From: Synechococcus sp. BIOS-E4-1
GTDB lineage: Bacteria > Cyanobacteriota > Cyanobacteriia > PCC-6307 > Cyanobiaceae
Direction: 5' to 3'
Length of the DNA: 64,000 nucleotides
NCBI RefSeq assembly: GCF_014279995.1
Contig: NZ_CP047935.1
Coordinates: 717,243 to 781,242 of the forward strand
Below, piece after piece: positions 1 through 64,000 of the stretch (position 1 is its first letter; every line of letters begins with the position of its first letter). Made by a program: the position numbers and the translations under genes. The notes under the pieces are model-generated. The model was not told where the DNA came from. It searched no databases and was given only the letters and a program-made list of their open reading frames with translations.

Positions 1-552
1 CAACTGGTCACCGATCTCGTGACGATCACCCGCGCTGAGATCAGCGCTCAGAACCTGGATTGTCAGCCTCTTTGCATTGCTGATCTGGTTCAGCAGGCCA
101 TTGCGCTGCTCGATCCACAGGCACAGCCGCGGATTGTGGTGATTCCTGCTGATGGCGTTGATCCCCGGTTGATCGAGGTCTTCGCTGATCGTGATGCTGT
201 GCTGCAGTGTCTTGCCCATCTGTTCAACAACGCCTGCCAATACAGTCCGCCAGCTTCTCCAGTCGAGATTGGCTATCTCTGCCAAGCAGAGAGGGTGTTC
301 CTGCAGGTTCGCGACCATGGCCCCGGCGTCCCCGTGGAAGAACGGCAGTTGGTGTTCGAGCGTTTCCGGCGTGGCCGTAACAGTGAGGGAAGTTCCGGCA
401 GTGGTATCGGGCTGGCCGTGGTGCAGACGCTGGTCGACCCCATGGCAGGCAGCGTGTCGATCGAGGACGCCCAAGGCGGAGGTGCCGTTGTTGTGCTGGG
501 TCTCAGGAGGTGCTCGTCTCCTGCGCCGGAAGGTCATCCTCCGCTTCATTGA
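1..552 (+). CDS. Sensor histidine kinase, C-terminal part (5' end outside window)
   Basis: The reading frame is open from base 1, so this is the 3' part of a longer gene. It shows the end of a dimerisation helix (LVTDLVTITRAEI), an N-box (HLFNNACQYS), a G1 box (DHGPGVP), an F-box (FERFRRG) and a G2 box (GSGIGLAVV), the order found in the HATPase_c domain that phosphorylates the kinase histidine. The phospho-accepting histidine and the sensor domain lie outside the window. Its end overlaps the convergent gene at 503-871 by 50 bases. Family assignment is firm; the signal and partner regulator are unknown. Confidence 0.9.
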   Translation, partial: QLVTDLVTITRAEISAQNLDCQPLCIADLVQQAIALLDPQAQPRIVVIPADGVDPRLIEVFADRDAVLQCLAHLFNNACQYSPPASPVEIGYLCQAERVFLQVRDHGPGVPVEERQLVFERFRRGRNSEGSSGSGIGLAVVQTLVDPMAGSVSIEDAQGGGAVVVLGLRRCSSPAPEGHPPLH

Positions 553-871
553 GCAGGTAGAAGGCCAGCACGGCCATGCAGGCGATGGCCAGAAACAGGT
601 GATCCACCCAGCCGTACTGCACGCCCATGCCCATGGCGGTGATCTTGCTGTTCACCACCACCAGCACCACGGCAAAGCTCGCCAGCAGCAGGGCGGGTAG
701 CCGTTGAATCTGCCGGCGTTGACGCCACATGCTGAACAGGGGTGGCAGCAACACCAGCGTCGAGACGCCATGCAGAACACGCATGCTCAGATCGCTGTGC
801 AGATGCGGTGTGATCGACGCCCAGAGATTGGCCGGCACCAGCAGCGAAACCAGGATCAGGTAGGGAATCAA
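503..871 (-). CDS. Small integral membrane protein, unknown function
   Basis: A 122-residue protein made mostly of about four hydrophobic segments with short basic loops (WRQRRQIQR near the middle) and an acidic tail. The start is a TTG that overlaps the TGA of the upstream kinase gene (868-2334) as TTGA, which suggests translational coupling in an operon. I do not recognise the family. A role accessory to the kinase is only a guess from position. Confidence 0.65.
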   Translation of the reverse strand: MIPYLILVSLLVPANLWASITPHLHSDLSMRVLHGVSTLVLLPPLFSMWRQRRQIQRLPALLLASFAVVLVVVNSKITAMGMGVQYGWVDHLFLAIACMAVLAFYLLNEAEDDLPAQETSTS

Positions 872-2334
872 GGGGCTCGCCTCAATTGAATGCGAAAGCA
901 GCTGCCCATGCCGGGTTCGCTTCTCACCTTGATGCTGCCACCCATCGCTTCCAACAGCAGTTTCACCACGGAGAGTCCAACGCCGCTGCCGCTCTGCCCC
1001 GTGGTGTTGGCGCCACGGTGAAAGCGATCGAACACGTAGGCCTGGTCCTGCAAGGGAATGCCGATGCCTCGATCTTCCACCTCAAGCGTCAGGTTGTTGA
1101 TGCCTGAACGCAAGCGCAGCTGGATGGGCTGCTCAGCCGGTGAGTACTTGTGGGCGTTTTCGATCAGGTTGAGCAACACCTGGCGCAACCTGGCGGCATC
1201 GCCGAGCGCCATGCTGGAGCTGCCTTCTGCAGGCAGCTCCAGGGTCAGTTCACGGGCCAGGGCCGATCCCTGGGCTCGCACCACTTCCTCGAGCAGTGGT
1301 CGCAGATCCACGGGCTCCTGCTTGACCTGCAAGCGCCCGGAATCGCTGCGTGAAAGGTCGAGCAGGTCATTGAGCAGTTGCTGCATGCCGATCGTCTCTT
1401 CTTCAGCGTCGTGAAGGCGCTGAACCAGCTGTGCCTCCAGCTGCGGTGCCTTGCGGATCACGCGTTTGAGAGATCCAGACACCAGGGTCAGTGGCGCTTG
1501 CAATTCATGGCTCACGGCGCTCACAAACTGACGCTGCTGGCTCCAGGACTGGGCCAGTCGTTCGGTGAGGGCGTTGTAGGTGCGTGTGAGCTGGCTGAGT
1601 TCCTGTGGTCCCCTCGGCACCGGTAGAGCGGCTGTTTGCAGGCCTTCGGCAGTGAGCTCGGCGCTGCGGCTGCTGAGCTCCTGCAATGGTCTGGTGATTC
1701 GCTTCACCAACAGGCTGACCAGCAGCAACGAGCCACTGAGGGCGCTGCCCCAGATCAGGATCATCCAGGCCAGAAATTCGCTCTGAGCAGGGCCCAGGCC
1801 GGAGATTTCCGTGCTGCTCCAGAGCAGATCACCAGACCGCAAACGGCGGTCCAGCAGGGTGAGGTACTCCCGCTCCTGCAGCACGATCAGATTCGACTGG
1901 CCTTGTTCCCGCTGTGGATTGGCCGTTGCGGCGGCTTGCAGCAGTGCTGCTGGGATGGGGCGGTGGTCTCGTCTGGGGGTGATCAGCTGCCCGTCCGGCT
2001 GTTCCAGCCACAGGTTGGTGCGCAGGCTGGAGTGGTTCTGAAGTTCCTGCACGATCAGCGTTTCGCCCTGATCGCCTTGGCTCTCCAGCTGAAAAGCGAG
2101 TGCTGCTGATGCTGTCAGCAGCTCAGCTTCTCCCACGCGCAGCCGGCTGCGTTCGCTCAGCAACAGCCCTGTGCTGGTGGCACCGGTGAAGCCGAGCAGC
2201 ACTGCGGCGTAGGTGGCGAGCTGCAGCTGGCCGAGCATGGTGCCCGTCAGGCGGGAGCGCCAGTGGCGGGAACGGTTCATGCTCCAATGCTGCTCTTGGT
2301 CGGACAGTCGGGCAAGAATGCGCTTGATCAGCAC
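868..2334 (-). CDS. Membrane sensor histidine kinase with HAMP domain
   Basis: A 488-residue two-component kinase. A membrane helix near residues 38-60 is followed by an extracytoplasmic sensor segment of about 125 residues, a second helix near 187-210, a HAMP linker (KRITRPLQEL) and a HisKA H-box with His276 (SAVSHELQAP). Then come an N-box (NLIENAHKYSP), G1 (DRGIGIP), F (FDRFHRG) and G2 (GSGVGLSVV). All catalytic motifs look intact. An internal ATG at residue 19 (MNRSRHW) is an alternative start. It is divergent from the ABC permease with only 11 bases between starts, so one of these starts may be too far upstream. Confidence 0.93.
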   Translation of the reverse strand: MLIKRILARLSDQEQHWSMNRSRHWRSRLTGTMLGQLQLATYAAVLLGFTGATSTGLLLSERSRLRVGEAELLTASAALAFQLESQGDQGETLIVQELQNHSSLRTNLWLEQPDGQLITPRRDHRPIPAALLQAAATANPQREQGQSNLIVLQEREYLTLLDRRLRSGDLLWSSTEISGLGPAQSEFLAWMILIWGSALSGSLLLVSLLVKRITRPLQELSSRSAELTAEGLQTAALPVPRGPQELSQLTRTYNALTERLAQSWSQQRQFVSAVSHELQAPLTLVSGSLKRVIRKAPQLEAQLVQRLHDAEEETIGMQQLLNDLLDLSRSDSGRLQVKQEPVDLRPLLEEVVRAQGSALARELTLELPAEGSSSMALGDAARLRQVLLNLIENAHKYSPAEQPIQLRLRSGINNLTLEVEDRGIGIPLQDQAYVFDRFHRGANTTGQSGSGVGLSVVKLLLEAMGGSIKVRSEPGMGSCFRIQLRRAP

Positions 2335-2345
2335 TGCACTCCTCT

Positions 2346-3218
2346 GTGAGTTTTGCCGCCTCGCCGCTGGGCATCGCCCGCCCCAGCCTTTCGGCTCGCA
2401 TGGCCCGCTGGGGCCTGGTGATCGTGGCGATCTATGGCCTGGTGGCCCTGATCACACCGGTGCTCTTGGCCGCTGGCCTGCTGCCGGATCCCAATGCCGG
2501 CCTGGAGAATCCCATCTATGCACCTCCCTCGTTAGCGCACTGGTGCGGCACCGATCGGCTTGGGCGTGATGTTTGCGTGCGCACCTTGCAGGGCAGCGGA
2601 GTGGCCCTGCAGGTGGTGCTCCTGGCCGTGACCTTCGCGCTGGTGATTGGTGTGCCCCTGGGCATGGTGAGTGGCTACCTGGGGGGAGGCGTCGATCGCT
2701 TGCTCGTGCTGCTGATGGACACGCTGTACACACTGCCGGTGTTGTTGCTGTCGGTGGTGTTGGCCTTTCTCCTTGGTCGGGGGGTTCCCAACGCGGCTGC
2801 GGCGTTGTGCGTGGTGTACATCCCCCAGTACTTCAGGGTCGTGCGCAACCAGACGGCCCAGGTGAAGGCGGAGCTGTTCGTGGAGGCAGCGCGCACGCTC
2901 GGTGCCGGACCGGTCTGGATCCTGCGCCGATATCTGTTGCGCAACGTGATCACCTCCGTGCCGGTGCTGCTCACGCTCAATGCTGCCGATGCGGTGCTGG
3001 TGCTGGGTGGCCTTGGCTTCCTCGGCTTAGGACTTCCGGAAACGGTGCCGGAATGGGGCAGTGATCTCAATCTTGCGCTCGCGGCTGTGCCGACCGGTGT
3101 GTGGTGGACCGCTCTCTATCCAGGCCTAGCGATGTTCGTGCTGGTGCTGGGGCTGTCGTTTCTGGGTGAGGGTCTCGAAGCCTGGGTGAGCAGCACGGGC
3201 CGGGACGCGGCAAAATAG
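2346..3218 (+). CDS. ABC transporter permease, DppC/OppC type
   Basis: A 290-residue inner-membrane permease of the peptide/nickel ABC importer family. It has an N-terminal helix, a short periplasmic stretch with the family pattern HWCGTDRLGRDV, then about five more helices. The cytoplasmic EAA loop that docks the ATPase is clear (EAARTLGAGPVWILRRYLLRN region, from about residue 181). The start is GTG. No ATPase or binding-protein gene is next to it, so the partners are encoded elsewhere; the substrate cannot be read from the sequence. Confidence 0.9.
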   Translation: MSFAASPLGIARPSLSARMARWGLVIVAIYGLVALITPVLLAAGLLPDPNAGLENPIYAPPSLAHWCGTDRLGRDVCVRTLQGSGVALQVVLLAVTFALVIGVPLGMVSGYLGGGVDRLLVLLMDTLYTLPVLLLSVVLAFLLGRGVPNAAAALCVVYIPQYFRVVRNQTAQVKAELFVEAARTLGAGPVWILRRYLLRNVITSVPVLLTLNAADAVLVLGGLGFLGLGLPETVPEWGSDLNLALAAVPTGVWWTALYPGLAMFVLVLGLSFLGEGLEAWVSSTGRDAAK

Positions 3219-3239
3219 TTCAACAGGACAGATCAGACC

Positions 3240-3500
3240 ATGCCGTTCTGGGCCACGCTCGCTCTGATGACGCTGATGGTGACGCTCTGGGTGTCTGGCC
3301 GCAGCAACCCAGATGATGTGATCGGTCTTCTGGAGCAGATGCTGGCGATTGCGCTGGGGCTCGTGGTCCTGTTCATTGGTCGCAGTCTGCCCCTGGAACT
3401 GCTTGCTCTGGTGTTCGCCCTGCGACTGCCGGCAGCGCGCCGAAACCATCCTGTGATGGAGCGCAGGCAAGGCAGCAAGGATGTGTTGATGCCGTTCTGA
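3240..3500 (+). CDS. Small two-helix membrane protein, unknown function
   Basis: An 86-residue protein with hydrophobic segments near residues 3-18 and 28-62 and a basic C-terminus. It starts 21 bases after the permease stop in the same direction, so it is probably cotranscribed. I do not recognise a family. Confidence 0.6.
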   Translation: MPFWATLALMTLMVTLWVSGRSNPDDVIGLLEQMLAIALGLVVLFIGRSLPLELLALVFALRLPAARRNHPVMERRQGSKDVLMPF

Positions 3501-3536
3501 ACCTGTTAGCAGAGCTTCGGCTCCTGGCTTCAGAGT

Positions 3537-4226
3537 TCAGCAGTGCAGCTTGGCGGTGCGAGGCAGCTGTTCGAGAATCTCACCGTCTTCGGAGAGGGCG
3601 GGATAGCTGCGGCCTTGCTCACGGCACCAGCCCGCCACCTCCGGATAGCACCACTCAAACAGCAGGTCGGTGTATCGCTCTGCAGGAATGCCTTCACCTT
3701 GAAGCGGTGCGAGCCCAGCCGCCTGACGCTGCCTGAGGGCCTCAAACAGCAATGTGGCCGTGGCCACCGACACATTCAGGGACTGCACCATCCCACGCAT
3801 TGGAATGAAGACCGCCTGATCCATCAATGCGGTGGCTTCTGCGGTCAGTCCCCATTTCTCAGCACCGAGAACGAAGGCAGTGGGGCCAGTGAAGTCGCAT
3901 TCGCGGTAGTCGCGCGCGTTCACGCCCAGGTTGGTGCCATACAGCCGGAATCCTTGATTCTTGAGCTGGCGCACGGCGCTGCTGATGTCGGCATGGTCAT
4001 GCAGTGGCACCCAGCGCTGACTGCCCTGGGCGGTGCTGTTGAAGGTGCGGGGCCGTCCGCTGAAACTGACGGCATGGGCTTCCAGAACCCCCACGGCATC
4101 GCAGCTGCGCAGGATCGCCGAGAGGTTATGGGGCTTTTCCACGTGCTCCACCAGCACGGTGAGATCCGTCATCCGGCAGTTCAGAACCTGCTTCAGACGC
4201 TGAAATCTGCGGGGAAGGATCGGCAT
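3537..4226 (-). CDS. trmH: tRNA (guanosine-18-2'-O)-methyltransferase TrmH
   Basis: A SpoU-family SPOUT methyltransferase of about 229 residues from the chosen ATG at 4226; the open frame continues upstream to 4355 but the extra 43 residues are unlike the family. Motif 1 (PHNLSAILRSCDAVGV), motif 2 (FVLGAEKWGLT) and motif 3 (IPMRGMVQSLNVSVATATLLFE) are all present. These form the knotted AdoMet site and carry the conserved Arg, Asn and Ser. It would 2'-O-methylate G18 in tRNA D-loops. The length matches bacterial TrmH. Confidence 0.9.
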   Translation of the reverse strand: MPILPRRFQRLKQVLNCRMTDLTVLVEHVEKPHNLSAILRSCDAVGVLEAHAVSFSGRPRTFNSTAQGSQRWVPLHDHADISSAVRQLKNQGFRLYGTNLGVNARDYRECDFTGPTAFVLGAEKWGLTAEATALMDQAVFIPMRGMVQSLNVSVATATLLFEALRQRQAAGLAPLQGEGIPAERYTDLLFEWCYPEVAGWCREQGRSYPALSEDGEILEQLPRTAKLHC

Positions 4227-4386
4227 CGCTGAGATCGCTGCAGGCGTGAAGGTTTGCTGGCAGCCATGGGCATGGCTCAGATTTGCATGCGAGCCGCAAC
4301 CGGCATCCTGCTGAGCGCCCAATGCATTTGCTACACAGGGCCCTGTCATGACCACAGGCTCAAGGTGACTTCAGCTGATAGCTCTG

Positions 4387-4731
4387 ATGGAAGCGAGGGA
4401 TCTGGTGATGGGCACGATCTTGACGTCCAATGCGGCTTTGGAGCTCATGCGTCAATCCGCTGTTGCTGGCCTGCCGGGTGAAATGCATGCGGAAGTGGTG
4501 TCTGGAGGTTGCTCTGATTACGCGATTGTGTTCAAAGCAGGGCGCAATTCAGGTGAGCCAATCTCCAGAGAAGCTGGGGTAACGCTCTACTCCAAGGCTG
4601 AGCAGGTTCGGCTCTTTTCCGGTCTTGTGATCGATTATCAGGAGTCTCTCTCTGGGGGCGGTTTTTTTCTCTCTGGTAAGACGATTGATGTGTCGTCGTG
4701 CGGAAATTGTTTCTCTTTCAGGGCTGCTTAA
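4387..4731 (+). CDS. HesB/IscA-like A-type iron-sulfur protein
   Basis: A 114-residue protein with the A-type carrier pattern: an early SGGCSDYAIVF segment with the first cysteine, a GVTLYSKAEQVRLFSGLVIDYQ strand region, then SSCGNCFSF at the end with the C-terminal cysteine pair. In typical family members the end reads CGCG; here it is CGNC, so the Cys spacing is slightly altered. An ATG at 4408 (MGTILTSNAAL) has a better ribosome site (GAGGG) and starts like other family members, so it may be the true start. Confidence 0.8.
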   Translation: MEARDLVMGTILTSNAALELMRQSAVAGLPGEMHAEVVSGGCSDYAIVFKAGRNSGEPISREAGVTLYSKAEQVRLFSGLVIDYQESLSGGGFFLSGKTIDVSSCGNCFSFRAA

Positions 4732-4809
4732 AATCTTTGCTACTGGTTGAAGTTCTCTTCTTAAGGTTCAGCTCTAGGTGCCCAGGGTCGGTCGGTTGCC
4801 TTTGCACAT

Positions 4810-5004
4810 TTATCCGCAGCAACCGCTCTGCTGCAGTGGTGTCACGGTGACGCCACTCACAACTTGAGGGTCCATTAAAACGCGCACTTTGATGCCGCCG
4901 TCTGGATCGTCGGCAAGTTCGATGCCAAGGCCCAGCAGCTCTTTTCCAGCGTCGTTTTTGTAGTTGATCAACTCGACTCTTTGGATATTGCCTTGCTCAG
5001 ACAT
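4810..5004 (-). CDS. Small conserved-looking protein ending in Cys-Cys-Gly
   Basis: A 64-residue soluble protein, acidic in the middle (ELADDPDGGIKVRV), ending SGCCG. There is no signal peptide or membrane segment and I do not recognise the family. The vicinal cysteines at the very end could bind a metal or be a redox pair, which is inference only. Confidence 0.55.
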   Translation of the reverse strand: MSEQGNIQRVELINYKNDAGKELLGLGIELADDPDGGIKVRVLMDPQVVSGVTVTPLQQSGCCG

Positions 5005-5071
5005 TGTTGAAGCTTGTGCTGTGATCCATCATTATGCCTGTCTGATGTTGAAAGGATCTCGATTGCTGAGT

Positions 5072-5611
5072 TCAGCACTCTTCATCAGCATTCCCCATGG
5101 CACGGTCAAGGTTTTGGGCTGAGGAGGCATAGCGCTCACAGAAGCTGTCAACCATGGCTTTTTGACCTGATCGCTGTGCATTGATCTGAATCTGTCGCCA
5201 GACAGCTTTGTCGTTCAGGTACAGCTCCAGATGCCGGTCTGCTTCGGAGTCATTGCCCAGGGGGGGGAGTCGCTCGCCGAGCACGACGCGACGCACCAGA
5301 TTCCAGTCCTGGGGAATGCCCTCGACATTCACAACCTTCAAGGCTTGAAGTCTGCAGGGCTCGTTGCTGCGTCCGCTGTGTTCAGCGCCATGGCGTCTGG
5401 ATCGCAGCCAAAGCTCGCTCTCCTGGCTGCATACCTGCAGGTAGCGCAGGTCAGCCGCTTTGAGGCCATAGGTCGCCATCAGCTGGAAGGCGAATCCATA
5501 GCGGCGTCCCATCGTTGTGTTCGGCAAGGCTGCGAGCAACTCAAGGATTTCTGAATCCTGCAGCGCATAGGTGATGGGTTTGGGTTGGTTGCTTTTGGGT
5601 TGGTTGCTCAT
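5072..5611 (-). CDS. Decayed or repurposed tyrosine-recombinase-like protein
   Basis: A 179-residue protein resembling the catalytic domain of picocyanobacterial tyrosine integrases: FAFQLMATYGLKAADLRYLQV matches the segment that normally carries the first catalytic Arg (YGLRPxEL), and SFCERYASSAQNLDRAMGN aligns with the SFRHRYA...AMGH segment. Here the expected Arg is Lys, the HxxR-type residues are altered and no C-terminal catalytic Tyr follows. The N-terminal arm-binding domain is missing. It should be recombination-inactive. The family link rests on recalled patterns, not a search. Confidence 0.6.
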   Translation of the reverse strand: MSNQPKSNQPKPITYALQDSEILELLAALPNTTMGRRYGFAFQLMATYGLKAADLRYLQVCSQESELWLRSRRHGAEHSGRSNEPCRLQALKVVNVEGIPQDWNLVRRVVLGERLPPLGNDSEADRHLELYLNDKAVWRQIQINAQRSGQKAMVDSFCERYASSAQNLDRAMGNADEEC

Positions 5612-5774
5612 GTTTTCGTCCCCTTCGCCTTGCCCACGCTGATGGCTTGTTCGTGATGACTGTTCGCTGCAGGTGACTGATCCCAGTCATATCTGGATGC
5701 AGGGTCGCTGATATTCAGTCATCTCTTCAGAGGTGGGCTTCAACAGGATGGCGTTGTCCATGAATGAAGTTTTC

Positions 5775-6188
5775 ATGAATAAGCCTGTTCCGATGCGTTG
5801 GTCCGCTTTGCTGACGCTCGCTGCCCTGTTGCCCATGACGGCAACTCCTCTGCTCGCACACGAGTATCGCGGTGATGACGGGCGTAACTACTACGACGGC
5901 CGCGATTACTACGGCCGTCGCGCCTACGGCATCGGCCGTGACTATGACGACAGCCGTGACTATGAGAACAGCCGTGAGTATCTGTATCGACCGAATGGAG
6001 TGGCTCAGCGGGCTGCATGGGACGAACCAGGTACAGATACCAACAGTTGCGTTGAAGGCAGCGTGATCGGTGGTCTGCTCGGGGCCGGTCTCGGCGCAGT
6101 GCTGTCCCGTGGCAACGGTCGCTGGATCGGTATGCCTGTCGGTGGTGCCGCTGGTGCACTGATTGGTTGCCAGGTTGACGGGGGCTGA
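5775..6188 (+). CDS. Exported glycine-zipper envelope protein with Tyr/Asp/Arg-rich repeats
   Basis: From the ATG at 5775 the protein opens with a good signal peptide (basic start, LLTLAALLPMTATPLLAHE with cleavage after LA). A low-complexity region follows, made of repeated RDYY/RDYDDSRDYENSREY units. The C-terminal third has one Cys pair (C near EGSVIGG and C near GALIG) around a glycine-zipper membrane segment (GGLLGAGLGAVLS...GGAAGALIG), as in 17-kDa surface-antigen/outer-membrane lipoprotein-like proteins. The open frame begins at GTG 5733, but the signal peptide favours 5775. Likely in the outer membrane or periplasm. Confidence 0.75.
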   Translation: MNKPVPMRWSALLTLAALLPMTATPLLAHEYRGDDGRNYYDGRDYYGRRAYGIGRDYDDSRDYENSREYLYRPNGVAQRAAWDEPGTDTNSCVEGSVIGGLLGAGLGAVLSRGNGRWIGMPVGGAAGALIGCQVDGG

Positions 6189-6252
6189 TCTTTGCTGGAT
6201 GGGGGAAGGGTTTTGTCAGTCTTCTGACTGGATAAGCGATCAATCAGCAGTC

Positions 6253-7308
6253 TCACCATTCGCAGTTGTCGCCGCTGTTGCAGGGATAGATGCGATAGCC
6301 CTTCCCGATCAATTCCGGTGTGTCGCTGTTGTTGATCATCCATTTATCCAGTCGCAACGCATAGACGCCATTGCCTTCATCAAAGAGACCCGCGTAGTAA
6401 ATCTCGATAAAAGGTGGCCAGCAGTCGTCTTTGCATCCAGGCTCGTTGTCGGCATAACATTTCCAACCACTCTTAACTCCAAAAGTATCCATCGTTGGCG
6501 AGGTGAAATTGGTGTTAGGCATGCTTGAATCTGCTTCGCAAACCCATGGATAAAGGGCGAAGTTGAACGTCTTAAGCACGCCTTTCACGTTTGCATATGG
6601 ATTGACTTGGTGGATGTCTTGGATTTTTTGACAGACACTCTTATTCCATTTGCGTTGGTTTTGTTCTGGTCCTGCTCCGCAAACAGCACCGCTGATGACC
6701 GTATTGCCATCGCTGTACCATCCTGCCCAATATCTTTGAACACCAAAAGTAGTCCCAGAATTGGGATGCGTGAATGTGCAGTGATTACGCCCGTGGGGGC
6801 TGCTTGAGCCGCTGTTCTCACATTCGGGAGATGTCGGTGGCCCATCGAAGCGTTCGATGTATTTGATATCACCTAAACAGTCGGGTTGAATTCCAGCTCC
6901 ATCGCAATTATGAAATACCCAATAATCTTTGCGCCCTTCTTTGGGAAAGCTGGCCCATGTTCGGGCTCCCATGTTGTATTTGGCTCCATTAACAATGTCA
7001 TAGGGATCGTTGTTATTGCTTTTACAGACCGGCGATAAACCTTTGTCCCAGTTGAATTGATAGGGGCGATAATAAAAGGGGGTGCAACTGATGTCTGAAG
7101 CACCTTCTCCCCCACCGCCGCAGAAGGTATCTAATTTTTTGATCGTTCCGCCTTCGTTTGCCCAGCACCATCCTTGGCCCAAGCCGCTCATCATCATTGG
7201 CTTGTTTTGTTGGTGTTGAAAATCCAACCGCTGAGGAATTGATTCGAGCGAAACAGGGGCAACTGTGGTCAAGCCTGATGACAATCCGGCGAGAAGATGG
7301 ATTAACAC
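6253..7308 (-). CDS. Cysteine-rich secreted protein, unknown function
   Basis: A 351-residue protein with a weak signal-like N-terminus (LIHLLAGLSSGLTTVAPVS) and about 18 cysteines spread along the chain, plus many Trp, Tyr, Gly and Asn. This composition suggests a disulfide-stabilised exported or surface protein. The local base composition is lower in GC than neighbouring genes, hinting at transfer. The start is a GTG. I recognise no domain. Confidence 0.65.
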   Translation of the reverse strand: MLIHLLAGLSSGLTTVAPVSLESIPQRLDFQHQQNKPMMMSGLGQGWCWANEGGTIKKLDTFCGGGGEGASDISCTPFYYRPYQFNWDKGLSPVCKSNNNDPYDIVNGAKYNMGARTWASFPKEGRKDYWVFHNCDGAGIQPDCLGDIKYIERFDGPPTSPECENSGSSSPHGRNHCTFTHPNSGTTFGVQRYWAGWYSDGNTVISGAVCGAGPEQNQRKWNKSVCQKIQDIHQVNPYANVKGVLKTFNFALYPWVCEADSSMPNTNFTSPTMDTFGVKSGWKCYADNEPGCKDDCWPPFIEIYYAGLFDEGNGVYALRLDKWMINNSDTPELIGKGYRIYPCNSGDNCEW

Positions 7309-7400
7309 GTTGCTTGAGTGAAATATCGCAATTGTGGCCAGCTAAGCCCTATGAAGGGGTTTTGAGGATATTTAGTAATATCAAAGATCTCAAAAGTGTG

Positions 7401-7763
7401 ATGAAAGGCACCGATTTTGATCAACGTGTCTACGCCATGGTTGGGCAAATTCCTCATGGACATCTCTCCACCTATGGCCAGGTTGCCGACCGTATTGGTG
7501 CCTATGGCTGTGCGCGCCAGGTGGGTTGGGCTCTGCGTCGTTTGAGCCTGCCTTCTCAGATTCCTTGGCAGCGTGTTGTCAATGCCCAGGGTCGTATCTC
7601 CATGAGCCTCAGTCGCGAGGGATCCGACTGGATGCAGCGGGAGCTTTTGATCGCCGAGGGAATTCCTGTGGATCTGGAAGGCCGCTTGCCCCTCAAAAGG
7701 TTCCTGTGGTCACCTGATGAAGGGCAGATTGCCGAGATGGGTCAGTTGCTCAGGGCGCTGTAG
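7401..7763 (+). CDS. Alkyltransferase-like protein (ATL)
   Basis: A 120-residue protein of the O6-alkylguanine-DNA alkyltransferase C-terminal fold. It shows the DNA-binding helix (GHLSTYGQVADRIGAYGCARQVGWAL) and the active-site region PWQRVVNAQGRIS. True alkyltransferases have PCHRV there; the acceptor Cys is replaced by Trp, the hallmark of ATL proteins, which bind alkylated guanine and hand it to nucleotide excision repair. The frame is open upstream, but the fold starts at the ATG at 7401, which leaves a normal gap to the divergent gene. Confidence 0.85.
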   Translation: MKGTDFDQRVYAMVGQIPHGHLSTYGQVADRIGAYGCARQVGWALRRLSLPSQIPWQRVVNAQGRISMSLSREGSDWMQRELLIAEGIPVDLEGRLPLKRFLWSPDEGQIAEMGQLLRAL

Positions 7764-8521
7764 GCGACGGTGACCACCAGGCGCGTGATTTCGATCACGC
7801 CAGCGATCACGAACACCGTTGCAACCCGGGTGGCCCAGCGCGGTGGCTGATTGCCTCTCCAGCTGCTGGAGGCCCTCATCCACTGGGCTGCGGCGGAGGC
7901 AGGAAAAGCGATCGTGCTGGCGCGTCCAGAAGCCAGCTGATTACCCAGTCTGGAGCCTGTTCCGATCGCTTTGTCGCTGTAGGCGTAACCCAGAGACACC
8001 GCGGCGGTTCGGTTGAAGGCCGATTGGGCTGATCCAGGCTGGGATTGCCAGGAGCGCACGAATGGAACGCCATGCTCTCCGAAGGCTTGGCTGTATTCCT
8101 CGGAGTCAATCAGAGAATCCACGAGCGCATCATGACCTTGTGAAGCCTGGAGCTGAATGCATTCAGACACTTCACTTTGATCATGAGGCGGTCTGCCCAG
8201 CAGATGTTTGAAATCCAGTTCGATGGTTCTCTGTGGAGAGCAGGAATCGTAAAAATTTTTGCGATAGAAGTCCGACTTGGCCAGGCCACGGATGAACTCC
8301 TGAACGGTGATCCTTCCATCGCGCAATTCAGCCTCAAGAGAGGTTGAGCGCTCACACTCCATGACATGTCCATTGCCATAGACATGCTTGTAGGCCTCAT
8401 GAATCGCCGAGTCGACATCAGCTGCTTCGGCAGAGCCTGCGAAGCCGGAACGCAGTTTTACGGGCTGCTTTGTTGCACGTTCACCGCCGAATTGTGTCGC
8501 GACAGAGGTGGACGAAAGCAT
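7742..8521 (-). CDS. Phycobilisome linker polypeptide with C-terminal membrane helix (CpcL-like)
   Basis: About 259 residues from the ATG at 8521. The central part (MECERSTSLEAELRDGRITVQEFIRGLAKSDFYRKNFY..., then DFKHLLGRPPHDQSEV and DSLIDSEEYSQAFGEHGVPF) is a PBS_linker_poly domain, which sits inside phycobiliprotein hexamers. The C-terminus is a hydrophobic helix (ATVFVIAGVIEITRLVVTVAYSAL). CpcL-type linkers carry such a helix to attach rods directly to thylakoid membranes near photosystem I. Calling it CpcL-like is inference from that architecture. Its 3' end overlaps the convergent ATL gene by 22 bases. Confidence 0.8.
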   Translation of the reverse strand: MLSSTSVATQFGGERATKQPVKLRSGFAGSAEAADVDSAIHEAYKHVYGNGHVMECERSTSLEAELRDGRITVQEFIRGLAKSDFYRKNFYDSCSPQRTIELDFKHLLGRPPHDQSEVSECIQLQASQGHDALVDSLIDSEEYSQAFGEHGVPFVRSWQSQPGSAQSAFNRTAAVSLGYAYSDKAIGTGSRLGNQLASGRASTIAFPASAAAQWMRASSSWRGNQPPRWATRVATVFVIAGVIEITRLVVTVAYSALSN

Positions 8522-8826
8522 GGCAATTTTTGGACATGACCTTGGTATCAAAGAGAGTCCTGGACCGAACTAAGATTGAATTGAAAGATTCTTATGCTTT
8601 CGCAAATAAACAAGATTTTTGTTCAAATAAATCGGCGTTTTTGGTGAATTTGGGTTTCATTTTTAAGCTGTTTTCAATCTTTCTGGTAAAGAGCTGATTT
8701 TGAATTTCTGATCTAGGGGTTGGCTTTGAAGCGCTCGGTCTCAGCAGGAGCCCTGTCCGGCTGCTGGCGCTTCAGTCGAGGTGTTGGATGTTGCTGGCAG
8801 ATGATTGAAGCCAGCGAAGCCCATCT

Positions 8827-10170
8827 ATGGCTCAACCTGCTGAACCGTCTTCCCGAGATGCTTTGCTCTCTCGCCATGTCGCCTGGGACGTTCTTGAAGC
8901 TGTTGCGGCTGGGGCTTACGCGGATGTCGCTCTGGAGAGGGCTCTGCGTCGACGGTCTCTGGCTCCTGTCGACCGCGGATTTGTCACGGAGCTGTCCTAT
9001 GGGGCCATTCGCTGGCGTCAGTGGCTGGATGGCTGGCTGGATCGATTGGGCAAAGTTCCGGCCCGTAAGCAACCTCCGCGTTTGCGCTGGCTCCTGCACA
9101 TCGGCCTCTACCAGTTGCTGCGTATGGAGCGCATTCCTGCCTCCGCTGCGGTGAATACCACGGTGGAACTGGCCAAGCAGGGCAAGCTGGCACGTTTGGC
9201 ACCGGTGGTGAATGGACTGTTGCGTTCAGCCTTGCGAGCCCATGAGGCCGGAGAAGGCTTGGCTCTGCCCGAGGAGCCCGCGGCGGCTCTGGCGCAGCAG
9301 CATTCGCTGCCGTTATGGATCAGCCGTGGGCTGTTTCAGTGGTGTGGTTCGGAGCAGGCTGAGCGCGTAGCCAGGGCCTTCAATCAGGTGCCGCCCCTCG
9401 ATCTGCGCGTGAATCGGCTGCGTTCAACGCCTGACCAGGCGGCAGCACTGTTCGCTGAACGCAGCATTGCAACAGCTCCGATCTCAGGCTGCCCGCACGG
9501 GCTTCAGGTGCTGGAACCATCCGGTGATCTGCGCCAGTGGCCCGGTTTCAGCGAAGGCTATTGGTGTGTCCAGGACCGTGCGGCCCAGTGGGTGGCTCCA
9601 CTGCTGGATCCTCGGCCTGGTCAGCGAGTGCTGGACGCCTGTGCTGCCCCAGGAGGCAAAGCCACCCATCTGGCGGAGTTGATGGGTGACGAGGGAGAGA
9701 TCTGGGCTGTGGATCGTTCACCCGGTCGCTTGCAGCGGGTGGCTGCCAATGCCGCAAGGCTGGGCTGCAGCAGCATCCATGCTCTGGCATCCGATGCATC
9801 GCAGCTCGGGCAGGAGCGACCTGAGTGGAGGAATCGATTTGATCGGATTCTTGTCGACGCACCCTGTTCCGGCCTGGGAACCCTGGCGCGCCATCCCGAT
9901 GCTCGCTGGAGGGTGACCGAGGCGTCGGTGGCTGAATTGCTGAAACTGCAGATCGTCCTTCTGGATGGCCTGCGATCTCTACTGGCCCCAGGCGGACGCC
10001 TGGTTTACGCAACCTGCACGATTCATCCTTCAGAAAACACCGAACAGGTTCATGGCTGGCTGAAGGACCATCCTGATCTGGTGCTCGAATCAGAGCAGCA
10101 GCGCTGGCCTGATCCCAGTGGGGGGGATGGCTTTTATGCCGCGGTGATCACTGCACCGGCAGCGGCCTGA
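8827..10170 (+). CDS. rsmB: 16S rRNA (cytosine-967-C5)-methyltransferase RsmB
   Basis: A 447-residue protein with an N-terminal NusB-like RNA-binding domain (RHVAWDVLEAVAAGAYADVALERAL ... RWLLHIGLYQLLRMERIPASAAVN) and a C-terminal Rossmann AdoMet domain. Key motifs are DACAAPGGKATHLAEL (AdoMet loop), VDAPCSGLGTLARHPD (Cys that releases or binds the base) and VYATCTIHPSENTE (nucleophilic Cys). Both catalytic cysteines are present. The length fits the family. Confidence 0.95.
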   Translation: MAQPAEPSSRDALLSRHVAWDVLEAVAAGAYADVALERALRRRSLAPVDRGFVTELSYGAIRWRQWLDGWLDRLGKVPARKQPPRLRWLLHIGLYQLLRMERIPASAAVNTTVELAKQGKLARLAPVVNGLLRSALRAHEAGEGLALPEEPAAALAQQHSLPLWISRGLFQWCGSEQAERVARAFNQVPPLDLRVNRLRSTPDQAAALFAERSIATAPISGCPHGLQVLEPSGDLRQWPGFSEGYWCVQDRAAQWVAPLLDPRPGQRVLDACAAPGGKATHLAELMGDEGEIWAVDRSPGRLQRVAANAARLGCSSIHALASDASQLGQERPEWRNRFDRILVDAPCSGLGTLARHPDARWRVTEASVAELLKLQIVLLDGLRSLLAPGGRLVYATCTIHPSENTEQVHGWLKDHPDLVLESEQQRWPDPSGGDGFYAAVITAPAAA

Positions 10171-12157
10171 AGTTCTCATCAACCGGTGGACCATCATCTG
10201 GAGCGATGTAGCGCCTGGGTGGTGCGACCGGCGCGACTGGTGTGGTTTGTTCTCCGCTGCTGAAGGGCTGATCACCATTGCCACCGGTTGCTGAGTCTCC
10301 CCCTGGGGTGCGGCCCTTCTTCTTAGGCCCTTTGAAGGGGCGGTTGAGCACCGGTTTAGGAGGGAAGTTCTGGACGTTGTAGCTGCCTTTGACCTGAGTC
10401 ATGAATTGCTTCCAGGCCCAGGCAGCCTCGCCGCTGCTACTTTTGGTTTCAGCATTGTTGTCGTAGCCGAACCACACTGCGGTGGTGAGCTGTGGGATGG
10501 AGCCGATAAACCACAGGTCCCTGGCTCCTTCAGAGGTTCCGGTTTTGCCAGCTACGGGGCGATCGTCGAGGCGGGCTGCAGCACCCGTTCCTCCTGTCAC
10601 CACCCGTTGCAGCATCCAGTTCATGGCATCGGCCACCTCGCTGTCGAGTGCCCGACTGCCCTTCTCACCATCGATGCGCCTGCTCCAGAGAACGTTGTCT
10701 TCAGGGCCGCGGATCTCTTCGAAGGCCATCGGCTTCACGTACACACCGCGATTGGCCACTGCGGCATAGGCCGCGGTCATGTCGAGCACGGTCTGCTCAT
10801 AGGCGCCGATCGCCATTGGGTAGTACTTGCCGAGAGGTCGCTCGTTGCCAATGCCCAGCTTGTTTGCGGTGCTGATGATCGCGTCGAAGCCGACCTTGTC
10901 CTGAAGCTGCACGGCCACCGTGTTCAGAGAATTCTTGAGAGCGTCTGCGAGCGAAATATTGCCGAAGTATTTGTTGCGGAAATTCTTGGGGCAGTACCCG
11001 GACCAGCAGCGGGGAGAATCCACAAAGATGTCTTCCGGCTTCACTCCGGAACTGATGGCGGCGGCATAGGGAAACAGCTTGAAGGTGGATCCCGGCGAGC
11101 GCAGGCCCTGGGTTGCTCTGTTGAATTGACTGCTGCTGAAGTTCTTGCCTCCCACCATCACCCGCACCAGGCCAGTGCCGGGTTCCATCGACACGATCAC
11201 CCCTTCGGTGTTGAACGGGGCAAACTTGCGGACCACCTGCTGGGCTTTCTTCTGCCAGTCGAGGTTGAGGCTGGTGCGGATCTTCAGGCCTCCCACCTCG
11301 ATCTGCTCGGGGGTGAGCAGCTGCGGTAACTGTTGAGCAACCCAGCTGGTGAAGTAAGGCGCTGAGCTGTTGAAATATTTGGGAATGGCTGGTTTGAGAT
11401 CGAGCGGGCTGGTGCGTGCCAGCTCGGCTTCACTTGCGGTGATGAAGCCAGCCTGTCGCATCCGATTGAGCACGATGCTTCGCCGCTCCAGGGCCAGTTC
11501 GGGATTCACCAGGGGTGAATACACCGATGGAGCCGGAGGCAGGCCTGCAATCAGTGCGGCTTCCTGAAGATTGAGTTGATCCGGTGTCTTGGAGTAATAA
11601 ACCCAGGCGGCATCGGACAGCCCATAAGCGCTGGCCCCGAGATAGACATAGTTCAGGTATTGCTCGAGTATCTGCTCCTTGCTGAGCTGGCGTTCGAGTT
11701 TGTAGGCCAGCGCTGCTTCCTTGAGCTTGCGCGTGATCGTGCGGTCCTGGCTGAGGAACACCGTGCGAGCCAGTTGCTGGGTGATCGTGCTGGCGCCTTC
11801 CCGAACCGCTCTCTGGCGCACGTTGCGCACCAGGGCCCGGCCGATTCCCCAGATATCAACACCGTTGTGCTCATAAAAGCGCCGGTCTTCCGCGGCGATG
11901 AACGCCTGCTTCACGAGCAGAGGCATCTGCCCCGGTTGGATCTTCTCGCGGGTCGCCGGACCCAGTTTCTGAATCACCGCTCCGTTGCTGGCCAGCAGGG
12001 TGATGGTGCCGGGTCTGTTGAAACGGCTGATGCCGCGTGCGTCCGGGAGTGTGGCATCGAATGCTCTCACCACAGCAGATTGGGCCAGAGCCACACCACT
12101 GCCGATCACGAGGGCTGAACCGCCGATCAGGATCCAATGACGACGGGTGCGAATCAC
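10148..12157 (-). CDS. Class A penicillin-binding protein (bifunctional transglycosylase/transpeptidase)
   Basis: 669 residues: an N-terminal membrane anchor (WILIGGSALVIGSGVALA), a glycosyltransferase-51 domain (EDRRFYEHNGVD with the catalytic Glu, then EGASTITQQLARTVF and KLKEAALAYKLERQLSKEQILE), and a transpeptidase domain with SxxK (SPGSTFKLF), SxN (SLN) and KTG (AGKTGTSEGARD). The C-terminus is a Pro/Gly-rich low-complexity tail. It polymerises and crosslinks peptidoglycan in the periplasm. It overlaps the convergent rsmB by 23 bases and the chlG gene by 4 bases. Confidence 0.95.
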   Translation of the reverse strand: MIRTRRHWILIGGSALVIGSGVALAQSAVVRAFDATLPDARGISRFNRPGTITLLASNGAVIQKLGPATREKIQPGQMPLLVKQAFIAAEDRRFYEHNGVDIWGIGRALVRNVRQRAVREGASTITQQLARTVFLSQDRTITRKLKEAALAYKLERQLSKEQILEQYLNYVYLGASAYGLSDAAWVYYSKTPDQLNLQEAALIAGLPPAPSVYSPLVNPELALERRSIVLNRMRQAGFITASEAELARTSPLDLKPAIPKYFNSSAPYFTSWVAQQLPQLLTPEQIEVGGLKIRTSLNLDWQKKAQQVVRKFAPFNTEGVIVSMEPGTGLVRVMVGGKNFSSSQFNRATQGLRSPGSTFKLFPYAAAISSGVKPEDIFVDSPRCWSGYCPKNFRNKYFGNISLADALKNSLNTVAVQLQDKVGFDAIISTANKLGIGNERPLGKYYPMAIGAYEQTVLDMTAAYAAVANRGVYVKPMAFEEIRGPEDNVLWSRRIDGEKGSRALDSEVADAMNWMLQRVVTGGTGAAARLDDRPVAGKTGTSEGARDLWFIGSIPQLTTAVWFGYDNNAETKSSSGEAAWAWKQFMTQVKGSYNVQNFPPKPVLNRPFKGPKKKGRTPGGDSATGGNGDQPFSSGEQTTPVAPVAPPRRYIAPDDGPPVDENFRPLPVQ

Positions 12158-13107
12158 ATGACTTGGGTCAGAGGGCTGTGACCAATCGCTAAAGCAGTGA
12201 CCAGCATTCCAAGCACCAGAAAGGGTTGCGCGCTTGCCTGGTATTTCACGTCGTAGGCCACGGGATCACGCAGCAGCCAGATGTCCTGGAAGGTGATCTG
12301 CGGCACGATCAGAAGCACAAGAAGAACAGCAGCGAAATGCTGCCCGATTGCGATCAGCACCGCAACCATCAGCAGCTGAAAAACATCGATCATTCCAGCG
12401 CTGATCCAGCTTGCGGGGCCGATTCCGAATGCGACCGGAAGTGACTGAAGCCCGAGGGCACGGTCACCTTCAACGCTCTTGAAGTCGTTGACGACGGCGA
12501 TTCCCAGCCCAGCAAGGCTGTAGGCCAGGGTGAGCAGGGCAGTCGCCCAGGTGAGCTGACCGAATAGTGCCTGGCCTGCCCACCAGGGAAGGGCGATGTA
12601 ACTCGCACCGAGGGCATAGTTCCCAAGCCAACCGTTCTGTTTGAGTTTGAGGGGAGGCGCTGAATAGATGTAGCTGACCAAAGACCCGCCGATCGCCAGC
12701 AGGAAGAGCACAGGGATTTCATGGTTGGCCCACTGGTCGAGCCCCCAGGCCACGGCCAGTCCGCTCAGCAGCAAGACCCAGATCTGCAGCCTGACCTGTC
12801 CGAGGGAAATCGCACCGGAGGGAATCGGGCGGTAAGGCTCGTTGATCGCGTCGATTTCGCGGTCGTAGTAGTCGTTGATGGTCTGGGTGTACCCCGCCAG
12901 CAGGGGGCCGCTCATCACCATGCATGCGATGGCTGCGAGCACGTGATCAAGCCGCCATTCGTAGTTCCCGCTTGCGGCTGCACCGCAGACAACGCCCCAG
13001 ATCAAGGGGATCCAGGTGACCGGTTTCATCAGCTGCAGACGCAGCTTCCAGATGTTGGTGGTGCCGCTGGCACCTTTCATGCCGAGCAGCTGACGGGCGT
13101 CACTCAC
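12154..13107 (-). CDS. chlG: Chlorophyll synthase ChlG
   Basis: A 317-residue UbiA-family membrane prenyltransferase with about nine helices. The first Asp-rich motif (NDYYDREIDAINEPYRPIPSG) and the second (VNDFKSVEGDRALGLQSLPVAFG) bind the Mg-diphosphate of phytyl or geranylgeranyl diphosphate. The segment LKLKQNGWLGNYALGASYIALPWW is characteristic of ChlG. It attaches the phytyl tail to chlorophyllide in thylakoids. It overlaps the downstream penicillin-binding protein gene by ATGA, so both are probably cotranscribed. Confidence 0.95.
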   Translation of the reverse strand: MSDARQLLGMKGASGTTNIWKLRLQLMKPVTWIPLIWGVVCGAAASGNYEWRLDHVLAAIACMVMSGPLLAGYTQTINDYYDREIDAINEPYRPIPSGAISLGQVRLQIWVLLLSGLAVAWGLDQWANHEIPVLFLLAIGGSLVSYIYSAPPLKLKQNGWLGNYALGASYIALPWWAGQALFGQLTWATALLTLAYSLAGLGIAVVNDFKSVEGDRALGLQSLPVAFGIGPASWISAGMIDVFQLLMVAVLIAIGQHFAAVLLVLLIVPQITFQDIWLLRDPVAYDVKYQASAQPFLVLGMLVTALAIGHSPLTQVM

Positions 13108-13118
13108 AAAATCAAGCC

Positions 13119-13415
13119 TCAGGCTGCGACGATTTCATCTTCAAAGAACCAGGAGCTGGATCCATCACTCAGCTCGACGACCACTCCAATGCCTTTGCCG
13201 TCGACCGTACGGAATTCAGTCACGGTGCCGAATGCATCACTTTTCAACAGGTCAACCATGTCCTGAGGAATGCGATCACGAACCCGGGTTACGCGAACTT
13301 TGCTTCCGACCTCAATGGACTCGAGTTTCGGTGTTGGAAGAGGTTCTGAGCCGGTTAATCGTTTGATCAGATTGAGAACATTTCCCAGCATGACCTGCAA
13401 GGCTTGGAAAGACAT
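13119..13415 (-). CDS. DUF2862/PetP-like small protein
   Basis: A 98-residue protein with the SH3-like pattern [24 protein letters not shown] ... [33 protein letters not shown]. This matches the DUF2862 family that includes PetP, a small stromal-side subunit of the cyanobacterial cytochrome b6f complex. The first ATG has a good ribosome site (AAGG five bases upstream), so the N-terminal 30-residue extension is probably real and is longer than in PetP. Function as a b6f subunit is inference. Confidence 0.75.
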
Positions 13416-13444
13416 TGCACCTTAACAGCCGTGTATCGAATGCC

Positions 13445-14224
13445 ATGGTCGCCCTGCGCCTGATTCCCTGTCTTGATGTCGCCAAGGGGCGCGTGGTGAA
13501 GGGAGTGAATTTCGTGGGACTTCGCGATGCGGGAGATCCTGTCGAGTTGGCCTGCCGTTACAGCCAGGCCGGTGCGGATGAACTCGTGTTTCTGGATATC
13601 GCGGCTAGTCATGAGGGCCGAGCCACCCTGGTGGAGATGGTCCGCAGAACATCGGATCAGGTCACCATTCCCTTCACGGTTGGTGGCGGCATCGCCTCGG
13701 TGGAGGGCATCACCGAGCTGCTGCGGGCCGGTGCTGACAAGGTCAGCCTCAACTCCTCAGCAGTGCGAAGGCCGGAGCTGGTCAAGGAGGGAGCGGATCG
13801 CTTTGGTTGTCAATGCATCGTGGTTGCCATTGATGCTCGCCGCCGGGATGAAGGCGGATGGGATGTGTATGTGAAGGGTGGTCGTGAGAACACCGGCCTA
13901 GATGTGATCACCTGGGCACGGCGGGTCGCTGCACTCGGAGCCGGCGAGATCCTGCTCACATCCATGGATGGTGATGGCACCCAGGCGGGCTATGACCTGG
14001 AGCTCACGCGGGCGGTCGCACAGGCCGTTCCCGTGCCTGTGATCGCTTCCGGAGGCGCCGGTTGTCTTGATCACATCGCTGCGGCTCTTGACTCCGGCCC
14101 GGATGGAGGCCAGGCATCCGCTGCGCTGCTGGCATCCCTGCTTCATGACGGAATCCTCACCGTTGAGGCGATTAAGGCGGATTTGCTCAGTCGAGGCCTG
14201 ATGATCCGGCCTTTGGAGGCTTGA
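13445..14224 (+). CDS. hisF: Imidazole glycerol phosphate synthase subunit HisF
   Basis: A 259-residue TIM-barrel cyclase. It starts [20 protein letters not shown] with the catalytic Asp of the first strand, carries VAIDARR with the second catalytic Asp, and has the phosphate-binding VGGGI and IASGGAG loops. It uses ammonia from HisH to form IGP and AICAR in histidine synthesis. An in-frame TTG lies 30 bases upstream, but the family starts at this ATG. Confidence 0.96.
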
Positions 14225-14529
14225 TTTCTCTTAATGTGTGTGGAACTTTTCTTCACAGTTGGATTCCCTTAGTGCATCTCCCGCTTTCCACGATTGAGGC
14301 ACTGAAGGTTTCTTCTGGTCAGCCATTGATTCCCTCGAGCTGGGTGCTGCCCCTTGGCATTTTGCTTGTGTTCGTGGTGATCGCCCTTGTGGGCTGGGCT
14401 CTTCAGTTGATGCAAGCCGCCATGGATCAGGGAGAGTTTTCGCTCATGCTGGCTGGCTGCATGGTCTGTTCAGCCGCAGTTGGAATCGCCACGGTGATGG
14501 TTATGACGCTCAGTGGCCTGCCGCTTTGA
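14221..14529 (+). CDS. Small two-helix membrane protein, unknown
   Basis: Up to 102 residues with helices near residues 40-62 and 77-97. The annotated start is a TTG overlapping the hisF TGA; a GTG at 14272 ([11 protein letters not shown]) is an alternative. It ends overlapping the start of the next methyltransferase gene by four bases, so hisF, this gene and menG look like one transcript. No family recognised. Confidence 0.6.
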
Positions 14530-15227
14530 AACCCGGCGATGCAGAAGCTGTTGAACAGTTGTTTAACGAGGCTGCGCCCAGCTACGACAGGCTGAACGAT
14601 TGGCTGAGCTTCGGACTCCATCGCCAGTGGAAGCGACAGATGGTGCTGCAGCTTGCACCGCGGCCAGGAGAGCAATGGCTGGATCTGTGTTGCGGAACGG
14701 GTGATCTGGCCCTCGCTCTGGCACGCCGTTTGAGACCTGGCGGGGGCGTGGTTGGTGTGGATGCGGCGGCTGCTCCTCTGGCGATCGCGGCCCAGCGATC
14801 AGCGCGGGAACCATGGCTGCCGGTGCACTGGCAGCAGGGCGATGCTCTGAATCTGGAACTGCAGGATGCCTGCGCCGATGGGGCGTTGATGGCCTATGGA
14901 TTGCGCAATCTGGCTGATCCGGCTGCTGGCCTCAGGGAGCTTCGGCGCGTGTTGCGTGAGGGAGGCCGCGCCGGTCTGCTGGATTTCAACCGACCGCCGT
15001 CTGGCACTGCTGCGGCTGTGTTCCAACGGACTTACCTGCGCAGAGTGGTGGTTCCTGTTGCGTCTAGGGCCGGCCTTGCCGATCACTACGCCTATCTCGA
15101 AGCGAGCCTCATGCGTTTCCCCGATGGACCCGCACAGCAGCATTTGGCACTCGACGCCGGCTTCCGCGAAGCCTGCCATCGCCCGTTGGCAGGTGGCCTG
15201 ATGGGCCTTCTCACGGTTTGGGCCTGA
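14526..15227 (+). CDS. menG: UbiE/MenG-type demethylquinone methyltransferase
   Basis: A 233-residue class I AdoMet methyltransferase. It begins (TTG start) [36 protein letters not shown], the UbiE/MenG N-terminal signature, followed by WLDLCCGTGDLALAL (AdoMet loop). In cyanobacteria the enzyme makes phylloquinone by C-methylation of demethylphylloquinone. Substrate choice between phylloquinone and plastoquinone precursors follows from organism, not from sequence. Confidence 0.9.
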   Translation: MKPGDAEAVEQLFNEAAPSYDRLNDWLSFGLHRQWKRQMVLQLAPRPGEQWLDLCCGTGDLALALARRLRPGGGVVGVDAAAAPLAIAAQRSAREPWLPVHWQQGDALNLELQDACADGALMAYGLRNLADPAAGLRELRRVLREGGRAGLLDFNRPPSGTAAAVFQRTYLRRVVVPVASRAGLADHYAYLEASLMRFPDGPAQQHLALDAGFREACHRPLAGGLMGLLTVWA

Positions 15228-15312
15228 AAGATTAATCCCCCGGCGCAGCTCGCTTGCGACAAGTGAGACCGATGAACTATGAAGGAATGATTAAGAAGCG
15301 GGGGAGAAACGC

Positions 15313-15660
15313 ATGGCCTTTCCGTTGCCGTCTCTGCTGTCCTCCATTGAGGATTTGCTGGATGAAGTCCAGTGGCTGGACGGGATGATCCTGGTCACCG
15401 ACGCACAGAAGGCCACCTTCGTTTCCTTTTCTCAGGTGGATCCTGTGCTGCGCCGTCTGCGTTCTCGGCCCAGAGGTGCGGAGGTGGCTGAAAAGCTCTG
15501 CATGTCGCTGCTGGAAACCCACGGCAAAGGGGCCAGCAAGCCCGTTCTGGTGTTTCAGGGTGATGGCAGTTTCTGGCTGGGCACCATGGGTCCGGGTCGC
15601 AGTCATCCCCATCGGCATCATGCGATCGCCCATCTGCGCCGCTGCCTTTCCTTGAGCTGA
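15313..15660 (+). CDS. Hypothetical soluble protein
   Basis: A 115-residue protein with no membrane segment, an N-terminal helical part (SLLSSIEDLLDEVQWLDGMILV) and a C-terminal His/Arg cluster (GRSHPHRHHAIAHLRR). I do not recognise the family. It is the last host gene before the integrated element. Confidence 0.6.
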   Translation: MAFPLPSLLSSIEDLLDEVQWLDGMILVTDAQKATFVSFSQVDPVLRRLRSRPRGAEVAEKLCMSLLETHGKGASKPVLVFQGDGSFWLGTMGPGRSHPHRHHAIAHLRRCLSLS

Positions 15661-15799
15661 GCTGCCGAGGCGGCTCTGACGAGAGAATGCATCGGATTGG
15701 CTCCAGCGCACGGATGCATTTTCAGGACAGAAAGACAACATTCGATTTTGTCCTTGAGATCCGTTGCAACTACTGGCTTGGGTGATTAGCCTGTCTCAA

Positions 15800-15821
15800 C
15801 TGTTAAACAACTGTTGAACAG
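15800..15821 (+). repeat. Left attachment-site repeat (attL core)
   Basis: A 22-bp sequence (CTGTTAA then ACAACTGTTGAACAG) that recurs with two differences at 55379-55400. It is also nearly its own reverse complement (18 of 22 positions), as expected for a crossover core with two recombinase half-sites. It sits immediately before the integrase start. Confidence 0.7.
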
Positions 15822-15833
15822 GGTTGCACTTAC

Positions 15834-17090
15834 GTGAAAATCCTCGAGAGCATCCGCCTGATGGGCGGGGATTTGCTGATTCAGCGGTTCGATGACCGAC
15901 CTAATTATCAAGCACGTCTGTACGACCGCAAGAACAGGCGTTACATCACGCGTTCTCTGCGCACGACCGACCAGGCAGTAGCGACTGACAGGGCAATAGC
16001 CCTTTGGCGGGAGTCGATGCCCTTGATTGAGGCCAATGTGCCGTTGAAAGCAGGGTCAATCGCCGCCTGCATCGAGGATTACTACGCGTATCAGCAGCGG
16101 AGGGTGGAAGCAGGGGAGATACAGGCAGGCGCACTGCGGGATTCAAGGGCACAGCTCTCTGTTGCTTTGATTTATTGCGGCTTGCAGGAGCTGACCCTGC
16201 TGACTCACGTCCAAGCGCACAGCTTCAACGAGTTTTTGCCCTGGCGTCGGGACAAATCACTGCTGATCACCACTGGTAAGGCAGGGATTATGCGCCGTTC
16301 GTCCCTCAATAAAGGGATCAGGGAGCTGCGGATGTGGTGGAAGTGGGTGAAGGCACAGCGATTGAGCGAGGTCGAGCTTGAAATCAAAGAGCTTTCCACC
16401 AGACGGGAGGAACCACGGCAACGCAACGTGGCATTCACAGATGCCGACTGGAAAAAGCTCCTTGCAGAGCTGAAACGCTGGGCTTTTACCGAAGCGAAAG
16501 GCCCTGACTGGAAGATCAAGAGGATGCGTCCAGTGCATTGGTTCGGAAGAAGGAACTTCTTCTACCTGATGCAGATGCTTGTGCTGTCAGGCCTGCGTCC
16601 ACAGGAAGCAACCCAGATCATCACGTGGAATGACCTGAAATTCCGCAATCAAGGGGCGAATGCTACAGCTAGAGCGCTTGATTCTGCTCTTGTCATCCGC
16701 GTTCGCAACGATCAAGGCAAAGGTTCGCGTTCAGTTGCAACGAATGCAGGGGTATTGCTGAAAGCCTTCAAGAAATACTCGAATGATTGGAGAAAAGAGA
16801 ATGGTTACCCACAGATCAAAGGATCTGACTTGGTATTTGCGTATCCCCCAAGTAATAAGGCGTACTCATACACTCATTACGGGAAAATGTTTCGTGATCG
16901 ACTCCGTCACATTGGATTAGAGGGTAAGGGCTACACAATCCGCTCAACAAGAGCGACATACATCACTGATCGTCTAGCTGAAGGTAAGGCTCCGTACATC
17001 GTCGCCCGTAATTGTGGGCATGACTTGAAAGTCATGATGAGAGACTACGAACAGCTCAATGAAGATCAGTTGATCAACGAATTGTTGTAG
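15834..17090 (+). CDS. int: Tyrosine-type site-specific integrase
   Basis: A 418-residue recombinase. The N-terminal half is a basic arm/core-binding region with an AP2-like start (RFDDRPNYQARLYDRKNRRYITRSL). The catalytic domain has the first Arg in LVLSGLRPQEATQI, a second box YTIRSTRATYITDRL (usual His replaced by Ser), CGHDLKVMMRDYEQL with the late His and the presumed nucleophilic Tyr. All key residues except the box-II His are as expected. The start is a GTG 13 bases after attL. It would catalyse integration and excision of this element. Confidence 0.93.
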   Translation: MKILESIRLMGGDLLIQRFDDRPNYQARLYDRKNRRYITRSLRTTDQAVATDRAIALWRESMPLIEANVPLKAGSIAACIEDYYAYQQRRVEAGEIQAGALRDSRAQLSVALIYCGLQELTLLTHVQAHSFNEFLPWRRDKSLLITTGKAGIMRRSSLNKGIRELRMWWKWVKAQRLSEVELEIKELSTRREEPRQRNVAFTDADWKKLLAELKRWAFTEAKGPDWKIKRMRPVHWFGRRNFFYLMQMLVLSGLRPQEATQIITWNDLKFRNQGANATARALDSALVIRVRNDQGKGSRSVATNAGVLLKAFKKYSNDWRKENGYPQIKGSDLVFAYPPSNKAYSYTHYGKMFRDRLRHIGLEGKGYTIRSTRATYITDRLAEGKAPYIVARNCGHDLKVMMRDYEQLNEDQLINELL

Positions 17091-17113
17091 CGATACTGCG
17101 TAGCTCGCTGTAT

Positions 17114-17209
17114 CTAAAGAGTTGAGTGTCCTTCTCGGTATCCAATCACTGTGATCAAAGTAATGATCGATATAAGTGCGCATACACCAACCCAATCGAC
17201 TTCAGTCAT
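17114..17209 (-). CDS. 31-residue single-helix membrane peptide (candidate)
   Basis: From the ATG at 17209 (MTEVDWVGVCALISIITLITVIG...) the frame encodes one membrane helix with a short charged tail (YREGHSTL). An AAGG lies seven bases upstream of the ATG. It is followed upstream on the minus strand by the hairpin at 17312-17336, the same layout as the other small genes of this array. It is convergent with the integrase. Coding status is uncertain because of its size. Confidence 0.4.
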   Translation of the reverse strand: MTEVDWVGVCALISIITLITVIGYREGHSTL

Positions 17210-17311
17210 CCGCCAACCTTCGCTTTCTTCATGTTCAGCGTAGGACAGATGAGCGATTGTCACAAGGCGTGGAAACCGAATGAAATGTTGAGGCTTTGAG
17301 AAATAAGAAAG

Positions 17312-17336
17312 AATGCCCTCCGCTAGGGAGGGCATT
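17312..17336 (-). terminator. Array hairpin 1 (loop CTAGC)
   Basis: Read on the minus strand the stem is AATGCCCTCC / GGAGGGCATT around CTAGC, followed by TTTCTT. It lies just after the stop of the gene ending at 17376. First member of a family of hairpins with different stems and a constant CTA-x-C loop. Confidence 0.75.
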
Positions 17337-17375
17337 GAAATTATTGAATGAGACGAGGCGAGTGAGCCAGAGGCG

Positions 17376-18053
17376 CTATGCCTGGCGAACCTCGGCGAGA
17401 AGCTGGTCAAGCTCTTCTTCAGGTACATCGAAAGGAACTTCTTCCTCATCAACCTGCTGGGTTAGTTGAGGTGAATCCTCATTCTCTTGAGCAGTTCCAT
17501 TTGCCCAAGAGATTGCATCAAGCATGTCGTCGTAACCCATCTTGCCTTTGCCGAACTCCTCTTTGGGAATGTCGACACGGTGGAATGCACCTTGTTCAAC
17601 GTATTGAACGTTGACGAACGTTGCCCTCCCCTTGGGTGCAAGAGTGATGGTGAGCTGATCACCAAGCTGCTTGCGCGTTAGGTACTTGAGCTGAAGCAAG
17701 AAGCTTGAAGCTGTCCAGCTGTTGAGCGATGTGCGGTACACATACGATGTGCCATCAGCAGCGATGACACGGACAAGTAACTTGTCGACAGGATCAAAGG
17801 ACTCATAGGTTTGAGTGATGATCTTGAGGTCAACCAGCCAGCAGCGCAGGGAGTTAGGCATCCAGAGTTTGGAGCCATCGTCGAGCAGCATGTATGCCGC
17901 ACGGCCTTGACTTTCAGGACAGCTACCACCAATGAAGAGCGTGGTCATCATCGATTGCTGAAGCTGTTCCTCTCCTTCATCGAGGAAACCAGTGACGCCT
18001 TGAGCCAGGTTGTTGATGCCGAGCTCGTCAGTTGGAACGACTGCGATAGTCAT
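17376..18053 (-). CDS. Unknown soluble protein with acidic tail, first gene of small-gene array
   Basis: 225 residues from the ATG at 18053 (MTIAVVPTDELGINNL); the open frame extends nine codons further. It is predicted mixed alpha/beta with a strongly acidic C-terminus (DEEEVPFDVPEEELDQLL). An acidic tail of this kind is seen in ssDNA-binding and other DNA-mimic proteins, but no OB-fold pattern is clear and I do not assign a function. It is flanked on both sides by array hairpins. Confidence 0.75.
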   Translation of the reverse strand: MTIAVVPTDELGINNLAQGVTGFLDEGEEQLQQSMMTTLFIGGSCPESQGRAAYMLLDDGSKLWMPNSLRCWLVDLKIITQTYESFDPVDKLLVRVIAADGTSYVYRTSLNSWTASSFLLQLKYLTRKQLGDQLTITLAPKGRATFVNVQYVEQGAFHRVDIPKEEFGKGKMGYDDMLDAISWANGTAQENEDSPQLTQQVDEEEVPFDVPEEELDQLLAEVRQA

Positions 18054-18102
18054 TGAGTATCTAGCGATTGAAGTTCTCAAGAAGAGAACACCAAGGAATG
18101 AA

Positions 18103-18119
18103 GCCCGCGCTAGGCGGGC
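18103..18119 (-). terminator. Array hairpin 2 (loop CTAGC)
   Basis: On the minus strand GCCCGC-CTAGC-GCGGGC followed by TTCATT and then GGTGTTCTC with a second small hairpin (GTTCTC/GAGAAC) before the next start codon. Confidence 0.75.
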
Positions 18120-18125
18120 ATTGGT

Positions 18126-18419
18126 TTAGTCGAGGCTGCGGAAGTAGTCAGGACATGTCGCCATCAGTTGATGAGCTACACGAGCGAAGTAACTACCGTC
18201 TTGCCATGCACGTTTGAGAGCTGGTCCGTGATGACTATTGAGTGTGATTTCTTTAGCCATCTGACCAGCTAATGCAGGGTTAATACCTTCCTCTTGCATA
18301 AGACGACAGCCTTCAATGGCAATGAAGGTTGCATAGTCAGGGGGTTCAGCTGTAATCAAGGGTGTCGAGCTGAACAACACTGCTGCTGATAGAGCAGTGA
18401 GTGCAATGGGTAGATGCAT
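18126..18419 (-). CDS. Small exported helical protein
   Basis: 97 residues with a clear signal peptide (LPIALTALSAAVLFSSTPLITAE) and a mature part of about 73 residues with two cysteines that could form one disulfide (EGCRLM and MATCPDY). Its ATG overlaps the TAA of the upstream gene (TAATG), so the two are translated together. Function unknown; periplasmic location inferred. Confidence 0.7.
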   Translation of the reverse strand: MHLPIALTALSAAVLFSSTPLITAEPPDYATFIAIEGCRLMQEEGINPALAGQMAKEITLNSHHGPALKRAWQDGSYFARVAHQLMATCPDYFRSLD

Positions 18420-18703
18420 TACTGGGCATCCACTGCATGCCAGTACCAGGCCTCGATGTAGTCGTGGACTTCACACAGATGCTTGAGCATCTGCATTCTC
18501 TGATCACGGGCTTGCTCGAATGCAGTAGGTGGCAACGTCTGGAAGTCACGGCCATGACAGGTAGCTGCAACGAGTAGTTGTTCAGCGATACGAACTGCTT
18601 TGAGTGCAGCTTCGTACTCGTCCTCGATGGCACGAGGATTAGTGCCGTTGATGTTGAAGGCAGGCAGTGAGTGAGCTGTGCCTGGTGCAGAGGTAGTTGT
18701 CAT
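18419..18703 (-). CDS. Small helical protein, unknown
   Basis: 94 residues from the ATG at 18703 (MTTTSAPGTAHSLP). Mostly helical with a central Cys (AATCHGRDF) and a second (HLCEVHDY). It shares the MTTT-type N-terminus seen in several small genes of this element. It is coupled by a one-base stop/start overlap to the exported protein gene downstream. No family recognised. Confidence 0.65.
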   Translation of the reverse strand: MTTTSAPGTAHSLPAFNINGTNPRAIEDEYEAALKAVRIAEQLLVAATCHGRDFQTLPPTAFEQARDQRMQMLKHLCEVHDYIEAWYWHAVDAQ

Positions 18704-18725
18704 AGGAGATATGAATGACACGCAA

Positions 18726-18748
18726 GAAAAAAGCCGCTGTTAAGCGGC
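18726..18748 (-). terminator. Rho-independent terminator of the gene at 18775-19017
   Basis: On the minus strand GCCGC-TTAACA-GCGGC followed by six T, 27 bases after the stop codon. Confidence 0.85.
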
Positions 18749-18774
18749 GGTGTTAGCTTTTTTTTGGGGATCAA

Positions 18775-19017
18775 TTAACCTCTTGCAGAGTACGAATTGA
18801 CTTTGCAGTAATCTTGAACGTACTGCTTTGGATTGGAATCTCCTATCGCATACTTGTTAATCCGCAGGTCTTGGATCGCGACGATGTAGTTAATCTGACC
18901 TGTGACTAAACGTTCGCATGTCTTCTCCGTATTCAAATGGGTTTGCACCCAGTTGTAAGGTAAGAAGATTGCGAGAAAGAGCAAGATCCTTTGCCACCAA
19001 TTTAGTTTTAACCACAT
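18775..19017 (-). CDS. Small membrane-anchored protein, unknown
   Basis: 80 residues: basic N-terminus, one hydrophobic helix (RILLFLAIFLPYNWV) and a soluble tail of about 55 residues with two cysteines (KTCERL and QDYCKVN). It is followed by a strong terminator. Function unknown. Confidence 0.6.
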   Translation of the reverse strand: MWLKLNWWQRILLFLAIFLPYNWVQTHLNTEKTCERLVTGQINYIVAIQDLRINKYAIGDSNPKQYVQDYCKVNSYSARG

Positions 19018-19159
19018 GGCTATTCAGGAATGTAATCGGCTAAAGACAAACGAAGCATTGGATTAATTAACAGGAAGAAGGATTAATAAACGGGTGGGTC
19101 ACTTATCAGCATCCGTCGGAAGCAGACGCATGTCCTCACCCGATCGGGGGATTTCTGAA

Positions 19160-19522
19160 TCAGTACTCGTCAGGCCACAGAGCACAGGTATTGCAGTGAG
19201 CCCCGCCGAAGTCTTCAGTGATGACCCAGAGTTTGGGGAAGCCTGACCTGTGCCACACACTCATGAGACGTCCACCACAACCTGGGTTGTTGTAGACCTC
19301 GTCATTCAGTGCGGCATCTTCAGCACAGGTGTCACCCCAACATCCATCTGCGTGAGAGGTAACGCAGACAGTGAGCCAGTGCCGCCGCCAGTCCACACCG
19401 AGTGTGCCAGGTAGAGGTTCATCGTCATAAGGCAAGACACCTGTGTCGATAAAGTCAGCGACACCTCGGGTCAGTACAAAGCGGCCAAGCTTGAGCAGTT
19501 TGCTGGCTGGAGCTGTAGTCAT
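19160..19522 (-). CDS. Small Cys-rich protein, unknown
   Basis: 120 residues, no signal peptide or membrane helix. It carries Cys residues in TVCVTSHADGCWGDTCAEDA, NPGCGGRL and HCNTCALW; the closing HCNTC could form a metal site with the others. Starts MTTAPASKLLKLGRFVLTRG. Preceded on the minus strand by an array hairpin. Confidence 0.65.
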   Translation of the reverse strand: MTTAPASKLLKLGRFVLTRGVADFIDTGVLPYDDEPLPGTLGVDWRRHWLTVCVTSHADGCWGDTCAEDAALNDEVYNNPGCGGRLMSVWHRSGFPKLWVITEDFGGAHCNTCALWPDEY

Positions 19523-19559
19523 GAGAGATAGTTCTTATGAGAGAACACCAGCAAATGAA

Positions 19560-19576
19560 GCGGGCGATAGGCCCGC
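19560..19576 (-). terminator. Array hairpin 3 (loop CTATC)
   Basis: On the minus strand GCGGGC-CTATC-GCCCGC, then TTCATTTGCTGGTGTTCTC and a small GTTCT/AGAAC hairpin, closely matching the leader after hairpin 2. Confidence 0.75.
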
Positions 19577-19581
19577 TGTTG

Positions 19582-19704
19582 TTATTTGCAGTTGAGCTTT
19601 CGCTTCAGTGCTTTCAGTGCCTGCCGCCTAGCTCTTAATGCCTGTGGCTTCAGCTTTGGCTTGGTATCTTTCTTGCTGTGATGGTAACGATTAGGTACTT
19701 GCAT
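19582..19704 (-). CDS. 40-residue highly basic protein (short gene)
   Basis: ATG at 19704 (MQVPNRYHHSKKDTKPKLKP...) to TAA at 19582. About a third of residues are Lys or Arg and the C-terminal half is a likely basic helix (ALRARRQALKALKRKLNCK). It would fit a nucleic-acid-binding peptide. The stop lies six bases before hairpin 3 in the manner of every other gene of the array, which supports it being real. No clear Shine-Dalgarno sequence. Confidence 0.5.
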   Translation of the reverse strand: MQVPNRYHHSKKDTKPKLKPQALRARRQALKALKRKLNCK

Positions 19705-19737
19705 TTGATTGAGGATATAAATGTACGAAGAATCTGG

Positions 19738-19753
19738 GGGCACGATAGTGCCC
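19738..19753 (-). terminator. Array hairpin 4 (loop TATC)
   Basis: On the minus strand GGGCAC-TATC-GTGCCC between two very small candidate genes. Confidence 0.65.
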
Positions 19754-19769
19754 TTATGTTATTCAATTG

Positions 19770-19886
19770 TCAGCCGTACAGTAGACGGATAGCAATAACG
19801 TTGTCATCAGACTCAAGCCTGTCACTTAATTGATTGGCCTTCCTCTGTGAGTAAACGGTATCTGTACAGACCTCACCGTTAAGCAA
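19770..19886 (-). CDS. Very small candidate gene, possibly with a damaged start
   Basis: The minus-strand frame ending at TGA 19770 encodes about 38 residues from a TTG at 19886, with a natural composition (LSDRLESDDNVIAIRLLYG at the end). The same frame continues upstream with plausible protein (EYHIAIEYC) but meets a stop before any ATG. An out-of-frame ATG lies exactly where a start would be if one base were restored (TATGAATACC). Either an unusual start is used or the gene lost a base. Confidence 0.3.
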   Translation of the reverse strand: MLNGEVCTDTVYSQRKANQLSDRLESDDNVIAIRLLYG

Positions 19887-19948
19887 GCAGTATTCAATAG
19901 CAATATGGTATTCATATTAGGTTTAAAGAATGAACACCCCTGCTCGGA

Positions 19949-19965
19949 GCCAGCGGTAGGCTGGC
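19949..19965 (-). terminator. Array hairpin 5 (loop CTACC)
   Basis: On the minus strand GCCAGC-CTACC-GCTGGC followed by TCCGAG and GGGGTGTTC. The stem differs from other members by paired changes. Confidence 0.75.
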
Positions 19966-20026
19966 CCCTGTATTTATAAAGCAGTAGTTAATAGAGGCTC
20001 TCTTCCTGATGTGGTTGAGTCTGTAA

Positions 20027-20254
20027 TCAGTCGAAGTCAACAGTCATAGTGTCACTGTTCAGAACGTATTGAACAGATCCGTTTTGACAGTAGATATCAC
20101 GGCGATTAAGTCCGAGGTGAAAGCCTGTTTCTTCGATCATGCCGAGTCTCTTGCGGATCGTCTCGGGCAGCTGCCTCATGAGGAGGCGAGCATCTAAAGC
20201 TTCAGTCGGCTTGACTTTGAAGCTGGGTGTTGGAGGTTTCATAAGTGGTGTCAT
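20027..20254 (-). CDS. Small protein, unknown
   Basis: 75 residues from the ATG at 20254 (MTPLMKPPTPSFKV). A helical middle (LDARLLMRQLPETIRKRLGMIEETG) is followed by a beta-like tail. No family recognised. Preceded by a small membrane protein gene on the same strand. Confidence 0.55.
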   Translation of the reverse strand: MTPLMKPPTPSFKVKPTEALDARLLMRQLPETIRKRLGMIEETGFHLGLNRRDIYCQNGSVQYVLNSDTMTVDFD

Positions 20255-20398
20255 TGTAGATATCAATATTGTGAAATAAAATTGTTAGTCTTTGGAATCT
20301 TTCAGCCTGCATCTCCATATCAATCAAGTGGCGATAGTCAATATCAGAGTGATGTCTAGTGCGGCTGAAACAAGTAAGCTCTGGCGGTAGAATCTGCA

Positions 20399-20767
20399 TC
20401 AAGTAGAAACCTTGAGGCTTTGGATACGCTCAAGGGTTTTCTGGCTTGGTTTCCTACGCCTAGCTTTTCTTGGAGCTTTAACTGCATCTTTAGTTACATC
20501 AGCCACGAGCACATCCTTCTTTGGAGAAGAAGTGGCAGCAGCTTTAGGCTTGACAGTAGAAGCTGGGACAGAGGGAACATCAGCTTCTGGAATAGCAGCA
20601 GTAATAGGAGTAATTAAAGCTAGAGCTGGTTGAGTAGATTCATCTGGAGCAAAGGTTCTTTCTATAAGTTTGAATGCTATATAGAGAGAAGGAATGAGAA
20701 TGCGTGTGGCAATTACTTTACTTATGGCAAGCACAAGTATCGCTATGCCTATCAATCGGTAGGTCAT
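20399..20767 (-). CDS. Membrane-anchored protein with long basic Lys/Ala/Pro tail
   Basis: 122 residues: an N-terminal hydrophobic helix (LIGIAILVLAISKVIA), then a low-complexity region and a strongly basic C-terminus (KAPRKARRRKPSQKTLERIQ) that resembles histone-H1-like tails. It could tether DNA or RNA at the membrane; that is inference only. Confidence 0.6.
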   Translation of the reverse strand: MTYRLIGIAILVLAISKVIATRILIPSLYIAFKLIERTFAPDESTQPALALITPITAAIPEADVPSVPASTVKPKAAATSSPKKDVLVADVTKDAVKAPRKARRRKPSQKTLERIQSLKVST

Positions 20768-20800
20768 TAGTTTAATGCGAATGTTAAGTAAATGTTAAGA

Positions 20801-20821
20801 GCCGCATACAAAAGTAGCGGC
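20801..20821 (-). terminator. Hairpin after the gene at 20833-21363
   Basis: On the minus strand GCCGC / GCGGC around an 11-base loop followed by TCTTAACATTTAC, 12 bases after the stop codon. The loop does not match the array family. Confidence 0.55.
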
Positions 20822-20832
20822 ATTAGTTGTTA

Positions 20833-21363
20833 TCAAGCGACGCCCATAGCTGGATCTGCGTCATCAACATCGGTGAGACCTTTGATCGTCACCTCTGCTT
20901 CTTTCGCTTTGGTAACGAGTGTCTGGCGTTGTTCCTCGCTCAATGCGTCAAAGACAGCACGTGTAATGCGAGTAGCCATGACACCGCCGCCGATTAGACC
21001 TGCGAGGAAAGCTGGCCAACCTAGGAAGGGGAAGACAGCAAGCAAGCAACTGATGATGATGACTGTGGGCACGGCACCTTTGGTGCATTCCCAAGTCCTA
21101 TCAAGGACAATCTCTCGTTGCTCGTCTCGAGTTAGCTGTCCTGACTTGACTGATTTCTCTGTGTCGAGGAACGTCAGCACTGCTGTGTAGATGGCGTAGG
21201 TAATCAAGCCTCCGCTTGTACCTTCAACAAGACCGTCGAAGCCGAGCATTGAACCGTCTGCATTGATGTCTGGTGCAAAGCCAGTACCGAATGCGGCAGC
21301 TTCTGGACCTGCCTTGCGAGGGGAGATGACATATTCCCCGTTGTGATTCTTTTGTAATGTCAT
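20833..21363 (-). CDS. Integral membrane protein, unknown
   Basis: 176 residues with hydrophobic segments near residues 48-66 and 97-127 (VPTVIIISCLLAVFPFLGWPAFLAGLIGGGVMA) and soluble ends. A glycine-rich turn (GLIGGGV) separates helices. Unknown family. The ATG at 21363 fits the neighbouring spacing. Confidence 0.65.
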   Translation of the reverse strand: MTLQKNHNGEYVISPRKAGPEAAAFGTGFAPDINADGSMLGFDGLVEGTSGGLITYAIYTAVLTFLDTEKSVKSGQLTRDEQREIVLDRTWECTKGAVPTVIIISCLLAVFPFLGWPAFLAGLIGGGVMATRITRAVFDALSEEQRQTLVTKAKEAEVTIKGLTDVDDADPAMGVA

Positions 21364-21480
21364 GATTGGGATAAATACTTGAGTTAAGTTAAGTCTAATT
21401 TGAATGGCAGAATAATGTTGAGTCTCTGACTAATTTGAGTACACGACTCTGTTATTCATTACCTGCCACCCGAGTTCAAG

Positions 21481-21497
21481 GCGGGCGCTAGGCCCGC
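21481..21497 (-). terminator. Array hairpin 6 (loop CTAGC)
   Basis: On the minus strand GCGGGC-CTAGC-GCCCGC, preceded by CAACAGCCA and followed by CTTGAACTCGGGTG; nearly identical in flanks to the hairpin at 21767. Confidence 0.75.
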
Positions 21498-21508
21498 TGG
21501 CTGTTGAA

Positions 21509-21706
21509 TTACAAGGAGACAGAAACTTTCCAAGGAAAGTTAATACCGACTAGATCAATTGCAGTAGCAAATTCATCGCCGAGTTCACCGTCTCTCATTG
21601 ATTTCTCTGCATCCTCATAGTGATCAGAGAAGAAGATTTCAAGACCGTTCATGACAAGCTCTTTGGCTTGATCAGTTGTGAGTTGCGTGGGTGTAGCTGT
21701 TGTCAT
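21509..21706 (-). CDS. Small acidic protein, unknown
   Basis: 65 residues starting MTTATPTQLTTDQAKELVM; acidic (YEDAEKSMRDGELGDEF). Shares the MTT(T/A) start with other genes of the array. No family recognised. Confidence 0.6.
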   Translation of the reverse strand: MTTATPTQLTTDQAKELVMNGLEIFFSDHYEDAEKSMRDGELGDEFATAIDLVGINFPWKVSVSL

Positions 21707-21766
21707 TTGAAAATTATTGAGTGAGTAAAGGTGCTACTCGTTTATCGAATAGCACCCGAGTTCGGA

Positions 21767-21783
21767 GCGGGCGATAGGCCCGC
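21767..21783 (-). terminator. Array hairpin 7 (loop CTATC)
   Basis: On the minus strand CAACAGCCA, GCGGGC-CTATC-GCCCGC, then TCCGAACTCGGGTG running into a second perfect hairpin (GGTGCTA / TAGCACC, 21730-21756). Confidence 0.75.
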
Positions 21784-21802
21784 TGGCTGTTGGGAGTAAG
21801 AA

Positions 21803-22006
21803 TTAATCGAAGCAAGCAGAGGTGTACTCGTCGTCTTCATAGAAGTTGCTTGCGAACCTTTCGTATTCTGTATCCGAAAGATGATCAAAGATAATCTTAA
21901 ATAGATCGTTTCCGCTGATAGAAGTTACGTAATCAGCGAGCATGTTTTCACGTACTTGCTTAAACTCAAGTGCGAGAGCCTGGGATTTAACAGTAGAGTT
22001 GTTCAT
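21803..22006 (-). CDS. Small helical acidic protein, unknown
   Basis: 67 residues from the ATG at 22006 (MNNSTVKSQALALEFKQV). Helical, with an acidic aromatic end (ASNFYEDDEYTSACFD). The open frame extends 20 codons upstream but that part looks like leader sequence. No family recognised. Confidence 0.6.
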   Translation of the reverse strand: MNNSTVKSQALALEFKQVRENMLADYVTSISGNDLFKIIFDHLSDTEYERFASNFYEDDEYTSACFD

Positions 22007-22183
22007 TTGGTTAAACGTATAAAGTGCATGCCTCAAGATCAAGGATATAATCTCTAGGGCATACAATTAATATAACAAATTTAAACAAATAGTGTGGGTA
22101 ATTAGTGCACTATATGAGTAGTATTAGTACTTAAATTGTGCACTTTACAGAGCGAGCTTTCTGCGTAGCAGAAACCGAGCGAC

Positions 22184-22864
22184 TTAAACAGCAGCTTTAG
22201 CTTGAGCCTTGTCTGCTTCTTTAGCGATTACGGCGAATGAAGGTGCAGCGCCCGTGAAGATCTCTGGTAACAGTGCAGAGTCAAGAGTTGTGAAACCTGT
22301 GCGGTCATCTTCAGAGATAGCGTTGTACTGATCGTGAGGTATTACCTTGTCGGCATCAGACAGTACGTCAATGATTAGCCCCTCATGTAAAGAGGCAATG
22401 GAGACACGCATGTCTGATTGCTTCAGAGCTTCAACAAATCCGTCTACGTCAGAAGCCTCATGCATGGGGCGTAAGTCTTGGACATGCGTCACTAAAACCT
22501 GACGAGCATCGGGGTCGTCTGCTGGTCTGACATCTGATCCTGAATCATTCGTCAGTCCTACGAAGGCAGTGCCTACGTAAAGCAGCTCTTCGCCTGCCTC
22601 TAGTGCGAGGTTACCGAAGTAGCGACCTGCAACTCTGCTGGCTTGCACACGATCCTCGTAGTTAAGACTTGCGGTCATGTACCTATTGGAGGTAATCGCA
22701 ATTGCGAAAGGATCAAACTCAACATTGTCAAGCAGAAGATCCTGCATGGACTTCTGCAGATAGCGAGTGATTGCAGAGGCATTGCTCTCGGCAACTACGT
22801 CGCCTAGTTCTGTGTCATGAATGTCAACGCTGTTAAAGGCGTTAGGTGTCAATTGGGAATGCAT
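22184..22864 (-). CDS. Unknown soluble acidic protein
   Basis: 226 residues, acidic throughout, with a region rich in Asp/Ser (NDSGSDVRPADDPDARQVLVTHVQDLRP) and an Ala/Lys C-terminal helix. Mixed alpha/beta by eye. No motif or family recognised. It is the longest gene of the hairpin-separated array apart from the first. Confidence 0.7.
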   Translation of the reverse strand: MHSQLTPNAFNSVDIHDTELGDVVAESNASAITRYLQKSMQDLLLDNVEFDPFAIAITSNRYMTASLNYEDRVQASRVAGRYFGNLALEAGEELLYVGTAFVGLTNDSGSDVRPADDPDARQVLVTHVQDLRPMHEASDVDGFVEALKQSDMRVSIASLHEGLIIDVLSDADKVIPHDQYNAISEDDRTGFTTLDSALLPEIFTGAAPSFAVIAKEADKAQAKAAV

Positions 22865-22901
22865 AGTTTATAACGTGTGTTTGATTTAAAGGTGGTAATT
22901 A

Positions 22902-23147
22902 TCAGAGAAGATCTTCGTCGTCTTGGTTGACGACACGCACAACGTCTTGAGAAAGACGGGCGTCTTCAAGACCCTCAACTGTGCCTTGAACTTCTTCGGC
23001 AGAAGCAAGTTCACTAGCAGTGACACTAGCGATTACAGCATCAACGTCAGTGCCTGTCGGACGTTCAACGTCAACGGTGAAGTATGTGTCAACTCTGTAG
23101 GTAACTGTGAAGGTCTCTATTTCAGTTGCAGAAATAGTAGTAGTCAT
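22902..23147 (-). CDS. Small acidic beta-rich protein, unknown
   Basis: 81 residues starting MTTTISATEIETFTVTYRVDTYFTVDVE, with alternating hydrophobic residues suggesting beta strands, then a helix and a DDEDLL end. No family recognised. A DNA-mimic role is conceivable from acidity but unsupported. Confidence 0.6.
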   Translation of the reverse strand: MTTTISATEIETFTVTYRVDTYFTVDVERPTGTDVDAVIASVTASELASAEEVQGTVEGLEDARLSQDVVRVVNQDDEDLL

Positions 23148-23186
23148 TGATTTAAAAATATTGAATGTGTACAGCCTGCCCTCTGT

Positions 23187-23202
23187 GGGCGCGATAGCGC
23201 CC
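23187..23202 (-). terminator. Array hairpin 8 (loop TATC)
   Basis: On the minus strand GGGCGC-TATC-GCGCCC, preceded by CAACAGCCAACAGCCCTA. It is only 44 bases from hairpin 9, so two copies separate one gene pair. Confidence 0.65.
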
Positions 23203-23245
23203 TAGGGCTGTTGGCTGTTGCTCTGAAAGAGCGAGAAGACTCGGA

Positions 23246-23262
23246 GCCCGCGATAGGCGGGC
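23246..23262 (-). terminator. Array hairpin 9 (loop CTATC)
   Basis: On the minus strand CTTGTAGATAT, GCCCGC-CTATC-GCGGGC, then TCCGAG. The leading CTTGTAGAT is shared with hairpin 10. Confidence 0.75.
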
Positions 23263-23325
23263 ATATCTACAAGCTAACAGCTGTAGTCATCGGAGTCTGA
23301 AGACACATGCAACTGGATATGTCTA

Positions 23326-23814
23326 TCAAACAGCGGCAAGCATTTTTGCTGCGCGAATTTGCTGGATCGTTGGCACACCGTCATGATTGAGTACGAGAAC
23401 TCCTCGTGGCATGCCGAGCTCATGTCTGTATCTGGTTGCTCTGGTTACGTAACCCTGAAGGGCGTAGACGAAGTCATCGCCTTGTAAAAACTCGGGTTGA
23501 TAGTGGATCTCTGGATCACTCACGGTGATACCTCGGTCAATCAAAGATTTGACGAGAGCGAGACGAGGCAAACGTTTGACACCCTCAACAAGGTGAGCAG
23601 CAAGCTGGGACATCATGGCGACAGTGCCTGGCATCATCTCTGGTGTGGAGAAGCAAAGCAGCTCTGGCAGTTTGAACTGGGACAGACCGATCGTGTACAC
23701 GTGGGCTGGGCACTCGTTATCGCCGTTGATGGCGAATAGAGAGAAGCCGTTGGCTTTGGCAGTAGCGACACGCTGCTGCTCGTATGCCTCAACGACTGAA
23801 GGGAAGGAACTCAT
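23326..23814 (-). CDS. DUF4262-family protein
   Basis: 162 residues from the ATG at 23814 (MSSFPSVVEAYEQQ). The block AINGDNECPAHVYTIGLSQFKLPELLCFSTP fits the DUF4262 pattern (xxYTIGLxxxxxPEL) found in scattered bacterial and phage proteins of unknown function. The rest is alpha/beta with a tail KMLAAV. Identification is from the motif only. Confidence 0.7.
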   Translation of the reverse strand: MSSFPSVVEAYEQQRVATAKANGFSLFAINGDNECPAHVYTIGLSQFKLPELLCFSTPEMMPGTVAMMSQLAAHLVEGVKRLPRLALVKSLIDRGITVSDPEIHYQPEFLQGDDFVYALQGYVTRATRYRHELGMPRGVLVLNHDGVPTIQQIRAAKMLAAV

Positions 23815-23842
23815 GGATATAAGAGAAGAACATCCCCCTCGA

Positions 23843-23859
23843 GGCGCGCGATAGGCGCG
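23843..23859 (-). terminator. Array hairpin 10 (loop CTATC)
   Basis: On the minus strand CTTGTAGAT, GCGCGC-CTATC-GCGCGC, then CTCGAGGGGGATGTTCTTCTC. Lies 28 bases upstream of the DUF4262 gene start. Confidence 0.7.
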
Positions 23860-23879
23860 CATCTACAAGGAAAGAAAGA

Positions 23880-24137
23880 GTGACTGTGCACAAATCGAAC
23901 CGCTGCTTTCACGACAGCTGGCTGTTCGGTAGGCGTGGTAGGTCAGGCAACCACCGCATCAACACCAGCACAACGAAGCAAACAACTGAAGCCGCACACG
24001 AGCACACACGTCATGCATGTGAACAGATGCTGTGTGCAGTGCGGCGGTGGCTGAAGCATCAGCGCATCAACGAAGCAGGCAACGTTGTCGCTCGTCATCC
24101 TTCGGATTGGTGCCCAGTATCAATGGAACATTGGTAA
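23880..24137 (+). CDS. Small His/Cys-containing protein (candidate)
   Basis: 85 residues from a GTG at 23880 with AAGGAA seven bases upstream. The C-terminal two thirds look natural: a helix (TTKQTTEAAHEHTRHACEQM), a basic segment (CAVRRWLKHQR) and WCPVSMEHW at the end. It runs opposite to the small-gene array. The first 30 residues are less convincing. No family recognised. Confidence 0.45.
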   Translation: MTVHKSNRCFHDSWLFGRRGRSGNHRINTSTTKQTTEAAHEHTRHACEQMLCAVRRWLKHQRINEAGNVVARHPSDWCPVSMEHW

Positions 24138-24596
24138 CTGAATCTAAATCAGCGAACAAGAACGACGTTCGTACGTTCGCGAATGAAATAACAAACGAAT
24201 CGTTTGTGTCATTTCAATTAAAGAACTGAAGACTTAAGTCTGAAGTTCAAAGACAAACGAAACACAAAGTGTTTCACGTTTGGAATGTGAACAGAAGAAG
24301 AACTTTAGTTCTGATTCTTGTGAGCTGAAACCCTTTCGTTCTCGTTGGTTGCTACAAAAATAATATTGTGTTGATAACACAAGTACTATGTGCATACATA
24401 AGTACTTTATTTTTTTGTTTGAGCAACCCCCGAAGAACAGAGGGGTTTTAACCTATCAAAAATTTTGTAGCATTTTTTAGGTCCTATAGAGGTTTTTAAC
24501 TTCGGGAAAGGTTCTGGTCAATAACACTTCGGGAAAGGCACTGAAGTCACATCAACCTAGCTATGCAATTAACATAAAAGCAGACGCAATAATGTA
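24138..24596. other. Gene-free block of palindromes and repeats
   Basis: No credible gene lies here. From 24160 to 24330 there are four consecutive palindromes: one centred near 24199 (ACAAACGA/TCGTTTGT inside TGAAAT/ATTTCA), one near 24236 (GAACT-ga-AGACT/AGTCT-ga-AGTTC), one near 24268 (CAAACG, AAACAC/GTGTTT, CGTTTG) and one near 24304 (AGAA-ga-AGAACT/AGTTCT-ga-TTCT). Further on, TGCTACAAAA (from about 24349) faces TTTTGTAGCA (near 24465), and ACTTCGGGAAAGG is repeated directly at 24499 and 24526. Candidate origin, structured RNA or control region. Confidence 0.6.
24425..24449 (+). terminator. Terminator-like hairpin
   Basis: AACCCC and GGGGTT around an 11-base loop, followed by TTTT. No convincing gene ends just upstream on the plus strand, so it may terminate a non-coding transcript from the palindrome block. 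Confidence 0.5.
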
Positions 24597-24995
24597 ATGG
24601 AAACCGCACTAAAACAAGTAGCCGCTTATATCAAGGGAGAGGTTAACGAATTGGGCCAGCTCAATCCCAAGCCATTTCCTATGGACGACAAGACATATGA
24701 ACAACTAAAGGCAAGTGTCGATACGATTGACGGGATGTCTGCAGAGAACGTCCTCAAAGAATTGCCCGAGACAATTGCTGTAGCGGACCTTTCAGATGAC
24801 AGTAAAGATATCCTCCTCCGCTTTGGTCTTGAAGCTCCAGCAAAATTGAACGCTTACTCTATTGCTGTGGAAGATAATGTAATTGAGCTATGTGAGAAAA
24901 ATCATCAACTAAAGATGGAGCTTGAGGAGCTACGGTTAAGGCATAAAGCTCTACAGGCTGCGCTGGCTGGAACGATTAAAGGGAGAGAAGATTAA
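24597..24995 (+). CDS. Coiled-coil protein, unknown
   Basis: 132 residues, acidic and helical, with a C-terminal coiled coil (NVIELCEKNHQLKMELEELRLRHKAL region). No family recognised. It follows the palindrome block and overlaps the convergent DNA-binding gene by four bases. Confidence 0.65.
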   Translation: METALKQVAAYIKGEVNELGQLNPKPFPMDDKTYEQLKASVDTIDGMSAENVLKELPETIAVADLSDDSKDILLRFGLEAPAKLNAYSIAVEDNVIELCEKNHQLKMELEELRLRHKALQAALAGTIKGRED

Positions 24996-25861
24996 TCAAT
25001 AGGTGTAGCGCGCCAAGCACAACCGTCAATTGTGATGGCCTTACCGTTTCGTAAATCGTGTTTCACTTTCTGTTTGCAGCGGTTGCCAATATCAACAGCT
25101 TCAAAGAACTTCGGGAAAGACGAGTATTGTTCTGTGGATTGGTCGCACTCAATCACGTAATTCTTCTTGTTGACTGACGCGCATTTCAAGCAACATGTTG
25201 ACCGACCTGCTGCCAAATTACAGTATGCGACGTCATGCTCTGTGCCGCACAGCGTGCAACGGCATGAAAGAATCTTGCCTTGACCTTTGTGTTGTAGTGG
25301 CTTTGCAGGTTTCGGCAGAGTGATCCAATCACCGTATCTTCTATAGGCAAAAGTGTAGTCATCAAGTGGGAAGTCGAGCTCTTCAGCTACACGTCTTACG
25401 AGTACTGCAGCGTGGTCTGGGATTCCAAGAGCTCTGCATGCATCGACTGCGTAACCACCGTGTTGTTCGATGTGGTCAAGCACTGGCTTGTATTTTTTCT
25501 GAATTCTGCGGCGATGAGCGGCTCTTTTTGCCTTGGCTGAATCCAGCACAATTCCCATATCGGCAAGCAGAACTGTGATGTATTGAGGGGAAGTCTGCAG
25601 CGTTTCTGCTACTTCAGTTCTAGTCACTTTGTAACTGCAAATGTCATCAAGCATTTCCTGTAGCAGTTCTTTTCGGTAGCTCTGTAATTTCACTTGGCTT
25701 ACATCAAAACCATAGTGCCTAATCTTGCGGTAAAAATCTGATCGATCTAAACCCTTCGTTTTGAGGATGGCGCAAACACTCTTGAACTGCTTGACTTCAG
25801 CGACAACTTCATCAAATATCTTTTTAAAAGCTTGAAATTTTTTGTCAGTTACTTGAGACAT
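24992..25861 (-). CDS. Putative DNA-binding protein with helix-turn-helix segments and zinc ribbon
   Basis: 289 residues from the ATG at 25861 (MSQVTDKKFQAFKK). The N-terminal half has two HTH-like stretches (VTRTEVAETLQTSPQYITVLLADMG and QHGGYAVDACRALGI). The C-terminal half has a CRCTLCGTEHD...CCLKC pattern that fits a zinc ribbon of the kind seen beside homing-endonuclease DNA-binding modules. No HNH catalytic residues are obvious. Probably a regulator of the element; divergent from the 683-residue gene at 26005. Confidence 0.65.
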   Translation of the reverse strand: MSQVTDKKFQAFKKIFDEVVAEVKQFKSVCAILKTKGLDRSDFYRKIRHYGFDVSQVKLQSYRKELLQEMLDDICSYKVTRTEVAETLQTSPQYITVLLADMGIVLDSAKAKRAAHRRRIQKKYKPVLDHIEQHGGYAVDACRALGIPDHAAVLVRRVAEELDFPLDDYTFAYRRYGDWITLPKPAKPLQHKGQGKILSCRCTLCGTEHDVAYCNLAAGRSTCCLKCASVNKKNYVIECDQSTEQYSSFPKFFEAVDIGNRCKQKVKHDLRNGKAITIDGCAWRATPID

Positions 25862-26004
25862 ATTTGTAGATACAATCATATCTATACTATAACTAATGAA
25901 GATACAATTTGTGGGCTGTTAAGTATGTAAAAGCGAAACAATCTTATTAATAAAAAGATAAAATAGAAAAGAGATTAATAAGGCTTAAAAGTGCAGGTAA
26001 GGAT

Positions 26005-28056
26005 ATGGGTAATCGTAGATTTGCTGGCGCACGTTTAGCCGCTGGTGTTCCTTTAGAAGATATCACTCAAGAGCTTAAGGAGCTTACGGAACAGCTACAA
26101 AAAGAAAACGCTGGCCTAGGGTTTAGTAAAGATGTGCCTGTCCCTGGAATTAATGAGAATGTACATATTTCTGGTAGCTCCGTCTACATGCCTACCATCT
26201 TTGATGAAGATAGGATTATAGGAAACAAAGCAGAGCTGCAGAAAATTCGTGAACTGAATTCTCCTGGTATCGTTGAGCTTGCATGGAGTACTACCGCACA
26301 CCCAGGTGATGACACAGGCACGAAGATGCGCGCTGCTCGTACTGCAGAGCGTGCGTGGTCAGAGCAGCTGAAGGAGCTTCCGACCAACACTATTGTCAGA
26401 AATACTCCTGTCGGTGCGACTAGTGGGGATTTTGAGCGTGCGGATTTGTATTTAAGGAAGGGGTTTGGTCCCCTAATGAGCGATGGTTACCAGTACGGTT
26501 ACGTCAAAGGAGGGAAGATAGAGCCGCTCTCTCCCTTCAAGGCGGATGCAGAACATCTTCGCCACCTTGCTGATAGAGCATATGCATCAGGCGACATGGA
26601 GACAAACGACGTTCTTCGCCGTGAGTTGAATAAACGGCTAGCGGAAAATCTCAATCCAGAATCTGTTGTTCAACCGTATAAAGAGCGACGTCTTACAGCC
26701 GAAGATTATGACTACGACGATGGTGAATATTATGACGAGCCAACCCCTGCTACTAAAGCGGATTTAAGGGCGAGAGTTATTGACTCATACACGGAACCCC
26801 AGGGCGGATATGGAAGTGTTGTGGGGGATGACATTCCGCCCGAGATTGGTATGCGTCGAAATGCGGAGATGGCACGGCGGTATCCGAACAGGGGTGACTA
26901 TCAACCCACTCCAGAGGATTTGGCGTGGTTTAGAGAGCAGCAGATCCGTGCAAGTGCTGTACCTTCGGGGGCAAGAGATCAAATCGATGTGATCAATGAT
27001 TATCGGCCACGTCCTATACCTCCAAGAATTACTGCCGCAGATCTTCAGCGTGACCGCAGTTTCGATGAATTGAACAATTGGAGACTAACTGAATTTGACG
27101 AAATCAATGCGCGCACTCTGGAAGGGAGGCGGGCACAAATGATCGATGCATTGAGAGCAAGCCAGAGTGGAATTAGCGCCACAGGATATGACCATGACCC
27201 GAGCGTCGTACGCGATCGACTTAAGCGTGCAGCTGTTACTCGCACTGCCGATGACGACTTGAACGTAGTGCTTCAAGAGAACTATCTACCAGAAGATGTT
27301 GCGGCTCTCCGTGCTTGGCAAGAATCACAAGCATTGAACTGGCCTATTTCGAATCCGCCGCGCACACCACCGCCGACACTTAACGCTGATGGCACATTTC
27401 AGTCACGACGAGTTGGTCCTGAAAACGCTGTACCAGATAGTGTCGCCATGCTCTCGTCGCTTCCAGGGCGTGACCCGATTCGGCCAAATACTCCATTGAT
27501 AAATAGGCGCGCCCTAACCCCGACTCAAGAAGCTGCTGCAGAAACTCTTGCGGAGATGAGGGCGCGTGGGATCAGCGTGAATACTCGTGAGGGGCTACGT
27601 CTGCGAGCGATCGTCGATGAAGCGAACTACGGTCCTGCAGTTCCATTCCGAAGACTGCAGAGCGCAGAACCACTAACGCCAAGGGAAGCTGCCAGAGCTG
27701 CGAGATCTCTCGACGCCCAGACCAGACAAGAGCTTTTGGAGGATGAGGATCTTCTCCCCGTGGATGAATTGCGAGCGGCTGCTGCTGAACGTCCAAGATG
27801 GGATCCGAGCGCGCCAACGCCGAGGCGAAGACCATCGCGGAGGCCCGTCACTAACACCGATGAAGTTGATTATCTACTCGGTCTAGGGGACGCTCCTATC
27901 ACTACTCGCGTACCACCAGTTCGTGTTGAGGTTGACCCTACTGATGTCTTTGTGAGACCTACGGGTGTAAGGGCAATACAACAAGAAGCACTGAAACGAC
28001 GTGAGATTTCTGCTGATGATGCTGAATTTTTAGAGGCTCTGATTGAGGGTTACTGA
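26005..28056 (+). CDS. Large hydrophilic protein with possible GNAT-like segment, unknown
   Basis: 683 residues, very rich in Arg, Asp, Pro and Glu, with no membrane helix. Residues about 75-190 contain KMRAARTAERAWSEQLKELP ... GDFERADLYLRKGFGPLMSDG, whose last part looks like the C-terminal strand-helix of GNAT acetyltransferases. The remainder is low-complexity with repeated RPRPIPPR and TPRRRPSRRP type segments. The style resembles virion-internal or DNA-associated phage proteins, but no family is recognised. The start has an AAGGA site. Ends overlapping the convergent gene by seven bases. Confidence 0.75.
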   Translation: MGNRRFAGARLAAGVPLEDITQELKELTEQLQKENAGLGFSKDVPVPGINENVHISGSSVYMPTIFDEDRIIGNKAELQKIRELNSPGIVELAWSTTAHPGDDTGTKMRAARTAERAWSEQLKELPTNTIVRNTPVGATSGDFERADLYLRKGFGPLMSDGYQYGYVKGGKIEPLSPFKADAEHLRHLADRAYASGDMETNDVLRRELNKRLAENLNPESVVQPYKERRLTAEDYDYDDGEYYDEPTPATKADLRARVIDSYTEPQGGYGSVVGDDIPPEIGMRRNAEMARRYPNRGDYQPTPEDLAWFREQQIRASAVPSGARDQIDVINDYRPRPIPPRITAADLQRDRSFDELNNWRLTEFDEINARTLEGRRAQMIDALRASQSGISATGYDHDPSVVRDRLKRAAVTRTADDDLNVVLQENYLPEDVAALRAWQESQALNWPISNPPRTPPPTLNADGTFQSRRVGPENAVPDSVAMLSSLPGRDPIRPNTPLINRRALTPTQEAAAETLAEMRARGISVNTREGLRLRAIVDEANYGPAVPFRRLQSAEPLTPREAARAARSLDAQTRQELLEDEDLLPVDELRAAAAERPRWDPSAPTPRRRPSRRPVTNTDEVDYLLGLGDAPITTRVPPVRVEVDPTDVFVRPTGVRAIQQEALKRREISADDAEFLEALIEGY

Positions 28057-28673
28057 TCTGACCTGTGCTTGTTGAGAGCTGACACTCCGAAGTGAGTTCC
28101 TTGGGGCTTCGGCTCTCTGGCTTTAGCAGCAGCAGCTCTTGCTTGATCTAGCTCCAGCTGCAGCTGACGTGCTTGGTTTTCCTCCCGTGCCTTCCGCGCG
28201 GAGGGTTCATCACGCCTGGTTGACCACCGTTCGAACTCGGTCTGCGGCTCTACCCAGCCACGGCAGTTGCTCTTGGCGAATGCTTGAGCACCGTTGATCG
28301 GCTGCAGTTGACGCCAGTTCTGCATACGCAACGATGCTTCATCGCTGAAAACGATGGCAGGTGCTACAGCATCTGCAAAGGCCAAAGCCTTCAGCTGTTC
28401 TCCCACAAGAAATTGTTGTGCTCGAGTGAGTGACCCTGTATCCAGCGAGAGAAGATCGTCAGCGCTCGTGCTGTAGCTGGACAAAAGGGCTGCAGCTCTA
28501 TTCCTTTCGGCGCGACGAGCACGTGTCATCTCCCGTGCCGCTTCCTTTTCTGCAGAAGTGAGCTTGCCTTTTTCAAGCTCTGCAACCTTGCGTGAGTTTT
28601 CAGCAGCTTCCATTTCAAGCTGAAGCATTCTTCTACCGAAACTTAAGGAGGAGGTATCGCGTCTTTGAGCCAT
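28050..28673 (-). CDS. Coiled-coil Arg/Ala/Glu-rich protein, unknown
   Basis: 207 residues with two long charged helices (residues about 15-60 and 165-195: RQLQLELDQARAAAAKAREP). A short central part has one Cys (KSNCRGWVEPQ). No family recognised; a scaffold or structural role is possible. Five bases separate it from the nuclease gene upstream on the same strand. Confidence 0.65.
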   Translation of the reverse strand: MAQRRDTSSLSFGRRMLQLEMEAAENSRKVAELEKGKLTSAEKEAAREMTRARRAERNRAAALLSSYSTSADDLLSLDTGSLTRAQQFLVGEQLKALAFADAVAPAIVFSDEASLRMQNWRQLQPINGAQAFAKSNCRGWVEPQTEFERWSTRRDEPSARKAREENQARQLQLELDQARAAAAKAREPKPQGTHFGVSALNKHRSDQ

Positions 28674-28678
28674 AGTAA

Positions 28679-29377
28679 TTAATAAAGGGATTTGTATTCT
28701 TTGCAGAGTTTGTGAAAGCTTGCTAGGCGTTTTTTCACTTCACCTTTCTCTACTATAAATAGTTGAGCACCTTCTGGCGTGCTGTTGATTATGAGTCCTG
28801 TGTGTATAGGTCTACTCTTTATGCGTTGGTTCCAGGCATGGATGTAAGCGGACACCTGTTGCGCAGCACAGCTATATCTAACCCACTCTGAATATTGATT
28901 GAATTGCTTTGGATTGTAGTTACTACGGATAGGTAAGGTACTGGTTTTAAATTCAAGTAGACAAGGCACACCTCCTACTAAACCTGCCGCATCAGGTATG
29001 CCGATGTACTTGTGTGGCTTGTTCGACCAGACAGCAGACTTATCTCCTGATCGAAGGTGGTTAAGTTCTTCAAGTACAGGACCTTCTGCCCACCACAACT
29101 TCAGGTCAAGTGTCTTGAGTAAATCGTGTACTGGATCGAAGTATTTAAAATAAGCAGGGTCGAGGTCACACTCTCCCGTTTTTAAGTACTGCCTGCAAGC
29201 ATTGTGCACTGCAAGGCCTCGGTTCGTGCTGTTGAGCTGATGCTGTTTCTTCTTGCCTTGATTAGCAAGACAGGCAGACTTCTTTGATTGCTTGTGCTTC
29301 GGGTCTGATTTGATGATTGAAGATACAGAAGGATATGCTTCACCGTCAACGACGAAGCCTTGATATGCGATTGTCAT
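28679..29377 (-). CDS. PD-(D/E)XK nuclease (RecB/Cas4-like exonuclease)
   Basis: 232 residues. An N-terminal SVSSIIK motif, the core GIPDAAGLVGGVPCLLEFKTS supplying the D...ExK metal site, and a later AAQQVSAYIHAWN matching the QxxxY motif of RecB-type nucleases together fit the phage/MGME1-like single-strand exonuclease group. No Fe-S cysteine cluster as in Cas4 is evident. It probably processes DNA ends during replication or recombination of the element. Confidence 0.8.
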   Translation of the reverse strand: MTIAYQGFVVDGEAYPSVSSIIKSDPKHKQSKKSACLANQGKKKQHQLNSTNRGLAVHNACRQYLKTGECDLDPAYFKYFDPVHDLLKTLDLKLWWAEGPVLEELNHLRSGDKSAVWSNKPHKYIGIPDAAGLVGGVPCLLEFKTSTLPIRSNYNPKQFNQYSEWVRYSCAAQQVSAYIHAWNQRIKSRPIHTGLIINSTPEGAQLFIVEKGEVKKRLASFHKLCKEYKSLY

Positions 29378-29478
29378 TATTAGTTTGGGCTGATATGCCC
29401 GTTGCCATTCGGCCCTTTCAATCTATTAAGATAACTTATCAATCAAAAGACTTTCACGAGCTCGCCGAGATAGGTCTG

Positions 29479-29997
29479 TTAGCTCCAATCCTCCGCGTCA
29501 TAGCTAACTCCCAGTTGTTCATTGATAGAAGGTGAGTACTCGATCTTTTCAAACGGAAAAGGAATATGCTCTTCGTCTCCTCTGTTTTCTCCCCAATACG
29601 CAGGGAGGGGCTCTGATAATTTCTCCTCTGGTCGAACCGAATGTTCAAGCCTGAATACTCGGAAAAAGCCTTCATCTCGAAGCTCTCTCCATCTAGAACG
29701 TGCTGCTTCAACGGAAAGAACCTCGGGCTCTTGATTACTAGCTCCGCAGGTTACGATCTCTAAAAAGCCTGTGTCTGTGAGGCTGCGGAATTCGACCAGT
29801 ACGTCTTTTTGCTTTAGATACCAGATTTGATTCACTTCTGTGCTTTTAGATTGAGTATCTGGAGAAATTGATTCCATTTGTTCTATGAGTGGTAGTTGTC
29901 TTGGTGCGAAGTATTTGTTCTTCGGGAGATCGATGGCGACTACACAACGCCCCCTGCCTTTCCTTTGATGGTTTTGTATAGCTTTCGACTTCCTCAC
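29479..29997 (-). CDS. Unknown soluble protein
   Basis: 172 residues from a GTG start (MRKSKAIQNHQRKGRGRC). A basic N-terminus precedes an alpha/beta middle; the C-terminus is acidic and Pro/Tyr-rich. No family recognised. The start lies just after a hairpin that ends the upstream gene. Confidence 0.55.
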   Translation of the reverse strand: MRKSKAIQNHQRKGRGRCVVAIDLPKNKYFAPRQLPLIEQMESISPDTQSKSTEVNQIWYLKQKDVLVEFRSLTDTGFLEIVTCGASNQEPEVLSVEAARSRWRELRDEGFFRVFRLEHSVRPEEKLSEPLPAYWGENRGDEEHIPFPFEKIEYSPSINEQLGVSYDAEDWS

Positions 29998-30003
29998 TGA
30001 AGA

Positions 30004-30020
30004 GGAAGCATCAGGCTTCC
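30004..30020 (-). terminator. Hairpin terminator after the AbrB-like gene
   Basis: On the minus strand GGAAGC-CTGAT-GCTTCC followed by TCTTC, about 18 bases after the stop. Confidence 0.55.
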
Positions 30021-30037
30021 CGAAGGTGAGAACTTAA

Positions 30038-30649
30038 TCAGTTACTCCAGTGCTTGGGCTTGAGAGCAACGTCACCTACGTTCAGAGGTACTTTCTGTGT
30101 ATAGAGAGCTTCCTTCGACATCACTGCGAGTAACGCACTCGTCTGAAGCATATGTTCCGCAGTTTGTTCTGCAGTATTAGCAGGATCGGGAACATACTTA
30201 TCAAGTATTTCAGCGACATACTTATGGACAACGTCTACGCTTCCAGGCGACTCTGCCATGACCTGTGCAGCAGGGTTACCCACGGTCATAGCGTTGACGA
30301 AAGCTGCAGTGGTTAATTCACCCTTCTCGTTCGCATCAAGCCACGCTTGTTCGAAAGACATGGCGAAGTACTGACCCATAGTCTCGAAGTCTTGTCTGAA
30401 AACCTCTAGAAATTCAGCGTCTCTATCAGCATCCGTTGGGGCTAAACGCATAGAACTAAAGTCTTCAGCATCGAGTCCTAGCTCGCCTGCCTTGGCTAGG
30501 AGGAGGGCATCGTGCAGCGCTCTGAACTCAAGCGTGTCTCCATCGCAGTAGCCGCAAGCTTGTGCAATTTCTGGGCCAGACGCGTCACCAAGTTCTCTGA
30601 CTCGCTCCAGTAGAGCGGCACCTGTCAGACGTGGGTAAGTAGTGGTCAT
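30038..30649 (-). CDS. AbrB-like N-terminal domain fused to unknown helical domain
   Basis: 203 residues. The first 60 (LTGAALLERVRELGDASGPEIAQACGYCDGDTLEFRALHDALLLAKAG) follow the pattern of cyanobacterial AbrB-type regulators (LTGxxLLxKVKEL...ACGYY...F..ALL.AKG). The remaining 140 are acidic and helical and unlike that family. AbrB-type proteins control nitrogen and carbon genes and some phage genes in cyanobacteria; a regulatory role here is inference. Confidence 0.65.
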   Translation of the reverse strand: MTTTYPRLTGAALLERVRELGDASGPEIAQACGYCDGDTLEFRALHDALLLAKAGELGLDAEDFSSMRLAPTDADRDAEFLEVFRQDFETMGQYFAMSFEQAWLDANEKGELTTAAFVNAMTVGNPAAQVMAESPGSVDVVHKYVAEILDKYVPDPANTAEQTAEHMLQTSALLAVMSKEALYTQKVPLNVGDVALKPKHWSN

Positions 30650-30718
30650 TGGTTTGTTTGTGCGTAAGTGGAGCTCTCGCCCCGTGAATTAACGATCGCC
30701 TTTTCGACAGCAGAAAGA

Positions 30719-30736
30719 ATCCCCCATTCAGGGGAT
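30719..30736 (-). terminator. ATCCCC hairpin
   Basis: ATCCCC and GGGGAT around CATTCA. Related copies of ATCCCCCATTC occur at about 33209 and 33717. It lies between the 93-residue gene and the AbrB-like gene. Confidence 0.5.
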
Positions 30737-30829
30737 CTTTGAATCCTCAAGATCGCTTGGTATGACTAGAGCTTGTCTGCTCGTTCCCCCTATTGGGCTA
30801 GTGCATTTGAAGGATGCAGAGCTCCAGTA

Positions 30830-31111
30830 CTAACGACCACTAGCAAGTGGCGACTGTGGTCCCATGAGGTATCTGTCACGGAGCATCGGGATCATCGTTG
30901 GAGGGATTCCAAACTCACCTGCTGGGACCTGATCCCCAGAAAGCCCGAGGGAATTGGGATCCACTGAAGGATTTTGATTCAGCTCATCCTGCAGCTGTTG
31001 GTACTGAAAACGTAGTTCTTCAGCATTTGGCTGCATACGCTGACGTGGGTCAAGGGCGATCAGGATTGCATCAGGGGTATCTTCTCCGAGAGTTCCTGCC
31101 ATACGTGCCAT
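30830..31111 (-). CDS. Small hydrophilic protein, unknown
   Basis: 93 residues, Gln/Pro/Asn-rich with a helical middle (AEELRFQYQQLQDELNQNP). Starts MARMAGTLGEDTPDAIL. The composition resembles the products of the 49-54 kb operon. No family recognised. Confidence 0.6.
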   Translation of the reverse strand: MARMAGTLGEDTPDAILIALDPRQRMQPNAEELRFQYQQLQDELNQNPSVDPNSLGLSGDQVPAGEFGIPPTMIPMLRDRYLMGPQSPLASGR

Positions 31112-31170
31112 TGTCTTGCCGCAAAATATATTTCTATTCTAGATATTTATTCTATTGATTAATACTCGAG

Positions 31171-31377
31171 CTAAACAGATAGCGACCACCCCAGCCTATC
31201 GACCCGTCCACCTCCTGCCGCTGCAGCGAGATGCCTTCTGTAGTGGTCACTATCTCTATCAACAGATGCCGCCCCACTGTCGTTACTTTGATGCACGGAG
31301 TTTGTAGGTCTAGGCAGCGATTCCAAATGCCTCCCAGGAGGAGTTCGTTGAGAATAAATGTCGCCAGCAAATCTCAC
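31171..31377 (-). CDS. Small Arg/Gly-rich protein (candidate)
   Basis: 68 residues from a GTG with GGAAG four bases upstream (RFAGDIYSQRTPPGRHLES ... AAGGGRVDRLGWSLSV). An alternative frame over the same bases (31152-31370, TTG start) also reads plausibly, so the choice is not secure; the ribosome site and the Arg-rich style favour this one. Confidence 0.45.
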   Translation of the reverse strand: MRFAGDIYSQRTPPGRHLESLPRPTNSVHQSNDSGAASVDRDSDHYRRHLAAAAGGGRVDRLGWSLSV

Positions 31378-31412
31378 AATACTTCCGCAATAGTTGGATC
31401 TTAAGTCTAACT

Positions 31413-31446
31413 AAAAAGAAGCCCCGACATTTCTGCCGAGGCTTTC
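31413..31446 (-). terminator. Rho-independent terminator of the ssDNA-binding-like gene
   Basis: On the minus strand AAGCCTCGGCA / TGTCGGGGCTT with a GAAA-type loop followed by CTTTTT, about 24 bases after the stop. Confidence 0.8.
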
Positions 31447-31469
31447 CAATGGTTGTGATTAGTTTGTAA

Positions 31470-32162
31470 TCAGAACTCGGACGTCGCGCCTGCTTCAGTT
31501 GTGGAGCTGAATTCAGCAGCTGGCTTACGCAGAGGATGCTTGCCTTTTAAGTAGTTGCTCATCTGTGAAGTCTCTGCAACCTCTTGGAAAGCATCAACTT
31601 CAGCCTTGGTTGGCTTGGTCAGCTTGGGCAGGACCGAGTAGCTGGTGTCTAGACCAGTTCCCTTGCGCGTGATCTTCAAGCAGAAGTTGGCAATACCATC
31701 GTCTGTGAAGGTGTAGTCATCGGACTCTCCAATGATTTCGATGATGCCGTCCTTCAACGAACGCTGCTCGATCACAGCAACTTCAACGCGCTTGGTCTCC
31801 TGGCTGTAGACCGTCCAGACCAGAGCACGCTTGGGACGTACGTACTCACCTTCGATCTTGGGTCGCGCGGGATTACTCCAGTCGACTGCACGGGCAGCGT
31901 TAGGAGCAGGATCACCAGGCCACGCCTGGCTGAAGTCATATCCAGAAAACTTGAGCTCGCCTTGAACCGCTTGCTCGACTGGCCATCTGTAAAACAGTGC
32001 GGCATGTCCACTGGAAAAGACTCCTAGAGGACGAAGCAAGACGGATTGACCATCGCTCAAAGATGAAGCAAGAAATTCTTTCGAATCAAATTTGTTGTCT
32101 CCTTTGCTCGTTGAATCAGCAGTTGCTTGGGTCAACTCGGGAGGCAAAACTTGTAGTGTCAT
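31470..32162 (-). CDS. Putative ssDNA-binding protein of phage type
   Basis: 230 residues. The central block DYTFTDDGIANFCLKITRKGTGLDTSYSVLP matches a pattern (FxLxITRxGxGLDTxYxVxP) seen in phage single-strand-binding and related proteins. The N-terminal part has strands typical of an OB-like fold and the C-terminus is acidic-Ser/Thr rich. It sits in the nuclease/VapE-type replication neighbourhood and has its own strong terminator. The assignment is moderate and from motif recall. Confidence 0.55.
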   Translation of the reverse strand: MTLQVLPPELTQATADSTSKGDNKFDSKEFLASSLSDGQSVLLRPLGVFSSGHAALFYRWPVEQAVQGELKFSGYDFSQAWPGDPAPNAARAVDWSNPARPKIEGEYVRPKRALVWTVYSQETKRVEVAVIEQRSLKDGIIEIIGESDDYTFTDDGIANFCLKITRKGTGLDTSYSVLPKLTKPTKAEVDAFQEVAETSQMSNYLKGKHPLRKPAAEFSSTTEAGATSEF

Positions 32163-32360
32163 GATTAAGTGTCAAATTAAATATAGGTTGTTGATGCTGC
32201 ATACTTAAGTATTTACGCATCGGTCACGTTATGTGACTTGCTACTAAATGAATAGTGCATATATAAGCTAGCGACAATAGTAGTCAAACGCGAGTTATTT
32301 GAATATGAATATATTCTTCTGATGCATTGCTATGACTGGGTTTCCCGAAGGGAATTCGAG

Positions 32361-32395
32361 AAATAAAAAAGGAAGGCTTTCATCCAAAACCTTCC
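32361..32395 (-). terminator. Rho-independent terminator of the gene at 32445-33140
   Basis: On the minus strand GGAAGG / CCTTCC with a 13-base loop followed by TTTTTTATTT. Confidence 0.85.
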
Positions 32396-32444
32396 GCGTG
32401 CTTTTACGAAAATTTGGCCGCTGCTTTTACGTCAGTCCTGCAGC

Positions 32445-33140
32445 TCAAGCAGCGACAGGGACGTTGTACAGCTCCGAGAGCATGACGACAGCGTCTTCCA
32501 TGAACTTAATCCCATCAGGCTTCCAGCTCGGTCCAGTGAATGCACTGAAGGCACCTGCCACTCCGACTCGTACGAGGTACATTTCATCGAACATCTTTCG
32601 TTCCTCAAGCTTTTTGGTGAGCTCAACTAGGCGTGCATGCTCTGGGCTATCGACTGAAACGACATCTCTATCGCCACCATCAGCAAGGTTGCATAGGCGA
32701 TTGCAGTAGTAGAAGGCCAGGACTTCGATGTAGTAACTCAAGTCCATGTCGTATCCAGCTTCGTGTTGCCTAGCTCTTTCGTCTTCGGTCAGGCGACTAG
32801 AGATGTAGTCGTTCTCTGCGACAAACCACTCCATTCGGAATGCTGCCTGGTATGCCTCTACAAACGCCTCTGTGTCTTCACTCATCTGACCAAAGCAGTT
32901 CACCTTGGAGAAAGCGAAAGCCTTGTTCCTGATGACGTTGTCTCTGTAAGGAGCTGGTGAGGCCATATTCAACTTCACTAACTCCGTCCATCTCTCCTGA
33001 TCATTGTCGAGGCCGCCTTGATACTTCTCGTCTTTAGCGGCCATCATGGTCCAAGCTTCGAGCCTCGGTGTCACGAATGCCAGACCCAGGTTTGCTTCGC
33101 GCCACTCTTCGACGTTGGTGGTGGGGAAGGTAGTAGTCAT
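32445..33140 (-). CDS. Unknown soluble protein
   Basis: 231 residues from the ATG at 33140 (MTTTFPTTNVEEWREANLG), again with the MTTT start common in this element. Helical and acidic with many Tyr, Met and Phe in the middle (YDMDLSYYIEVLAFYYCNRLCN). No family recognised. The open frame upstream of the ATG is probably leader sequence. Confidence 0.7.
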   Translation of the reverse strand: MTTTFPTTNVEEWREANLGLAFVTPRLEAWTMMAAKDEKYQGGLDNDQERWTELVKLNMASPAPYRDNVIRNKAFAFSKVNCFGQMSEDTEAFVEAYQAAFRMEWFVAENDYISSRLTEDERARQHEAGYDMDLSYYIEVLAFYYCNRLCNLADGGDRDVVSVDSPEHARLVELTKKLEERKMFDEMYLVRVGVAGAFSAFTGPSWKPDGIKFMEDAVVMLSELYNVPVAA

Positions 33141-33260
33141 TGTTGAGTCCGTGTGTGTGAGGTCGCCCTCTGACCTATTCACCATCGTTGAGATGGATAG
33201 AGAGCACATCCCCCATTCGAGTGAATCTGAAACCATTGGTATGACTGGGTATCTTGATCC

Positions 33261-33280
33261 ACTCCCTCGTTTGGGGGAGT
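33261..33280 (-). terminator. Hairpin after the exported-protein gene
   Basis: On the minus strand ACTCCC(CC)AAACGAGGGAGT, 36 bases after the stop of the gene at 33317-33667. No T-run is present, so termination is inferred from position. Confidence 0.45.
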
Positions 33281-33316
33281 CCATTTTCTAGAGGATTACT
33301 GTTTCTTCTTTATGGG

Positions 33317-33667
33317 CTAGTAACTGGAGGTAGGCAAATATTCAGGACCAAGTGACTCAAGAACGTTTTTACATCCGCCATACCTGCTTATTGTCTTGTC
33401 AACTGCTTTATTTGCTATTGAGCTTAACCCCTTTCTGCTCATATAGTTTGCCCACAACTGATAGTCCCGTCTCGATAAATTGCTTTTCATCCTTTCCCTT
33501 ATAAAGTCCTCTGAATCGTCGTAATCCATTGTCTCAAGCTCTACGGCGCAGGTTGCAATAATCGCGCTTTTCGCATGCTCATTTGCCGCTCTTCTTCCAG
33601 AGCTGGCCTCTACTGGCAATGAGGCAAAAACGGTAGCCAATACCAGCAAAGAGATAGATCGAATCAT
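33317..33667 (-). CDS. Small exported protein, unknown
   Basis: 116 residues from the ATG at 33667. A signal peptide (IRSISLLVLATVFASLPVEASS) is followed by a mature helical part with two cysteines (IATCAVE and YGGCKNV) that could pair. Similar in plan to the exported protein at 18126. Function unknown. Confidence 0.65.
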   Translation of the reverse strand: MIRSISLLVLATVFASLPVEASSGRRAANEHAKSAIIATCAVELETMDYDDSEDFIRERMKSNLSRRDYQLWANYMSRKGLSSIANKAVDKTISRYGGCKNVLESLGPEYLPTSSY

Positions 33668-33716
33668 GTTGAATACGAGTTGCATCGCACCTTATTTTTT
33701 TGGGGCCAATATCGTC

Positions 33717-33734
33717 ATCCCCCATTCGGGGGAT
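33717..33734 (-). terminator. ATCCCCC hairpin after the VapE-like gene
   Basis: A 7-bp perfect stem ATCCCCC / GGGGGAT with loop ATTC, 29 bases after the stop of the ATPase gene. Same element as at 30719 and, partly, 33209. Confidence 0.6.
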
Positions 33735-33763
33735 AAGTGATCGTCAATGACAGGTGAGAGGGA

Positions 33764-35035
33764 TCAGAAGTCCGAGCTAGCTGACTGCTTCGGATCCTCT
33801 GGGTTCAGCCAGAGCCTGACGGATTTTCGCTTGCCATCGATGGTCCTCTTCGTCTGCTTGTACTCCCATCCCAGAGACCTCATTACTCTTCCGACCCTGC
33901 GCTGATGGCCGTTATTCACGCGGTCAAGGGGAATGTTGATTGCGTATTGAAGGATGTTGGAAGTGGTCGTGTCCTTCTTGTCGCTGATGTAGCTACTGAT
34001 CGACTCGTACCAGGAGTCCCTTTCCAAGAAGTCATCCTGATATGTAGCGAGCTCTGCCAGTTGGCCAGACGTGTACTCCCATGGCTCATGCTCTCGGTAA
34101 AGCTTGACGGCAGCAGCCCATAAGCTGCCTCGCTCATCCTTCAACTTCCGCCAAGGAACGACGTGATCGTTGGGTAAACGAATCGGTACGAAGCGTCTGT
34201 TGCCTGTGCTGTCGACTAGAAGCTGTGGCTCATTGCTCGTGCCCAAGAAGATGAACCCCCGCTTGGCTTTGGTTGGCAGCTCATAGGGACGTCTGATCTC
34301 ATCGACCTGGAGTGTGATCAGGTTCTTCAGTACCTCCGCGTTCTGCGGCTTGAAGAATTGATCAATCTCTGGGAGCTCAAGGATCCAGCCTGTGTGAAGG
34401 CGATAGGCCTCCTTGATTAAGGTGTGGAGGTCGGAGTTCATCTCCGAAAACATCTCTGTAGGTACAAGGCTCTTTGCCCACTGACTCTTGCCTCGTCCCT
34501 GTGCACCGATAAGGATCGGCAGCCAGGACATCGAGCAGCCTGGGTTGTATGCCCTAGCTACAGCGCCGATCATCATCCGCTTCATTGCCAGGTTGGCGAT
34601 CTCTGATTCGTTGCCGAAGTAGTCAGTAGCTATTGAGTTGATCCCCTCTGATGGCTCATGCTCTTCAACGCACCGTTCAAGGAATTGAGTGCGGGGGTCA
34701 TAGGAGTTTTCGTTTGCCAGGAACTGAACTGCAGATTTAAGCCGCCCGTCTGGTAGAGAAGCGCCGAACCTTACGGCCAGATCAGAGCCCAGCCAGGTGA
34801 AACGGTCGCCTTCGAGTGCAGCAGTGCGTCCATTGGTATCGGCAAACTCAATCTGATTTGTCATCAAATTCTTCCTGAAGTTGACGTCAGTACTTCTGAT
34901 CTTTTCAATATCAGCAATTTTTTCTTGAGCAACTACGTCAGCTGTCTTGAGAGGACGGCCTGGTCCTGCTGTAGTAACACCGCCCTGCAACAACTTCAAA
35001 GGTTCAGGAGCAGGTTGAAAGGTAAAGTTTGTCAT
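33764..35035 (-). CDS. VapE/VirE-type P-loop ATPase (replicative helicase-like)
   Basis: 423 residues. Walker A is GAQGRGKSQW after LPILI, Walker B-like WILELPEIDQF, then FIFLGTSNEPQLLVDSTGNRRFVPIRL, the sensor region typical of the virulence-associated E family (PF05272). These SF3-like ATPases replace or assist replicative helicases in phages, satellites and plasmids, usually beside a primase. The C-terminus is a basic winged-helix-like part. Good confidence in family; the helicase role is by analogy. Confidence 0.88.
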   Translation of the reverse strand: MTNFTFQPAPEPLKLLQGGVTTAGPGRPLKTADVVAQEKIADIEKIRSTDVNFRKNLMTNQIEFADTNGRTAALEGDRFTWLGSDLAVRFGASLPDGRLKSAVQFLANENSYDPRTQFLERCVEEHEPSEGINSIATDYFGNESEIANLAMKRMMIGAVARAYNPGCSMSWLPILIGAQGRGKSQWAKSLVPTEMFSEMNSDLHTLIKEAYRLHTGWILELPEIDQFFKPQNAEVLKNLITLQVDEIRRPYELPTKAKRGFIFLGTSNEPQLLVDSTGNRRFVPIRLPNDHVVPWRKLKDERGSLWAAAVKLYREHEPWEYTSGQLAELATYQDDFLERDSWYESISSYISDKKDTTTSNILQYAINIPLDRVNNGHQRRVGRVMRSLGWEYKQTKRTIDGKRKSVRLWLNPEDPKQSASSDF

Positions 35036-35436
35036 TTATATAAAGGTTTCAAGGATATATCTACGGTAGCTATCTTTGATTTTGATTGGGGATATGACGG
35101 GGATGCGATAACACCGTGTTCAGCTGTAGGAATGAAAGCGGTGTGAAATATGGGTCACCGCTCCCCCTTCTGAAAAGCTGATCTAGTCATAGCAATTGAT
35201 CTCGAGGAATAGACGCAGAGTTAAGCTCTGAATAGAGCACCGCCCTCCCCGCTTTCGTTGAATATTATTGATCACCTAGGTGCTCGTTTGAGAAAACATC
35301 TCTGCCTTTCAGTAATCAAGAACCCTGTCATAGACTAAAGAAATAATAATAATATTATCTTTTAAGTGAGTGACACCGCCTTCGGCGCACCGTGTTCAGA
35401 TAACAAATGAAAGCGGTGTGATCTCAAATTTCCTTT
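35036..35436. other. Intergenic region with duplicated hairpin and shared motif
   Basis: No gene seen. Two copies of a sequence with CACCGTGTTCAG, a spacer and AATGAAAGCGGTGTG lie at 35111-35146 and 35388-35420; each can fold through CACCG/CGGTG. The motif CTAGTCATAGCAA (35183) and AACCCTGTCATAG (35321) also occur, resembling a sequence found upstream of glyQ and other genes. Probably the control region of the VapE-like gene. Confidence 0.55.
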
Positions 35437-36315
35437 TCAGTCGAGGCTCAAAGGCGCATTGGAATAGCCAGAAACAATCTTCCATCTACCCATTCTAAAA
35501 GTAGGGACACCTAATGCCACATCTATCTGCAGGGTCCCTGTGACTGTAGCCCTGTCTCCTTGACTTCTATCAGCAAGCCAGTTTTCAAGACCAGGCTCCA
35601 AGTAACCGTAGGGCAAGCTTATGCACTCACCAGAATTAGACTGGCATAAAGTCATGTGGTCATCATAAATCGCATCAATCTCGCCCCTGACGGTAATGAC
35701 TCTATTCTCATAATTTCTCCTGGCTCTGATGCGGTTCTGCTTGAACTCGGTATCAAGCTGTCCTAAATCCATATCAGTGTACATTTTTTGCTGTTTCTGC
35801 CTAGCTTCATAGGCTTCGGTTTGTTGCTTCTGGAAATCCTTAAAGCTAGCAAGCATTGGTTTTAATTTTTCACTGACGCCTCCCAATACAGTTTTAGCCC
35901 CACTCTCTGAAGTGATGGAAATATTATTACCGAGATAACCCCATTCCATCTTTGCACCGTCTTTCCCCCATTTCTCTGACTTGGGATCATAGTCATAAAC
36001 TAGTCCAGTATTATCAAGTCCGAACAGATATGCAGACGAATAACCATCAGACCAGTCAATGACAATAATGGGTGCATCTCCTTCACCGTAAAACTTTTTA
36101 TGGCCTCGATCGTGAACGGTTATGTCAAAAGTCTCAAGCTCTCCACCTTTCTTTTGAAATGTTCCCTTTCCTGGTTCAACGGGTTTGGAGCTGGTTGATT
36201 CTTTTGGAGATTCCTTTTGAGATTCAGCTTCAGGCCTATCAGGCTGTGTTTGATTAGTGTCACAGGCGCAGATAGTCAATGATAAAAATATACCTAGCGC
36301 AATGAATTTTTTCAT
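35437..36315 (-). CDS. Lipoprotein with C-terminal OB-type (tRNA_anti-like) domain
   Basis: 292 residues from the ATG at 36315. The N-terminus MKKFIALGIFLSLTICACD ends in a lipobox with Cys, followed by a Glu/Ser/Pro linker. The C-terminal 100 residues (NYENRVITVRGEIDAIYDDHMTLC ... DRATVTGTLQ) fit the tRNA_anti-like OB fold found in exported bacterial proteins. Membrane-anchored periplasmic protein; ligand unknown. An outlier among replication genes, perhaps surface cargo. Confidence 0.75.
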   Translation of the reverse strand: MKKFIALGIFLSLTICACDTNQTQPDRPEAESQKESPKESTSSKPVEPGKGTFQKKGGELETFDITVHDRGHKKFYGEGDAPIIVIDWSDGYSSAYLFGLDNTGLVYDYDPKSEKWGKDGAKMEWGYLGNNISITSESGAKTVLGGVSEKLKPMLASFKDFQKQQTEAYEARQKQQKMYTDMDLGQLDTEFKQNRIRARRNYENRVITVRGEIDAIYDDHMTLCQSNSGECISLPYGYLEPGLENWLADRSQGDRATVTGTLQIDVALGVPTFRMGRWKIVSGYSNAPLSLD

Positions 36316-36353
36316 TCCTAGAGAATCACTAGATGCATAATACACTCACATTG

Positions 36354-36379
36354 AAAAAGCGCCCCGTAGCTGGAGCGCT
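36354..36379 (-). terminator. Rho-independent terminator of the DUF3987 gene
   Basis: On the minus strand AGCGCTCC-AGCTAC-GGGGCGCT followed by TTTTT, 16 bases after the stop. Confidence 0.8.
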
Positions 36380-36394
36380 GTTGTCATCAGCAAG

Positions 36395-38290
36395 TCACTG
36401 ACGAAGATCTCGAACGTAAGTCAAGTAATAAGTGCGTTCACCTTTTGGTTTAAGTCGAGTAATGCATCCTTGTCGTTCAAGCTGCACGACTGCACTGGTG
36501 ATGTCCTCTCGAGAGAACCCTTTGACACCTTTCAGTTTCGTCTTGAGGACACTCTCTTTGATTGGTGTGTGCTCTCGGATTTTGCGCAGTACATAGTCAA
36601 GGCGTTTGAGTGTTGCCTCACGTACTAGCTCGGCTTCCCGAATAGAAGGAGCAGCTCTACAGATGTCAGCAATGTGTTGGTACTGACTACAGGCAAGAGC
36701 TTCAAGGTTGAGAGCACGTTGAACGGTTTCCTTGGAGATAGGGATTGAGGTCACAGCATGCACAGCGTCAGAGCACGGTGTACGGATTTGATTGCCTTGA
36801 CCATCTTTCGCTGACGTGAAGCGTTTGCCTACCAGCGTTTCGAGGACGTGGAGCAGTACAGCGAACTTGATCACGCGCACACCTGTCTTCCTCAAGAAGG
36901 AACGAAGGCCTGCCTCTTTACTCTCGGCTTCCATGTCAGAAGCCATCTCCATACGGTCTCTAACGCTGTCGTTGTAAAGCGTTTGAGCTCCGTCATACCG
37001 ATCTAGGTGAAGCACTTGATAGTCGATGACATTGCCAAGCACATCTGTTTGAGTTGCAGCCATTCGATCTATATCAAGGCACCACGGGATCAAGCGAGTG
37101 GAGATGTACTCCTGAATCGGATCGATAGATGCGTCACCTGGGTCAGTGGTGTTCAGTCCAAAAGAACCTTCCTTTGCCTTTGACTCGACTACAAGAGTGC
37201 GGCTCGTCCAGCCCATTGAATCCTCTGCAAAGTCAAGGATCTCTGTGATGAAACGGAGCTGGAGGTTGGCAGTCAGGGTGACGGACTGTGCACGGAACTC
37301 GATGTTGTTGTCGCTGTTAGCCCGAGTGAAAGTATTGGTTAGCTCTTTGGTGTAGGCCTCAACAAGCATCTTGATGAAGAGTCCCATGCTCTGAACGCCA
37401 GCACCGCTATTGCCGTTGTTCCCGTAGCGGTTGCAAGCCAAAAGGTCAGAGCCTTCGTCCTGATGCAGGTGAAAGCCAGAGCGAGCTTTTTGTTTTGAGA
37501 GCTCACGAGCAAAGCCTTCAGCAGAGAACGACAGCGATTCAGAGATGTAGTCCTTGAGGTTGTCCTGAAGACGTCTGACTTCTGCCTTTTGTTGGGCTGG
37601 GTCATCAAGCCGCTTGGCTTCTTCAAGCGCGCTCTTACGCAGCGTGTTCATCATGCGGCGCAGTTGACGTAGTGGAGTGATGAACTTGTTTGAGGTGACA
37701 CTCTTGAACGAGCTTGTGTCTCCGCAGCAGAAGACATACAGGTTGGGCGGGATCGGGTCGGAGCCGTTCACTCCTGAATGGCCCATGATCTTGCTTCCGA
37801 GCAAGGTCCCTGTCGTTGCAAGCAGCAGGAAGACAGAGGACTTCCAGTCAGTACCGCTGCGGTCACAGGAGTCTTGAATGATGGATGCGACAGCTGGTGG
37901 TAGAAGGTCTTCAATATTGAAGTCAGCTTCAAACTTCGGAGCCAAGCTGCCAAGTGCATCGGCGTACTGCTGCGTCTTGTCGAGAATTTCAGAAGCCTTG
38001 GCGACGCTCTGCCTGATCTCGTAGGTAGACATGTCCCAGAGTTCAGCAACGAACTTGACTGCTACAGGCTCAACACTTGGGTAAGTACCCAGCAGCTTTG
38101 CAAGAGCATCGATGGTATTGCTATTTGTTTGAGACTTAACTCTTCCCCCTTTCTTACTAGCCGTGGAGACATAATCCTGAAAGGCGAAATAAGCTTCACT
38201 TTCTCCTTCACGCAAATTGTGATTGGATGGATTAGGATTAGTGGACAGCAGAATACTATTTGCGTTCTTTGATGGTTCTTGAATCGTCAT
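36395..38290 (-). CDS. DUF3987 P-loop ATPase/primase-helicase-like protein
   Basis: 631 residues from the ATG at 38290, which has a perfect GAGGAG six bases upstream; the frame is open further but overlaps the small gene before it. The central domain has PPNLYVFCCGDTSSFKSVTSNKF (Walker A-like GDTSSFKS) and GFHLHQDEGSDLL (Walker B-like), typical of DUF3987 helicase-like proteins of phages and mobile islands. The C-terminus (HTPIKESVLKTKLKGVKGFSREDITSAVVQLERQGCI) is a winged helix. Likely works in replication with the VapE-like ATPase. Confidence 0.85.
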   Translation of the reverse strand: MTIQEPSKNANSILLSTNPNPSNHNLREGESEAYFAFQDYVSTASKKGGRVKSQTNSNTIDALAKLLGTYPSVEPVAVKFVAELWDMSTYEIRQSVAKASEILDKTQQYADALGSLAPKFEADFNIEDLLPPAVASIIQDSCDRSGTDWKSSVFLLLATTGTLLGSKIMGHSGVNGSDPIPPNLYVFCCGDTSSFKSVTSNKFITPLRQLRRMMNTLRKSALEEAKRLDDPAQQKAEVRRLQDNLKDYISESLSFSAEGFARELSKQKARSGFHLHQDEGSDLLACNRYGNNGNSGAGVQSMGLFIKMLVEAYTKELTNTFTRANSDNNIEFRAQSVTLTANLQLRFITEILDFAEDSMGWTSRTLVVESKAKEGSFGLNTTDPGDASIDPIQEYISTRLIPWCLDIDRMAATQTDVLGNVIDYQVLHLDRYDGAQTLYNDSVRDRMEMASDMEAESKEAGLRSFLRKTGVRVIKFAVLLHVLETLVGKRFTSAKDGQGNQIRTPCSDAVHAVTSIPISKETVQRALNLEALACSQYQHIADICRAAPSIREAELVREATLKRLDYVLRKIREHTPIKESVLKTKLKGVKGFSREDITSAVVQLERQGCITRLKPKGERTYYLTYVRDLRQ

Positions 38291-38300
38291 GTTCATCTCC

Positions 38301-38456
38301 TCAACTCCTTCCTTGTTGCTGCTTGATCCATTGCTCAACAAGAGAGCGGAGTACGGAGGATTTGTTGAGGTTGCCCTCATCGATTAGCTGGTTGAATTTA
38401 TGTTTAAGCTCAAGTGTCATCCTGACATTTTCTTGAGCGACTAATTTACTAGTCAT
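38301..38456 (-). CDS. 51-residue ribbon-helix-helix protein (short gene)
   Basis: ATG at 38456 (MTSKLVAQENVRMTLELKHK...) to TGA at 38301, ten bases before the DUF3987 start. The pattern ENVRMTLELKHKFNQLIDEG then NKSSVLRSLVEQWI is a strand followed by two helices as in CopG/Arc repressors. It is the first gene of the operon and probably autoregulates it, reading the 38457-38596 intergenic region shared with the divergent gene. Confidence 0.7.
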   Translation of the reverse strand: MTSKLVAQENVRMTLELKHKFNQLIDEGNLNKSSVLRSLVEQWIKQQQGRS

Positions 38457-38596
38457 TGGTTAACTGTCGATAGGTCAAAAGGAATATTTGTATATCATTC
38501 CCTATACATTGACTATAGCAATCTCGCGAAAGTAATGTGAATTAAAATAGAAACAGAGGCAAACACTCTGATCAAAGTATCAATCTGGGTCTCATC

Positions 38597-38947
38597 ATGA
38601 ATCAACTTTATCAACACAATCAAATTCAAAACTATCTTGACCGCCGACTGGTCGACTTCTTTTGCGAGGTCAATGCTGACAACGCTTGGGTGGATGCGAA
38701 GACCCTGGCCTGCTGGGTATTTGAAACCAATAACCCTTCTGAATTTCAGCGGCAATACACAGCGAAGAAGTTGAGGAATATAACGGGCATTGCTCATACC
38801 AGTGCAGCTCGTTTGTCCTTCCTGGATAGGAGGCAGCAAGTAGTTAATAATCGCTATGTGCACACATATAAACTGTCAAAGATGTGTGAGGAGGCTGGCT
38901 CTGGGATGCGGAAGGGGAAGAAGAAGTCTGTCTGCATTATTGATTGA
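38597..38947 (+). CDS. Small basic protein, possible DNA-binding
   Basis: 116 residues, basic C-terminus (SGMRKGKKKSV), helical N-terminus (YLDRRLVDFFCEVNADNAWVDAKTLACWVF). Divergent from the ribbon-helix-helix/DUF3987 operon across 140 bases. No family recognised; regulator is a guess from size, charge and position. Confidence 0.6.
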   Translation: MNQLYQHNQIQNYLDRRLVDFFCEVNADNAWVDAKTLACWVFETNNPSEFQRQYTAKKLRNITGIAHTSAARLSFLDRRQQVVNNRYVHTYKLSKMCEEAGSGMRKGKKKSVCIID

Positions 38948-38977
38948 CTGTTGCTAGATTAGTGAAAGGTCAAGAGG

Positions 38978-39007
38978 AAGCCGTTCGATATGAGCGGCTT
39001 TTTTATG
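38978..39007 (+). terminator. Rho-independent terminator
   Basis: AAGCCGTTC-GATAT-GAGCGGCTT followed by TTTTATG, about 30 bases after the preceding stop. Confidence 0.85.
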
Positions 39008-39093
39008 CATCGAAGTTCATCTAAAATAGACAAGGATGAGGTCATGTTTAGCAATATAAAAGACTAGACTTAAAAAACGAAGTAGAAAAGCGA

Positions 39094-39888
39094 ATGAAGA
39101 CTTATTTGATTGAACAGTTCTTTGCGTTGATGGGTATCGAAACGCGTGTCGTCAATGCAGACAAAGGTGTGTTGGAGATCCCGAGCATGGTCGGTCTTCT
39201 TGTGGCCGTTAGCGAATCAAGGGAGAAGCAGCTGGCTGCCTTTGATGGGTTCCGTGAGTTGAGCAGTAGAAGCGGATGCACTATTGCTTCTTGCGTTCAG
39301 CTCGACAGTCCTCATGGCTCGACTGTTGTTCCTGGCATTGGACGAGTACCTGTCTTCACCGTGTTCTCTGGTCGCCTTGAAGACACGTTCAAGACGAATG
39401 GGCACAAGGTGATCAACAGGAGAGCGGCGACTGTTCTGGATGATTACGAGCGCCGTTCAAAGGCTCCTCTGGCCAAGACCGAATACTTGAGCTGGCTATG
39501 TAGGACCATCGGTGTCACCAGGCCCAAAGACCTTGCAGCTTTTCAGGATCTGATGGTGGAAGCAGACGCTGCAAAGGGTTCTGAAGTCATCCCTGCTATC
39601 GGTGAGTTGGCAATTGGTAGGGGTACGCGAACAGCAGTGCTCACTATCGGAGCTGATGTTGAGTTCGTCGATACCGAGCCTGTCGTATGTGAAAGTAGCT
39701 ATTGCCTGTATGACCTTGAACGTCTTCAAGGTGAGATGACATCAGCCCAGGCGCACGTTGTCAATAAGATGGCAAGAGTCTTTGAAGAATGTTGTAAGAC
39801 CAAGCAGACGATGAAAGCGACGGTCACTCCTGGAGTATCTGTTAATCAGTCAGCAACAGAGCAGGCGCTTGAATTGATGAGTGCATAG
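39094..39888 (+). CDS. Unknown soluble protein of replication module
   Basis: 264 residues, alpha/beta, with scattered cysteines (SGCTIASCVQL, ESSYCLYDL, EECCKTKQ). No signal or membrane helix and no recognised family. It precedes the SSB-like and primase-like genes on the same strand, so a DNA-metabolism role is possible but unsupported. Confidence 0.65.
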   Translation: MKTYLIEQFFALMGIETRVVNADKGVLEIPSMVGLLVAVSESREKQLAAFDGFRELSSRSGCTIASCVQLDSPHGSTVVPGIGRVPVFTVFSGRLEDTFKTNGHKVINRRAATVLDDYERRSKAPLAKTEYLSWLCRTIGVTRPKDLAAFQDLMVEADAAKGSEVIPAIGELAIGRGTRTAVLTIGADVEFVDTEPVVCESSYCLYDLERLQGEMTSAQAHVVNKMARVFEECCKTKQTMKATVTPGVSVNQSATEQALELMSA

Positions 39889-40126
39889 TCATTGCAATGT
39901 ATCTGACGCTTTGCTCTGGTTGAATGGCAAGGGCATTTGTTTTGCACTTGTTAATATCTAGTCACATTTCTAATATATGAGAGTCTGGAAAAGATATTCA
40001 AAGATCCTCAATTATAGAAATAATCGTTTATATTATTGAAAGCGATGTGAATAGATTGATATTCAAATTGCTATCAGCTGTGTGTATGCGCAGTACCTAT
40101 ACAAAGATCAACAATCATCATTAATT

Positions 40127-40927
40127 ATGTCCACTGAAACTAAAGCTCTTACTGACTTTGATTATTCGCCAGCTCACTGCGGAATGATCGTGGCCACTGT
40201 TGCTGCCAAGGTCGGTACTTATGCCGTCGAAGGAGGAATCCTCACGATGACTGCGAACGCTCAAGGCAATACCGATATCTGGTTCCCTGTTGAGATCTCT
40301 GCTGCGGAGGCTGCTCGTGCACAGATCGAAGCTCTCGATAAGGGAGCACAAGCAAAAGGGAGAGCAAGCTTCCGCTTCCAGGTGACTGGTCCTGTCGAGA
40401 TGGATTACGCACCTTCAGAGCTGGCAGGAAATCCTGATCGTCAACTGAAGCTTCATGTCGCTGCTGCAACCGTCAGGCCTGTGCATCCGCGACCTGACGT
40501 CGACCCCCACAGCAACACCGTCTTTCTGTTTGGTCAGATCCAAGACAAGGGTTGGTCAATGGAGTTCATTCACTTGAACAGCAGTGTTGAAGATGACAAG
40601 AGTCCACTCGCCGTGAAGCTGACCAAGCAAGCACAGGCTGACGTTGCTCACCTCAAAGGCAAGAACGTCGCAGTCGTTGGATCGTTGAGTCGTCAGCAGA
40701 GCACGGAAGCTCGCACTGATGACAAGGGCACGACGTACAACCCCTATGACCACGTGAGCTTGGCCATCACTACTGCTCAAGAATGTGTGAGCTTTGCGGG
40801 TAAGTCGCGGTACAACGGTGGTGGTAAAAAGGCCCAGACCCCTGTTACTGACTACGAGTCTGGTTATGACGTCGACGGTGTCGATACCAGCAATGCCGCT
40901 ATCGGCCTTGATGATCTGCCGTTCTGA
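40127..40927 (+). CDS. SSB-like protein with DDLPF tail
   Basis: 266 residues from the ATG at 40127 (MSTETKALTDFDYSPAHCG). The final residues GLDDLPF reproduce the acidic Pro-Phe tip through which SSB recruits replication and repair partners. The region before it is Gly/Lys/Ser-rich, as in SSB linkers, and the body (NTVFLFGQIQDKGWSMEFIHLN ... LKGKNVAVVGSLSRQQ) suits OB strands. The body is longer than and diverged from bacterial SSB. Directly upstream of the primase-like gene. Confidence 0.7.
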   Translation: MSTETKALTDFDYSPAHCGMIVATVAAKVGTYAVEGGILTMTANAQGNTDIWFPVEISAAEAARAQIEALDKGAQAKGRASFRFQVTGPVEMDYAPSELAGNPDRQLKLHVAAATVRPVHPRPDVDPHSNTVFLFGQIQDKGWSMEFIHLNSSVEDDKSPLAVKLTKQAQADVAHLKGKNVAVVGSLSRQQSTEARTDDKGTTYNPYDHVSLAITTAQECVSFAGKSRYNGGGKKAQTPVTDYESGYDVDGVDTSNAAIGLDDLPF

Positions 40928-40941
40928 TCGAGGTCAGAGCA

Positions 40942-42090
40942 ATGGATCCCAAGGACATTCGAGTCACGGTCTCGACCAATACTTGTTGCACGAACAAGAC
41001 CCGACATCAAGGAGAGCACGAGCAATGGCAAAACGTTGCTCTGCCTCTTGGTGATCTCATCAATGAGTTTGTTCGTAAGGGCTATGCGTTCTGTCCATCG
41101 CTGTTCAGAGGTGGCTATCGCTCTGGTGCCAACGCTTTCGGAGGTGACACCGTTGTTATTGACGAGGATGAAGGCATCGATCCTGCTGTGATTGCCGAAC
41201 TGCCTGTCTTTAAGGCATTCGGTATTGCGATCTGGCCCAGTGCCAGCAGCAGTGTCACTGCAGAGAAGAAGGGAGTTGATGGACAGGTCAGATCTCGTGT
41301 CTTGTTCCGTGTTGGCAGAAGTTTCAACACAGGTAAGCCCACGACTGCAATCGCATTGGAGAGGACAGCTGTCCACGTCGAGCGCATCGCAGTCAGTGAA
41401 TACATCTATGACCGCTTCTGCAGAGAGCTCGGCATTGAAGGACTGCAGGACGACTGCGGTAAGACTGTTGGCCAGCTGATGTATGGCAACGACGGTAAGA
41501 CTCCCGTCGAGTTCCAACGAGATGACGGAACAAAGAGCACGTATCCCTGCTCAACCGACAGCTGGCTCTACTTGAACGATGGCTGCATGCCTGTAGATCT
41601 GATGGATCAGCTGATTGCTGACTTCCGTGAACAACAGGGAGAACGTCTCAAACCAAAGGCACGACGTACCGAGGAAGAGAACGAGCAGGACTATCAGCTT
41701 GCACTCTGGATTCTGGAGAACGACGTCTTGTCAGAGGAGGTACTGACTGACCGTAAGTCATGGACCAAGGTTGGCATGGCTTGTCGAGGCATCAGTGATG
41801 ACCTCAAGGAGCCATGGCTTGCAACCTGTTCACGGTTTGACGACGGTCACTACTGGAGAGCCTGGTCCTATATGGAGCAGAACTGGGAACGCTTCAGTGA
41901 GACTTCTGCCATAGGGATTGGAACGCTAATCCACTACGCCAACGAAAGCGATAAACAGTGGCGTTATCTCTGCCCCTTCATGGGAAAGACACAGAAACAG
42001 TTCATCAGTCCTTGCTTCCAGCTCCTGCGTTCACATAAGCCAGGTACTCCAGGCTTCTTCAATTTTTCACTTACTGGCTACGAATCATGA
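40942..42090 (+). CDS. Primase-like protein with PriCT-2-type C-terminus
   Basis: 382 residues. The C-terminal part (ALWILENDVLSEEVLTDRKSWTKVGMACRGI ... YWRAWSYMEQ) matches the Primase C-terminal 2 pattern. The N-terminal half would then be the archaeo-eukaryotic primase domain, with acidic candidates in GDTVVIDEDEGID and ALERTAVHVERIAVSE. Starts 14 bases after the SSB-like gene and overlaps the next by ATGA. Likely primes replication of the element together with the DUF3987 and VapE-like ATPases. Confidence 0.7.
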   Translation: MDPKDIRVTVSTNTCCTNKTRHQGEHEQWQNVALPLGDLINEFVRKGYAFCPSLFRGGYRSGANAFGGDTVVIDEDEGIDPAVIAELPVFKAFGIAIWPSASSSVTAEKKGVDGQVRSRVLFRVGRSFNTGKPTTAIALERTAVHVERIAVSEYIYDRFCRELGIEGLQDDCGKTVGQLMYGNDGKTPVEFQRDDGTKSTYPCSTDSWLYLNDGCMPVDLMDQLIADFREQQGERLKPKARRTEEENEQDYQLALWILENDVLSEEVLTDRKSWTKVGMACRGISDDLKEPWLATCSRFDDGHYWRAWSYMEQNWERFSETSAIGIGTLIHYANESDKQWRYLCPFMGKTQKQFISPCFQLLRSHKPGTPGFFNFSLTGYES

Positions 42091-42272
42091 GTACGACACC
42101 TAAACGAAATAATCAAATCACTGTCAGGTTTACTGACTTTGAGGAAGGCTTTCTCACTTGGTATGCAATGCACATCGATTGCGATAGAGCCAACAGTATT
42201 AGGCATGTCTTGAGTTCCTTCCTGGCAGACCATGATCAACTGGTAGCTCGTTATCTTGAGGAGAAGAAGTGA
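42087..42272 (+). CDS. Small ribbon-helix-helix-like protein
   Basis: 61 residues. NNQITVRFTDFEEGFLTWYAMHID then RANSIRHVLSSFL gives a strand and two helices as in CopG-type repressors. Translationally coupled by ATGA to the primase-like gene. Probable regulator or copy-number control; inference. Confidence 0.6.
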   Translation: MSTTPKRNNQITVRFTDFEEGFLTWYAMHIDCDRANSIRHVLSSFLADHDQLVARYLEEKK

Positions 42273-42274
42273 AC

Positions 42275-42415
42275 ATGGAAGACGACATCTGGCAACGTAA
42301 GCATGAAGAGCAGGTAGAAGAAGAAGAGCTCACTCAAATCCTGATCGCAAGAAAGGAGCTTGAGAAGATGCTTCTACCTTCTGTACTACGGGAGGTTGTC
42401 GATAAAGCAGATTGA
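42275..42415 (+). CDS. 46-residue acidic helical protein (short gene)
   Basis: ATG at 42275 (MEDDIWQRKHEEQVEEEELT...) to TGA at 42415, two bases after the preceding stop; a GTG at 42269 overlapping that stop is an alternative start. Highly charged helix (QVEEEELTQILIARKELEKML). Position and composition support coding; function unknown. Confidence 0.5.
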   Translation: MEDDIWQRKHEEQVEEEELTQILIARKELEKMLLPSVLREVVDKAD

Positions 42416-42482
42416 TAGATGGTTGTCAGACAAAGACACTAGAAGATATCAATGCTATAACCGTTAAAGACTCCTGAAACCT

Positions 42483-42740
42483 ATGTCAGAAGAACAACTC
42501 AAAGCCTTCCTGGAGAAGGTCAAAGCAGACACCAGCCTTCAGGAGAAACTCAAAGCTGCTGCTGATTCAGACGCAGTTCTTGCGATTGCAAAAGAGGCTG
42601 GCTTTAGCATCTCTGCTGATGACTTGAAGAACGCTCAATCAAAGGTTTCAGAAGAAGAGCTTGAAAATGCATCTGGGGGGAAGGTCACTGGTGTCTCGAC
42701 TGGACAGAGGTGCACTGTGTTAATATGCTGGTGTGTGTAG
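42483..42740 (+). CDS. Nif11/ProcA-type lanthipeptide precursor 1
   Basis: 85 residues. The leader (MSEEQLKAFLEKVKADTSLQ ... AKEAGFSISADDL ... SEEELENASGG) is the Nif11-like leader of prochlorosin-type precursors and ends in a double-Gly. The 19-residue core that follows has three Cys and four Ser/Thr (VSTGQRCTVLICWCV at the end), the residues joined as lanthionine rings by a LanM enzyme. No LanM lies in this window. The class is firm by pattern; modification is inferred from the family. Confidence 0.9.
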   Translation: MSEEQLKAFLEKVKADTSLQEKLKAAADSDAVLAIAKEAGFSISADDLKNAQSKVSEEELENASGGKVTGVSTGQRCTVLICWCV

Positions 42741-42837
42741 GGGGGTCACTGGCTGTGCCACTGACATATGTTACCCATCACTGTGTTGCTAGAAGATCAG
42801 GACTGCCGTTAGAGATTGACCACAGCCAATACACTCA

Positions 42838-42864
42838 AACCCCCTGCATTGACAGGGTTTTTTT
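42838..42864 (+). terminator. Terminator of precursor 1
   Basis: ACCCCCTGCATTGACAGGGT followed by seven T. The same CCCCTGCATTGACAGGG core ends all three precursor modules. Confidence 0.85.
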
Positions 42865-42892
42865 ATTTCTTCAATCTCGCCAGTAATCCCAC

Positions 42893-43154
42893 AAATCAGC
42901 CTTCAATACCTGGCACCATTATCCATAAAACAGTCAAAGCTTTCACACGCCCAGCCGCCTAATCAATCCACAAAAAATACAAGACACAGCAAATAAAGCC
43001 TCAGCTTTCTTTAGTCCTATATCTATTCATATCCACTCAACGCAACTGCCAAAACCTTCGCTCCCTATCACCATCACGGATGCCATTTGCCCGTCTAAAT
43101 CTCACCGCAACTTGATACCACTCCTCTGGGATTTGATTGAGCCGAACATCAAAA
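42893..43154. repeat. Duplicated segment, copy 1 (about 262 bp)
   Basis: Matches 43951-44211 along its length with scattered substitutions (for example AAATCAGCCTTCAATACCTG at the start and CTCCTCTGGGATTTGATTGA near the end). On the minus strand it contains the last part of the chimeric glycosylase frame (residues NQIPEEW to FWQLR). Confidence 0.85.
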
Positions 43155-43561
43155 GCAAAAGGGAGTTGCTGTTGCCCTGGTGAGACCCGTTTCTTCTTGC
43201 TTCTACTGCTCCCAACCAATCGCTTCAGCATCCTTGAGCCCCAATGGCACTTAGCCCCTCCCTTGGCGTGATGGCGATACTTCTGGCAGAACCGCCCAGG
43301 CTCACCAAACAGCGTCTCGTTTTGCGGCGAACGCCTGCGGTAGCCGTGGCAGGCAGGTTCGTCCTGTGAATACGCCTCCGTTTCCACAATCACGCCCCAC
43401 AACACCCCTCCATCGCTCTGGCGTTTCACCAGCCGACAGCCCACCAAGTCAGGTCCCACCACCTCTGCAGGGCGGCAGAAGAAGGATTGAGGTAGAGCTG
43501 GGAAATCGTTGGCGATGTGCTGGGTGGCTATGGGCGTGGCTGGAGCGACAACCTTCTTCAC
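43037..43561 (-). pseudogene. Chimeric remnant of alkyladenine (3-methyladenine) DNA glycosylase
   Basis: 174 residues from a GTG. Residues about 25-90 are a good AAG/MPG N-terminus: [41 protein letters not shown] with the catalytic Glu, and [10 protein letters not shown]. After that the family sequence stops and is replaced by a basic unrelated tail ending in the duplicated segment ([12 protein letters not shown]). The C-terminal half of the glycosylase fold is missing, so it is probably inactive. The fusion marks a recombination joint. Confidence 0.7.
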
Positions 43562-43620
43562 TGAAGTCTGACAATGCAGCCTGCAGAAGAGACAATTGAA
43601 TTATCTACATTCTTTCCCTT

Positions 43621-43863
43621 ATGTCAGAAGAACAACTCAAGGCATTCCTCGAAAAAGTCAAAGGCGACTCCAGTCTTCAGGAAAAGCTCAAAGCAGCCGC
43701 TGATGTTGACGCAGCTCTTGCAATTGCGAAAGAGGCTGGGTTTAGTATTTCTGCTGATGACGTTCGGACGTCAATTTCAGATGAGGAACTTGAAGGCGCG
43801 GCTGGGGGTGGTTACGACTGCACTAGGGAAGACTGGTCCTGCAACCCCGACTGCATTCGATAG
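43621..43863 (+). CDS. Nif11/ProcA-type lanthipeptide precursor 2
   Basis: 80 residues with a leader almost identical to precursor 1 (MSEEQLKAFLEKVKGDSSLQ ... DEELEGAAGG). The core after the double-Gly is 17 residues (GYDCTREDWSCNPDCIR) with three Cys, one Thr and one Ser, unrelated to the core of precursor 1. Conserved leader plus hypervariable core is the hallmark of prochlorosin families. Confidence 0.9.
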   Translation: MSEEQLKAFLEKVKGDSSLQEKLKAAADVDAALAIAKEAGFSISADDVRTSISDEELEGAAGGGYDCTREDWSCNPDCIR

Positions 43864-43895
43864 ACGTTCGCAAGCCCAGACTTACACACCCACGA

Positions 43896-43922
43896 AAGCC
43901 CCTGCATTGACAGGGGTTTTTT
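43896..43922 (+). terminator. Terminator of precursor 2
   Basis: AGCCCCTGCATTGACAGGGG followed by TTTTTT, same core as in the other two modules. Confidence 0.85.
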
Positions 43923-43950
43923 ATTGCTTCAATGGTCTGACTGACCCCAT

Positions 43951-44211
43951 AAATCAGCCTTCAATACCTGGCACCATTATCCATAAAACAGTCACTAGTT
44001 TCACCCATCCAACCGCCTAATCCATCCACAAAAAATACAAGGCACAGCGAATAAAGCCTCCGCATTCTTTAACCTTACATCTACTTATATCTCCTCAACG
44101 CAACTGCCAAAACCTTCGCTCCCTATCACCATCACGGATGCCATTCGCCCGTCTAAATCTCACCGCAACCTGATGCCACTCCTCTGGGATTTGATTGAGC
44201 CGCACATCAAA
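43951..44211. repeat. Duplicated segment, copy 2
   Basis: Second copy of 42893-43154, about 1.06 kb downstream. It runs directly into the leader codons of precursor 3 instead of the rest of the glycosylase fusion, so the joint between them is a deletion or recombination scar near 44212-44222. Confidence 0.85.
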
Positions 44212-44222
44212 TACAAACGGCA

Positions 44223-44456
44223 CTCAAAGCCTTCTTGGAGAAGGTCAAAGCAGACACCAGCCTTCAGGAGAAGCTGAAAGCTGCAGCTAATACTGATGCA
44301 GTTCTTGCGATTGCGAAAGAGGCTGGGTTTAAGATTTCTGCTGAAGACTTGAAGAACGCTCAAGTCACAGAGCTTTCAGATGAGGAATTGGAGGGCGCAG
44401 CTGGAGGGAGGTGTGCTTGCAAAGACTTTTACTCTGTGCCAACTGTTGAGGGTTAG
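44223..44456 (+). pseudogene. Nif11/ProcA-type precursor 3, start codon lost
   Basis: The leader reads LKAFLEKVKADTSLQEKL ... DEELEGAAGG in frame, but the first five codons (MSEEQ in the others) are replaced by the duplicated segment. Only a TTG at 44235 could start translation, without a clear ribosome site. The core is RCACKDFYSVPTVEG with two Cys. Probably silent or poorly expressed; a reservoir for recombination is conceivable. Confidence 0.75.
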
Positions 44457-44488
44457 CCTACCTGCGTTCTCAAGCCTACACACCCGCG

Positions 44489-44515
44489 AAAGCCCCTGCA
44501 TTGACAGGGCTTTTG
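44489..44515 (+). terminator. Terminator of precursor 3
   Basis: AAGCCCCTGCATTGACAGGGCTTTT; same core as the other two modules. Confidence 0.75.
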
Positions 44516-44650
44516 CTTCAATGCTACGAGAGTCTCTTGACAAAAAGGGTAATGGTTAAAATGAATATAGTCTTGGTTATCTCTTCTCAAACCGTCAAGA
44601 TAGATCTAATTCCAAGACACATTATTTGTTGCTGATTGTTAGGATTAAAA

Positions 44651-44683
44651 GAGCAAAAGAGTTAAGTTCATTTGCTTTTGCTC
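44651..44683. other. Inverted repeat of unknown role
   Basis: GAGCAAAAG at 44651-44659 faces CTTTTGCTC at 44675-44683 around a 15-base loop, in the 280-base gap after precursor 3. Could be an operator or RNA hairpin. Confidence 0.4.
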
Positions 44684-44696
44684 AAGGATAGAGAGA

Positions 44697-44730
44697 AGCT
44701 CGACGCATGCACTCGTCGGGCTTTTCTTTT
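44697..44730. terminator. Bidirectional terminator
   Basis: AGCTCGACG / CGTCGGGCT with an eight-base loop, followed on the plus strand by TTTTCTTTT and on the minus strand by TCTCTCT. It ends the minus-strand gene at 44739-45464. Confidence 0.7.
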
Positions 44731-44738
44731 GTCCAAGG

Positions 44739-45464
44739 TTAAGCAGCGACAAGCTCTCGTTGCACTGCAAGTTCATCAGGGTCAACGCCATCCATGATCA
44801 GTTTGACGTCTTTAATTAGTTGAACCTTGTCTTTACTGCTGTTATCAATCGTGTCGAGAATATTGATGAGCTCAATAGTGTAAAGAGAAAAGGAGAAGTC
44901 ATCCTCGTATAAATCGTAGTCAGTGTTGTCGAGGTCCTCACCGAAGGTTTGCTCGAGAGCTGACTGTGCATCAACGCCCATGGCATAGAAGCTCATGTCC
45001 CAGATGAGTTGTGCTTCAGGAGCCATAACCATCGTGTGTTTTTCTGCAGAGACAACAACCCAGTCGTGCTCTGGCATTAGCTCACGAGCCAGCATCAGGT
45101 CGTAGCCAGCACGCCAGTGACAACCTGCTGCCATTACAAACTGGTGATAGTTCGGCCTACGCCCTGGTGGGAGGAAACAGTCCCAGTCCATGGTCACCAC
45201 CTGCCAAGGCAGTAGATACTTCTCGTCTTTCAAGGGACGACGTGGTTCTACATACCTGTCGAAGTTGTAATTCTCTAGGCATTCCCACCTCTTCACCGCA
45301 TCGAAGGCCAAGCATGCACGGTGAACCTCACGGCGCACACGTTCAGAGCGGAGCAGCTTATTCAGTTTCCTTGCGAATAGAAGCGGGTTGATGATCTTGT
45401 ATTGAGCGAAGTCTTTCTTGAGTTGTTCTGTTGTAAGTAGTTCTGTAATTGGTTTCATTTGCAT
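44739..45464 (-). CDS. Unknown soluble protein
   Basis: 241 residues. A basic N-terminal helical part (FARKLNKLLRSERVRREVHRACLAFDAVKRW) precedes a Trp/Pro/Asp-rich middle (WQVVTMDWDCFLPPGRRPNYHQF) and an acidic C-terminus. No family recognised. ATGs at residues 1 and 3 are both possible starts. Confidence 0.65.
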   Translation of the reverse strand: MQMKPITELLTTEQLKKDFAQYKIINPLLFARKLNKLLRSERVRREVHRACLAFDAVKRWECLENYNFDRYVEPRRPLKDEKYLLPWQVVTMDWDCFLPPGRRPNYHQFVMAAGCHWRAGYDLMLARELMPEHDWVVVSAEKHTMVMAPEAQLIWDMSFYAMGVDAQSALEQTFGEDLDNTDYDLYEDDFSFSLYTIELINILDTIDNSSKDKVQLIKDVKLIMDGVDPDELAVQRELVAA

Positions 45465-45755
45465 TCTTATTTATACTATTAGTCTAGCTATAGATTGTAT
45501 CTTTTGTGGATATTAATAGCGTCATTGTCGGTTGCATTTCAGTCACATTTGCAAGAGTAATCACACTACATGTGTAGCGTAATGTTTGCAAAGAGATAAG
45601 ATCGTATTCCTTGAAATCCCAGTGAGTCGCTAGCATCTTGAGTGATAATGTCTGGTGGATAGCACTACCTTGTTATTAGGTTTATCACTACACAAATAAT
45701 CCCCAATTAAATATAAGCAGTAGCTATAGTTAATTGGTACTCGTGATAATTAAAA

Positions 45756-46049
45756 ATGAGCGATTCTATTTTTAATGATAAGCAGCTTCAGCTCCTCGCT
45801 TCCATTTACGTATCAAATCTTGTCCAGGCACAACCTGTCAATGTGCTTCTCCAGGTTTGTACAAGCGCACTGCTTCAGAATTACCAGGATCTGAATAGCT
45901 ATGACTTAAAGGACAGGATTGTTAGTGAAGCAAACATTGAGACCTGGAACAATCTGGTGGAGCGTCTGAAGTCAATCGAAGCTGCAGCCGCACAAGACAC
46001 AGCTACCGAAGCTGAAGCAGATGAAGCACCCGCAGTGGCTGCGACTTGA
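45756..46049 (+). CDS. Small helical acidic protein, unknown
   Basis: 97 residues: helical first 75 (MSDSIFNDKQLQLLASIYVS), then an Ala/Glu/Thr tail. No family recognised. The 290 bases upstream hold no gene that I can support. Confidence 0.6.
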   Translation: MSDSIFNDKQLQLLASIYVSNLVQAQPVNVLLQVCTSALLQNYQDLNSYDLKDRIVSEANIETWNNLVERLKSIEAAAAQDTATEAEADEAPAVAAT

Positions 46050-46099
46050 AGCTTTAGTAGATGAGTCGATGGTCGTGAGTGCTTGACGGTGCTGTGCTG

Positions 46100-46699
46100 C
46101 TACAGATCAGACATACCACCGTCACGCATTCGAGAGAGGAGTATCTGGAACTGCTCTTGCATCTTTGCTGGACGTTCCTCTATATCTTTTTGATATTGCT
46201 GCTCCCACTTTTCATAGTGCTCGTCACTCGGTGGTTCACCATTCTGCTCTTCATACTTCTCGCATTTGACATCAGCAGTAACAGGCAAGGGCCATACCTT
46301 TTCCTCGGGGAGTGAATACATATTGAACCCAATAGGATCGTCCAAGGATTCACCACTCAAAACGTGGTCGATCGTCTCCTCTTCACCTTGAATGCTCTGG
46401 ATCATCGAGACCCAGCCGATGAAGTCCTCCCTTTCAGATGGTCGTAAAGCAAACTCATTATAGGCGAATGCTCCGTAACCACCAGACGAAAGTACAAAGT
46501 AATTATCTTCTAGCTTGCTTTCTTTATCGTCGATAGTCACGCCATATTCATTGAAGCCTTCTTCGCAGTGAGCATCAGCAAGGCCACCAGGGAAGGGCTC
46601 TGTTGTTTTGCTTTCAGATAAGAGTCTGTTAAACACACGAAGGGCTACATCTTCTGACTCGAATACCATTGCTAGCTTATGTTCACACGTAAGACCCAT
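46100..46699 (-). CDS. Unknown acidic protein
   Basis: 199 residues, acidic, with an alpha/beta N-terminal half (GVTIDDKESKLEDNYFVLSSGGYGAFAYNEFALRP) and a C-terminal Glu/Gln helix (KYEEQNGEPPSDEHYEKWEQ). No family recognised. Confidence 0.65.
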   Translation of the reverse strand: MGLTCEHKLAMVFESEDVALRVFNRLLSESKTTEPFPGGLADAHCEEGFNEYGVTIDDKESKLEDNYFVLSSGGYGAFAYNEFALRPSEREDFIGWVSMIQSIQGEEETIDHVLSGESLDDPIGFNMYSLPEEKVWPLPVTADVKCEKYEEQNGEPPSDEHYEKWEQQYQKDIEERPAKMQEQFQILLSRMRDGGMSDL

Positions 46700-46765
46700 T
46701 GCATTTAATCATCAGTCTTTAAAGACTAGCTATGTAGACAACTGATGCTGTCAAAGATACGCAAC

Positions 46766-47032
46766 TTAAAAGCACACGTCTTTATGTTTGCATAATGATT
46801 GCCATGGAAGCTCCTCGCTCAATCCTGATTCTCTCGGCGTTCCCTCGAACTCTGCGGATGTTAAATCTTCAGTAGGCTCGGCAACTGACAAACCTTCTCC
46901 AGCTGGTATGACAACTCGCTTGTAAACCTGCCCTCCAGCTACATGGATGTAGTCTCCATCTGAAGAAACAGTATGGTCTGAAGTAGGTGAGCCGTAGTCT
47001 ACTTTCTTTTGTGCTTTCTTTTAAGCAGGCAT
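46766..47032 (-). pseudogene. Small gene interrupted by a stop at codon 4
   Basis: From ATG 47032 the minus strand reads Met-Pro-Ala-stop, then continues in the same frame for 84 natural-looking codons (KKAQKKVDYGSPTSDHTVSS ... GGQVYKRVVIPAGEG) to TAA at 46766. The stop TAA lies in an A-rich run and would be Lys (AAA) after one base change. Either the gene was recently inactivated, the stop is bypassed, or a base call is wrong. Function unknown. Confidence 0.5.
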
Positions 47033-47080
47033 ATGTATTGCATTGGTTACCGATATAATCTAACAAGATTGATTGTCGTG

Positions 47081-47521
47081 TTATCTCTGGCGACGATGTC
47101 TCCGAGCGTTAGGCGAGAAGAAGGTGAAGGCTGGTAGACGCTCAAGCTTTTCTACGTCGCGCTTTTCTTCTATCTCTTCGAGTTCATTCATTAAATCATC
47201 TCCCTTGCGTGCGAATTCTTCTCTTGCCCTAGCGACTTGTTCAGGATCCCACTGCTCTTCGTACTTGTGCAGCATCTCCTCGAGAGCCTTGTAGATTTCG
47301 CGGTATTTAGGCGGGTGTCCTTGTGGTGATGATGAGGCTGCGTATACCTTTGACAACAGTTGAATTAACGAAGTCATCTCTCCGCAGCTGTCATCTCTTA
47401 CCGAGTGAGAGACAGTTCGAATAAATTCAAAGCGAGAGCAGACGTTTTCAAGTAACCACTGTTGTCGAGCGATATCGTTGTTGTTTGCTTCACTCAACGT
47501 TGCAAGGTACATCTTTGCCAT
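47081..47521 (-). CDS. Helical charged protein, unknown
   Basis: 146 residues; a long charged helix in the C-terminal half (YEEQWDPEQVARAREEFARKGDDLMNELEEIEEKRD) and a basic end (NARRHRRQR). No family recognised. Confidence 0.6.
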   Translation of the reverse strand: MAKMYLATLSEANNNDIARQQWLLENVCSRFEFIRTVSHSVRDDSCGEMTSLIQLLSKVYAASSSPQGHPPKYREIYKALEEMLHKYEEQWDPEQVARAREEFARKGDDLMNELEEIEEKRDVEKLERLPAFTFFSPNARRHRRQR

Positions 47522-47624
47522 TGCTTCTTCTCGCTATGCCTGACTTACTCATAACTCTTTGCTGCAGTGAACCACAAGCAAAGTGTCCAGCCGCTCAAGC
47601 TGAACACACGAGTAGAGGGTTGAG

Positions 47625-48266
47625 TCAGAGAGCAAGCGTTCCTTGGAAGAAGTCTGTGTCAGAAACGTCGTCGGGAATAAGTCGAGCTTTTCTTAAATCA
47701 GCAACTAGCTCGGGGGTGTTCTCGTATTCCTCTTTCTTGTTTCCGTATCGCTTATGGCCTGCTGCTTTGAGGTTGGCGTGGACCCGTCCCTCTTCAGTCT
47801 TGGAGACGCCATAGGTTTTCGCCATCAAGATCCATTCACCACCAGCTTTTGACTCATGGGTTTTGATGCGCTCATCAAGGTCACTGCCCCAGCCAACATT
47901 CAGGTACAGCCCGTTCGGAAGCTTCATCACGTACATACCCTGCTGATCCTTTTCAAGAATCCTGTTGATGTCGAGCCTCATCCGCTCACGTTCGATCGCG
48001 GCTTTCTCGTTAACAGCAGCCTGGCGTTGGTTAACCACTGCCTGCTCTTCTGAAATTCCCACGGCTTTAACAGTGCCCTGATGGCTTGACCTGTAGGAGG
48101 TGTGCTGACTTGACTTGGAAGGGAGGCCCATCGCTTCGCGCATCCTGCGCTCTGGCCCGAGAAGCTTCTCTTCTATTTTGCGCATGGGAGCAACCAGCTC
48201 CTCGATCTCCAGCATCGGGGCAGTGATCCGATCGATCTGCTCTTGCAGTGCGTACAAACCCTTCAT
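47625..48266 (-). CDS. Coiled-coil protein with possible GIY-YIG (T5orf172/MUG113)-like domain
   Basis: 213 residues. The N-terminal 110 are coiled coil with a long charged helix (QAAVNEKAAIERERMRLDIN). The C-terminal part GMYVMKLPNGLYLNVGWGSDLDERIKTHESK ... EEGRVHANLKAAGHKRYGN follows the layout of GIY-YIG-related T5orf172/MUG113 domains (YVxxL..G..K.G.S.....R...H), though the usual Lys/Gly positions are altered. Nuclease activity is doubtful. Confidence 0.5.
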   Translation of the reverse strand: MKGLYALQEQIDRITAPMLEIEELVAPMRKIEEKLLGPERRMREAMGLPSKSSQHTSYRSSHQGTVKAVGISEEQAVVNQRQAAVNEKAAIERERMRLDINRILEKDQQGMYVMKLPNGLYLNVGWGSDLDERIKTHESKAGGEWILMAKTYGVSKTEEGRVHANLKAAGHKRYGNKKEEYENTPELVADLRKARLIPDDVSDTDFFQGTLAL

Positions 48267-48358
48267 GAGTTCGAGATCAAGTGACCCTTCATTTTAGGCA
48301 CTGCAGATGGAGTCTCAACCCCCTACGGCACTAGGGCTAGTGTCATCCCCTTCAGCAG

Positions 48359-49159
48359 TCAGGGGAAGGGATACATCTCGATGTCACGGTCAGGACTGTT
48401 GGCCATGGCGTTGATCAGGCCCAAGGTAGACACACCTGCAGAGGTCAGGCCTCCTGACATCAGCGCGTTCTCCATTGCTTGCTTCTCAATGGCGTTGTCG
48501 AGAAGGCCGATCTTGCTGACAACTTTCTCTGGCCCGAATCGATCCTCAAGCTGACCGATCCTTTCAACGTACCTACGGCTAGGCAATCGTGAGGTTCTGT
48601 GAGCAATAGCTCCTGCACCTACACCAGCTCCTGCAGCGAGGAGGCCTAGAGCAGCAGGCGTGATTGCTGACCCAACAAGGCCTTCTCCTTGGAGAGCGTT
48701 GATCAAGCCAGCAGCTGATGCAGCACCGCCTGTAAGCATTGCTCCCTTGATGATCTGTCCCCTGATCGCATCGATGGCCTGCAGCTTTGTCCGAGCTTCA
48801 GCTGGCGAAAGCTCTGCTGCAGGAGTCTCCATACTCACTCGTCTTGAGTAAACACCAGGGGCTTGATAGGTATGGTCCTCAAGACCAGGGCCGATGACGC
48901 TACGAAGTTCGTCTGGTCTATCGCCAGGGAAGAGATTAAAGATGTCGTCTTCTCTCTGCTGATAAGCAAGCAGCGCATCCCGATCCTGTTCGTCGATGAA
49001 CCGTGCACCTGCCTCTTGCTCGGCAAGTCTCTCAACTGCGCTCATCGCTTCACGCTTTTCACGAGCAGTCGGCTGCCGACCGTACATCCGATCAAAAGCT
49101 TGGTTGAATTCAACCTCACCCATAGAAGGCTGACGCCTACGCGCTCTATTAGCAGCCAT
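48359..49159 (-). CDS. Protein with glycine-zipper membrane segments, unknown
   Basis: 266 residues. A charged N-terminal half (GEVEFNQAFDRMYGRQPTAREKREAMSAVERL) is followed by three Gly/Ala-rich hydrophobic stretches (MLTGGAASAAGLINALQGEG, LGLLAAGAGVGAGAIA, LTSAGVSTLGLINAM). The plan matches that of the 709- and 265-residue proteins on the opposite strand from 49425. Divergent from the ribbon-helix-helix gene. Membrane association is inferred. Confidence 0.7.
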   Translation of the reverse strand: MAANRARRRQPSMGEVEFNQAFDRMYGRQPTAREKREAMSAVERLAEQEAGARFIDEQDRDALLAYQQREDDIFNLFPGDRPDELRSVIGPGLEDHTYQAPGVYSRRVSMETPAAELSPAEARTKLQAIDAIRGQIIKGAMLTGGAASAAGLINALQGEGLVGSAITPAALGLLAAGAGVGAGAIAHRTSRLPSRRYVERIGQLEDRFGPEKVVSKIGLLDNAIEKQAMENALMSGGLTSAGVSTLGLINAMANSPDRDIEMYPFP

Positions 49160-49251
49160 TATTATTAGTGCAATATATTCTTCTTTGTTATCATATTTGT
49201 CTTACAAAATATTGTAGAATAGAAGTAACAGTATTGAGTGGAGTAATACAA

Positions 49252-49428
49252 ATGATTAGTGGTTTGAACAAAGAAAGCACGCTGAACGTGCGTGTTCCAG
49301 GCGATTACAAGGATCAGATCGCCGAGGTTGCCAAGCAAGCAGGCATCTCTCCCTCTGAATTTGTGAGACGCAGCCTGCGTCATTCATTGGAGATGGTTGA
49401 GCTGACACAGAGAGGACAGAGGCAATGA
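49252..49428 (+). CDS. Ribbon-helix-helix repressor, first gene of right operon
   Basis: 58 residues from the ATG at 49252. KESTLNVRVPGDYKDQIAEVAKQAG then SPSEFVRRSLRHSLEM is a clean Arc/CopG strand-helix-helix. Overlaps the next gene by ATGA. Likely autoregulates this operon and the divergent gene at 48359-49159 through the AT-rich gap between them. Confidence 0.8.
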   Translation: MISGLNKESTLNVRVPGDYKDQIAEVAKQAGISPSEFVRRSLRHSLEMVELTQRGQRQ

Positions 49429-51554
49429 CGTCCAGTTACAACAGCAATCCATATTCCGATCCTGTTTTCCTTGAGCGTGCACGCAATCCAGCTAACCCAG
49501 AGTTCTGGCGAGCATTAGGTGACGGACTTAAGGGAGGCATGGATGTGGCTCCTGAAGAGCGCCATGGAATGTTGAGGCACATTCGAGATGTGCAGGGCAT
49601 GGACGAGGCACCGCGTATTCACTACGTCCTTGGCAATAATCCTTTGGTGGATCTGGCCAAGCAAGTCAAGGCAGTCAACCCTGAAGGAAGGATTGCTCGG
49701 ATGCTTCCTGGCATCAGTCCCTATGACGATGAGGAGCTGATCCGCCGTGGGAATGCTGGCTTCCTCCTCGGGCCTCAACTCACCCGAGGTGAACAGATCA
49801 AGCCTGATGCTTCACCTGAAGTAGTCGAAGCCTTCAAGGAAAAGCTGCGGAGAATTCCTACTGTCTCCAAGGCAGGGTATGCACTGGGCAACCTTGCACA
49901 GGACTTCACGAACAACGCATCAAGGAACATTTGGTGGCTGATCAACGCACCCCAGGCAGTGGTCGACCTGGCTAGTGAAAGTGTTGCTTCTCAACTGAAC
50001 CCTTCCCTATTCGGTGCCGAACGTCTCACCTCTGGAGCTGATGGAATTACTGAAGCCGAGAAGCTTGGTCTGATTCGTTTCAGTCCGAAGGGAGGTACAG
50101 CAGAAGAGCAGTGGGATAGGGCCAAGAAAGTTGTCGATGGGATTCAACCTTCACCCGTTCCTCCTGGCGGCACTGCTGCTGGTTACGGTCAGCTTGATCC
50201 TCTTGTCTTCACCCCTGAACAGCAAGCGCTCTATGAGGATGCACAGGACAAGCTGAAGAACTACAAGGACCTGCTCGATAACGAGAGGAAGGAAAGGAAC
50301 AAGGCAGAGAACTATGTAGCCAGTGCGCCTGGGGTCAGGAAGGTTGAACGGGAGGGAGGCAAGACCTTCTTCAAGCGTCGTCGGTTTAATCCGAACCTCG
50401 TCAGCCTTGCTGCTCTACTACCTGCCGCAACAGCAGTTAACGCAGGCATTGGCCTACTGGATAGGCAAGACGGTTACGCCGCAACCGTTCCGAGTGATGA
50501 GGATCCCAGGCAAACCAGCAATGCCATTGCCGAGGTTGCCTCTCGATATTTCCTCGGACGTGAGGGCAACCTCTTACCTGCTGATGACGTTCTGCTTGAA
50601 AGACCTGACGTCACACGGGCTGAATACAACCAGTACAAGGGCTATCTCCGTGACAGAGAGATCGATCTGAATCCGTTTGATGACGGCAAGATCAATCTCG
50701 GTGGCGTGCTCAAGACCAACCCTGATGGGATACGAGGTGTTGAAGTTCAGTTCCTCGGGAAGTCATTGCCAGTGAACGACACGCTGATGCCTGTTGCTGG
50801 TGCTCTGCTTGGTACAGCAGCTGGAGCTGCACTCTCAAATGTTGGGTCGCTTCGTTTTCGTCGAGGACGTTTGAATGATCCAAACAAAAAGATCGCAGAG
50901 GCTTATCGCCAGAAGATAAGCAAAGGCAACCGTGTTGAGAAGGCGCTTGGAAAAGCAGCTGGTTTTATTCCTGAATCGATACCGCGTAAGGACCAGGGTG
51001 TAGGCGAACGAAACTTCAATCCAGCATTCAAGGAAGGCACGCCACTCGGTGACAGTGTCCGTGGAGTCCAGAGGTTCTTCGATGCACCTGATGCACAGAA
51101 CTCATGGACGAATAATGTTCGTACCTTGTCTGCCCTTGCAGCTGGCGGAACCGTCGGAGCTCTTGCTGCTGGAGCCATCGCTGGAGCACTAGAGGACGAG
51201 CGCAGGCGTCGGAACTTTGCCGAACAGTACGGCGAGGACTTGGATTACGACCAGTACAAATCAAACGCAGCGGCTCTTCTTGACACCAAGATCCGCATGG
51301 GTCGAGAGAATCCAAACGCTGCACAGGAACGTGAGCAATCTGCGGTCGGGTTCTCAAGGCGTAACCAGCAGGCAGCTCTCATGGATTACGCCCTTGAGCA
51401 GCAATCTTTGATTGATCAGATGGCCCCTGGTCCTGACAGGGAAAGAGCTAGCGATTTACTGGGCAAGCAGATGTGGGCACTATCAAAGGCCAGCTCTATT
51501 GATGAAGAGATCGGAGCCCGAAGGAAGCAAAAAGATGAGGAGCAGTTGTTATGA
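49425..51554 (+). CDS. Large protein with glycine-zipper membrane segments, unknown
   Basis: 709 residues. The N-terminal 300 are soluble (MTSSYNSNPYSDPVFLERAR; NNASRNIWWLINAPQAVVDL). Hydrophobic Gly/Ala-rich segments occur at about 327-345 (LVSLAALLPAATAVNAGIGLL), 455-475 (LMPVAGALLGTAAGAALSNV) and 568-590 (LAAGGTVGALAAGAIAGAL). The C-terminus is charged and helical. Such segments occur in phage membrane-penetrating and internal-virion proteins and in channel-forming proteins. No family recognised; candidate DNA-delivery or membrane-acting protein. Confidence 0.75.
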   Translation: MTSSYNSNPYSDPVFLERARNPANPEFWRALGDGLKGGMDVAPEERHGMLRHIRDVQGMDEAPRIHYVLGNNPLVDLAKQVKAVNPEGRIARMLPGISPYDDEELIRRGNAGFLLGPQLTRGEQIKPDASPEVVEAFKEKLRRIPTVSKAGYALGNLAQDFTNNASRNIWWLINAPQAVVDLASESVASQLNPSLFGAERLTSGADGITEAEKLGLIRFSPKGGTAEEQWDRAKKVVDGIQPSPVPPGGTAAGYGQLDPLVFTPEQQALYEDAQDKLKNYKDLLDNERKERNKAENYVASAPGVRKVEREGGKTFFKRRRFNPNLVSLAALLPAATAVNAGIGLLDRQDGYAATVPSDEDPRQTSNAIAEVASRYFLGREGNLLPADDVLLERPDVTRAEYNQYKGYLRDREIDLNPFDDGKINLGGVLKTNPDGIRGVEVQFLGKSLPVNDTLMPVAGALLGTAAGAALSNVGSLRFRRGRLNDPNKKIAEAYRQKISKGNRVEKALGKAAGFIPESIPRKDQGVGERNFNPAFKEGTPLGDSVRGVQRFFDAPDAQNSWTNNVRTLSALAAGGTVGALAAGAIAGALEDERRRRNFAEQYGEDLDYDQYKSNAAALLDTKIRMGRENPNAAQEREQSAVGFSRRNQQAALMDYALEQQSLIDQMAPGPDRERASDLLGKQMWALSKASSIDEEIGARRKQKDEEQLL

Positions 51555-51615
51555 ATACTCAATGACTACTGACAGCTATCTATCTATTACTTACTAACAA
51601 CTGGAGACAAGACAA

Positions 51616-52413
51616 ATGACTAAAGCAAGACGACGCGGAATCAATAGAGAACCCAGGCAAACTATGCCAGTCCCCACTCCACAAGAGCTGAACTTTATTG
51701 AACGAATCAACCCATTCGGAGGTGCGAGACGGCAGCAACTTATCAATGACTACGCAGCCGCAGAGCAGATTCGCAGGCAGAACGAAAGGGTTCAAGGTCG
51801 GGAAGATGTTATGGAATATCTGCCTGAATTTATGAAGTCAGATGCCACTCGCAACGTGATCGATGCGGTAGGTGACGCACAAGCACAGGTAAGAGCGATC
51901 CCTCGTGGCGCCTACCTTGCCGCAGGTATTACTGGAACTGCTGGTGCAGTAGCTGCACTCAACGCAGCTAATCAACTAATGAACGAAGGTTATGAACCAA
52001 CTCCATTCCGAGTGGCCTCGCGTAGTACTGGAAACTTTATTGATGGAATTACTGGTGGTATCGCTGGTGGCCTAGGCCTCGACCCACTGGCGAAGGCAAG
52101 GGCAAACGTTCAGCAAATGAATGAAAGCATCGGTTCACCTGCTGTCGTGAGGGCATTGGTTGACGATGAAGTCAGAGCCGCCGAAGAAGCTCAATCTCTT
52201 GAATTTAGAGCGCAGCAGAGAGCTATTGATCAGGGCCCTGCCAACACCTTCGATTCACAAGTCGCTGACCTTGTGAACAACAGAGCACAAGAGCTGATGG
52301 CTACGCCGATTCAACAGTCTGACGGCAGCGTTGCTCCGATGGACTTTGATACTGCAATCCGTCTTGCTCAACAAGAAGTAGGGATGCAGTTGCGTGCCGA
52401 AGGGATTTTATAG
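51616..52413 (+). CDS. Protein with glycine-zipper membrane segment, unknown
   Basis: 265 residues. Basic Pro/Gln N-terminus, a hydrophobic Gly/Ala segment near 95-115 (YLAAGITGTAGAVAALNAAN), another at about 143-155 (IDGITGGIAGGLGL), then a Gln/Ala-rich soluble half. Preceded by GGAGACAAGACA just before the ATG, a leader repeated before the gene at 53355. Unknown family, related in plan to the 709-residue protein. Confidence 0.7.
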   Translation: MTKARRRGINREPRQTMPVPTPQELNFIERINPFGGARRQQLINDYAAAEQIRRQNERVQGREDVMEYLPEFMKSDATRNVIDAVGDAQAQVRAIPRGAYLAAGITGTAGAVAALNAANQLMNEGYEPTPFRVASRSTGNFIDGITGGIAGGLGLDPLAKARANVQQMNESIGSPAVVRALVDDEVRAAEEAQSLEFRAQQRAIDQGPANTFDSQVADLVNNRAQELMATPIQQSDGSVAPMDFDTAIRLAQQEVGMQLRAEGIL

Positions 52414-52467
52414 CCTTCACATTCAATAGATCATTCACTTAAACTTATTACATAAGGAGAAAAACAA

Positions 52468-52818
52468 ATGAACAATGACATGGCTAACCTTATTCAAGCG
52501 CTACAAGCAAGTGGGCTGAATCCAAGACAGGTTGAAGAACAGCTTCAGAAGATGGGAATGATGGCTGCTAATAATAGTATGTCTCAATCCGACAGAGTTG
52601 TAAGGACTGTGTCAGAGCCAGATGCACCTGGGACTTACATTACTGCGGAACAGAATATGCAAGCTCAATTTGAGCAAACTGTGGCAGGAGTCGAGGCTAT
52701 GAATCGTTTTAAAAAAGTCAGCCAATATGAACCTCCCATTCCTATCGTGTCACCAAATACCACTGTGATGAGTAATGGAACTCCTATTTCAGTAGACACT
52801 GTGGAGTATATAAGGTGA
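52468..52818 (+). CDS. Small Gln/Met/Asn-rich protein, unknown
   Basis: 116 residues (MNNDMANLIQALQASGLNPR), with a good AAGGAG nine bases before the ATG. Soluble, low in charge. Likely a structural or scaffold partner in this operon; that is a guess from context. Confidence 0.65.
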   Translation: MNNDMANLIQALQASGLNPRQVEEQLQKMGMMAANNSMSQSDRVVRTVSEPDAPGTYITAEQNMQAQFEQTVAGVEAMNRFKKVSQYEPPIPIVSPNTTVMSNGTPISVDTVEYIR

Positions 52819-52822
52819 AATT

Positions 52823-53368
52823 ATGAGTGAAGATTCAAGACAAGCTAAAGCAGAGGAAGCCGTCTCTGCAATGAGCCCTCAACAAAGAGCGAACCTATAT
52901 CAGGAGTTGGTCAGTCAGAATTTTGAGGAATCAAAACAAGCTGCGGTAAGAACAACCGATCTCCTAGCTGTAGATTCTTTCATCAACGACAATGCTACTG
53001 ACAGCAGCGACCTAAACCCAGCCGTCGGGATGCTGCTAGCAATTTCATCTACCTTGAATGTAGGACTGTCTTCGCAGGCCAGAGCTGAAGAAGCAGCATA
53101 CACAGAAGACACACGGTATCCCCAAGAGCTGTCGGAAGCAATGAGTATCCTTTCAACCGAAATCTTGGAGGCTGCTCAAGTTCTGCACACACTGCATGCT
53201 CATTATGCAGCAGCTTTATCTTTCAGAAAAGTTGAGATGTTTATCCTTGATGATCAAGGCAGTACGAAACCTTACCCTGTAAAACAAAAAGATATTAACA
53301 AGTTAGAGCAGCTCTTTGCCAAGAGTGAAAGCCTTGTGACAGGAGACAAGACAGATGCCTCGTCCTAA
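52823..53368 (+). CDS. Soluble helical protein, unknown
   Basis: 181 residues (MSEDSRQAKAEEAVSAMSPQ), mostly helical. It starts four bases after the previous stop and overlaps the next gene by 14 bases, so the operon is tightly coupled. No family recognised. Confidence 0.65.
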   Translation: MSEDSRQAKAEEAVSAMSPQQRANLYQELVSQNFEESKQAAVRTTDLLAVDSFINDNATDSSDLNPAVGMLLAISSTLNVGLSSQARAEEAAYTEDTRYPQELSEAMSILSTEILEAAQVLHTLHAHYAAALSFRKVEMFILDDQGSTKPYPVKQKDINKLEQLFAKSESLVTGDKTDASS

Positions 53369-54014
53369 ACGAAAGCCACTTCAAGCTGATGATCTACGCA
53401 AACAAGCTGTCAAGAGGATGCGACAGAGAGCTGTGTCGCAATATCTCCCCATAGATCCTGAAGCTAGATGTGAAGCACTGGGTGAGCTTGCTGATCTAGA
53501 TATCACAAAACTCACAAGGAATGAGCTATTGCATTTAAGTGGAATACTCCGTGTGCTTTACGATGATGCTGTGGATGAGTTGCGGCATACAAAAGAACAA
53601 GAGAGCACAGATACTTACATGAGTACCTGTGCCGTCGGTGTAGCTGAAGCAACGGCTAAAGGGATAACACCAGCAGCTGGGCAAATGTCAGTAGAGGAGT
53701 GGAGCAAGATTCATCGCATCAACCCAGTGACTGGTAAAAACAAGAGAGGCTTCGCACCGAAGAACAAGAAGTCTATCTTTGATATATCAGAGGGGACACA
53801 TGGCACTATCTCTAAAGAGCAGCATGAAGAGAGGGTTAAAGAAGGAGTACTTGACGAGCTCACTGACGCAGAAAGAATTCGAGCTGAACTCGACGCAAGT
53901 TTTCAGCAGGCATTAGACAATCCCAAGGTCGCAGTACGACAAGGTAAGCGGGTACGTGGTGGCAATAACTGGATTAGCAAGCGTGAAGACTTCTATGACG
54001 TGGCACGCAAATAA
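53355..54014 (+). CDS. Basic protein, unknown, last gene of right operon
   Basis: 219 residues, basic at both ends (MPRPKRKPLQADDLRKQAVK; KVAVRQGKRVRGGNNWISKR). The middle has SVEEWSKIHRINPVTGKNKRG and acidic helices. The basic ends suggest nucleic-acid binding; the size and place at the end of the operon would suit a small packaging or DNA-binding factor, but no family is recognised. Confidence 0.65.
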   Translation: MPRPKRKPLQADDLRKQAVKRMRQRAVSQYLPIDPEARCEALGELADLDITKLTRNELLHLSGILRVLYDDAVDELRHTKEQESTDTYMSTCAVGVAEATAKGITPAAGQMSVEEWSKIHRINPVTGKNKRGFAPKNKKSIFDISEGTHGTISKEQHEERVKEGVLDELTDAERIRAELDASFQQALDNPKVAVRQGKRVRGGNNWISKREDFYDVARK

Positions 54015-54936
54015 ACGAAGATCAAGCATCATGCTAAATAATATAAGGAAACTAAAGATTACTACTAATTAATTTTAGTATTCCAATAGAGAATGCGTAG
54101 TGCATACGGTTCACGTTTGAAGTATGGCACTACACATGAGTTCGTGAAACCCCAGAGTCAGAGTTTGAGTCAAGCTCTATCGGGGTTTACGTAAACAGTT
54201 CCGCCTGTTTAATCGTCGGTCAAAACCTTTGTCATGACTAGCGCCTAACTAATGGGTGGCAATTGTTAACTTAAGTAAAGTTGCTACGATGCCTCACGCA
54301 TTCGTCGTGACGCGTATGTGCATCAAAGGTTTTGCATTTAAGGTTGCACATATGCTGCAGCAAGGATTAAGTAATAGCACGTATTAGTAACTAGATAGTG
54401 TCACTTACGTGCGTAAAGCTATGGCTTTCTTCGGGAAAGTTCGTATGTTTTTTGAGTCGCTGTTTTTCTTCTGAAGTTCTTGAAACCGAGGCGGCTTTCG
54501 TGCCCGCGCCTGCGAGCCTTCAAGAAAGAGAAAGGGAATGTGCCCCGTCGACGCAAGTCACAGCAAAAGCAGCAGCTTAAGAGTGGCGATCTAGGCATAT
54601 GTACCTAGCTGCCTTACTCAAGTCTGCCCTCTGCGATTAGACGGAGGCTCATCAGTAAGAGGGGACTGCTCTGCTTGTGTCGAGCTTTCCCAGCGACAGC
54701 TGGGTAAAGCGAAGACGTCAGTCACGGAATGTGGTCGGAGGAAGGATCAGTCGTACCTGGTAGTGCCTCGCTGCTGTCAGTACTGGCGAATGTCATCAGC
54801 TTGGGAGCAGCTGCTTTGCTCGCATGCCTCTCCTCCTCGAGGCCGTAATAGCTGGAGCCGTCATGGTGATTTCAGCTGCTCTGGTGCTGCGTGAAGCCGC
54901 CGATTGATGGCTGGATAGGTGCCCAGCTTTGCTGAA
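54015..54936. other. Gene-free structured right-end region
   Basis: No supported gene. AAACCCC (54147) faces GGGGTTT (about 54182); AAAACCTTTG (54222-54231) faces CAAAGGTTTT (54324-54333); TATGTGCA (about 54315) faces TGCACATA (about 54347). CTTCGGGAAAG at 54429 also occurs at 24500, 24527 and 25109. The layout suggests a structured RNA or a replication/packaging site. A 27-residue hydrophobic frame at 54824-54907 is too weak to call. Confidence 0.45.
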
Positions 54937-54968
54937 AATAAAAACTGAAGAGCACGCATCGGTGCTCT
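54937..54968 (-). terminator. Terminator of the DUF1651 gene
   Basis: On the minus strand AGAGCAC-CGATGC-GTGCTCT followed by TCAGTTTTTA, directly after the stop. Confidence 0.8.
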
Positions 54969-54970
54969 CC

Positions 54971-55216
54971 TTATGGCTCGGCATCTGCTCCCCATGCAGG
55001 CTTGGCAATGGTCCAGCCCAGCCTCTTCAGCTGAAACCAAAGAGAGGCTGCGTCTTCATATCGCATCTCCCTGCGTGTCTTGAGCAGGGCTGGACCGTCT
55101 GGCATGGGCCTGCCGTGGTCAACAAACACCCTCTGATCCTTGGCCCAGGTCTTTGTTGGATCTCTGTGGAACCTTGCACGCCAATACCCCTTCGGATCTG
55201 CGAGCCATCCATCCAT
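54971..55216 (-). CDS. DUF1651-family protein
   Basis: 81 residues with the picocyanobacterial DUF1651 pattern: GWLADPKGYWRARFHRDP, GRPMPDGPALLKTRREMRYE, then LWFQLKRLGWTIAKPAWGAD. The family is small, soluble, of unknown function, and common in multiple copies in marine Synechococcus and Prochlorococcus. It is the last gene before attR and may be cargo or host-derived. Confidence 0.8.
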   Translation of the reverse strand: MDGWLADPKGYWRARFHRDPTKTWAKDQRVFVDHGRPMPDGPALLKTRREMRYEDAASLWFQLKRLGWTIAKPAWGADAEP

Positions 55217-55378
55217 GACCTTCCTCGTTGCTAGAACACATGTACTAGCTGCGGGGCTGGAGGCTTGTCAACGGCCTTTGTTTAACGGAATCACGTGGTG
55301 TCCCCTTTGTTATGCGCTCGTTGTTCAACAGGTGAGATGCAAGTGCTGGACTAGAGTCACTCATGCCTCCTACCTCCT

Positions 55379-55400
55379 CTGTTAAGCAACTGTTAAACAG
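55379..55400 (+). repeat. Right attachment-site repeat (attR core)
   Basis: Begins CTGTTAAGCAACTGTT and ends AAACAG; matches 15800-15821 except at two positions. It lies 45 bases upstream of the glyQ start. A further half-site-like GTTGTTCAACAG lies about 47 bases inside (near 55321), a possible arm site. Confidence 0.7.
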
Positions 55401-55445
55401 ATTGATAGGCCAAGAACCCAGTCATAGCAAGAAGCGTTAAGCACA

Positions 55446-56351
55446 ATGCACTTCCAGGACATCATCAGCACTCTCAACCGTTTCTGGTCGGAGCAGGGTT
55501 GTCTGCTGCTGCAGCCCTACGACACGGAAAAGGGCGCAGGAACGATGAGTCCGCACACCGTGCTGCGAGCGATCGGGCCGGAGCCTTGGGCGGTGGCTTA
55601 CCCCGAACCCTGTCGCCGCCCCACCGATGGTCGCTACGGCGACAATCCCAATCGGGCACAGCATTATTTCCAGTATCAGGTGCTGATCAAGCCTTCACCG
55701 GATGGCATTCAGGAGACCTATCTCTCCTCGTTGGAAGCACTTGGCATCAAGCCTGCCGAGCACGACATCCGCTTCGTGGAAGACAACTGGGAGTCACCGA
55801 CACTGGGTGCCTGGGGCGTGGGCTGGGAGGTGTGGCTTGATGGCATGGAGGTGACCCAGTTCACCTATTTCCAGCAGTGCGGCGGCATCGACTGCAAGCC
55901 GGTGTCGATTGAAATCACCTACGGGCTTGAGCGTTTGGCGATGTACCTGCAGGACGTAGAAAGTATCTGGGATCTGAGCTGGAATGGCGAGCGCAGTTAC
56001 GGCGATATCTGGCTTCCCTTTGAGAAAGGACAGTGCCATTTCAACTTCGAGGTCTCCAACCCTGAGCGCCTCAAGCAGTTGTTCGCCATCTATGAAGCGG
56101 AAGCAGCCGATCTAATTGACAACAATCTGCCTGCTCCGGCCCTGGATTTTGTGCTCAAGTGCAGCCACACCTTCAATCTGCTGGAAGCCCGTGGGGTGAT
56201 TTCGGTGACCGAGCGCACGGCCACCATCGGCCGCATCCGCAACCTGGCCCGCAAAGTTGCAGAAGCCTGGCTCGCCGAGCGTGAAGCGCTGGGATTCCCC
56301 TTGCTCCAACAGCAGTCCGCCCCTGCAACCGCCACCGCCACCGCTGTCTGA
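55446..56351 (+). CDS. glyQ: Glycyl-tRNA synthetase alpha subunit
   Basis: 301 residues. Starts [20 protein letters not shown], with the class II core ([60 protein letters not shown]) that activates glycine. The beta subunit (glyS) is not in the window. The integrated element ends 45 bases upstream, so its promoter context may have been altered by the insertion. Confidence 0.97.
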
Positions 56352-56390
56352 TTGCGGGGGGAACCTTCGCAGCAACTCCGATCATGCTGA

Positions 56391-58328
56391 ATGAAACCGG
56401 TCTTCAGTGCCGGGTTGTTGCTGCTTTCTGCCTGCATTGGGGCGGCCTATCTGCGCTCCTCGATGCATTGGTTGCTCCTGGTGGTCCTTCTGGTCTGCGG
56501 ACTGGCGGCCTGGGGGCGGGCCTGTCGTCGACCGAGAAAGGCGATTGCTGTTCTCGCTTTGATGCTCTGTCTGGTCAGTGTTCGCTGCGGAACTGGGGCC
56601 ATGCCCCAGCCTCAGCCTGGTGATCCCAGCCTGTTCATTCCTCCTGATGGCAAGCCTCTTGCGGTGCGCGTGGTGGGCCGGATCCAGGCTGACGGTGCTG
56701 TGAACAACGGACGCTGCAGATCTCTGCTGGCGGTCAGCAGCCTCAATGGCCAGCGGAGTCGTGGTCGAACGGAGCTGACTCTTGATCCTTGTACAACCCC
56801 GTTGCTGACAGGAGCCTGGATTGAGCTTCAAGGTGAAATGCGACGACCTCAAGCTGGCTCGCATCCATTGTTGGCCGGTGCTGATGAGCGCTTGGCGCTG
56901 CAACGAACTTGGAGTCGTTTACGCACCGATGCCATCCAGGTGTTGAGGCAGGACCGGACCCTTCTGGCCGATGCACGCCGCAAGATTGCTCAGCGTTTGA
57001 TCGCTGTTGCCGGAGAGCAACAGGGTGGTTTGCTTGCTGCGCTGGTGCTCGGAGGTGCCCAGGTGCCGTTACCGCAAAGCTTGCGCGATGTCTTCCGGAT
57101 GGCCGGCCTGTCGCATGCCCTTGCAGCATCGGGATTTCATCTTTCCGTACTGCTGGGCAGCACTATGGCTTGCACCAGGGCCTGGCCTGGCGGACTGAGG
57201 CTGGCTGCTGGCAGTGGAGCAATGGCGCTGTTTCTCGCCCTGGCGGGGGCGCAGCCATCCGTGGTGCGTGCGGTGTTGATGGGTGCGGCGGCACTGCTGA
57301 TTCGTGAGAGCGGACATCGCAGTCGCCCGCTGGGGGTGCTCCTGCTCACATTGGTCGTGATGCTGCTGCTGCATCCGACCTGGGCACGTTCCATCGGTTT
57401 TCAGCTCAGTGCAGCGGCAACGGCTGGCCTGGTGATTTCGGCTGGGCCCATGGAGCAGTGGATCGTGCAGCACCTGCCTCGCCCATTGCACCGGTTAGCT
57501 CCAGCGCTCTCGATTCCAATTGCTGCCTTGTTCTGGACCCTCCCGCTGCAATTGCTTCATTTCGGCGCAGCACCGCTTTATGCCGTGATCAGCAACCTGC
57601 TGGCGGCGCCTCTGCTGGGGCCCCTCACCCTCGCCGCCATGGCTCTTGCTCTGATGGTTCTGCTGCTGCCGTCGGCGCTGTGCTCTGCTCTGCTGCCCTG
57701 GTTGATCTGGCCGGTGCAGCAGCTGAGCTGGCTGCTGATCAGCTTGGTGCACTGGATCAGTCAGTGGCCATGGGCTCAGCTGCTCACAGGACCGGTGCAT
57801 CCTTTGCTGGTGCTGGTGTTTTCGTTGGGCTTGCTCCTTTGGTTGTTGCCCTATTCACAGGGCTTGCGCTGCCTCTCGCTGCCGTTGCTTCTGTTGGTGG
57901 TGGGTTTGCAGGCTCGCGTTCAGTTTCGGGATGACTTGATTCGTGTGGCGCAGTGGGGGCGTCAGTGGTTGTTGTTGCGCCACCGAGGACGGGCTGCCAT
58001 GTTGAGCAGCCATGGCGATGAGCTCAGTTGTCGAATCGCGACACGACTGAGTCATGGGCTCGGTCATCAGCGGTTGGACTGGGTGGCGGTTCTCGATCCT
58101 GTCGGTGCAGATCAGCAAGCGTGTTGGAACGCCTTGGCGCGCACATTGCAGGCAGAACAGAGAGGACGGTTGCCCCTGTCAGCAGGACAGCGTTTGCAGA
58201 GTGATGGACTGAGTGTTGGTGTCCCTAAGCGCCATGGTCGTCTTCTGGATGTTCGCTTCGGGAGCAGAGCCGTACGACTGCGCCGCAGCGATCTTCAGCC
58301 CCAATCGGGCCTGGTGCCCAGGGTGTGA
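56391..58328 (+). CDS. ComEC/Rec2-family membrane protein lacking an evident metallo-beta-lactamase motif
   Basis: 645 residues. An N-terminal OB-like part between early helices (VRVVGRIQADGAVNNGRC) is followed by the Competence domain with many helices; GLSHALAASGFHLSVLLG is the conserved ComEC signature. The C-terminal 150 residues look like a lactamase remnant without any HxHxDH motif. ComEC is the channel for DNA uptake. It is shorter than classical ComEC, as in some cyanobacteria. Follows glyQ in the same direction. Confidence 0.85.
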   Translation: MKPVFSAGLLLLSACIGAAYLRSSMHWLLLVVLLVCGLAAWGRACRRPRKAIAVLALMLCLVSVRCGTGAMPQPQPGDPSLFIPPDGKPLAVRVVGRIQADGAVNNGRCRSLLAVSSLNGQRSRGRTELTLDPCTTPLLTGAWIELQGEMRRPQAGSHPLLAGADERLALQRTWSRLRTDAIQVLRQDRTLLADARRKIAQRLIAVAGEQQGGLLAALVLGGAQVPLPQSLRDVFRMAGLSHALAASGFHLSVLLGSTMACTRAWPGGLRLAAGSGAMALFLALAGAQPSVVRAVLMGAAALLIRESGHRSRPLGVLLLTLVVMLLLHPTWARSIGFQLSAAATAGLVISAGPMEQWIVQHLPRPLHRLAPALSIPIAALFWTLPLQLLHFGAAPLYAVISNLLAAPLLGPLTLAAMALALMVLLLPSALCSALLPWLIWPVQQLSWLLISLVHWISQWPWAQLLTGPVHPLLVLVFSLGLLLWLLPYSQGLRCLSLPLLLLVVGLQARVQFRDDLIRVAQWGRQWLLLRHRGRAAMLSSHGDELSCRIATRLSHGLGHQRLDWVAVLDPVGADQQACWNALARTLQAEQRGRLPLSAGQRLQSDGLSVGVPKRHGRLLDVRFGSRAVRLRRSDLQPQSGLVPRV

Positions 58329-58368
58329 GATGGCTGCCTACTAAAGTGGGTTAGTGCTTTAAGCGCTT

Positions 58369-58455
58369 GGAGAGGTGGCAGAGCCCGGTTGAATGCGCAC
58401 GACTCGAAATCGTGTAGGGGTAACACCCTCGTGGGTTCGAATCCCACCCTCTCCG
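58369..58455 (+). tRNA. tRNA-Ser (anticodon CGA)
   Basis: An 87-base class II tRNA. Acceptor stem GGAGAGG pairs with CCTCTCC, discriminator G. The anticodon loop CTCGAAA sits in stem CACGA/TCGTG, giving CGA (Ser, UCG codons). A long variable arm follows and the T-loop reads GGGTTCGAATCCC. CCA is not encoded. A terminator-like hairpin follows. Confidence 0.95.
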
Positions 58456-58484
58456 TTTTAACTAGTATTTAAATGAGATTTTTT

Positions 58485-58510
58485 AACCCGTTTAATCGGG
58501 GTTCTGTTTG
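58485..58510 (+). terminator. Terminator after tRNA-Ser
   Basis: AACCCG / CGGGGTT with a six-base loop, then CTGTTTG; preceded by a T-rich run on the plus strand. Confidence 0.5.
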
Positions 58511-58754
58511 AGCTTGGGCTGTTTGCTTTCAATCATTCGGTTGAAATTTTTTTCTGAGGCTGACTCTGACTGGCTCGGACTTGGCCTCTTGCCTGATGTT
58601 TGATCGAAACCCTCCTGCTGGCTTGCATCAAACAGTTCCGGCTATGCCCTGATTGAGCGAGTGATCTGAACCCCATGGTTCGACTTGGCCCTGAGAGGTC
58701 AGCCGACAATCGATTCTCGAAAAGAGGTTGATGCTGCAGCCAGCGACATTGGAT

Positions 58755-59012
58755 TTATGAGTGGAACAGCAGCACAAGTCCATCGCTGACCTGATGAAAC
58801 TCCCGTTCCTCTCGGCTCAGGTCCAGGCCGACTTCCAGTCCTTCGGTCACGGCTTGGTCAAAGGGAGGGGTGCTGGGGGGAGCATCCCCCTGCCAAAGCG
58901 CGGCGATTCCCACGGCTGTGGCATGCCAATGGAAGTGGGTGGTTTCTCCGATGGAGGCTTCCTGGAGAGCCTCTTCGAGGAGGCCATTGAGAGCAGTGCT
59001 TGTGGATGCCAT
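58755..59012 (-). CDS. Small conserved-looking protein (start uncertain)
   Basis: 85 residues from ATG 59012 (MASTSTALNGLLEEALQEAS). The frame continues upstream with equally natural sequence (CLTTRQIDQEVSQGIAVPRP) back to a stop near 59137, but no standard start codon is there. The true start may be non-standard, or the gene may be 5'-damaged. Competing frames over this region on either strand look less natural. No family recognised. Confidence 0.45.
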   Translation of the reverse strand: MASTSTALNGLLEEALQEASIGETTHFHWHATAVGIAALWQGDAPPSTPPFDQAVTEGLEVGLDLSREEREFHQVSDGLVLLFHS

Positions 59013-59208
59013 GCCACAAGCTTCGGGATAGGGGCGTGGGACGGCAATCCCCTGAGAGACTTCTTGATCAATCTGTCGCGTCGTGAGACACGCTTGGATG
59101 GCTCGGTAGGTTGTTGAGCTGGTTCTGTGCCGTTGCGGTTACTGGCCCTTTGCGGCTGACGAACGCTCATCCTTGAGGTTGATTGGTTTGAGACGAGAGG
59201 GACAATGC

Positions 59209-59967
59209 GTGGTTAGTGCTCCCCGTCGACCTGTCCTTTCCGCGTCTCCCTCCAAGCTCCGTCTTCGCGCTTCACGCCGACACCTCGAGTTGGTTGCTGC
59301 GCCGCCTTCGAGCCTGCCTGCGCTCACTTTGGTTCGCCGTCAGAGTCGAGTGGGGCGTTCGCTGAAGCGCAGTGGTGATGTTGTGTTCTCAGCCGCAGTG
59401 CTTGGGCTGGGTTCCCCACTGTTTCTGCTTTTGGCGGTTCTGGTGAAACTCAGTTCACCCGGTCCAGTGTTTTATGTGCAGAAACGGGTTGGGCGCGGTT
59501 ATAGACAGTTTGGATGCATCAAATTCCGCACGATGCGGCCTGACGCTGATTCAGTTCTGGCCCAGGTGTTGGAGCGCTCACCTGAGATGCGCGCTGAATT
59601 TGAACGCGATTTCAAGCTGCGCAACGATCCAAGAATCACGCCCATCGGCAGGTTTCTGCGCCGTTCGAGCCTTGACGAGCTTCCTCAGTTTCTCAATGTT
59701 CTGCGTGGCGAGATGAGCTTGGTCGGTCCACGACCGATCGTGCGCAAAGAGATCAGTCGTTACGGCGACTACATGGATGAAGTTCTGGCGGTCCGGCCAG
59801 GTCTCACCGGCCTCTGGCAGGTGAGTGGCCGAAACAACCTCAGCTATCCCAAGCGGGTCAGGCTTGATCTGGCCTATGCCCGCGGACGTTCGTTCTTGCT
59901 TGATCTGGCCATCATCCTGCGCACCTTCGGCGTGTTGTTGCTGCCGATGGATCGTGGCGCCTACTGA
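59209..59967 (+). CDS. Bacterial sugar transferase (undecaprenyl-phosphate hexose-1-P transferase type)
   Basis: 252 residues from the GTG at 59209, which has AGAGGGA upstream; TTG 59173 is an alternative. One hydrophobic helix (VVFSAAVLGLGSPLFLLLAVLV) is followed by the catalytic domain: SPGPVFYVQKRVGRGYRQF, KFRTMRPDAD, LRNDPRITPIGRFLRRSSLDELPQ, LRGEMSLVGPRP and RPGLTGLWQVSGRN. These define the WbaP/WcaJ-like family that starts exopolysaccharide or O-antigen repeat synthesis on undecaprenyl phosphate. The sugar cannot be told from sequence. Confidence 0.9.
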   Translation: MVSAPRRPVLSASPSKLRLRASRRHLELVAAPPSSLPALTLVRRQSRVGRSLKRSGDVVFSAAVLGLGSPLFLLLAVLVKLSSPGPVFYVQKRVGRGYRQFGCIKFRTMRPDADSVLAQVLERSPEMRAEFERDFKLRNDPRITPIGRFLRRSSLDELPQFLNVLRGEMSLVGPRPIVRKEISRYGDYMDEVLAVRPGLTGLWQVSGRNNLSYPKRVRLDLAYARGRSFLLDLAIILRTFGVLLLPMDRGAY

Positions 59968-60965
59968 ATCCCTATCTGCAGTCGCCAGCTCAACGAGGCC
60001 GCAAGCAGGATCCACAGCAGTTCCAGTCGTTGCGTCAGTTGAAGGATTCTTTTGATCGCTTTTGGGTCTGCGTTGGGGTAACCAGCGCCAAGCTGTGGCT
60101 TGTCCAGCCAGCGATCGCCGTAACGGTTTCTGCCGCCGAGTTGCACGCCGGCACAGTGTGCATAGATCGCTTCTGAGCGCCCGGCGTTGGGGGATGCATC
60201 GTGTCTGCCCTCGGATTCAGCAGATTTGACCAGTGCTGGCCACTTCAGCCAGGACCTGCTCACCAGCGGCAGGGTCAGCAACACCAAGCGGCAGGGAAGC
60301 CAGGTCAGCAGGTCATCCAACCGTGCCCCGGCTGTGCCCAGCCAGCGGAGGTTTCCTCTGCGGTACCCAAGCATGGAATCCAGGGTGCTGGCTGCCTTGA
60401 ACCCCCAGGCCAGGGCCAGGGGGCCTGGAGCGGCGGTCAGCCCCGAGTTCCAAAGACCGGCGCCCACCAACATCCAGAACAACGGTGCAAACAGCCCATC
60501 CACCGCATTCTCACTGGCGGTTTCTGCCGTGGCGCGAAGGATCTCACCCCTGCTCAGTGAGCTCGTATCGCGACCCACGATCCAGCTGAGTTTTTCGCGT
60601 GCTGCCGAAAGATCCTCTCCCTCTGTTGAGGGAAGGGCTGAAATCACATTCAGCACACTTTGTTCAAGGCTTTTGGCTGCCAGCGCACTGGCAAGGCCAG
60701 CTACTAGCGCAAGCACCGCAATGGCCTGGGGCAAGCCTTGCGTGTACAGGGCAACCCGTTCGATCAGGCAGCCGATGCCGGCGCTGCCAAGTGTGAGAGC
60801 GAGCGTGATGGCGACTCCTCCGATGCGCAGCCGCAGGGGCTGATCGCCGCTCCAGGCTTCAACGCTGCGTTGCAGTTGGCTGATGCAACGCCCCATCCAC
60901 ACCACAGGATGGGGAGACCAGAGGGGATCGCCGATCAGCCGGTCGAGACCGGCTGCGGCGATCAC
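59961..60965 (-). CDS. cbiB: Adenosylcobinamide-phosphate synthase CbiB/CobD
   Basis: 334 residues, membrane protein. It has the family opening LDRLIGDPLWSPHPVVWMGR, then the membrane helices, GRDTSSLSRGEILRATAETASENAVDGLFAPLFW and HDASPNAGRSEAIYAHCAGVQLGGRNRYGD. It attaches the aminopropanol arm during (pseudo)cobalamin synthesis. Overlaps the convergent sugar transferase by seven bases and follows ilvC on the same strand. Confidence 0.95.
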   Translation of the reverse strand: MIAAAGLDRLIGDPLWSPHPVVWMGRCISQLQRSVEAWSGDQPLRLRIGGVAITLALTLGSAGIGCLIERVALYTQGLPQAIAVLALVAGLASALAAKSLEQSVLNVISALPSTEGEDLSAAREKLSWIVGRDTSSLSRGEILRATAETASENAVDGLFAPLFWMLVGAGLWNSGLTAAPGPLALAWGFKAASTLDSMLGYRRGNLRWLGTAGARLDDLLTWLPCRLVLLTLPLVSRSWLKWPALVKSAESEGRHDASPNAGRSEAIYAHCAGVQLGGRNRYGDRWLDKPQLGAGYPNADPKAIKRILQLTQRLELLWILLAASLSWRLQIGIQ

Positions 60966-60993
60966 CAGCAGAAAGGGCTGAATGATGCCCCGT

Positions 60994-62025
<1,032 letters not shown>

Positions 62026-62045
62026 TTACGCAAGTGCCGGACCGA

Positions 62046-62648
62046 TCAAGCCTCGTTCGGATGAGCGATCACTCGGTCAATCAGCCCATAGTCCTTGGCC
62101 TCCTCGCTGCTGAGGAAGTAATCGCGATCGGTGTCCTTCTCAATTTTCTCGAAGCTCTGGCCGCTCATATCAGCCATGGAGCGATTGAGCATCTCCTTCA
62201 TGCGCAGGATTTCGCGCGCTTCAATTTCGATGTCGCTGGCCTGTCTCTGTGCAGTTCCACCCAGTGGCTGGTGAATCATGATCCTGCTGTGGGGCAGGGC
62301 CAATCGCTTGCCCTTGGTGCCCGCTGCCAGAAGGAAAGCGCCCATCGATGCCGCCAGACCCACGCAGATGGTGACCACGTCGCTCTTGACGTATTGCATG
62401 GTGTCGTAAATCGCCAGCCCTGCTGTCACAGATCCACCAGGGGAGTTGATGTAAAGATAAATCGGCTTGCTGCTGTCTTCGGAGTCGAGATAGAGCATCT
62501 GGGCAACAAGACTGTTGGCCACGGCATCGTTGACCTCAGAGCCGAGGAACAGGATTCGCTCCACTCCCAGTCGGGTGTAGATGTCCACCCAGCGCTCCAT
62601 CTGGCTGCCAGGGAGGCGGTAAGGGACGCTTGGGGTACCGATCGGCAT
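62046..62648 (-). CDS. clpP3: ATP-dependent Clp protease proteolytic subunit (ClpP3-type)
   Basis: 200 residues. The catalytic Ser is in [11 protein letters not shown], His in [18 protein letters not shown] and Asp in the [18 protein letters not shown] region, so the triad is intact. In cyanobacteria the ClpP3 subunit forms mixed rings with ClpR, encoded just upstream here. The number 3 is assigned by this operon position. Confidence 0.93.
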
Positions 62649-62702
62649 GAGTCCTGGTGGGTTGAAGGAAAAAGGGGTGAAATGTGGGAGAAGAGGCCTT
62701 AA

Positions 62703-63374
62703 TCAGCCGGCCGGTACTGGAGCTGGAAGCTCCTTGCGACTGGAGAGCACCCGGTCAATCAGCCCATAGTCCTTGGCTTGGTCCGGGGTCAGATAACTCA
62801 TGCGATCGGAGTCCTTGGAGAGTTCCTCCACGCTGCGGCCCGTGTTCGTCGAAAGAATTTCGAGCATGGCCCGCTTGTTGTGCAGCACTTCCTTGGCACG
62901 GATCTGGATGTCCGTGGCCTGACCCTGTGCTCCGCTGCGGGGCTGATGCAGCACGATCGAGGCGTGGGGGAGGGCTGCGCGGTGACCTTTGGTTCCGGCA
63001 GACAGAATCACAGCTGCCGTACCCATCGCCTGGCCGATGCAGATGGTGTGGACGGGGGGCTTCACGTAGCGGAGGGTGTCGCAGATGGCGAAAGCTTCCG
63101 TTTCAAATCCAATGGCATCGCCTGTGTACCAGCTGGTGCCAGTTGAGTTGATGTAAAAGTAAATCGGCTTGTCGGGATTATCGAATTCCAGGAAAAGCAG
63201 TTGGGCGATGATCAGTTCAGTGACGTCCAGACCCACCTGACGTTTGGTGTCGTCATCGGAGAAGAGGGGTAGCCCCAGATAGACAATGCGCTCCTTGAGC
63301 AGCAGCGAAGGCAGATCAGGAGGGGGCGTCCGCATCACCGACGAATCGCCGTAATAGGGAGCTGATGTGGTCAT
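62703..63374 (-). CDS. clpR: ClpR, catalytically inactive Clp protease subunit
   Basis: 223 residues. The ClpP fold is clear (LIIAQLLFLEFDNPDKPIYFYINSTG; HASIVLHQPRSGAQGQATDIQ), but the Ser position reads IGQAMGTAAV instead of the ASMG motif, so the nucleophile is Ala. This is the hallmark of cyanobacterial and plastid ClpR, a structural subunit of the ClpP3/R core. 54 bases upstream of clpP3, so an operon. Confidence 0.92.
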   Translation of the reverse strand: MTTSAPYYGDSSVMRTPPPDLPSLLLKERIVYLGLPLFSDDDTKRQVGLDVTELIIAQLLFLEFDNPDKPIYFYINSTGTSWYTGDAIGFETEAFAICDTLRYVKPPVHTICIGQAMGTAAVILSAGTKGHRAALPHASIVLHQPRSGAQGQATDIQIRAKEVLHNKRAMLEILSTNTGRSVEELSKDSDRMSYLTPDQAKDYGLIDRVLSSRKELPAPVPAG

Positions 63375-63403
63375 CCGCGTCAGGCCGCCGTGGTCTGTGG
63401 ACC

Positions 63404-64000
63404 CTAGCGGGACTCAGGGGTTGGACGCTCGTTGCGACGGTTCTTGCGGTGCGTTTTTGCGTCTGGGCTGTTCTTTCCGGTGGCGGTTGTTTCGCCTTTC
63501 TTGTCGAGCCGGCCGAACACCATTCGACCGCTTGGGTTTTGTAAGGCTCCGGTGATCACCACGGCCCGCCGTTCACCGATGGCGGCCCGGGCGTTCTCAA
63601 TCACCACCATCGTTCCGTCATCCAGGTAAGCCACCCCCTGGTGTTCTTCCTTGCCTTCGCGGACGATCTTCAGGTTGAGTTCATCCCCGGGCTGCACTTC
63701 AGGGCGCAGGGCGATCACCAGTTCGCTCAGGTTCATCACCTTGAGCTCTTTGACCCGGGCCACCTGAGCCAGGTTGAAGTCCGCTGTCACCAGGGTGCCG
63801 CCGGTGTCTTCCGTGAGCTGCAACAGACGATCATCCGTGCCGGCCCCGTCGTAGCGGGTCGTGTTGATCACCAGACGTTTGTCGTAGGTCTCACGCAAGG
63901 CATTGAGAAGCTTCAGGCCGCGTCGTCCCTTGCCGCGTTTCTCGAGGTTGTTGGAATCAGCGAGTTGCTGCATCTCGTTGATCACCGTCTGGGCCACGAT
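63404..64000 (-). CDS. PIN/TRAM-domain protein, C-terminal part (5' end outside window)
   Basis: The frame is open to the window edge. It shows the second half of a PIN domain (NEMQQLADSNNLEKRGKGRRGLKLLNAL ... DDRLLQLTEDTGGTLVTADFNLA with acidic metal ligands) followed by a TRAM domain (LRPEVQPGDELNLKIVREGKEEHQGVAYLDDGTMVVIENA) and a basic tail. This is the YacL-type membrane PIN-TRAM family, presumed RNase; the N-terminal membrane helices would lie outside the window. Confidence 0.85.
   Translation of the reverse strand: MVAQTVINEMQQLADSNNLEKRGKGRRGLKLLNALRETYDKRLVINTTRYDGAGTDDRLLQLTEDTGGTLVTADFNLAQVARVKELKVMNLSELVIALRPEVQPGDELNLKIVREGKEEHQGVAYLDDGTMVVIENARAAIGERRAVVITGALQNPSGRMVFGRLDKKGETTATGKNSPDAKTHRKNRRNERPTPESR

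Follow-up and report, generated by a model that had tools for sequence, protein, structure and literature searches.

The window analysed here is a 64,000-nucleotide stretch of the Synechococcus sp. BIOS-E4-1 chromosome, in which positions 42483–44456 contain three modules encoding Nif11-leader precursor peptides of the prochlorosin type (procA 1 to procA 3). All three precursors match the Pfam family Nif11 (PF07862) above its cut-off, with E-values of 1.7e-19, 1.5e-19 and 1.2e-12 for precursors 1, 2 and 3, respectively, and all exceed the cut-off of the NCBIfam model TIGR03798 (leader_Nif11); a GG site is present in each. This agrees with an earlier reading of the DNA made from its letters (the sequence-only reading), which had also called the leaders near-identical, a description that does not hold at the measured leader-to-leader identity of 81–84%. 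The cores are mutually unrelated and contain three, three and two cysteines, as counted in that reading, together with four, two and two Ser/Thr residues in precursors 1, 2 and 3; in the core of precursor 3, both cysteines are N-terminal to every Ser/Thr. A hairpin, CCCTGCATTGACAGGG, is found downstream of each gene, in keeping with the common terminator core proposed earlier.

The procA 1 gene (42483–42740, + strand) encodes 85 residues with the core KVTGVSTGQRCTVLICWCV (TIGR03798 E-value 6.1e-27), and is flanked by a promoter-like element, TGCTATAAC, upstream (42453–42461, +) and by its terminator-like hairpin at 42842–42864 (+). Within 75 nt upstream of the procA ORFs of this genome, no other 6-mer is as frequent as TGCTAT, which is present at 78 of 124 such ORFs, a set taken by sequence pattern on genome stretches. 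The procA 2 gene (43621–43863, +) encodes 80 residues with the core GYDCTREDWSCNPDCIR and has its hairpin at 43894–43921 (+); its upstream region is not of the TGCTATAAC type and resembles that of a procA gene found at a chromosomal locus for AAG, a methylpurine-DNA glycosylase. Both genes have a start codon, and precursors 1 and 2 look intact in sequence. In procA 3 (44222–44456, +, core RCACKDFYSVPTVEG), homology to the leader begins only at 44222: 14 nt of the leader (about five codons) are missing, there is no ATG, the start at 44235 is an internal TTG, and the DNA immediately 5' comes from a transposase gene, namely its 3' end, with neither a TGCTATAAC-type element nor an AAG-locus-type region upstream. 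Its hairpin (44494–44516, +) has a weak T run. Because a complete gene with a start codon is absent, precursor 3 is classed as a truncated copy and is probably silent, leaving two complete genes and one damaged one where three precursor genes had been described.

Among the ORFs compared, leaders 2 and 3 are closest to procA genes elsewhere in the same genome, at 90.5% and 92.1% identity, and cores 1 and 3 have no close match in the set of 124. The core of precursor 2, GYDCTREDWSCNPDC, also occurs under a different leader in a database protein, P0121, which is 91% identical to precursor 2 overall and comes from contigs of at most 1112 bases; a core shared in this way fits movement and is compatible with it, rather than being a record of it.

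Between modules 1 and 2, an ORF on the reverse strand (43037–43561) is chimeric, its halves being the 5' end of an AAG gene and a Y1 transposase gene's 3' end. The transposase part, tnp' (42837–43298, −), is what is left of a REP-type Y1 transposase gene, its 3' end with downstream DNA, and is 87.8% identical to the matching 3' end and downstream DNA of an intact Y1_Tnp gene on contig C22 of genome G012 (L177, 6660–7445). The glycosylase part, AAG' (43290–43561, −; PF02245, E-value 2.2e-16), is joined to it at 43290–43298. Among the matches listed in other genomes, those to the AAG side run from 43288–43290 onwards and those to the tnp side extend up to 43298. A second tnp' copy (43895–44220, −) is 87% identical to positions 42837–43162.

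The precursors lie inside an integrated element of 39.7 kb (15714–55461) that occupies the 5' end of the host gene glyQ (55446–56351, +; PF02091, E-value 2.3e-142), a gene 92–96% identical across 24 same-genus genomes. At 11 of the 24 glyQ loci the site is empty: the left flank aligns up to 15729, and on the right the alignment picks up again at the glyQ start codon (55446), the two flanks overlapping by 16 bp. The remaining 13 loci have other upstream DNA or an incomplete left match. The element is bounded by an imperfect direct repeat of 16 bp, the left copy of which (attL, 15714–15729, +, ATGCATTTTCAGGACA) is where the alignments of the 11 relatives stop, and the right copy of which (attR, 55446–55461, +, ATGCACTTCCAGGACA) forms the first 16 nt of glyQ; the two copies are identical at 14 of 16 positions, and both differences are synonymous in glyQ. 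A tyrosine recombinase (integrase) of 418 residues is encoded at 15834–17090 (+; phrog_1, E-value 3.5e-15), its gene beginning 105 bp inside the left end. Integrase, direct repeats (albeit imperfect) and a site empty in relatives, the marks of an integrative element, are all seen. With both bounds set and no LanM gene between them, the proposal that the precursors sit on an integrated element without a synthetase is borne out, and no precursor occurs at this site in the 11 relatives with an empty site, where precursors predating the insertion might have been met.

Other genes of the element encode an exonuclease (28679–29377, −; phrog_298, E-value 5.3e-14), a protein like single-strand DNA binding proteins (31470–32162, −; phrog_1607, E-value 3.1e-6), a VapE-family helicase (33764–35035, −; PF05272, E-value 6.4e-52), a DUF3987 helicase-like protein (36395–38380, −; PF13148, E-value 8.4e-13) and a primase-like protein with a PriCT_2 domain (40942–42090, +; PF08707, E-value 2.4e-7). 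None of the 20 ORFs scanned, out of 43 on the element, matches a phage structural family in PHROGs, and 14 of the 20 match nothing. Integrases related to that of the window are also found upstream of glyQ in genomes G021 (30% identity over residues 3–411) and G012 (35% over residues 287–409), in a gene order, hisF–ubiE/menG–integrase–glyQ, common to all three (flanking genes of the two relatives were named by eye), and the 5' end of glyQ therefore looks like a reused site. No near-identical integrase was found outside the window's own genome among 31 genomes of the genus, and a separate integrase query of genome contigs yielded no relative.

The genome is a single contig of 3.31 Mb and encodes two class II LanM enzymes, at 496.5 and 2203 kb. 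They lie approximately 0.26 and 1.44 Mb from the element, which itself carries none, and score 723 and 708 bits against TIGR03897 (cut-off 304; E-values 4e-217 and 2e-212). CHG and CCG motifs are present in both, the CCG motif being the mark of the ProcM group. Beyond the three precursors of the window, the genome holds more than 100 others; 150 of 263 procA candidates were scored, and all 150 match. The sequence-only reading had suggested looking elsewhere in the genome for a LanM and for further procA genes, and both are there. At 961.7–965.3 kb, genes are found for a peptide exporter that includes a C39 peptidase domain and for its HlyD-like partner, and both proteins have their best matches in NHLP export models, at scores below the cut-offs. 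Across the genus, LanM occurs in 12 of 31 genomes, and the listed matches to the leader region come from 11 genomes with LanM and from two that have none, G013 and G008; in G013, where LanM has no match, the procA gene at the AAG locus is decayed.

The chimera between modules 1 and 2 has its counterpart in a simple chromosomal arrangement. On contig C22 of G012, an intact Y1_Tnp transposase gene, a procA gene, an intact AAG gene and a carbamoyltransferase gene are found together, and in the window's own chromosome a procA gene at 439.4–439.6 kb adjoins an intact AAG gene ending at 440.3 kb. This 439-kb locus is 94% identical over 419 bp to positions 42824–43242 and 88% identical over 182 bp to leader 1. 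Because these two loci match its pieces, the cassette derives from a chromosomal transposase–procA–AAG locus, which is also present in relatives without the element. The view of the precursors as the element's own thus stands in that the element carries them, but not in that they were born there. AAG' is 88.3% identical to the AAG gene of its own genome and 91.1% identical to that of G115, a genome of another genus, and the tree groups it with the latter (support 63/88). We considered a recent host copy as a possible source; a clade of the element with its own genome has an AU p of 0.064. The AAG tree included 44 of 51 distinct sequences, each of at least 200 nt, the seven shorter ones being excluded; taken with the transposase tree, it traces no clear single line of descent to a donor genome. 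Complete transposase genes matching Y1_Tnp above cut-off stand beside procA genes on contig C22 of G012 and in G115, although the G115 enzyme reaches 61.7 bits against REP_Tyr_transpos, below the cut-off of 80. The arrangement that defines TnpAREP-associated procA genes, a Y1 transposase beside procA, is represented in the window by 3' remnants only.

A 191-bp probe spanning the AAG'/tnp' junction was compared with 300 genomes of the family, scoring the two best candidates per genome. Among the matches listed, it aligns over its full length in the window and on contig C7 of G012, a different species (90% identity), and over positions 40–191 in G115 (82%). In G012 the chimera has a procA gene on either side, and all three belong to an 8.5-kb element that interrupts a GST gene at its 5' end, with an integrase, a 37-bp exact repeat within 57 bp and a site that is empty in G008; the one LanM of G012 is on another contig. 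In G115 procA and transposase genes cluster around it. The three cassettes stay apart in the trees of both halves, AAG' and tnp', and the idea that the common junction proves one origin was dropped; a single AAG' clade is nonetheless not rejected (AU p 0.082 for the three, 0.119 for the two on elements). Because the three cassettes form no single clade, the junction may have formed repeatedly, at a short common sequence; alternatively, it formed once and gene conversion followed. Our claim is limited to the recurrence of the junction.

The junction of module 3, in which a transposase remnant meets a truncated procA, recurs in the same genome at 947212–947664, 87% identical over 458 bp to positions 43951–44408. 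The ORF of this twin has an in-frame TTG start, whereas the window copy is without one before the junction. The twin is part of element A, which occupies 18.1 kb in the 3' part of a tRNA-Ala (GGC) gene, with an exact 49-bp repeat at 934190 and 952337 marking its ends. Element A encodes an integrase, a helicase-primase-like protein and a terminase large subunit (phrog_2, E-value 1.2e-20), and contains six ORFs above the Nif11 cut-off. Together with the GST-gene element of G012, it supplies similar procA-carrying elements, for which the earlier reading had suggested a search. A related region B, at approximately 2.500–2.515 Mb, has an integrase, a terminase (phrog_2, E-value 1.1e-6) and one Nif11 ORF, which is placed between the terminase gene and a gene pair common to A (83% and 70% tblastx identity). 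No direct repeat of at least 12 bp was found around region B in the stretches tried, and its ends are therefore not set. Of three phrog_2 matches in the genome, two adjoin procA genes and the third, a weak one at 2043 kb (E-value 4e-4), does not; a terminase query of viral contigs yielded no relative.

Integrases of this genome, 13 matches that include some weak or stop-containing ones, tend to be near procA genes. Ten are within 15 kb, where 3.7 are expected (a count as high arose in 1 of 2000 rotations). The effect is weak at 5 kb, where 4 of the 13 lie and the expectation is 1.7 (189 of 2000 rotations reach that count); at 30 kb it is moderate, with 11 of 13 and an expectation of 5.8 (14 of 2000). 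Integrases and procA genes may both merely favour islands.

In Synechococcus sp. AG-679-D13, contig QCUM01000017.1 carries a related element that matches 12 of 43 tested ORFs, mostly in the same order, in a comparison covering 21.3 of 43.0 kb (L339). No procA gene is found there between the homologue of 42087–42272 and the flanking 5-formyltetrahydrofolate cyclo-ligase gene, and the procA cassette looks like cargo added to the element's backbone. An alignment query for VapE retrieved 486 stretches with relatives from IMG/VR, of which 80 were kept (43–47% identity), whereas a single-protein query of viral contigs found none. Among 89 VapE-type loci from the viral and genome searches, 56 have a primase match, 59 an exonuclease match and 47 a match to the single-strand DNA binding protein; none of the 89 has a precursor match at an E-value of 1e-6. 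Precursor 1 has no match in INPHARED (50,697 phage records), and for precursor 2 a query of IMG/VR sensitive to close relatives only gave a single remote match. On these matches, the backbone has replication genes in common with viruses, and the precursors are not seen as a virus trait.

The precursors share with prochlorosins and synechococsins (ProcA/SyncA with ProcM/SyncM), as described in PMC10783134, the Nif11 leader, the GG site, a variable core with cysteines, scattered precursor genes and a promiscuous LanM acting in trans. They differ in lying inside an att-bounded element without the enzyme, in a genome with two LanM. The same paper gives 83 and 79 precursors in the two richest strains, and notes recombinases, integrases and transposases near prochlorosin clusters, suggesting horizontal transfer. 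An association of lanthipeptide genes with TnpAREP is indicated by the title of a preprint by Laurenceau et al. cited there; procA next to REP-type Y1 transposase DNA is common to both cases, but the window retains just the 3' remnant of the transposase, and a tyrosine-recombinase element acts as carrier. Tycheposons, as described in PMC10872708, likewise have a tyrosine recombinase, cargo and sizes of 4–200 kb, a range that includes this element. The glyQ element, however, has inserted at the 5' end of a protein-coding gene rather than in a tRNA gene, whereas element A does use tRNA-Ala. A picocyanobacterial integrase group is placed near tRNA-Phe or tRNA-Cys in PMC10187409. Phage satellites also combine an integrase with replication genes; no structural gene was recognised among the scanned ORFs of the glyQ element, most of them matchless, and element A adds a terminase. 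SXT/R391-type elements integrate in the 5' end of prfC, a likeness to the glyQ element that concerns the site alone. Among the top-listed results of a literature search, with most subscription papers and bioRxiv outside its scope, none describes procA genes carried by an element of defined bounds.

The bounds of the element, its empty site and gene content, the lack of an on-element LanM and the two LanM elsewhere are read from sequence comparison; transfer between strains and modification by a resident LanM we infer. It is probable that the precursors are cargo of a tyrosine-recombinase element in glyQ, that a resident LanM modifies precursors 1 and 2, and that procA modules pass between chromosome and elements, the last because like junctions occur on other integrated elements. 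The cassette would have come from the chromosomal transposase–procA–AAG locus, rearranged either there or on the element, and the tyrosine recombinase would have inserted the 39.7-kb element with its cargo into the 5' end of glyQ. Transcription of procA 1 and procA 2 would then be driven by the region upstream of each gene. A resident LanM of the CCG type would recognise the Nif11 leaders, dehydrate Ser/Thr and close thioether rings in the core, and the resident C39-peptidase exporter would cut at GG and export the product. Such elements could bring substrates to hosts that own a LanM. In favour of this account are the empty site with its repeat, the integrase beside attL, the replication genes, related integrases at glyQ in G021 and G012, the procA-free place in the AG-679-D13 element, the two LanM, the recurring junctions, the integrase–procA proximity at 15 kb and the core of precursor 2 under another leader. 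Less favourable to it are the confinement of near-identical integrases to this one genome among the 31, the separation of the three cassettes in the AAG' and tnp' trees, the lesser proximity at 5 and 30 kb, the damage to precursor 3 and the scarcity of ProcA-like genes in the virus collections searched.

The transposase remnants raise the possibility, which we regard as somewhat unlikely, that REP-type Y1 transposases move procA and that the element is one of many landing places, its mobility being irrelevant to the spread. Each tnp' copy adjoining the precursors is the 3' end of a transposase gene, such genes stand intact beside procA in G012 (C22) and G115, and the cited preprint title joins procA to TnpAREP. 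Yet the whole genome has one Y1_Tnp match against more than 100 procA genes, the window retains only transposase remnants, and elements A and B hold procA at the same place, between terminase and common gene pair, as inherited cargo might be. A comparably doubtful account makes the cassette a by-product of recombination or gene conversion among the more than 100 dispersed procA and tnp' repeats, caught by chance and bringing no gain. The similarity of leaders 2 and 3 to procA genes of their own genome suits it, as does the grouping of tnp' from the G012 cassette with the G012 chromosomal copy (83/93, not starred), but precursors 1 and 2 keep a full leader, the GG site, core Cys and Ser/Thr residues and a terminator, and Nif11 ORFs are present on three further elements, two of them bounded and the third probable.

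It is improbable that the precursor genes are dead leftovers: that would fit the lost start of precursor 3 and the decayed procA of G013, a genome with no LanM match, but precursors 1 and 2 are complete and precursor 1 has the common procA upstream element. Equally hard to favour is the idea that the element benefits from the peptides, as prophages do from morons, for instance in contests with other cells or elements. Like cargo on different elements, and its identical place behind the terminase gene in A and B, would agree with this, although the function of prochlorosins is unknown according to PMC10783134.

Under the preferred reading, that of precursors as cargo served by a resident enzyme, precursors can arrive without a LanM because one is already there, and the precursor-bearing GST-gene and tRNA-Ala elements fit a pattern in which the precursor rides and the enzyme stays. 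Precursors ride on several different integrated elements, without the enzyme in the cases examined, and this is what the analysis adds to the earlier reading. A wider view, for which we see about an even chance, is that of a split pathway: the enzyme is resident, the substrates form a mobile pool carried as standing cargo on different elements (some of them satellite-like, with a terminase), modules are swapped among these elements and with chromosomal transposase–procA loci, and new cores reach any host with a LanM. This bears on the question of how a single promiscuous LanM acquired its dozens of unrelated substrates per strain, for which att sites, empty sites and common recombinant junctions offer a concrete, testable vehicle. 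Orphan RiPP precursors, missed by gene-cluster mining anchored on the synthetase, may be worth seeking on mobile elements generally.

The genome of Synechococcus sp. BIOS-E4-1 is rich in prochlorosin-type lanthipeptide precursor genes (procA). They fall into 31 clusters. A pattern search found at least 124 Nif11-leader open reading frames, of which 117 carry a GG-type site and 112 core cysteines, and a scored search gave at least 150 precursor matches. Both counts exceed the 83 and 79 precursors given in PMC10783134 for the richest strains. The genome also has two regions that are related to each other and each carry a terminase gene, the 18.1-kb tRNA-Ala element (L349/L096) and a region at ~2.500–2.515 Mb (L125/L354); both hold Nif11 open reading frames in the same place.

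In G115, a genome of another genus, procA genes and REP-type transposase genes, some of the latter complete and others partial, alternate at 905–915 kb (L249), just after a tRNA-Met. In the same-genus genome G013, a procA at the methylpurine-DNA glycosylase (AAG) locus (C1, ~453.6 kb) is decayed, and a search of that genome for the modifying enzyme LanM gave no match.

Two proteins of the 39.7-kb element, of 683 residues (26005–28056) and 709 residues (49425–51554), had no PHROG match and no Pfam match over the cut-off. CAACTGTTAAACA-type repeats near both element ends (15797–15820 and 55379–55400) are possibly integrase arm sites. The element is inserted at the start-codon region of glyQ, with repeat copies at 15714–15729 and 55446–55461. 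Other integrases also occupy the glyQ site in the same-genus genomes G021 and G012, and the 8.5-kb GST element of G012 is likewise integrated at the 5′ end of a gene. Given insertion at the glyQ start-codon region, the new upstream region of glyQ would therefore be supplied by the element.
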